A DNA stretch of 24,984 nucleotides from IMG/VR virus record IMGVR_UViG_3300025000_000397, positions 1 through 24,984 of that record; one strand, given 5' to 3'. This document shows positions 1 to 24,984 of the stretch, in pieces; within the stretch, counting starts at the first letter, position 1, and the number at the start of each line of letters is the position of its first letter. The notes below the pieces were generated by a model that saw nothing but the letters and a program-made list of their open reading frames with translations, ran no database searches and was not told where the DNA came from. The translations under genes were made by a program, and so were the position numbers. This DNA is from a virus.

Positions 1-2
1 AT

Positions 3-728
3 TTATTATCAGATAAATTATCAACAGGAAATGAATATAATATGCAAATTGCAGAAGATATATTCTTTCAGGTAATTAATGATGTAATAGATAGAGTTGA
101 AGATAAGGTATTTGAGAAAGTATTATTTGTGACAGGAAACGATTTTATAACATCAGATAACACCAATGGAACTACAACTCGTGGGACTCCTCAAGATAAT
201 TCTGAATCATGGTTTAAAGCAGTCCATAAGGCCACAGAATTAATTGTTAAGGCAATTGATATGCTTACTGAAATTGCACCTGTAGACGTTATTCTAGTGC
301 CTTCTAATCACGATCTACATACTATGTTTGGAGTAATACAGACAGTAAAAGCATGGTATAGAGATGATAATAATGTAAATATTGATGACAGTCCTTTACC
401 AAGAAAATATTATAAATTTGGTAAAATACTTGTTTCTTTATCTCATGATATCAAAGTAAAAGATGCTTTGCAAATTATTACTACAGAAGCAAAAAGTATG
501 TGGAGTAATTGTGAACATATTATTCTTATGTTGGCTCATTTTCATCAAGCAATGGTTTATGAGAAGCAAGGATATTTAGAAGTATTAAGATTACCTTGCG
601 TTAGTGGATGGTCAAGGTGGAGTAATGAAAAAGGTTATATTCAATCAGAAAAGAAGAATCAAAGTTTTATTATTGATAGTAAGTTAGGTATTACTGATGT
701 AATGAATACGGTGATTGTGGATTATTAA
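3..728 (+). CDS. Metallophosphoesterase-like protein, 5' partial
   Basis: The reading frame is open to the left edge, so the true start lies outside the window; the first in-window ATG is at 42. The visible part carries calcineurin-type metal-ligand motifs in order: a TGND motif (GD/GN box), VPSNHD (a variant of the GNHD box), LSHD, and AHFH near the end (GHxH box). The first box (DxH) would lie upstream. Such phage enzymes are expected to use two metal ions to hydrolyse phosphodiester or phosphomonoester bonds; the substrate cannot be told from sequence. The stop is 28 nt before the ClpP-like gene, suggesting co-transcription. The family call is good; the function inside the phage is unknown. 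Confidence 0.7.
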   Translation, partial: LLSDKLSTGNEYNMQIAEDIFFQVINDVIDRVEDKVFEKVLFVTGNDFITSDNTNGTTTRGTPQDNSESWFKAVHKATELIVKAIDMLTEIAPVDVILVPSNHDLHTMFGVIQTVKAWYRDDNNVNIDDSPLPRKYYKFGKILVSLSHDIKVKDALQIITTEAKSMWSNCEHIILMLAHFHQAMVYEKQGYLEVLRLPCVSGWSRWSNEKGYIQSEKKNQSFIIDSKLGITDVMNTVIVDY

Positions 729-756
729 AATAATTGAAAGATAATGAGGTATTATT

Positions 757-1359
757 ATGTCAGAAGTTTTATCAAGCGGAGTAAATTTCTTTGATAAAGT
801 ATTTGAAGAAAATCTAAAGGATAGAAAATTAATATTTAATGATGAGGTTGACCAAGATGTTGTAGAAACAATTGTATTACAGATTTTTAAATACAACAAA
901 GATGATAAAGATATTCCTGTTGAAAAACGTAAGCCAATTTATATTTATATAAATTCTATGGGTGGAGAAATTGCAAATGGATATATAATTATCGATGCTA
1001 TTGAGTGTAGTAAAACTCCAGTACATGCAGTTGTTTTAGGGTACGCATATTCGATGGGTGGATTAATTTTGCTTGCAGCAAAAAAGAAATATGCGTTTAA
1101 GAACAGTACAATTCTTTTACATGATGGAAGTATGGGTGCAGTAACGAGTGGAAGTAAATTCAAGGACATTGCCAAATTCTACGATACTATGAATGAAAGA
1201 ATTAAGGAATTTGTTTTATCTAAAACAAAAATGACTCCTGAATATTATGATTCAAAATATGAAAAAGAATTTTACATGTATGCAGATGCAGAAGCCAAAG
1301 AATTAGGTATTGTAGATTATATTATTGGTGAAGATTGTGAACTTGATGAGATTCTTTAA
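757..1359 (+). CDS. ClpP-like serine protease (peptidase S14)
   Basis: A 200-residue protein with the ClpP fold signature. There is a hydrophobic beta strand IYIYINSMGGE at about 61-71 (oxyanion glycines), the nucleophile box YSMGG with Ser99, and LLHDG with His122. The C-terminal EAKELGIVDYI matches the ClpP handle end. Length equals host ClpP (about 195-200). The catalytic Asp of ClpP has no clean counterpart: that stretch reads YEKEFYMY, so Glu169 or Glu171 may serve, or the triad is altered. An AATGAGGT site precedes the ATG. In phages S14 enzymes often act as prohead proteases, but here a separate protease-scaffold gene lies near the capsid gene and this copy is 12 kb upstream, so a role in host protein turnover or Clp interference is equally possible. 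Confidence 0.85.
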   Translation: MSEVLSSGVNFFDKVFEENLKDRKLIFNDEVDQDVVETIVLQIFKYNKDDKDIPVEKRKPIYIYINSMGGEIANGYIIIDAIECSKTPVHAVVLGYAYSMGGLILLAAKKKYAFKNSTILLHDGSMGAVTSGSKFKDIAKFYDTMNERIKEFVLSKTKMTPEYYDSKYEKEFYMYADAEAKELGIVDYIIGEDCELDEIL

Positions 1360-1408
1360 CTTAAACATAAAATAAACAACAAAATAAAAATAAAGGCAGG
1401 AAAAATTA

Positions 1409-1789
1409 ATGCGTGTATTTCAAACTCAATCTATGTGGGATAAAATTGAAGAACAGTGGTATGAAGTATTTTCGGTTGATGGAGAACAATGTTCTCAGGA
1501 AGAATATTTCAGGGAATTAGAAGTAGAACAGTGTTTAGAAGATGACGAAGTGGAAGAGGAAATGAATATGGAAGAAATTCATGATGAAGATTGCACTTGT
1601 CAAGATTGTCAAGAAAATAGAAAAATGATTTATTTAGGTGAAGCAGTTAAATTTATGTTTGAGAATCAATTATGTCCTAAAGGTGTTTTTGAATTGCTTG
1701 GAGATATTTATGATAAGGGAAACTATGAAGGATATGAAGAGGGTTATGAGGATGTAAAGAATGAGATGAGAGAATTTTTGGATGATTAG
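1409..1789 (+). CDS. Acidic protein of unknown function
   Basis: A 126-residue, strongly acidic protein that I do not recognise. The middle (about 43-65) is rich in Glu/Asp and is followed by a cysteine cluster, CTCQDC, that could be half of a metal site. The C-terminal half has a Tyr/Glu/Gly-rich stretch (NYEGYEEGYEDVK) and is probably helical. It has a GGCAGGA ribosome site before the ATG and is the last gene before a terminator-like hairpin at 1845, so it probably ends the transcription unit that includes the ClpP-like gene. Confidence 0.6.
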   Translation: MRVFQTQSMWDKIEEQWYEVFSVDGEQCSQEEYFRELEVEQCLEDDEVEEEMNMEEIHDEDCTCQDCQENRKMIYLGEAVKFMFENQLCPKGVFELLGDIYDKGNYEGYEEGYEDVKNEMREFLDD

Positions 1790-1844
1790 ATTATATAATT
1801 AGTCAATAAAATCTAAGTTTTAAATTAATATTTTTACAGTAGAT

Positions 1845-1880
1845 AGAGGGCATCAGTGAGTTGATGCTCTTTCTTGTGTT
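1845..1880 (+). terminator. Intrinsic terminator-like hairpin
   Basis: The arms 1845-1855 and 1862-1872 form an 11-bp stem with two G-U pairs and a 6-nt loop, followed by the T-rich tail TTTCTTGTGTTGT. It separates the ClpP/acidic-protein unit from the next small gene. The tail is not a pure T run, so efficiency is uncertain. Confidence 0.6.
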
Positions 1881-1926
1881 GTAAAGGTACAATACAAATT
1901 AAGAATGAGAGGAAGTGAAATTAAGA

Positions 1927-2127
1927 ATGACCGAACAAAAACAAGAGTATAAAGAAAAGGAAAGATATGTTTATATTTATAACCCAGAACAATCTTCCTA
2001 CTATTTATCACAAGGAATTCCATTGATTGATACGGGTATTCATCCTAAGACGAAGCATGTCTGGTTCAAGTTTTCTTGGGAAGCCACAGTAGAAGTTTAC
2101 GGGAAATGGTGTACAAGAACTAGATGA
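1927..2127 (+). CDS. Small protein, DUF5659-like
   Basis: A 66-residue protein. I chose ATG 1927 because AGAGGAAG ends about 11 nt upstream; an in-frame GTG at 1915 overlaps that site. The pattern YYLSQGIPLIDTG...VWFKF...YGKW resembles the small phage/bacterial DUF5659 family (a short alpha-beta domain with a YL..G.xL core and a hydrophobic VFxF strand). The function of that family is not known. It is a stand-alone small gene between a terminator and the Rha-like gene. Confidence 0.55.
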   Translation: MTEQKQEYKEKERYVYIYNPEQSSYYLSQGIPLIDTGIHPKTKHVWFKFSWEATVEVYGKWCTRTR

Positions 2128-2155
2128 TTATTTATGTTGAAAATGGTTAGTTGGA

Positions 2156-3343
2156 ATGGTTAATAAAATAAGAATGAAAGCGAGTGATTTAATAATGGAA
2201 AATAATTTAACAGCATTTGAACAAGAATTTGGATTAACGGTTGATGAGAATGGCAAGGTTGTAACAAATAGCCTAAAAATTGCTGATTATTATAGTAAAG
2301 AGCATAAAGATGTTTTGAAGAAAATTAGAGGATTTATTGAGTTAATACCAGAATTAGGAGAGGGAAATTTTTCGCTGTCCTCTTATACCAATGAACAAAA
2401 CAAATCTCAACCTATGTATAAAATAGATAGAAGTGGTTTTGCAATGTTAGTGAACAAGTTTACAGGTGATGATGCCACTATCTTTACATATAAATATACT
2501 AAGGCATTTGAAGAAATGGCAGAAGAATTAGAGCATAGGCGCGAACAAAGCGTAGAAGTATTAAATGCTTTAAACGAAAAAGATGTTAAACTGCAACGCA
2601 AAAAGACATTGGATTCTTATTTTGGTAAAAGAAAAACAGTAACTACATTTAAATATTGTAGTTATGAAGAATTTGCTAATATGTTGTCTTTATTTGATGA
2701 GTATTTATTTACCATTAAAGACTCAGAGATTAAAAGAATTGAGTACAATAGAGTTGTTGACGGATTAACTCAAAATAGAAACTCAGTCTCGCCTAACGAT
2801 AAGATGTATATGCCTAAAACAAGTATTTATAGTTATTATATACAAGAGTTTACCAAGAAGAAAGGTTCCTCAGAGAATAAGTCTTATGGTCAACGTCTTA
2901 GACACAAAGATGGCATTATTAAAGAACAGCAAAATATAATATCTACTTTAAATCCTCCTTTAGAAGATTATATGGTTTTAGATGCACATGGTTTGTCTGA
3001 AAATTACATGTATGAAACTGTAGAAAATGAAATGACAGGTAAAAATATTACAGTTAAGTCATATGTTTATAAGAATTGGATCAAGAAATTTCCATCGTTC
3101 CAATTGAAAGATAAAGAAGAATTAAATGTAGACTGGGATAGACCAATTACTGTATTTCTAAAATTTGATTGTATGGATAAATTTGACGTTCAGAATTTCT
3201 CAAAAAGTGCAATTGATCAGGTTATAACAAGAGATTTTGGTGAAGATGATAATATAATTGATAAAGTTATTGTCGAAAGAAATAAGAGTGTAGAATCATT
3301 TGATGAGGGAAGGATTTACGTTTATATTCAGAATGTAGATTAA
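2156..3343 (+). CDS. Rha-family protein with a RusA-like C-terminal domain
   Basis: A 395-residue, two-part protein. Residues about 33-125 match the phage Rha (pRha) domain: VVTNSLKIADYY, HKDVLKKIR, SSYTNEQNK, QPMYKIDRSGFAMLV and a KYTKAFEEM ending. Residues about 300-393 look like a RusA Holliday-junction resolvase: a beta strand ITVFLKF, then FDVQNFSKSAID, then FGEDDNIID and a closing strand GRIYVYI. This parallels the RusA pattern DxDN..K...D.....DD. Asp344, Lys350 and Asp364/365 are kept, but the second Asp is Gln346. Rha domains usually act in lysogeny or immunity control, and RusA cuts four-way junctions. The region between (about 135-300) is unassigned. The start is uncertain (ATG 2156, 2174 or 2195), since none has a strong ribosome site. 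Confidence 0.65.
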   Translation: MVNKIRMKASDLIMENNLTAFEQEFGLTVDENGKVVTNSLKIADYYSKEHKDVLKKIRGFIELIPELGEGNFSLSSYTNEQNKSQPMYKIDRSGFAMLVNKFTGDDATIFTYKYTKAFEEMAEELEHRREQSVEVLNALNEKDVKLQRKKTLDSYFGKRKTVTTFKYCSYEEFANMLSLFDEYLFTIKDSEIKRIEYNRVVDGLTQNRNSVSPNDKMYMPKTSIYSYYIQEFTKKKGSSENKSYGQRLRHKDGIIKEQQNIISTLNPPLEDYMVLDAHGLSENYMYETVENEMTGKNITVKSYVYKNWIKKFPSFQLKDKEELNVDWDRPITVFLKFDCMDKFDVQNFSKSAIDQVITRDFGEDDNIIDKVIVERNKSVESFDEGRIYVYIQNVD

Positions 3344-3410
3344 TTGTATTAAAAATAAATAAATAATATTTTGTAAGTTATAAGACGCTTGAGCAATCAG
3401 GGGTTTTCTG

Positions 3411-3446
3411 TGTGGATGGTAATGTGGATGGTAATGTGGATGGTAA
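3411..3446. repeat. Three perfect tandem copies of TGTGGATGGTAA
   Basis: Three head-to-tail 12-mers with no mismatch lie in non-coding DNA after the Rha/RusA-like gene. A 12-nt unit gives roughly one helical turn per copy, compatible with an iteron or operator array, but three copies could also arise by slippage. Confidence 0.85.
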
Positions 3447-3475
3447 TAATGATATAAAGTTTTGTGGGTAAGTCG

Positions 3476-3510
3476 ATAATCCAAGCAGAAATGTTTGGAT
3501 TATTTGTTAT
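3476..3510 (+). terminator. Hairpin, weak terminator candidate
   Basis: ATAATCCAA (3476-3484) pairs perfectly with TTGGATTAT (3495-3503) across a 10-nt loop and is followed by TTTGTTATT. It probably ends transcription of the Rha/RusA-like gene; the T tail is interrupted. Confidence 0.45.
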
Positions 3511-3563
3511 TCACAGGAATAATGTGGATCAAAGTTGAGAGGTAATTTGGGAGTCATGACCCA

Positions 3564-3610
3564 TCTCTACACGCCTCTCTTCTTTCTATTTTTAAGTTTT
3601 AGTGTAGAGA
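3564..3610 (+). repeat. 9-bp inverted repeat in the leader of the first homing endonuclease
   Basis: TCTCTACAC (3564-3572) and GTGTAGAGA (3602-3610) are perfect complements separated by 29 nt, mostly a pyrimidine run. The repeat ends 31 nt before the chosen ATG at 3642, close to its ribosome-binding site, so it could affect translation. Confidence 0.6.
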
Positions 3611-3641
3611 ACAATAAATGTGTAGAAAGAAGGAATTGATT

Positions 3642-4769
3642 ATGTTGTTAACAAAAGAGGTGGAGATTAATTTAAAAGGTAGTAAACCTAAACACTATGA
3701 GAGTTTAGGATATGAAATACCTAAAAAGATTGGTGCAAAAGGTAAAGAAGTTTGTGATTATAGTAAGAGTATTTTAGTAAAAATCGAAGATTTGCCTCAT
3801 AGTTCAGAAGTTATAATTAAACTACAATGTGACTACTGTGGAAAAGAAATCGAAAAACTATATAAGGATTATTATAAACAAACATTATCAGATGATAGTT
3901 CTCCGAATAAAAAGGATTGTTGCTACGAGTGTAGATATTTAAAGAAAAAAGAAAGTGATATGATAATACATGGAGTGGCACATACTACTCAATTAAAATC
4001 TACTCAAGACAAAATGAAGAAGTCAATGATGAATAAATTAGGAGTTGAATATGCTTCTCAAAGTCAAGAAGTAAAAGATAAAATTAAGTCAACTAATTTA
4101 GAAAGATATGGATTTGAAGTTTCCTCAAAATCTGAAATTGTAAAGGATAAATTTAAAAATACATGTCTTGATAGATATGGTGTTGATCATCCAGTTAAAC
4201 TTAAAAGTATTCAACAAAAAATAATAGATACTTATAATTTTAAATATGGGTGCCATCCAATGCAAGTGGAAGAAATAAAAAATAAGGCAATTATTAAACA
4301 ACGAATTGCATTTTATAATAACGAAACAGCACCTTGCTCAAGACAACAAAAATATATAAGTTTACTATTTAGAGGAAAATTAAATTATCCTGTAAACAAA
4401 TGTAGTTTAGATATAGCTTTTCCAGAAGAAATGATTTATGTTGAGTATTTTGGAGGCGGCCATTATTTAGATGTTAAATTAGGAGAAATATCGTTAAATG
4501 ATAAACAAAAGAATGATAGACGTAGATGGTATGCTTTAAAAAGCAAAGGTTGGAAGGAAATTAGGATACTATCAATAAAAGATTACTTACCACAAGATAA
4601 TATTATTTTAGATTTACTTTTATATGCAAAAGATTACTTATCTACAGGTCATTCTTGGATTAAATTTGATATAGATAATTCTAAAATAATTACTTCGCAA
4701 TATGAAATAAATGTTGATTATGGGATATTACGAAAAATTAAGCAAGCAGATTTAGAAGAAGTGAGTTAG
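3642..4769 (+). CDS. Free-standing homing endonuclease, Vsr-like (EDxHD-type) nuclease (HEG1)
   Basis: A 375-residue protein. ATG 3642 is chosen over in-frame 3618 because AAGAAGGAA lies just upstream and because the protein then starts MLLTKEVE, like the relative at 22106 (MLITKEVS). It has a zinc module with C63xxC66 and C94xxC97, then about four repeats of a 35-40-residue RYG...S.E.K.K unit (about 133-215), probably DNA-binding helices. A C-terminal nuclease follows with LDIAF (Asp257), VEYFGGGH (Glu268, His274) and GWKEIRIL. This resembles Vsr/DUF559-type PD-(D/E)xK nucleases, including the phage EDxHD homing enzymes. The last 150 residues are clearly homologous to the protein at 14635. 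It lies between the Rha-like and packaging genes and interrupts no protein. Confidence 0.75.
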   Translation: MLLTKEVEINLKGSKPKHYESLGYEIPKKIGAKGKEVCDYSKSILVKIEDLPHSSEVIIKLQCDYCGKEIEKLYKDYYKQTLSDDSSPNKKDCCYECRYLKKKESDMIIHGVAHTTQLKSTQDKMKKSMMNKLGVEYASQSQEVKDKIKSTNLERYGFEVSSKSEIVKDKFKNTCLDRYGVDHPVKLKSIQQKIIDTYNFKYGCHPMQVEEIKNKAIIKQRIAFYNNETAPCSRQQKYISLLFRGKLNYPVNKCSLDIAFPEEMIYVEYFGGGHYLDVKLGEISLNDKQKNDRRRWYALKSKGWKEIRILSIKDYLPQDNIILDLLLYAKDYLSTGHSWIKFDIDNSKIITSQYEINVDYGILRKIKQADLEEVS

Positions 4770-4792
4770 TTAAATATTAACTTCTCCTTTAT
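4763..4792 (+). terminator. Hairpin overlapping the end of HEG1
   Basis: AGTTAA (4768-4773) pairs with TTAACT (4777-4782), extended by GAG/CTC (4763-4765/4784-4786) beyond a small internal loop, then CTTTATT. The TAG stop (4767-4769) lies inside the stem. It is a weak terminator candidate. Confidence 0.35.
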
Positions 4793-4805
4793 TCAATTAA
4801 AAGAG

Positions 4806-5963
4806 GTGAGACCTATACCTAGAGTTGGAAAAACAATAAAAGACCCAATAATAAAATCAAAAGATGAAGAAAGTAAAATAAAGTGTCCAATGTGTACAGA
4901 TGAACCAAAAGCAAGATCAAATTTTTATAAAAGTTTATCTCCTTTGTATTTAGGGATAAACATTGATTATCCCAATGAATCGAGAATGGTATTTTGTAAG
5001 GAGTGCATATGTAATACTTATGACACCTATTATGGTATTTTAAAAGACATTAAAAAATCAATTCTTATAACTTGTATGAAATTTGATATTCCATTTAATG
5101 AAGGTGATTTTGATGGGGCAATGAAACAATGCACGAATAAACCAACAGCACATCCATTAAAAATTTATATGACAAAATTAAATTCATTAGGTAATTTTAA
5201 TAATACTTTAGCTGGTTTTGATCCTAAATTTTTATTTGATAAAGAAACTGGGAAAGACCTTATAACTAACGCTTTAGAATTAGAGGTAAAAGATTTAGAT
5301 TATAATATTCAACTTACTGAAAAAGATTTACAAGTTAAAGATGATGTAATTAGGCTTATTGGATATGATCCATTTGCTGGATATTCTAATTTCGATCAGA
5401 AGTTTTTATACAATGAGTTAATTACTTATCTAGATGAGGATTTATTAGATGATGCATTTAAGTTATCACAAATATTACAATTGGTTAATAACAATAATCA
5501 AATAAGAAAAATAGATTTAGTTATTGCTACTTTAAGCAATGATACCAAAACATTAATTTCAAATCAAGGAGAAATAAAATCTCTGTCTTCCACAAAAAGT
5601 CAAATAGTTGGAAGTACAGATAAAATTGCTAAAGAAAACTCTATTTCTGTGAAAAATCGAGGAGATAAAAAAGCAGGAAAATCAACTTTGACTTATATGA
5701 TGAAGAATTATAGAGAAATTGGTTTTGAAGATGCAGAAGTTGATTATTATGATCAATTAAAAGGCATAGGAATGAAACATGCTGCTGACATTTCAAATAG
5801 TAGTATATTAGAACAACTTAGATTTGATGAAAATGATTTAGATAATATGATTAAAGAACAAAGAACGCTAATTCAAAGTTTACAAAGTGAACTTGATGAG
5901 TCATTGGAAGAAAATAGAAAATTAAGAATTAAAATAAAATCAGAAACTATTACTGATAATTAA
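4806..5963 (+). CDS. Zinc-binding protein, candidate terminase small subunit
   Basis: About 385 residues with three visible regions: an N-terminal zinc site (C27xxC30 and C64xxC67), a long mostly helical Asp/Lys-rich middle, and a C-terminal coiled coil (about 330-380). It lies just upstream of the terminase large subunit gene, with 17 nt between them, which is the usual place of the small subunit. That position is the only reason for the call; I see no recognisable DNA-binding motif. The start is odd: GTG 4806 lies inside the AAGAGGTGAG ribosome site, and the only codon at normal spacing is ATA 4815. Confidence 0.55.
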   Translation: MRPIPRVGKTIKDPIIKSKDEESKIKCPMCTDEPKARSNFYKSLSPLYLGINIDYPNESRMVFCKECICNTYDTYYGILKDIKKSILITCMKFDIPFNEGDFDGAMKQCTNKPTAHPLKIYMTKLNSLGNFNNTLAGFDPKFLFDKETGKDLITNALELEVKDLDYNIQLTEKDLQVKDDVIRLIGYDPFAGYSNFDQKFLYNELITYLDEDLLDDAFKLSQILQLVNNNNQIRKIDLVIATLSNDTKTLISNQGEIKSLSSTKSQIVGSTDKIAKENSISVKNRGDKKAGKSTLTYMMKNYREIGFEDAEVDYYDQLKGIGMKHAADISNSSILEQLRFDENDLDNMIKEQRTLIQSLQSELDESLEENRKLRIKIKSETITDN

Positions 5964-5980
5964 GGTGGTGAATATTTAAA

Positions 5981-6109
5981 ATGACAAATCTCAATCGTGA
6001 TAAAAAATTACTAACAACAAGAAAAATAGAAATGTATAATGCAAACTCTAAGATTATAAAGTTTTGGAGACGTAATCCAATTATTGCGGCTGAAGATTTG
6101 TTCGGTTAG
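5981..6109 (+). CDS. N-terminal piece of terminase large subunit, ends at in-frame TAG
   Basis: AAGGTGGTG precedes ATG 5981. The 42 codons end ...FWRRNPIIAAEDLFG followed by TAG at 6107. This is the typical beginning of large terminases of Bacillota phages, in which an RNP..A..DL.G segment runs straight into the LLDFQKW adenine-binding segment. Here that segment continues in the +1 frame from 6108. Skipping T6107 joins the pieces as EDLFG-SIRLLDFQKW. So this is the front of the terminase gene, not a separate small protein. Whether ribosomes shift here, or the gene is mutated or mis-sequenced, cannot be told from the window. Confidence 0.7.
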   Translation: MTNLNRDKKLLTTRKIEMYNANSKIIKFWRRNPIIAAEDLFG

Positions 6110-7805
6110 TATAAGATTATTGGATTTTCAAAAATGGGTTCTTCAAATGAGTTGGAATACTCCGTATGTGTTGTGGTGTGAAAGTCGAAACGCAGGTAAA
6201 AGTTTTGAAGCAGCAGTATTAATGGGGTTAAAATCAATATTATATGAAGATCAAGATATTTACATAGTAAGCAATGTCGGAAGTCAAGCACAAGAATGTT
6301 TCACAAAAATTGAAGATATAGCTTTAGATAGAATTAATTCAATTAAATCGTTAAAAGATATATTTAGAAATGAAATAGTGCAAAGCCCTTCATGCAAGAC
6401 TGGATTTTCACATAATCCTGTATCATTTCATGTTTCAACATATAATAATAGTGAAATATTTACACTTAATGGTAATCCGGATAATAACAGATCGAAAAGG
6501 GCAACGTGCGTATTTTTTGATGAGGCGGGGTATTCTGGTGAAGAACTGTTAGAAGCAATGGCAGCATTTGCAACACAAGATAGTGATTTTGCAACTTCTG
6601 TACAAAAAGACTTTGATGTTAAAGCGTCAAGAAGAAACGTACCTACACAATTAATTTATGCATCTTCAGCATCTTCAGTTGATACTACATTCTTTAGAAA
6701 ATATAAGGACTTTGCAATGAAAATGATGATGGGAAATAGAGATTATTTTTGTTGCGATATTCCTTGTAATATTCCTATTAATCCAATGATGGACGGGATA
6801 GAGCATCCTCCACTTTTACAAAAATCTAAAGTAGAAACAGCAATGACATCTAATAGGGATAAAGCATTAAGAGAATACTATAATAAATTCGATTCGGATG
6901 GTGGAGAAACACAAATATATAAACGTGCTATGATAACAAGAAATAGCATATTCTCTTTACCTAAATTTTCTAATGAAACTGGAAAAGAAAAATTCGCAAT
7001 TGCTTTTGACCCTGCAAGAGCAGGAGATGGTTCGATTGTTTCCGTAATGCAAATTCTAAAAGATGATAACATTGGTTATTATGGAAAGATTGTAAATTGT
7101 ACAAATATGATTGATTTAGCCAGTAAAAGAAAAATAAAAATGAAAACTCCAGATCAGATCAAGTTTTTAAAACAAACAATATTAGATTACAATGGAAATA
7201 ATCCTGACTATGAAAATATAGAAGCATTTTTGATCGACGCAGGAGCAGGTGGAGCTGGTGTTTCAGCATATGCTGATAATTTATTAGATGATTGGTTTGA
7301 TGATAAAGGTATTAAGCATAAAGGATTTATTGATAAGGTTTCTGATATTTACGAAACGGAAAAATATAATTATCCTAATGCATGGGAAAAATTAGCATTA
7401 ATATCTCCAAATAAATATAGAAATAAAATGTGTGAAGAATTATTAGAACTATTACAATTAGATTTAATAAAATTTCCATATGAATATTCTGGTAAAGGAT
7501 TTGTAACATTGGCATCTGATGATGGAAGTGAAAGAAATTTAAAAAACTATAATCTTTCATTTGAAGAGGAATTAGCATTAATTAATATTGATATAATGAA
7601 AACTGAAACTATTAATATCCATAGAGTTGCTAATGCTGAAAAAACAAGTGTAAGATATATATTACCAAAAGATAAGGAAAGAATTATGTATGATGATAAA
7701 TTTTATACATTGTTGCTTTTAGCTCATTATTTATATGAGAAAAGAAGAGGAGATATAATCAACACGGATGATTCAGATCATGATTTCGTATTCTCTTATT
7801 CATAA
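6084..7805 (+). CDS. terL: Terminase large subunit, ATPase-nuclease body (frameshifted relative to its start)
   Basis: This is the DNA-packaging motor. Numbering from TTG 6084, it has the adenine-binding segment LLDFQKWVLQ (12-21), Walker A CESRNAGKS (32-40), Walker B TCVFFDE (141-147), coupling motif YASSASS (192-198), and an RNase H-like nuclease with FDPARAGD (Asp309), LIDAG (Asp385) and MYDDK (Asp537/538). With the upstream piece the product would be about 608 residues, slightly long for the family. No start in this frame before Walker A has a ribosome site (TTG 6084 and ATG 6145 have none), so it needs the 5981 start plus a +1 shift at 6107. It is followed 40 nt later by the portal gene. 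Confidence 0.9.
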   Translation: MRLKICSVSIRLLDFQKWVLQMSWNTPYVLWCESRNAGKSFEAAVLMGLKSILYEDQDIYIVSNVGSQAQECFTKIEDIALDRINSIKSLKDIFRNEIVQSPSCKTGFSHNPVSFHVSTYNNSEIFTLNGNPDNNRSKRATCVFFDEAGYSGEELLEAMAAFATQDSDFATSVQKDFDVKASRRNVPTQLIYASSASSVDTTFFRKYKDFAMKMMMGNRDYFCCDIPCNIPINPMMDGIEHPPLLQKSKVETAMTSNRDKALREYYNKFDSDGGETQIYKRAMITRNSIFSLPKFSNETGKEKFAIAFDPARAGDGSIVSVMQILKDDNIGYYGKIVNCTNMIDLASKRKIKMKTPDQIKFLKQTILDYNGNNPDYENIEAFLIDAGAGGAGVSAYADNLLDDWFDDKGIKHKGFIDKVSDIYETEKYNYPNAWEKLALISPNKYRNKMCEELLELLQLDLIKFPYEYSGKGFVTLASDDGSERNLKNYNLSFEEELALINIDIMKTETINIHRVANAEKTSVRYILPKDKERIMYDDKFYTLLLLAHYLYEKRRGDIINTDDSDHDFVFSYS

Positions 7806-7845
7806 CACAAAAACAAATCCCTAAAGAAAGGAGGTATAACTTCTC

Positions 7846-9483
7846 TTGACAAAAAAAATAATTTCTCAAACAGAAACAAACACTCAAACTATCCCCTCTG
7901 ATCCATTCCCTCAATTCTCAACATCGAATGAAATTGAATTAAATTCTTTATCCTATAATTCATATTCATTTTCAACAGGAAGATTAGATACTGATAATAT
8001 CCCAATGAGCGATTTAAAACAATATGTCAAATATCCGATGATATATAATGAAATATTGAGAACTATATCTGAGCAAGCTTATAATTCTGATGGACTGTAC
8101 TCAAATATTTTGGAATATATGGTTGCTATACCTACTTTAGCAAATATTACAACTATGAGAAACAACACTCCTGAATTGAAAGAGAAAAAGAAAAAGTTTA
8201 ATCTTATATTAAAATTACTAAATCACGATAGGTCAACTAGAGACATATTAAGAAATTTATATATTTATGGCACATACATAGGTACGCTTAGAGAAACTTT
8301 TGCAAGTAATAAAAATATAGATACTGGTTCGATTACAGTAGAATCAATTGATAGAATTGAAGGACTATCATTAGATGATAATTTTATGATCCAACCTTTA
8401 GACTTAGATTATTGTAAAATAATTGGATTTCAAAATAATATATCCATTGCTGCTTTTGATATGATGTATTTTGATCAATTTAAATTTGGTGGACTAGTAA
8501 ATGAAATAAAAAATTTCCCTAAAGAGTTTATGAAAGCATATATGTCGTATAAGAAAGATGCAAGTAAAAGATGGTTTATATTAGATTATAGAAAAACCAT
8601 TGCATTAAAATCTAAATCAAAAGAGGATGAACCATATGGTAGACCTCTTGGATTATCAGCTTTTAAAAATATGAAATCAAGTAGTGACTATGATGATAGT
8701 CAATATCAATTAGTTAGTGAATTAGCTAGTAGTATCTATTATTTGATCTTGCCTTCTGGGGAAAAGCAAGGATCTTGCTCATTAAATTCAACTCAGCAAA
8801 AAGAAGTTATTGAGGCTTTTAAAAACGCAGTAAAAGTTAATACAAGTGGAGAAAACGCCAAAATCTCAACCCTCAGTTTAGCACCTGGGACAGAAATAAG
8901 TAGGTTAAGTAAAGATTCATCTCTAGTAAAAGATACTTTAAGTGATGAAAACATGAAGAAAATCAGTACAAGTTTAGGTTTTGCTAGTAGTGCTTTAAAT
9001 GCTGAATCTAGTGGTGGAAGTTCATACGCAAATTTGGCTGTAAATTTAGATTTAGTATCATCCCAAGTATTTCAGTCTGTAAATGAGATAGCAAGAGAAT
9101 ATACAAGAGTAATTAATGAATTATTAGGCATAAAACCAAAGGATTATATTGATATCAATTATTTACCTATTTCTTGGTTAAATAAGGATGATATGTTTGA
9201 GAAAGTGTCTCAATTATATACATTAATAGGGGGTAGCAGAAGATATCTAGTGGCTTGTGCAGGAATCGATGTTAATAGTTACTTTAGTTGTCTAGATGAA
9301 GAAATTGAAGAAGGGTATGAAGAGAAGTACCCTGTTCATTTATCTGCATTCAATTCAAATAGTGGAGATATAAAAGACAATGACGGTGGAAGACCATCAA
9401 TGAAAACTAAGGATTTATCGCAAAATGGAATGGTCACTCGCAATAATAATAGCAATAATCAAGTAAAACCATCCACTAAATAA
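7846..9483 (+). CDS. Portal protein
   Basis: A 545-residue protein starting at TTG 7846 with a perfect AAAGGAGGT site 10 nt upstream. Placement directly after the terminase and before the protease/scaffold gene, together with length and pattern, identifies the portal: an N-terminal low-complexity tail, a helical wing region, a basic segment (ELKEKKKK), and a helical stem/crown region around 370-430 with NAESSGGSSYANLAVNLDL, typical of portals of this group. Twelve copies would form the ring at the capsid vertex that the terminase docks to. The C-terminal 40 residues are Asn/Ser-rich and probably disordered. The frame is complete, so the endonuclease gene that follows does not interrupt it. 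Confidence 0.85.
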   Translation: MTKKIISQTETNTQTIPSDPFPQFSTSNEIELNSLSYNSYSFSTGRLDTDNIPMSDLKQYVKYPMIYNEILRTISEQAYNSDGLYSNILEYMVAIPTLANITTMRNNTPELKEKKKKFNLILKLLNHDRSTRDILRNLYIYGTYIGTLRETFASNKNIDTGSITVESIDRIEGLSLDDNFMIQPLDLDYCKIIGFQNNISIAAFDMMYFDQFKFGGLVNEIKNFPKEFMKAYMSYKKDASKRWFILDYRKTIALKSKSKEDEPYGRPLGLSAFKNMKSSSDYDDSQYQLVSELASSIYYLILPSGEKQGSCSLNSTQQKEVIEAFKNAVKVNTSGENAKISTLSLAPGTEISRLSKDSSLVKDTLSDENMKKISTSLGFASSALNAESSGGSSYANLAVNLDLVSSQVFQSVNEIAREYTRVINELLGIKPKDYIDINYLPISWLNKDDMFEKVSQLYTLIGGSRRYLVACAGIDVNSYFSCLDEEIEEGYEEKYPVHLSAFNSNSGDIKDNDGGRPSMKTKDLSQNGMVTRNNNSNNQVKPSTK

Positions 9484-9528
9484 TTGATAATTTTAATAAA
9501 AGATAGGTGAGGAGTAATTACCCTTACT

Positions 9529-9566
9529 GAGAAGATGAGTTCCTTTCACTCATCTTCTTTTATTTG
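9529..9566 (+). terminator. Strong intrinsic terminator upstream of HEG2
   Basis: GAAGATGAG (9531-9539) pairs perfectly with CTCATCTTC (9549-9557) across a 9-nt loop, extended by two further pairs, and followed by TTTTATTTG. It lies between the portal gene and the GIY-YIG gene, so it should limit read-through from portal. Confidence 0.85.
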
Positions 9567-9612
9567 TTTAAATTTAAGAAAGGAAGATTCTCATTAGAAA
9601 GGAATGATAAAA

Positions 9613-10530
9613 ATGGATAAAAACTTTATAGAAATTACTAATTTTTGCAGTAGTAGAATAATTGATATAAGCATAAGAGAATGTGGAATTTATGCATTAT
9701 ATAATATTGAAAATGGAAAGATTTATGTTGGAAGTAGTATAGACATGTACTCTAGAACAAGAAGGCATCTTTCCGATTTAAAAAATGGAAAACATTATAA
9801 TAGATATTTAATTAGAGCATATAAAAAATATGGGAAGTCAATAATCCCCGTTGTTTTAGAAATTGTAAAGAATAGAGAAAATCTAATTGAACGTGAACAA
9901 TATTGGATTGATCATTTTGAAAGCTATAATAATAAAGTTGGATACAATATCTGTATTATTGCGGATAGATTAACCGGCATTTTTAGAACAGACGAGGAAA
10001 AGAAACATTTAAGTATTATTAATACTGGCAGAAAACACACTGAAGAAACAAAGTTAAAAATGAGTAAATCTAGAATAGGAATTCAATATTCAGAAGAAAC
10101 ATTAAAAAGGATGAGCGAGTCTCATATTGGCAAAAATTTATCTGAAGAAGCAAAAGAAAAGTTAAGAAATAATATCAATATAATTCCAATATATCAATAT
10201 TCGTTAGATGGTATGTTTATACAAGAATGGAAGAGTGCTGCTGAGGTGGTTAGAGTAAAAGGATTTGACTCGTCTGCTATAACAAAATGTTGCAGAGGAA
10301 AATTACATAAACATAAGGGATATATTTGGAAATATGAATATTTTGAAAAACTAGAAATAAAGTATAAAAAAATTATACAGAAAACCCTAGACAATGAAAT
10401 AATAAAAATATGGGATTCTATGAGTGATGTTTGTAAAACTTTAGCATATAGTTCTAGTGCTATATGCCAATGTTGTCTGGGTCATTGGGAAAAATATAAA
10501 AATTATAAATGGGAATATATGTTTTGTTAA
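9613..10530 (+). CDS. GIY-YIG homing endonuclease (HEG2)
   Basis: A 305-residue protein. ATG 9613 is chosen because GAAAGGAAT lies at proper spacing; in-frame ATG 9604 lies within that site. The N-terminal GIY-YIG nuclease (about 22-112) shows CGIYALYN, KIYVGSS, the MYSRTRRH segment with the conserved Arg, and LIEREQYWID with the catalytic Glu. Next come NUMOD3-like DNA-binding repeats (GRKHTEETKLKMS, GIQYSEETLKRMS, GKNLSEEAKEKL; about 138-186). Two NUMOD1/IENR1-like helix-turn-helix modules follow (about 190-242 and 258-305), each ending in a (Y/N)xWxY pattern. It is free-standing between portal and protease genes, and no intron is visible around it. It is unrelated to the other three endonucleases in the window. 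Confidence 0.92.
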   Translation: MDKNFIEITNFCSSRIIDISIRECGIYALYNIENGKIYVGSSIDMYSRTRRHLSDLKNGKHYNRYLIRAYKKYGKSIIPVVLEIVKNRENLIEREQYWIDHFESYNNKVGYNICIIADRLTGIFRTDEEKKHLSIINTGRKHTEETKLKMSKSRIGIQYSEETLKRMSESHIGKNLSEEAKEKLRNNINIIPIYQYSLDGMFIQEWKSAAEVVRVKGFDSSAITKCCRGKLHKHKGYIWKYEYFEKLEIKYKKIIQKTLDNEIIKIWDSMSDVCKTLAYSSSAICQCCLGHWEKYKNYKWEYMFC

Positions 10531-10589
10531 ACAATTGTTTTATTTAATAATAAACCTAAATAAAAAGTTGAAAGGAGGTGATATATTTT

Positions 10590-12239
10590 GTGAATAAGCC
10601 AATTATAAACTCTGATAATACATACATAGAAATTTGTGAAATGTCCGAAGAAGATGTTGCTGGAAGAGTAAAAATAAAAATGTCTAGTCATTTTATCCAT
10701 CCAGAAGTAGGTCAATGGAATAAAAATGGGATTACATGGTTAGAACAATATACTCAAGACAATATTAAATCTGCTATAGGAATGAATTATGTAGTATCTT
10801 GGGCAGATGAAGAAAATCAAATTCCTTCAGGACATGGAGAAATGAGTTTTGATGAAGATGGAAATGTCAAATTTGAAGGAGTAGTTGTTGGAAGCGTATT
10901 AGATGCTTACATTTGTGATGTAGAAATTGATGGTCAAATAAAAAAGGTAATGATGACCGAAGGGTATATTAATTCACAGCGATATAGTCTTTTTGTAAAA
11001 TGGCTAAAGGAAGAAATTGAAAATGGGAAAGTTTATGGTTCAATTGAGATAAATGGCAAAGGAAAAGCTAAAAATATTGTGTATCTTGATGGAAATAAGA
11101 ATATTGATGGAACTTTAAAAATGGGCCGTTGTCCCACAGTTTTTGATTTTTCTGGATTAGCAATTTTATCTAATCTAGAAAATCAAGCAGATGATGATTC
11201 AATTGTTTTTGAGGTTAATTCTAAACAGGATGACCTTGATATAAATAATAATCTAACATTAGAAACAGGAAAGGAGGACAATATATTGGGAGAAAATAAT
11301 AATATGAAATTAATTTCTAAAGGAAAAACAATAGAAATTAATAATTTGACTTCATGGGAAATAGAAAAATTATTAGAAAAAGCTTTTAGGATTGCAATAG
11401 GAGATATTTTTGATTCAGAAGAACATGGTTATTATGTAGATAAATTATATCCTATTAATGCAGAGTTTATTATTAGAAAATGGAGTCGTAATGAGGTTTC
11501 TACTTTCTATAAATCTTCTTATTCAGTGGATGATAATAATAATGTAACTTTAGGAGATATATATGAAGTTGAAGAAGCATGGACTCCAGTTAATAATGAA
11601 AAACCTATAGAAATGAATAATCAAGCGAAGGAGGAAAATAAAAAAATGGATGAAAAAATCGTATTAGAACTTAATCAAAAAATCGAAGACAAAATTAATG
11701 AAATTAATACTCTTACAAATTCCCTAGAACAAAAAGGAGTAGAAATTAATTCATTAACTAAATCTTTAGAGGAAAAACAAGCTGAAATCAATAGTTTAAC
11801 TGAAAAAGCAACAGAACTTGATAGTAAGGTAATTGAACTAAACACCAGTATTGTAGAGGTTAATAAATTACTTGAATCTGAAAAAGCAGAAAAAGAATCT
11901 CTTACAGTAGAAGTAAATTCTTTTAGAGAAGAAAAAATTAAAGCGGATTCAGAAGCAAAAATTACGGAAGTCAATGCTTATTTTGAAACAGAAATTACTA
12001 AGAATGGTTTTGAAGAAAGCGAAGTAAATTCTCTTAAATCTTTTGTTGAAGCTATTGATTTGGAAGGACTAAAAAAAGCAGAAGCAGAATTATGTGCAAA
12101 GAAATTCAAAGAAATGATTGCTCAAAAAGATGTAGATTCTGATGTTGAAACAAATACTGCAAATAATGTAATGTTTATTTCTATTAAAGAAAAAGAAATG
12201 AAGAAAGTCCCTGGTAGTATCCCATCTTTCTTTAACTAA
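10590..12239 (+). CDS. Prohead protease fused to capsid scaffold
   Basis: A 549-residue product from GTG 10590, with AAAGGAGGTG ending about 10 nt upstream. Residues about 10-170 match the prohead-protease-like proteins of Bacillota phages: AGRVKIKMSSHF, WNKNGITWLEQY, PSGHGEM, VVVGSVLDAYI, EGYINSQRYSLFVKWLKEE and a possible serine box VYGSIEI. The middle (about 230-345) is a second small domain with YYVDKLYPINAEFIIRKW and DIYEVEEAWTPV. Residues about 355-500 are a long heptad-rich coiled coil with repeated EINSLT units, typical of scaffolding protein. The order portal, protease-scaffold, capsid is standard. Two internal in-frame starts with perfect ribosome sites are listed separately. The serine/histidine assignment is inferred from pattern only. 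Confidence 0.8.
   Translation: MNKPIINSDNTYIEICEMSEEDVAGRVKIKMSSHFIHPEVGQWNKNGITWLEQYTQDNIKSAIGMNYVVSWADEENQIPSGHGEMSFDEDGNVKFEGVVVGSVLDAYICDVEIDGQIKKVMMTEGYINSQRYSLFVKWLKEEIENGKVYGSIEINGKGKAKNIVYLDGNKNIDGTLKMGRCPTVFDFSGLAILSNLENQADDDSIVFEVNSKQDDLDINNNLTLETGKEDNILGENNNMKLISKGKTIEINNLTSWEIEKLLEKAFRIAIGDIFDSEEHGYYVDKLYPINAEFIIRKWSRNEVSTFYKSSYSVDDNNNVTLGDIYEVEEAWTPVNNEKPIEMNNQAKEENKKMDEKIVLELNQKIEDKINEINTLTNSLEQKGVEINSLTKSLEEKQAEINSLTEKATELDSKVIELNTSIVEVNKLLESEKAEKESLTVEVNSFREEKIKADSEAKITEVNAYFETEITKNGFEESEVNSLKSFVEAIDLEGLKKAEAELCAKKFKEMIAQKDVDSDVETNTANNVMFISIKEKEMKKVPGSIPSFFN
11286..12239 (+). CDS. Nested scaffold form from an internal TTG start
   Basis: Inside the protease-scaffold gene a perfect GGAAAGGAGG site (11268-11277) is followed by TTG 11286 in the same frame. 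Initiation here would give a 317-residue protein lacking the protease domain but keeping the middle domain and the coiled coil. This is the arrangement known from phage lambda, where the scaffold Nu3 starts inside protease gene C. Translation from this site is inferred, not shown. Confidence 0.5.
   Translation: MGENNNMKLISKGKTIEINNLTSWEIEKLLEKAFRIAIGDIFDSEEHGYYVDKLYPINAEFIIRKWSRNEVSTFYKSSYSVDDNNNVTLGDIYEVEEAWTPVNNEKPIEMNNQAKEENKKMDEKIVLELNQKIEDKINEINTLTNSLEQKGVEINSLTKSLEEKQAEINSLTEKATELDSKVIELNTSIVEVNKLLESEKAEKESLTVEVNSFREEKIKADSEAKITEVNAYFETEITKNGFEESEVNSLKSFVEAIDLEGLKKAEAELCAKKFKEMIAQKDVDSDVETNTANNVMFISIKEKEMKKVPGSIPSFFN
11646..12239 (+). CDS. Second nested scaffold form, coiled coil only
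   Basis: A second AAGGAGGA site (11628-11635) lies 10 nt before ATG 11646, again in frame. The product would be 197 residues beginning MDEKIVLELNQ and consisting almost wholly of the heptad-repeat scaffold region plus the C-terminal VPGSIPSFFN end, which may contact the capsid protein. Two such perfect sites by chance, at domain borders and in frame, are unlikely, but expression is inferred. Confidence 0.5.
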   Translation: MDEKIVLELNQKIEDKINEINTLTNSLEQKGVEINSLTKSLEEKQAEINSLTEKATELDSKVIELNTSIVEVNKLLESEKAEKESLTVEVNSFREEKIKADSEAKITEVNAYFETEITKNGFEESEVNSLKSFVEAIDLEGLKKAEAELCAKKFKEMIAQKDVDSDVETNTANNVMFISIKEKEMKKVPGSIPSFFN

Positions 12240-12282
12240 GTTTTAGAAAGTAAAGATAAATATATAATTAATGTTAGTAATA

Positions 12283-12310
12283 AGTAATGGTTAAATAGTA
12301 ATGGTTAATT
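12283..12310. repeat. Tandem 14-mer, two copies, upstream of the decoration-like gene
   Basis: AGTAATGGTTAAAT and AGTAATGGTTAATT lie head to tail (13 of 14 identical) in the 106-nt gap after the scaffold gene. This could be a duplicated regulatory site or slippage. Confidence 0.6.
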
Positions 12311-12345
12311 AATAACAAAAATAAAAAGAAATGAGGTAATTAATA

Positions 12346-12867
12346 ATGAGTTTATTTAAGTTTCATGATTCAAATTTTCTTAATGTATCCAATAAACCTA
12401 ATGTAAAGGCAATTGCAGATACATATAATGGTTATCAGTTCAATATTACATCTGATGTTCAGGTATTAGTTCCAGATTTAGCTACAGCAAAATTGGGTGA
12501 TATTTATGTTATGTGTAATATTATTGATAAGCCTGAAATCATCAATACAGATTCTTATAAAGTTGTTGCTGATGAGTATATTCGTGCATTCAGACTTAAA
12601 GACATGGTAGGACTTCAACTTGATATGTCTGCTGATTTGCTTACTGATGCTTTTGCAGATGTTGCTGTTGGTAACTTTGTCATTGGACGTTCTGTAGCAG
12701 ATGCTACAAATGTAATGAAATGGACTAAAACTGCTGATGTTTCTGCATATGAAATTTATCTTAAAGTAATCAAGAAAACTACTTTTGGTGCGTTTACTAT
12801 TGATGCAGGTGGTGGAACTGTTGCTGGTGGTTATGTTGTAGAAGTAATGGCAAACGATAATCTGTAA
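12346..12867 (+). CDS. Capsid decoration/head stabilisation-like protein
   Basis: A 173-residue protein with no transmembrane or signal segment; the strand-rich, Gly/Val/Ala-rich C-terminus (TIDAGGGTVAGGYVVEVM) suggests a beta fold. The gene sits between scaffold and major capsid protein, where many siphoviruses and myoviruses encode a head decoration or stabilising protein. The ribosome site GAGGTAATTAATA before the ATG resembles that of the capsid gene, suggesting similar strong expression. I do not recognise a named family; the role is inferred from position and composition. Confidence 0.6.
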   Translation: MSLFKFHDSNFLNVSNKPNVKAIADTYNGYQFNITSDVQVLVPDLATAKLGDIYVMCNIIDKPEIINTDSYKVVADEYIRAFRLKDMVGLQLDMSADLLTDAFADVAVGNFVIGRSVADATNVMKWTKTADVSAYEIYLKVIKKTTFGAFTIDAGGGTVAGGYVVEVMANDNL

Positions 12868-12998
12868 GTTATGAGATTATAGATTATTGTATGTGCTATT
12901 TGTAAGATTAAGATTTTTATATGTTTTTGGATAAATGTCAAATATTTAAACTATAAAATAATATTAATAATTAATAAGAAAGAAAAGAGGTATTAACA

Positions 12999-14044
12999 AT
13001 GAGTTTTGGAATAGATTTTACAAAATTACAAGAGAATGCAGAACAAGTGGAAATTAATAAAATTGTAAAGAATAAGTTGGCAACTATTAATCCTGCTCGT
13101 CCGAATGAAGATGTGGAGATTTTTACTAATATTGTTTATGGAAAAGATGTATCTAAATATGGTAAAAAAGTTGATACAGTAATGGATAAGATTAAAACTT
13201 TAGCAGGTATGGCTAATGATGGTAATACTCAGGCAAAAGCCGAGTTGAATGCTATTCGTACTATTACTATTCAACAACCTTTAGAAAAGAGATTGGCTAT
13301 TAATAGTGCTATGGGCACGGTTACAAAAGTTGGTCTAAATGAGGAAATGCGTTATGAAGTTTATCAATTACAAGGAGATAAGTCTAGAGTTCAAGCATCT
13401 TCTGGTGCTTTTGTATTCCCTACTGTAAAAAAGAGAACTGGAATCATGGAAACCAAAACTTCTACTGGTGGTGTTGTGGTTGATTACAGAGAATTACAAA
13501 GTGGTAGTGTAAATGCCTTTAATACAGCCAATGAGCAAGTAATGACCGATATGGTTAACCAAATGGTTCTCTCACATATCAACGCATTAAAAAGTGCTAT
13601 TACGGCAGCTACTAGCTTAAAGAATTATAGTGAAGGGATTACTAAGACTAATGTCGAAAATACAAGAAAATTAGCAAGACGTTTTGGTTCTTCTGTTACA
13701 ATTATGGGAGACTATAGTGCAGTTAATAAATTAGGAGACTTGACTACTTTCAGCACGGTATCTGCAGGAACAGAATTTAGATTCCCAGAATATGTAATGG
13801 AAGAAATAATGAAAACTGGTCTTATTAAAGTATACAAAGGAAGTATTGTTGTAGAATTGCCAAATTCTTATAATATGATTGACCTTAATACTGCTGGTGA
13901 CTTCTATGCTCCTCAATTGCCTACGACTGATTTGTGGTTCTTACCACAAGGAGCCGCCAACGCATTGCAAATTGGACTTCGTGGTAATATGACAACGATG
14001 ACACAAACTGACATTAATTTAAGGGTAACTTTAGCCCCGTATGT
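12999..14044 (+). CDS. Major capsid protein, exon 1
   Basis: The main body of an HK97-fold-type capsid subunit. An AAGAGGT site lies before ATG 12999. The N-terminal 110 residues are charged and helical; a strand-rich shell domain follows (SGAFVFPTVKKRTGI, GGVVVDYRELQSGS), then a helical segment and a C-terminal stretch FLPQGAANALQIGLRGNMTT. Unspliced, the frame would end in YVQKCA and TAG 14058, giving 353 residues. I read the coding exon as ending at T14044, within Val349, where a group I intron begins. Splicing to 14414 adds 27 residues, for a 376-residue protein. The family call rests on position and fold pattern; the exon end rests on intron pairing rules. Confidence 0.8.
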
Positions 14045-14413
14045 ACAGAAATGTGCATAGGACATTTCCTTAATTGCAGGTAATTCCTAAAGCTCTCATG
14101 CCACAACATAAGGATGAAACATGCCTAAGTGTGATGGAACGAAAGTAGAAAAAAGTTGAGAGATGGCATATGGTTAAATCCTAAGTGCTATTATAATGGA
14201 TGTTCATTGCAGGTAAGACTCGAATAGAGTAAACTTCAACGACTATGGCTGAAATGCCAGTACACTCAAGCGAGTGGAAAATGGAAACCCTTAACACATA
14301 ATGGTGAAGGTGAAGAAATAGTCTATTCTCATATGAAAGTATGAGCAGTTATAAACGGTATAGAAGTTGCGATTCTATATGAATACAAATTTATAAAAAG
14401 CCGAAGTTACAAG
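14045..14413 (+). ncRNA. Group I self-splicing intron (IA-like) in the capsid gene, 369 nt
   Basis: The region has the ordered helices of a group I ribozyme. P1: exon TATGT (14040-14044) with GCATA (14055-14059), including the U-G pair at the splice site. P3: 14063-14069 with 14276-14283 (one bulge). P4: TTGCAG 14074-14079 with 14207-14212. P6: 14218-14221/14227-14230. P7: GACTAT 14241-14246 with ATAGTC 14318-14323. P7.1 (14247-14249/14256-14258) and P7.2 (14264-14267/14272-14275) are typical of subgroup IA. P8: about 14289-14310. P9: 14328-14333/14340-14345. A further P9 hairpin: 14359-14365/14373-14379. It ends in G14413. A 4-bp P10 is possible (14414-14417 with 14051-14054). It contains no ORF. 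The pattern resembles the staphylococcal phage Twort introns. Splicing has not been tested. Confidence 0.88.
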
Positions 14414-14498
14414 ATATGATTGGGAGTTCGGAAATTACGTGGCAATTGAGAATATTCCACAAATTGGGATGATATACGATGCGGCATTAGCTGAGTAA
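14414..14498 (+). CDS. Major capsid protein, exon 2
   Basis: After splicing, GT|A completes Val349 and the frame continues YDWEFGNYVAIENIPQIG and so on, 27 residues to TAA 14496. The sequence has the aromatic and hydrophobic strand character of the last capsid strand and keeps an open frame only in the phase predicted by the intron ends. An unspliced mRNA would lose this strand. A different boundary pair (after T14050, before A14419) would also keep the frame but lacks the U-G pair at the 5' splice site. Confidence 0.75.
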
Positions 14499-14560
14499 TT
14501 TAAGTTAATTTTATAAAAGATAGGTCTTAATTTTGAATCGATGCTTAATTAAGATTCGAC

Positions 14561-14595
14561 AAGGACGGTTTTCCTAACCCGTCCTTCTTTTATTT
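14561..14595 (+). terminator. Strong intrinsic terminator upstream of HEG3
   Basis: AAGGACGG (14561-14568) pairs perfectly with CCGTCCTT (14579-14586) over a 10-nt loop and is followed by CTTTTATTTT. It ends the capsid transcript and lies 48 nt upstream of the endonuclease ATG. Confidence 0.88.
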
Positions 14596-14634
14596 TATAA
14601 AAAATTAGGTGGTGATTCGATAGGAGGAGTTAAA

Positions 14635-15963
14635 ATGGGTAAAAAGCAAAATATTAATCAATTTAAGCAATGGGTATTAGAAAATTCCATTGATATAAAA
14701 TGTATTAGTGACTATAGCATTGATGATAAAATAGATGGAAAAACAGAATTATCATTCCAATGTAATAAAAATCATATATTTCCAAAAACAATAACCAATT
14801 TTAAGAAGAATCCTAGATGTCCTCATTGTACTGGAAAATATAAATATACTTATGAAGATGCCAAAAATATAGTTGAAGCAGTTGAAGGATACATATTAAT
14901 ATCAACTGAATATATTAGATGTAAAGACTATTTAATTATCCAATGTGATAAAGGTCATCCATTTCCTATGACATTTACAGCTTTTAATGTAGGAGGCCAC
15001 AGATGCCCTATTTGTAATACAGGTGGTAATTATAAATATGATTTAGAAATTGCAAAAGAAATTTTTAAATTGGGAAATTGTGAACTATTAGCAGACGAAT
15101 ATATAAATACAGATACTCCTATGCCTTATATTTGTTCATGTGGAAAACCTAGCACAATTGCCTTAAAAGAATTTATGCATGGGCAAAGATGTAAAGAGTG
15201 TGGATATAAAAAAACTGGAGATGCACTGAGAACTCCATATATGGAAACATATAATTATTTTAAAGAACATGATTGTGAATTATTATCTACAGAAGAAGAA
15301 ATACAAAATGGTAAAACAAAAGTAAAATATATTTGTTCATGCGGGAATCACGACGAAGTAATTATTGATAAGTTCAAATTAGGTGAAAGATGCAATAATT
15401 GTAGACAAGAACGAGTACAAGCAACATTTTTAGATAGATATGGTTTTAAGTATGCATTATCAAGTCCAGAAATAAGAGAAAAAATTAGACAAACTCTTTA
15501 TAAAAATGGATCAGCACCATGCTCTATCCAACAAAAATATATCCACAATCTTATAGGTGGTGAACTTAATTATCCCGTAAAAACATCGTCTTTAGATATA
15601 GCTTTCCTAGAAGAAATGATTTATCTAGAATACGATGGTGGTGGTCACAAGAATAGTATCATATACGGCACTGTAACAGAAAAAGAATTCATAAAAAGAG
15701 AAAGAAATAGAACCTATGGGTTACTACGTTCTGGTTGGAAAGAAATTAGAATTATTAGTGAAAAAGATGACCTAATCCCATCAGACCAAAAACTTCTAGA
15801 AATCCTATCCTACGCACGTACATACCTAAATCAAAATCATCATTACATAAAATTTGACATTGACAATTCAAAAATAATTAATTCTCAAGGTGAATTTAAC
15901 TATAAATATGGCGAATTAAGAAAAATTAAACCAACAGACATCCAAGAACAAGAAGCAATATAA
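14635..15963 (+). CDS. Homing endonuclease with zinc-ribbon repeats and Vsr-like nuclease (HEG3)
   Basis: A 442-residue protein from ATG 14635, with GGAGGAG 6 nt upstream. Four zinc-ribbon repeats of about 60-65 residues fill the N-terminal part, each with Cys pairs: C43/C62-C65, C104/C124-C127, C167-C169/C186-C189, C234-C236/C253-C256. One RYG-type helix unit follows (DRYGFKYALSSPEIREKIRQT), then the nuclease domain with LDIAF (Asp321), LEYDGGGH (Glu332, His338) and GWKEIRI. From residue 294 to the end it is homologous to HEG1, down to the shared KFDIDNSKII motif. It lies 136 nt after capsid exon 2, so it could be the mobility partner of the ORF-less intron; that link is inference. Confidence 0.78.
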   Translation: MGKKQNINQFKQWVLENSIDIKCISDYSIDDKIDGKTELSFQCNKNHIFPKTITNFKKNPRCPHCTGKYKYTYEDAKNIVEAVEGYILISTEYIRCKDYLIIQCDKGHPFPMTFTAFNVGGHRCPICNTGGNYKYDLEIAKEIFKLGNCELLADEYINTDTPMPYICSCGKPSTIALKEFMHGQRCKECGYKKTGDALRTPYMETYNYFKEHDCELLSTEEEIQNGKTKVKYICSCGNHDEVIIDKFKLGERCNNCRQERVQATFLDRYGFKYALSSPEIREKIRQTLYKNGSAPCSIQQKYIHNLIGGELNYPVKTSSLDIAFLEEMIYLEYDGGGHKNSIIYGTVTEKEFIKRERNRTYGLLRSGWKEIRIISEKDDLIPSDQKLLEILSYARTYLNQNHHYIKFDIDNSKIINSQGEFNYKYGELRKIKPTDIQEQEAI

Positions 15964-15976
15964 ATGCTTCTTTTGT
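15950..15976 (+). terminator. Intrinsic terminator overlapping the HEG3 stop codon
   Basis: AAGAAGCA (15950-15957) pairs perfectly with TGCTTCTT (15965-15972) across a 7-nt loop containing the TAA stop, then TTG. The stem uses the last codons of the gene. Confidence 0.65.
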
Positions 15977-16028
15977 AATATAAAATCTAAAAAATAATAA
16001 AGGGTAAAAATGGAGGGAATAAATAATA

Positions 16029-16517
16029 ATGGCAATTGATATGAACAGTCGTTCAAAGGTACAAAACTTATGTGATTGGAATGTCTCATGGGAGAGGTTT
16101 TCCATGGACGGAGATGAATTTATTAAAGCAAATCAGACAGTATATATTCCAAATATGGAAATTGAAACACAAGTACAGAATAATAATCTTTTCTTTTCCG
16201 GAAATGACAATATTGGGTCGCACGCGAGAGTTTATATTCACAATCCAGAAATGAGAGAGCATTTAGGTTTCGACAACAAAGAAGAAAAAAGAACTCAATT
16301 AATTCTAAGTGATGAAAAATGTAAAGAAATATTTGATTATAAAACATTTAGCACTTTTAAAAAACATGTAACTGAAAATATCATCACAAATCAAGAAAAA
16401 TCTAAAATAGTTAATTATGCTAAGAAAAATAAGATAAATAATTATGATCAGATTCAATTTCTAGAAAATTTCACAGGTCTTTCATTCAAAACTAACAAAA
16501 CAGATGATAAAGAATAA
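16029..16517 (+). CDS. Structural-module protein of unknown function
   Basis: A 162-residue soluble protein with GGAGGG before ATG 16029. The N-terminal 85 residues look like a beta-rich domain (WNVSWERF, FIKANQTVYIPNMEIETQVQN, HARVYIHNPEMREHLGF); the C-terminal 75 are helical and Lys-rich. It lies between the major capsid region and the head-tail connector, where small proteins of this type are common in Bacillota phages. I cannot assign a function. Confidence 0.6.
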   Translation: MAIDMNSRSKVQNLCDWNVSWERFSMDGDEFIKANQTVYIPNMEIETQVQNNNLFFSGNDNIGSHARVYIHNPEMREHLGFDNKEEKRTQLILSDEKCKEIFDYKTFSTFKKHVTENIITNQEKSKIVNYAKKNKINNYDQIQFLENFTGLSFKTNKTDDKE

Positions 16518-16546
16518 ATATAATAAATCATTGGAGGTGATATAGT

Positions 16547-17230
16547 TTGGGAACTTTACTTCAAAAAGTTTACGATAAATTCCTTATAAAAGTATCAGAT
16601 GTTGATTTTACCTATAAACAAGATTTAATTTTTGAATTTTTTGAAACTGCAATAGGGTATAGCTACAAAACTACACCACATGATTTAGGTTATACTTTAT
16701 ATTCTGATAATGCAGTTTTAATAATCTATGGAATATTAGAAAATAGTGGAAATATTAGTCTTAATATTAATTCTGATACATATACAATTGCACTATTAAA
16801 TACTGATACAAAATTGCAGATTGCTACAAAAATAAAATCAGTAATAGATACTAATTATACAGTTAAACTAGATGATATTGAAAATCCTATGCTTACAATT
16901 ACTAAAATTGATACAGATATTATTACATTAACATTTATAGATACAAGCAATACAAATTTGAATTTAATTGTTAGCAAAACATATGATGGAATAATGCTTA
17001 ATGATTTAGATGTAGATGAAATTGAATTAATTTCATTAAATATGAAGAAGGCATATTTAGACTACTTATTAAAACCATTGTCTCGCCTAAAAAAGCAAAT
17101 TGGAACTAAAGATTTTAATCGTTTGGAAAGTAAAGTAGAAGAATTAAAAGTTTATTCATTAATGTTAAGTAGTTTAAAGGAAGAAATTAAAGATTTCAGG
17201 CAAGAATTTAATTCTTATAGTAATAATTGA
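16547..17230 (+). CDS. Head-tail connector with an inserted beta domain
   Basis: A 227-residue protein from TTG 16547, with GGAGGTGA 6 nt upstream. Residues 1-50 (YDKFLIKVSDVDF, FEFFETAI) and about 147-227 (LDVDEIELISLNMKKAYLDYLL, KDFNRLESKVEELKVYSLMLSSLKEE) together match the all-helical connector that sits under the portal in Bacillota phages; the usual length is about 130-150. Between them, residues about 55-146 form a Thr/Asn/Ile-rich beta segment absent from the common form (ISLNINSDTYTIAL...TDTKLQIATKIKSVID). It resembles the small beta domain seen in phage surface proteins, including the decoration-like protein at 17518. The connector call rests on position and helix pattern. Confidence 0.65.
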   Translation: MGTLLQKVYDKFLIKVSDVDFTYKQDLIFEFFETAIGYSYKTTPHDLGYTLYSDNAVLIIYGILENSGNISLNINSDTYTIALLNTDTKLQIATKIKSVIDTNYTVKLDDIENPMLTITKIDTDIITLTFIDTSNTNLNLIVSKTYDGIMLNDLDVDEIELISLNMKKAYLDYLLKPLSRLKKQIGTKDFNRLESKVEELKVYSLMLSSLKEEIKDFRQEFNSYSNN

Positions 17231-17241
17231 GTTGGTGAAAA

Positions 17242-17469
17242 ATGAATAATAACAATAACAATAAGAAAATTCTTATAAAAACGCCACAATATGAGACTAG
17301 TTTAGAAAATTTATGTAAGAAAGAATATCTAAAAATTAATCATTTAATGCATATGATTGAAAGAGAGTTTGGTATTTCTTTACATAATTATCCTGAACTA
17401 AGAGGTGAGATTCTAAACATTTCAAACTTCATTAAGAGGATGCCTTATTTAGAGAGGGAGATTATGTAA
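17242..17469 (+). CDS. Small protein of unknown function
   Basis: A 75-residue protein starting 12 nt after the connector stop, with a modest ribosome site (GTTGGTG). It begins with an Asn run (MNNNNNNKK), followed by a predicted helical body. No motif is recognisable. Its placement inside the neck operon suggests a virion or assembly role. Confidence 0.5.
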   Translation: MNNNNNNKKILIKTPQYETSLENLCKKEYLKINHLMHMIEREFGISLHNYPELRGEILNISNFIKRMPYLEREIM

Positions 17470-17517
17470 TTTAATAATAATAGAATAGTAGAAAATCAAG
17501 AAAAAGGAGGAAAGATA

Positions 17518-18324
17518 ATGGGATATAGTGATTCTGATTTTATTAGAATATCTGAAAGTGAAGAAATAACCCTAGATGGAGTAACTGCAGGAACAGTATT
17601 AGCTAATAAAGCTGTAGTTGTTGGAGCAAACAAAAATGTTGATGTTCTAGCAGTTGTAGATTTAAAACTAGGTGCTGGTGCAGGAACTTCTGTAACTGCT
17701 ACTGCAACGCAAATCAATTCTTTGATTAATTTTCCTGGAACAATTTCTACAGCAGTAATTGATTTTAATGCCACTGGAGAACCTGCAATGAAAGTTGTAA
17801 TTAATGGTGTTGATTATCAAGAAGCTGATGTAGCAGTAGCTACAACTGGTGTTTGGACAAACGGTGCAAGTGCGGCAAACTCTGCGACTAGTTTAGTTGC
17901 TGCAATTAATGGCGACACAAGAGCAACAGTTCCTTTTACAGCATTTTTGTCTGCAGATGGTGCAAGCGTTGTATTGGCATGGGATGCAATTGGAACTACT
18001 GGAAATATTACTATTACTACAACTAGTGCAGCAAATTGTACTGTAGAGAACTCAGTTGGTGGATCTAATGCAGGTATAAAACAAATGGTTGTCATAGACC
18101 GTATTGTTACTGCACAAGATGTTTTAGCTCTTGAAACCAATATACCAATACCATTTGTACCTACTAAAATATTAGTTAATTATTTTGATGCAGATGGAGT
18201 TTTACTTGGTACAATTACAGATAAGGCATCTATTCAAACAAGTCCAAATCGTGTTCGTGTATTACAAGCAGGTGCTACTCATTTGGCTGCTACCAATGTA
18301 GTTCAAGTAATGGCAGTAGAATAA
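17518..18324 (+). CDS. Head fibre/decoration-like virion protein
   Basis: A 268-residue protein with a perfect AAAGGAGGAAAG site before ATG 17518. The N-terminal DGVTAGTVLANKAVVVGANKN pattern is widespread in phage capsid decoration and head-fibre proteins. The middle (about 80-180) is Ala/Thr/Val-rich with NGVDYQ and many short strands, like the insertion in the connector at 16547. The C-terminal 80 residues (IPFVPTKILVNYFDADGVLLGTITD...) form another beta domain. Codon use is more GC-rich than in neighbouring genes, in line with high expression. Exact attachment (head or tail) is not shown. Confidence 0.6.
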   Translation: MGYSDSDFIRISESEEITLDGVTAGTVLANKAVVVGANKNVDVLAVVDLKLGAGAGTSVTATATQINSLINFPGTISTAVIDFNATGEPAMKVVINGVDYQEADVAVATTGVWTNGASAANSATSLVAAINGDTRATVPFTAFLSADGASVVLAWDAIGTTGNITITTTSAANCTVENSVGGSNAGIKQMVVIDRIVTAQDVLALETNIPIPFVPTKILVNYFDADGVLLGTITDKASIQTSPNRVRVLQAGATHLAATNVVQVMAVE

Positions 18325-18380
18325 TAAGCAATAATTATAATTGTGATTAAATAAAAATAATTAAGAGGAGTGATTTAATA

Positions 18381-18659
18381 ATGGCAACTAATTTCATTGG
18401 ACGGTCTTTAACGGCGAACATTGCAGAACAAAATGTCACATTGGATATGTCTTTTATTAATCTTATTGTAAACGATAGTACAAGTACAGTTACTTTGTCT
18501 TTTGACGTGGCAAGTGCAAACGCATCTAATAATTTGATGGTATTAAAAACAGGAGAATCTAGAAAAAATATTGCAGTACCTTTTGGAAAATTATACTATA
18601 AAGCTGCTGCAGATGCGTCTTATCTTAGGATTGAAGGATTAGCAAAAGCAGAATTCTAA
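18381..18659 (+). CDS. Small beta-rich virion protein, decoration candidate
   Basis: A 92-residue protein with a GAGGAGTGAT site before ATG 18381. It is Ala/Ser/Thr-rich with alternating hydrophobics (VTLDMSFINLIVN, STVTLSFDVA, LYYKAAADASYLRIEG), suggesting a small beta sandwich. It follows the head-fibre-like gene and precedes a strong hairpin. It may be a decoration or accessory subunit; no family is recognised. Confidence 0.5.
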   Translation: MATNFIGRSLTANIAEQNVTLDMSFINLIVNDSTSTVTLSFDVASANASNNLMVLKTGESRKNIAVPFGKLYYKAAADASYLRIEGLAKAEF

Positions 18660-18687
18660 TTTTATTAAAAACAATATGATGTAATTT

Positions 18688-18720
18688 GAATAGAGGATTA
18701 TAATAATTAATCCTCTATTC
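18688..18720. other. Perfect 13-bp hairpin without a T tail
   Basis: GAATAGAGGATTA (18688-18700) pairs perfectly with TAATCCTCTATTC (18708-18720) across the 7-nt loop TAATAAT. It is followed by TATAAGGTTGTG, which is the ribosome site of the next gene, not by a T run. It may be an mRNA processing or protection element, a weak terminator, or a protein-binding palindrome. Confidence 0.75.
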
Positions 18721-18739
18721 TATAAGGTTGTGATTTCTT

Positions 18740-19915
18740 ATGGATGTTAGAAGAAAATGGATAGAAGATAGTTCAAATTATTATGCTAAAGAAGAAACAA
18801 TATCAGATGTAAAAGAAAACTATGATGTTCGTAGATATTATAGTGCAGAAGGTTTCAGTACAATAATTGATGATATTACAACACAAGTAATAGTTCAATC
18901 ACATTCAAATCCTTTAAATGAGGGAAAATATGATAAAAAGATTCATATGCCAATTGAAACTGTAGTAAATACTGGATCAATTGTAGAATGGGAAGGTAGT
19001 AAATGGATTATTATAAGCAATATTGATAATTTACAAGCATATAAAACTGCAAGTATGATTAAATCCAACAACACCATCCAATTCTACGACTCCACATCAA
19101 CTCTCCACACAATCCATTGCATAATCTCAAAAGGCTTAATCTCCCTAGATGAACAAAAAATAATATCAACTTTAGATTCAGAAATTGCAATACAAATAAG
19201 CAATACTGATATCACTAGACAAATTCCAATGAATTATGTGTTCAAAATTGGATTGAGGAATTATACGGTGGTAAATATTGATGATATTACTGTGAATGGT
19301 TTGCTGATTTTAAAAATGGTATATAGCGAAGTTGAACAAGTATTTCCATCATATTCTCTTACTATTTTAAATGGTGATTCAATTCAAGCAGACATTAATA
19401 CGCCTGTACAATTAAATATTCAAGTAAAAGATAGAGAAACAATAATTACATCTCCTTTGCTTACTTTTACCTCAAGTAATAATTTAATTGCTAATGTATC
19501 AAACACAGGATTAGTAAGTTTCTTATCTGTAGGGGGTGTGAGTATTAGTTGCAAATTGGACAATGATAATTTGATTCAGGATAGTATTGGAATTGAAATT
19601 GTTGAGGAAGAAAAGCATAATTATACAGCAGTGATTGATTTGGGTAGTATTTCAATAATTAAAACTTACTCTTCTACTTATACTTGTACATTTAAGGATA
19701 ATGGAATTGCAATTACGGATACATCAGTTTTCTATTTGACTAGTGATGATGGAATTAGCGAGACTGTATTGGCGAGTATTGTAAGTCAAGATGGTGTTGG
19801 GAATAGTTGTGTTGTAAAGGGATTGGGGTTAGGGTATGTTAGATTGTTTGTTAAAAATGTTGGTGAGACAGTATTTAGTAGTGGGTTTAGGATTCAGATT
19901 AAGAGTTTGTTTTAG
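18740..19915 (+). CDS. Neck/head-closure candidate with C-terminal Ig-like domain
   Basis: A 391-residue protein with an AAGGTTGTG site before ATG 18740, just after the hairpin. Residues 1-110 (MDVRRKWIEDSSNYY, SIVEWEGSKWIIISN) resemble head-closure or neck proteins, which often carry a 'W.G..wii' beta barrel. A second barrel-like segment covers about 110-210. Residues about 212-290 match a bacterial Ig-like group 2 domain (YSLTILNGDSIQADINTPVQL, ANVSNTGLVSFLSVGGVSI), followed by another beta domain to the end. Ig-like domains on phage virions often bind surface sugars weakly. The neck call is from position and N-terminal pattern. Confidence 0.55.
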   Translation: MDVRRKWIEDSSNYYAKEETISDVKENYDVRRYYSAEGFSTIIDDITTQVIVQSHSNPLNEGKYDKKIHMPIETVVNTGSIVEWEGSKWIIISNIDNLQAYKTASMIKSNNTIQFYDSTSTLHTIHCIISKGLISLDEQKIISTLDSEIAIQISNTDITRQIPMNYVFKIGLRNYTVVNIDDITVNGLLILKMVYSEVEQVFPSYSLTILNGDSIQADINTPVQLNIQVKDRETIITSPLLTFTSSNNLIANVSNTGLVSFLSVGGVSISCKLDNDNLIQDSIGIEIVEEEKHNYTAVIDLGSISIIKTYSSTYTCTFKDNGIAITDTSVFYLTSDDGISETVLASIVSQDGVGNSCVVKGLGLGYVRLFVKNVGETVFSSGFRIQIKSLF

Positions 19916-19950
19916 TCTATAATTTTTTAGTCTAGAGGTGGTGTGTTAGC

Positions 19951-20448
19951 ATAGAAAAATCTTTCAAATTTAAGCATATAGAAAATAATCTTGTGAAACT
20001 ATTATCTTTGTTACTTGGTAGTCAAAATATCTCAAAATATATTTATCATTTAGTAGATGACCCTTTATCTGAATCTGACGTAACAGAAGACTTAATGGTA
20101 AATGGAAATATAATATTAACTCTATTTGATGAAACAGTATTAACAAATTCTCAGGTTAAAGTATTCTTAAATCCATTTAATGGTTCTCTTAAATCAATGC
20201 CACTTTCTGACATAGTTTTTACTTTAGACATAATTGTACCAAATCTCTATTGGAAGTTAAATGGTATGGGACAATTGAGACCATACAGAATAAGTGATGA
20301 GTTTGCACAATTAGTTGACGGACAAAAGGTTGCTGGTTTAGGAGAAGTAAATATTACTAATTTTAAAGCATACAAAGTTAATGAAACTTACTCTGGATTA
20401 ACTTTATTTATTGAAGTTAATTCTTCAACTTTAAAAGGACTGAGATAA
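19951..20448 (+). CDS. Neck/tail-completion candidate, probable ATA start
   Basis: About 165 residues. The frame is open from 19936, and AGAGGTGGTG (19934-19943) lies at good distance from ATA 19951 (encoding xEKSFKFKHIENN); there is no ATG, GTG or TTG in frame near it. GTG 19993 is the first standard start but has no ribosome site and would remove 14 residues. The protein has LLSLLLGSQNISKYIYHLV and a strand-rich core (IVPNLYWKLNGMGQLRPYRISDEFAQLVDG). The stop abuts the next ATG. I do not recognise the family; a neck or tail-completion role is inferred from position. Confidence 0.55.
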   Translation: MEKSFKFKHIENNLVKLLSLLLGSQNISKYIYHLVDDPLSESDVTEDLMVNGNIILTLFDETVLTNSQVKVFLNPFNGSLKSMPLSDIVFTLDIIVPNLYWKLNGMGQLRPYRISDEFAQLVDGQKVAGLGEVNITNFKAYKVNETYSGLTLFIEVNSSTLKGLR

Positions 20449-21186
20449 ATGGCAGAACTTAAATATATTTTTGCTCAACCTGATTACATAGAAGGAATTG
20501 ATAAAGATAATCCAATATACATTCATCCAGTTAGATTAAAAGATTACGATAAATTTATAGAAGCATCGCATCTTTTATACATATCTAAGAATCATTTTGA
20601 AAATGTAGATTATCCTTTGTTACTATTAATTTTTAGCAGTTTGCCACATTTGCAATTAACACAAGAAGAGTTAGTAAAAAAATTAGAGGATATTTTTTCT
20701 ATTATAACTAGACAAGATGTTAAGTTTATATCAAATGAACAAATAGAAGGATTTATAGTAGATAGTTCTAATATTATTACAATTTATAATTATGAAGAAA
20801 TTAGAAATATAATATTAAAACAAAATCTAATACATGAACAAAAGATATACAAAACAAAACTTATGAATGATTGGGCACAAAAAGCTTTAAAAGCAAAACA
20901 AAAAAATGCTTCTAAAATTTTAATGGAAGATATAATTACTACTGTTTCAGTTGGTACTGGTAAAAATTATTCAGATTTAGAGAATTATACAATCTATCAG
21001 ATTTATTCTGATTTTTATAGATTGAGGAAAATGGTGGAGTATGATACAAATGTTCAATTCAAGTGTGTTGGTGCTGATTTAAAACTTGATGATTATGCCG
21101 AAGATTTAGATATTTTTCACAATCCTTATGATGATTTATTTGTTAGTTCAGATAAATTAGGTGGATTAAATAAAGCACTAAAATAA
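20449..21186 (+). CDS. Conserved-looking tail-module protein, function unknown
   Basis: A 245-residue protein directly abutting the preceding stop (translational coupling likely). It is mainly helical and acidic/lysine-rich: an IYIHPVRLKDYDKFIEAS start, a Lys-rich helix KALKAKQKNASKILMEDIITTVSV, then TIYQIYSDFYRLRKMVEYD and a C-terminal HNPYDDLFVSSDKLGGLN. It precedes the tail-tube candidate, and a tail assembly or chaperone role is possible. No slippery frameshift arrangement typical of tail chaperones is seen. Confidence 0.5.
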   Translation: MAELKYIFAQPDYIEGIDKDNPIYIHPVRLKDYDKFIEASHLLYISKNHFENVDYPLLLLIFSSLPHLQLTQEELVKKLEDIFSIITRQDVKFISNEQIEGFIVDSSNIITIYNYEEIRNIILKQNLIHEQKIYKTKLMNDWAQKALKAKQKNASKILMEDIITTVSVGTGKNYSDLENYTIYQIYSDFYRLRKMVEYDTNVQFKCVGADLKLDDYAEDLDIFHNPYDDLFVSSDKLGGLNKALK

Positions 21187-21202
21187 AAGGAGGAATTATA
21201 CA

Positions 21203-21976
21203 ATGTCAAAAAAACTAGTTTGTGACGTTTTTGATGCCATTATGGTGGATAATGTGGATGGTAGTGTTGCTGGAACAACTACATTACAAAGTGCAAATAT
21301 TGATATAGCTGTTTCTGAAGTCGAAATTAGAGCAGGTAAAGGAAATGCCTTACAAGCTACACTCCATGTACAACGTGATATTAGTGTAGATTTAACAGAT
21401 ATTGAGTGGAAACCTGAATGGATTGCTAAACAGTTTGGAACATCTATTGCTACTGGGGCAGGTGTTGGGTATGCTATGCCAAAATGGTATGAAGTGGTTG
21501 ATTTAGATGGCACAGGAGCTGGAACTGCTTTGGGTTTTACTCTTGAAAAAGAACCTTTAGCATCCGCTAGTGGATTGTCTATTTATGATGAAGATGGTGC
21601 TATTATTGCGGTAACTACAAATTATACTATTGCAGCAAAAGTTGTAACAATTGTAACTGCTGGTGTTGCGGTTGGTGATTTATATGAAGTAAGAACATAT
21701 AAATATGCTACTCCTGCTACTACTCAAACACTTACAATGGAAAGTAATAAATTCTCTCATGGTGTTACATTAGTTCTTTCTACTTTTGAAACAGATGAAA
21801 ACGAATCTAATCCATTTGAATTGCAATATCAGTTTACAAATGCTATTCCTAATGGATCTTTCCAAATTAATACATCATCTGAGAAAAATGCTGCAACACA
21901 GAATTTAAAATTAAAGGTTATTAAACCAGCTACGACCACTGTTGTTGGTAAATTGCTTAGAATTCCTTTATCTTAG
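21203..21976 (+). CDS. Major tail (tail-tube) protein candidate
   Basis: A 257-residue protein with a perfect AAAAGGAGGA site before ATG 21203, suggesting high expression. It is strand-rich, with ANIDIAVSEVEIRAGKGNALQATLHVQRDISVDLTDIEW, KFSHGVTLVLSTFETDENE and ELQYQFTNAIPNGSFQINTSSEKNA, a pattern fitting a tube or capsid-lattice protein. A Gly/Ala/Thr-rich middle (about 100-175) looks like an extra surface domain. Position after neck genes favours tail tube. It could also be a second decoration protein. Confidence 0.5.
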   Translation: MSKKLVCDVFDAIMVDNVDGSVAGTTTLQSANIDIAVSEVEIRAGKGNALQATLHVQRDISVDLTDIEWKPEWIAKQFGTSIATGAGVGYAMPKWYEVVDLDGTGAGTALGFTLEKEPLASASGLSIYDEDGAIIAVTTNYTIAAKVVTIVTAGVAVGDLYEVRTYKYATPATTQTLTMESNKFSHGVTLVLSTFETDENESNPFELQYQFTNAIPNGSFQINTSSEKNAATQNLKLKVIKPATTTVVGKLLRIPLS

Positions 21977-22006
21977 TTGAGCAATAAATAATTACATATG
22001 GTTTTT

Positions 22007-22073
22007 TATAAATTTGCGCGAGTTTATAAGAGTAATTAAGAAGACTATATTATCCGAAATATAGTCTTCTTTC
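22007..22073 (+). terminator. Hairpin pair upstream of HEG4, terminator candidate
   Basis: TATAAATT/AGTTTATA (22007-22014/22021-22028) forms one hairpin. GAAGACTATAT (22040-22050) pairs perfectly with ATATAGTCTTC (22059-22069), followed by TTTCCC. The second stem is strong, but the T tail is only three long. Confidence 0.6.
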
Positions 22074-22105
22074 CCATGTCTCTGATTCGGAAGGAGAATG
22101 ATAAA

Positions 22106-23737
22106 ATGTTAATAACCAAAGAAGTTAGTGTAGAAATAACAAATAGAAACAAATTTTATTATAATAAACTAGGACATAGTTGTTCATCTGGAGATATTAT
22201 ACATATAAAAATAGATGATTTGTATAATGGTTCTAATATGATAGTAGAATGTTTATGTGATTATTGTCTAAAAGAAGGGATAGAAACAATACTTCCAAAG
22301 CAATATTATAAATACAATAAAGAGCGTGAAAAATTTCCTTCTGATACATGTTACAAACACAGATATGAGAAAGAATATGATAAATTAAAATATAAAAATG
22401 ATAATGGGTTATTAACTATATCAGATAGGAGATACTATACTTTTAAAGAAAACAGATTAAAAGGATTAAAGAATTACATAGAGAAATTTGGAACTATAAC
22501 TAATATGAGGAAAAATAATAAATATTTATACAAAGAAATATTACGTAACAAAGAAACCCCAACATCATTAGCTGAAGAGATGGGATATAATATATTTGAG
22601 ATATGTGATAAATTAACTCCACATTATTTAGATGACTGGAATAAATTTGAGACTCAAATTAGAATTTTAATAAACAAATTTAATAGATTTCCAACTATAG
22701 TAGAAATTACAAAGGAATTGGGCATAGGTCAACAATATATTAATTATCATGGTGGAATTTATGATATAAAGAGAAAGTTAAACTATGTTGACGAAGGTGA
22801 TTTGATCGATGATTCTGGATACTACAATTCTTCTTCCTACGAATATATTTTCAGCCAGTGGATTTTAAACAATTCATATGTTAAAGTAGATAGAAATGTT
22901 TTGATATCAGATAATCCAAAAGAAGATGGAAATTATAATTGTGACTTCGTTCTATCTTTGCAAAATGATACTAAGTTGTGGGTAGAGATTTGGGGAGGTT
23001 ATAGAAGTAAATCTAAAGATCAATTCCACAATTATAATGAAACGCATGACATTAAAATAAAATTATATGATAAGCATAAACATAATCTAATATCCATATA
23101 TCCTGAGTTCTTTGATAATAAGAAGTATGAAGAAATACAAACTGCCCTTTATGAATTATTTAGCGATAAAATCGAATGTATACATAAAAATATAGATGTT
23201 GAAAAAATAATTCCATACACTTTAATAGATGAACAAGAATTAATAGATAAAATTATGTCCTATTCAACTAATGATGAATACTTGCCAACGGTGAAAGTTG
23301 TTGAAAAAGCAAATAATAGACTGATGAGAGAAATTGTAAAAAGATATGGTAATTATGGTAAATTTTCTAAGAAAATAGGAATGCCTATGGAATTTAAAAC
23401 AAATAAATATTGGGACGAAGATAAGATATTTGAGTATTTTGGATTATTACATGATAAATATAATAAGTTATTAAATAGACCTGAAATTCAGAAATTAAAA
23501 GATAAGTGTATATTATGCAGGGATTTAAGTAGAGTTATTACTGTCATGCATAAGTATGGTGGTGGGTTCAGAAATATGCAACTAACATATTTTATGAATA
23601 ATATAAATGAAGTAAGTAATGAAGATATTTTACTACTAAATAGAATAGCAGACAATAAAATAAACGACAATACTCCAGAACACCAACTCCTAGCAAAACA
23701 AATCCTAGAAAAATATAATAAACAACAACCAGCATAA
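22106..23737 (+). CDS. Homing endonuclease-like protein with PD-(D/E)xK nuclease (HEG4)
   Basis: A 543-residue protein. ATG 22106 is chosen because GAAGGAGAATGATAAA precedes it and because it aligns with HEG1 at the MLITKEV start; in-frame ATG 22076 has no site. The N-terminal 90 residues share with HEG1 the plan H/YY..LG....IKIDDL..GS..., CDYC and a later Cys. The middle holds helix repeats (FNRFPTIVEITKELGIG). The nuclease at about 240-340 has YEYIF (Glu246), NYNCDFVL (Asp280), LWVEIWGGY (Glu294) and a Lys-rich helix, fitting a PD-(D/E)xK core but different from the HEG1/HEG3 nuclease. C-terminal KRYGNYGKFSKKIGM-type units probably bind DNA. It is free-standing between two virion genes. Confidence 0.68.
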   Translation: MLITKEVSVEITNRNKFYYNKLGHSCSSGDIIHIKIDDLYNGSNMIVECLCDYCLKEGIETILPKQYYKYNKEREKFPSDTCYKHRYEKEYDKLKYKNDNGLLTISDRRYYTFKENRLKGLKNYIEKFGTITNMRKNNKYLYKEILRNKETPTSLAEEMGYNIFEICDKLTPHYLDDWNKFETQIRILINKFNRFPTIVEITKELGIGQQYINYHGGIYDIKRKLNYVDEGDLIDDSGYYNSSSYEYIFSQWILNNSYVKVDRNVLISDNPKEDGNYNCDFVLSLQNDTKLWVEIWGGYRSKSKDQFHNYNETHDIKIKLYDKHKHNLISIYPEFFDNKKYEEIQTALYELFSDKIECIHKNIDVEKIIPYTLIDEQELIDKIMSYSTNDEYLPTVKVVEKANNRLMREIVKRYGNYGKFSKKIGMPMEFKTNKYWDEDKIFEYFGLLHDKYNKLLNRPEIQKLKDKCILCRDLSRVITVMHKYGGGFRNMQLTYFMNNINEVSNEDILLLNRIADNKINDNTPEHQLLAKQILEKYNKQQPA

Positions 23738-23770
23738 ATTATGAGCAATAGCTAAGTTCATAATTAACAC

Positions 23771-23822
23771 AAAAATAAGAGGAAGACAGACATTCAAATT
23801 GTCTTCTTCCTCTTATTTTTTT
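23771..23822. terminator. Strong, probably bidirectional terminator after HEG4
   Basis: The 17-nt arm 23771-23787 pairs with 23801-23820 (3-nt bulge) around a 13-nt loop. A-rich on the left and T-rich on the right (ATTTTTTTA), it can terminate in either direction. Confidence 0.85.
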
Positions 23823-23879
23823 ACTATTTCCTCCATTCTCTAAAACAATTCCCAATAAAGAAAGGAAGTGCTCCAAACA

Positions 23880-24824
23880 ATGGCAAACCAATCCGGCAAC
23901 ATGGAACAAATACTCGGAACCTCAATTATAAACAACGAAACACGCTTCATAAAAACAGATGATAATGGAATCCTTCTAACTCAAACTTCTATCACAGATC
24001 CTATCCCATCTGGAAATAATCTCATTGGTGCAACAATGACTCATGGTGATATAGCAATGGTAATGAGAGATTCAAATTTAGATCCAACTCATTTACTACT
24101 TGCTAATGCAACTTATACATCACCTGTCATTGACAGACCTCGGCAACCTGTTCCTGATGGAATGATTCGTATTTATGTAAAATCAAGTTCTACGGGATTA
24201 TTAACCTTACAACAAGCTGATACCTATAATCCTGCTACTCCAGATGTTGGATGGACAACGCTTGCAACGTTAAGTTGTAGTGCAACAATATCAGCATTAA
24301 TGCCTTGGACAACACCAACTAAACAATATATTAGATTTATTTTTGTAAATGGTGCTGTAGCTCAAACTGAATTTTTATTAAATCATTATACCCAAGGTGT
24401 AGGAGTCATACCAATTATGGAAGCAGATGGAGCTAATATTACATTGGGAACTAATTCTGCTACACCTGTTATAGATCCTAATGCACCAGGATCTATAAAT
24501 GCTAATCTTAAAGGAATATTAAAATACACTATAGGAACCCTAATTAACAATCAAACTAATAAAGCAGTTATAGCATCTACAAATATATTAACAGCAAATT
24601 ATACAGCTATAAATTATCAACAATCAACTTTAATGGTTTCTACAAGTGCTACAGGAATCTTATCACTTGCTGTAGATGGTGTTCTTAGCACATTAAATAG
24701 TGGAGTTGCATTAGATATTAATAAATGGTATGCATTTGATGTCCTTTTATTAAAAGATTCAACTTATAATCTTCAATTATCTGTTGATGCTACAATGCAA
24801 ATTAAATGGGTCGGAGGTGCTTAA
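23880..24824 (+). CDS. Virion surface protein, fibre/tail-tip candidate
   Basis: A 314-residue protein. ATG 23880 is chosen because AAAGGAAG lies 11 nt upstream; in-frame GTG 23868 overlaps that site. The protein is Thr/Asn/Ala-rich and appears all-beta: NETRFIKTDDNGILLTQTS start, PVPDGMIRIYVKSSSTGLLTLQQAD, and a C-terminal NYQQSTLMVSTSATGILSLAVDG repeat-like region ending in IKWVGGA. Its stop is 1 nt before the tail-collar gene, so the two are probably made together and may form one appendage. The first 120 nt of codon use (ACA, AAC, ACC rich) differ from the rest. No exact family is recognised. Confidence 0.5.
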   Translation: MANQSGNMEQILGTSIINNETRFIKTDDNGILLTQTSITDPIPSGNNLIGATMTHGDIAMVMRDSNLDPTHLLLANATYTSPVIDRPRQPVPDGMIRIYVKSSSTGLLTLQQADTYNPATPDVGWTTLATLSCSATISALMPWTTPTKQYIRFIFVNGAVAQTEFLLNHYTQGVGVIPIMEADGANITLGTNSATPVIDPNAPGSINANLKGILKYTIGTLINNQTNKAVIASTNILTANYTAINYQQSTLMVSTSATGILSLAVDGVLSTLNSGVALDINKWYAFDVLLLKDSTYNLQLSVDATMQIKWVGGA

Positions 24825-24825
24825 T

Positions 24826-24984
24826 ATGAAAACATGCCCACCACAAGGTTTACATAATATTAGTGGAATTACTGGAACAATTCAAATGTATGCAGGATTA
24901 ACAGCACCTTCGGGTTGGATGATTTGTGATGGTTCTGCTATATCAAGAGAAATATATTCAGAGTTATTTAATGTCATTGGAATA
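24826..24984 (+). CDS. Tail-collar domain protein, 3' partial
   Basis: GGAGGTGC lies 6 nt upstream of ATG 24826. The 53 visible residues contain the phage tail-collar domain hallmark: GTIQMYAGLTAPSGWMICDGSAISREIYSELFNVIG. This domain is found in short tail fibres, receptor-binding proteins and some capsid fibres. The gene runs off the window. Confidence 0.88.
   Translation, partial: MKTCPPQGLHNISGITGTIQMYAGLTAPSGWMICDGSAISREIYSELFNVIGI

Follow-up and report, generated by a model that had tools for sequence, protein, structure and literature searches.

At the 3' end of the capsid gene of a bacteriophage, the DNA poses the question of how the gene is read to its end. The window, as we call the whole 24,984-base viral record analyzed here, has a head-and-tail gene order in which genes for a Clp-type protease, a terminase and a portal protein are followed by two unassigned genes, the capsid gene and more structural genes. 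As a prior sequence-only reading had anticipated, a plain ORF call for the gene beginning at 12999 stops at 14060. The SPbeta-like Bacillus phage SPR has a protein to which the encoded product is ~41% identical. Comparison of the capsid profile with the PDB by sequence found no relative, but a fold search with an uninterrupted relative modeled by AlphaFold at modest confidence (pLDDT 66) matched HK97-fold capsids and encapsulins, so that assignment as a major capsid gene, one encoding an HK97-fold protein in an SPbeta-like phage, is well supported at the level of a predicted structure. Our reading, to which we give a probability of about 0.9, is that the gene is split by a self-splicing, ORF-less IA2-type group I intron at 14026-14400, that its removal would yield a capsid protein of 374 residues, and that the intron would spread as DNA.

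The element near the 3' end of the major capsid gene is, judged by its sequence, an ORF-less group I intron. In a search limited to 13990-14520, the Rfam model RF00028 matched 14005-14345 with 51.6 bits (E = 2.7e-12), barely exceeding the gathering score of 50; scans of the whole window, with E values up to 1 included, gave no intron match. The covariance-model check suggested at the outset thus succeeded on the local region but not on the full stretch, and such introns are therefore probably under-counted in viral metagenomes. Core helices were drawn by hand from the sequence and then counted on an alignment of seven introns, namely the window copy, three sister-phage copies and introns of Clostridioides, Alicyclobacillus and Enterocloster phages; the rows of two Kayvirus tail-tube introns, misaligned in their 3' parts, were left out. 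Helix cells are paired at 94.7%, with changes on both sides in 15 pairs, values that none of 500 shuffles reached, and slid controls are 34-46% paired. Covariation is seen in P3, P5, P6, P7.1, P7.2, P8, and P9, and together with the RF00028 match establishes by comparison the P3-P4-P6-P7-P8 core of a group I ribozyme. Energy folding (z = -1.9) is weak and uninformative taken alone.

The individual helices, all on the plus strand, bear this out. P3 pairs UUUCC (14065-14069) with GGAAA (14283-14287), four of its five pairs being changed on both sides among the seven introns; at one P3 pair the window has U-A, sister phage L005 has U-G, and L006 and L011 have C-G. P7 pairs GACUA (14241-14245) with UAGUC (14319-14323), P8 (14289-14310) consists of CCUU/AAGG plus CAC/GUG (CAG/CUG in relatives), with a compensatory C-G to G-C swap of a single pair in L005, L006, and L011, and P9 (14328-14345) is CUCAUA/UAUGAG. 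The core helices P3 to P9 proposed from the sequence are thus backed by covariation with the six related introns. P4 is indeed formed from two copies of TTGCAG (UUGCAG at 14074-14079 and 14207-14212), yet the doubling is not unusual, as had been supposed, since relatives have UUGCUG/CAGCAG and the hexamer pair of the window differs from theirs by a single compensatory change together with a G-U pair. Between P7 and P3' lie P7.1 (14246-14259) and P7.2 (14263-14276), read as UGGC/GCCA and CACUC/GAGUG and showing compensatory changes; their presence places the intron in subgroup IA. Group IA2 introns of the phage T4 td type have a P3-P9 core with P7.1/P7.2, a P2, an internal guide sequence, a U-G pair, and omega-G. 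The window intron resembles them in all of these features and departs from them in lacking an ORF and in carrying the U-G pair one base inside the intron.

The ends of the intron were placed by comparison with genes that lack it. Close relatives in viral contigs number 29, of which 10 carry the same insertion, three carry another, and 16 are uninterrupted; broader relatives, down to ~40% identity, were uninterrupted in all nine examined. At the empty site, the sequence in the close relatives is DINLRAEVTRYD or a variant that has Ser in place of Ala, and the DNA flanking the insert in the window reads ...AATTTAAGGG before it and CCGAAGTTACAAGATATGAT after it. A profile built from uninterrupted homologues served to score all 815 in-frame joints; junction 14025|14401 shared the top score of 675.5 bits with two slides of itself, and the unspliced reading obtained 625.1 bits. 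Only 14025|14401 among the three leaves a G (G14400) as the last base of the intron, and the requirement for omega-G therefore selects it. Exon 1 (12999-14025, ending ...AAT TTA AGG G) is colinear with the 16 uninterrupted close relatives. The 375-nt intron (14026-14400), placed by RF00028, covariation, and the empty sites, would run from U14026 to omega-G14400. Exon 2 (14401-14498, CC GAA GTT ACA AGA ... TAA) would supply the end of split codon 343 and the last 31 residues. It matches uninterrupted relatives, such as L015 with GCTGAAGTTACAAGATATGAC, and differs from exon 2 of the intron-bearing allele L005 mostly at third codon positions. The predicted product of 374 residues (...DINLRAEVTRYDWEF...) is colinear with the uninterrupted homologues. 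Alignment with intron-less homologues, which had been proposed as a check, thus showed that excision restores the conserved C-terminus, but at splice sites other than those first drawn.

In group I introns, the U of the U-G pair in P1 is usually the last base of the exon, and the intron ends in omega-G, which is nearly invariant. P1 of the window intron pairs GGGU (14023-14026) with GCCC (14034-14037); its U14026-G14034 wobble is followed by the loop AACUUUA, and by frame and homology U14026 falls at intron position +1, so that exon 1 does not end in U. Combination of both canonical sites, an exon-terminal U and omega-G, was rejected, as the frame shifts and reads RVRSYKI before a stop. Because the two rules together break the frame, one of them must be relaxed. 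We infer that exon 1 ends in G and that the U of the U-G pair is the first base of the intron, the exact 5' cut being deduced from frame and homology. The extension of the guide sequence, AACUUU (14027-14032), is complementary to GAAGUU in exon 2 (14403-14408) and would form P10 with it, with a C-A mismatch beside the joint.

Should the rule for the 3' end be relaxed instead, the cuts would fall after U14026 and after C14401, giving an intron of 14027-14401, the junction TTAAGGGT|CGAAG, and Val in place of Ala. This arrangement would keep the U-G pair at the splice site and P1 and P10 in line with one mismatch, it is in frame, and its profile score is only 2.3 bits lower; moreover, the TerL intron of an Enterocloster phage presents the same one-base ambiguity, and there homology favors GGAU|CUU. 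We nevertheless consider it unlikely. A terminal C would break with the nearly invariant omega-G of group I introns, and Val occupies the joint codon in no uninterrupted relative shown, all of which have Ala, Ser or Thr. Related introns also bear on the choice. In Staphylococcus phage PT1-4, the G|U...G pattern is required, since retention of the U in the exon (GGGU|...) gives an immediate stop codon, and in Staphylococcus phage PT1-1, the same pattern is the best fit; a related tail-tube intron of phage phiIPLA-RODI fits the normal rule. The PT1-4 and PT1-1 introns share with the window intron a related ribozyme sequence, location in a structural gene, and the shifted 5' site, and differ from it in that they lie in major tail genes and contain ORFs. 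The PT1-4 intron (L044:2506-3713) is unannotated, its ORF is endonuclease-like, and the protein is restored only with GGG|U...G|AAAGCA. In PT1-1, several group I introns appear to lie one after another in the major tail protein gene (L119:1100-2900), and one of them fits best with an exon 1 ending in AGAG and U at +1.

A published exception allows the shifted site to be accommodated within group I. Group B IStrons insert after GG sites such as AGGG, with U at +1 in a U-G pair followed by a loop, and splicing of BcISt1 after G was shown by RT-PCR (PMC4227781). Group I membership of the window intron is accordingly kept, the exon-terminal U being a usual criterion and not a strictly defining one. 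The window intron, at AAGGG|UAACUUUAGCCC, has the GG(G) exon end, the U-G pair at +1, and the loop, and by the published description resembles BcISt1 and other group B IStrons in its IA2 class, its insertion after AGGG, and the G that ends exon 1 (PMC4227781). Unlike them, it lacks IS607/TnpB genes, containing no ORF of at least 60 aa, ends in AAAAAG and not in CGG, and lies in a capsid gene; ORF-less copies of group B IStrons do exist (PMC4227781). Plasmids searched for a group B IStron as comparator yielded none from Bacillus cereus. As a tentative proposal, which we would not yet favor, the one-base-shifted site may be a mark of an IA2 lineage in phage structural genes, with or without ORFs, and not peculiar to group B IStrons; IStrons might then have taken their ribozyme from such a lineage, and the 3' end of the capsid gene might be an intron hot spot created by the neighboring endonuclease. 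In the Clostridioides phage ES-S-0173-01 (L042:2473-3300), a related intron after TTGAT is followed by a TnpB-like ORF and looks like a group A IStron. The shifted site of the window intron offers a small ORF-less ribozyme for studying a cut one base off the U-G pair.

Loss of splicing altogether has also to be weighed. A TAG stop in the frame of exon 1 (14058-14060) lies within the intron and would halt unspliced translation ahead of the ribozyme core, which fits a degenerate intron in a disrupted gene whose capsid protein ends at 14060 (...LAPYVQKCA) and whose tail is dispensable. This is very improbable, given that in each of the four intron alleles the core helices remain paired, with compensatory changes, and exon 2 is open in frame, and that the tail is conserved as far as SPbeta-like phages of ~40% identity and holds most of the last long strand of the predicted structure. 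The intron of the window is probably functional, and annotation that takes no account of splicing truncates the capsid protein; the expectation that the last capsid strand would be missed is supported, as in-frame removal of the intron restores the conserved C-terminus. The sequence-only reading, correct as to the kind of element, the gene, the 3' location, and the absence of an ORF, had drawn the intron at 14045-14413 with P1 at 14040-14059 and a 376-residue product (...LRVTLAPYVYDWEF...), boundaries that are in frame and offer a U-G pair and a 3'-terminal G but that can practically be dismissed, since the misplaced joint scores 18 bits worse (657.4 against 675.5), the empty sites read DINLRAEVTRYD and not DINLRVTLAPYVYD, bases 14026-14044 of the intron would be kept as coding and 14401-14413, matching coding sequence of uninterrupted relatives, discarded, and the cut would fall within an 8-bp GNRA hairpin (UAUGUACA-GAAA-UGUGCAUA, 14040-14059), sited as P2, the supposed P1 (14040-14044 with 14055-14059) being its outer half. 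In phiIPLA-RODI, the guide sequence is followed by a closely similar hairpin.

For an intron at 14026-14400, splicing in infected cells would proceed as follows. GGG of exon 1 would pair with CCC of the internal guide sequence, alongside the U14026-G14034 pair, and guanosine would cut at the G14025-U14026 bond; exon 1, once released, would then attack after omega-G14400, guided by pairing of GAAGUU with AACUUU in P10, and the joined mRNA would be translated into the capsid protein of 374 residues. On unspliced RNA, translation would stop at 14060 and most of the last long strand would be missing. Movement of the intron from one capsid allele to another would occur as DNA, probably through homologous recombination and possibly with help from the endonuclease gene behind the capsid gene.

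Comparison of alleles suggests such movement. Capsid alleles with exon identities of 65-87% have introns that are 90-98% identical, a gap of which ribozyme constraint could explain part, and the exon 2 types found behind the intron also occur in uninterrupted genes, L006 having the ISYGNK type of L018 and L022. The higher identity of the intron and the shared exon 2 types together suggest spread by recombination, and the window intron is probably mobile. A DNA pattern built from the core and run on the viral contigs matched only the same contigs. Directly 3' of the capsid gene, a free-standing homing-endonuclease-like gene (14635-15963, plus strand; phrog_559, phrog_681, and phrog_12131) is a candidate partner, and collaborative homing, reviewed in PMC3984707, is plausible for the pair. 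In the close relatives measured, the stretch from the capsid gene to the next conserved gene spans 1.4-2.4 kb and contains endonuclease-like coding sequence whether or not the intron is there; in more distant relatives the two genes lie only 27-79 bp apart. In L013, an endonuclease-like gene of 93% identity sits beside an uninterrupted capsid gene, and a strict link between the intron and a downstream endonuclease allele was looked for in the relatives and not found. In L006 (5967-7296) and L013 (7258-8539), the endonuclease-like gene behind the capsid gene seems to be split into two frames, which suggests turnover of these putative genes. Three homing-endonuclease-like genes occur among the head genes of the window (3618-4769, 9604-10530, and 14635-15963), one of them GIY-YIG. 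A large ORF in the tail region (22076-23737) matches phrog_5104 only weakly; the endonuclease-like gene at 3618 matches that family too, and the ORF may be a further gene of this kind.

Group I introns in capsid genes are already known, and what sets the window intron apart is a rare splice-site arrangement. The LittleE intron of Cluster J mycobacteriophages, whose splicing was established by RT-PCR and protein sequencing, likewise interrupts a major capsid gene and is missing from sister phages; unlike the window intron, it is ~819 bp long, contains an endonuclease gene, and belongs to another phage family (PMC3706429). Lactococcal phage Tuc2009, as cited there, has a group I intron in its capsid gene and by that description is a similar case in a phage of a low-GC Gram-positive host. 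In three relatives of the window (L019-L021), the capsid gene contains a different ORF-less group I intron of 256 nt, which lies 32 bases downstream from the first site (L020:7051-7306). Rfam did not recognize the L020 copy; drawn by hand, it has P1 (UCGGU/GCCGA), an 8-bp P10, P3, P7, P8, and P9, with canonical U|...G| ends, and its excision would give a joined product reading FGNYLVPEY. With two different insertions at such a short distance, the 3' end of the capsid gene, as read from these alleles, stands out as an insertion hot spot, and two introns 32 bases apart beside endonuclease genes constitute a natural test of intron seeding by endonucleases.
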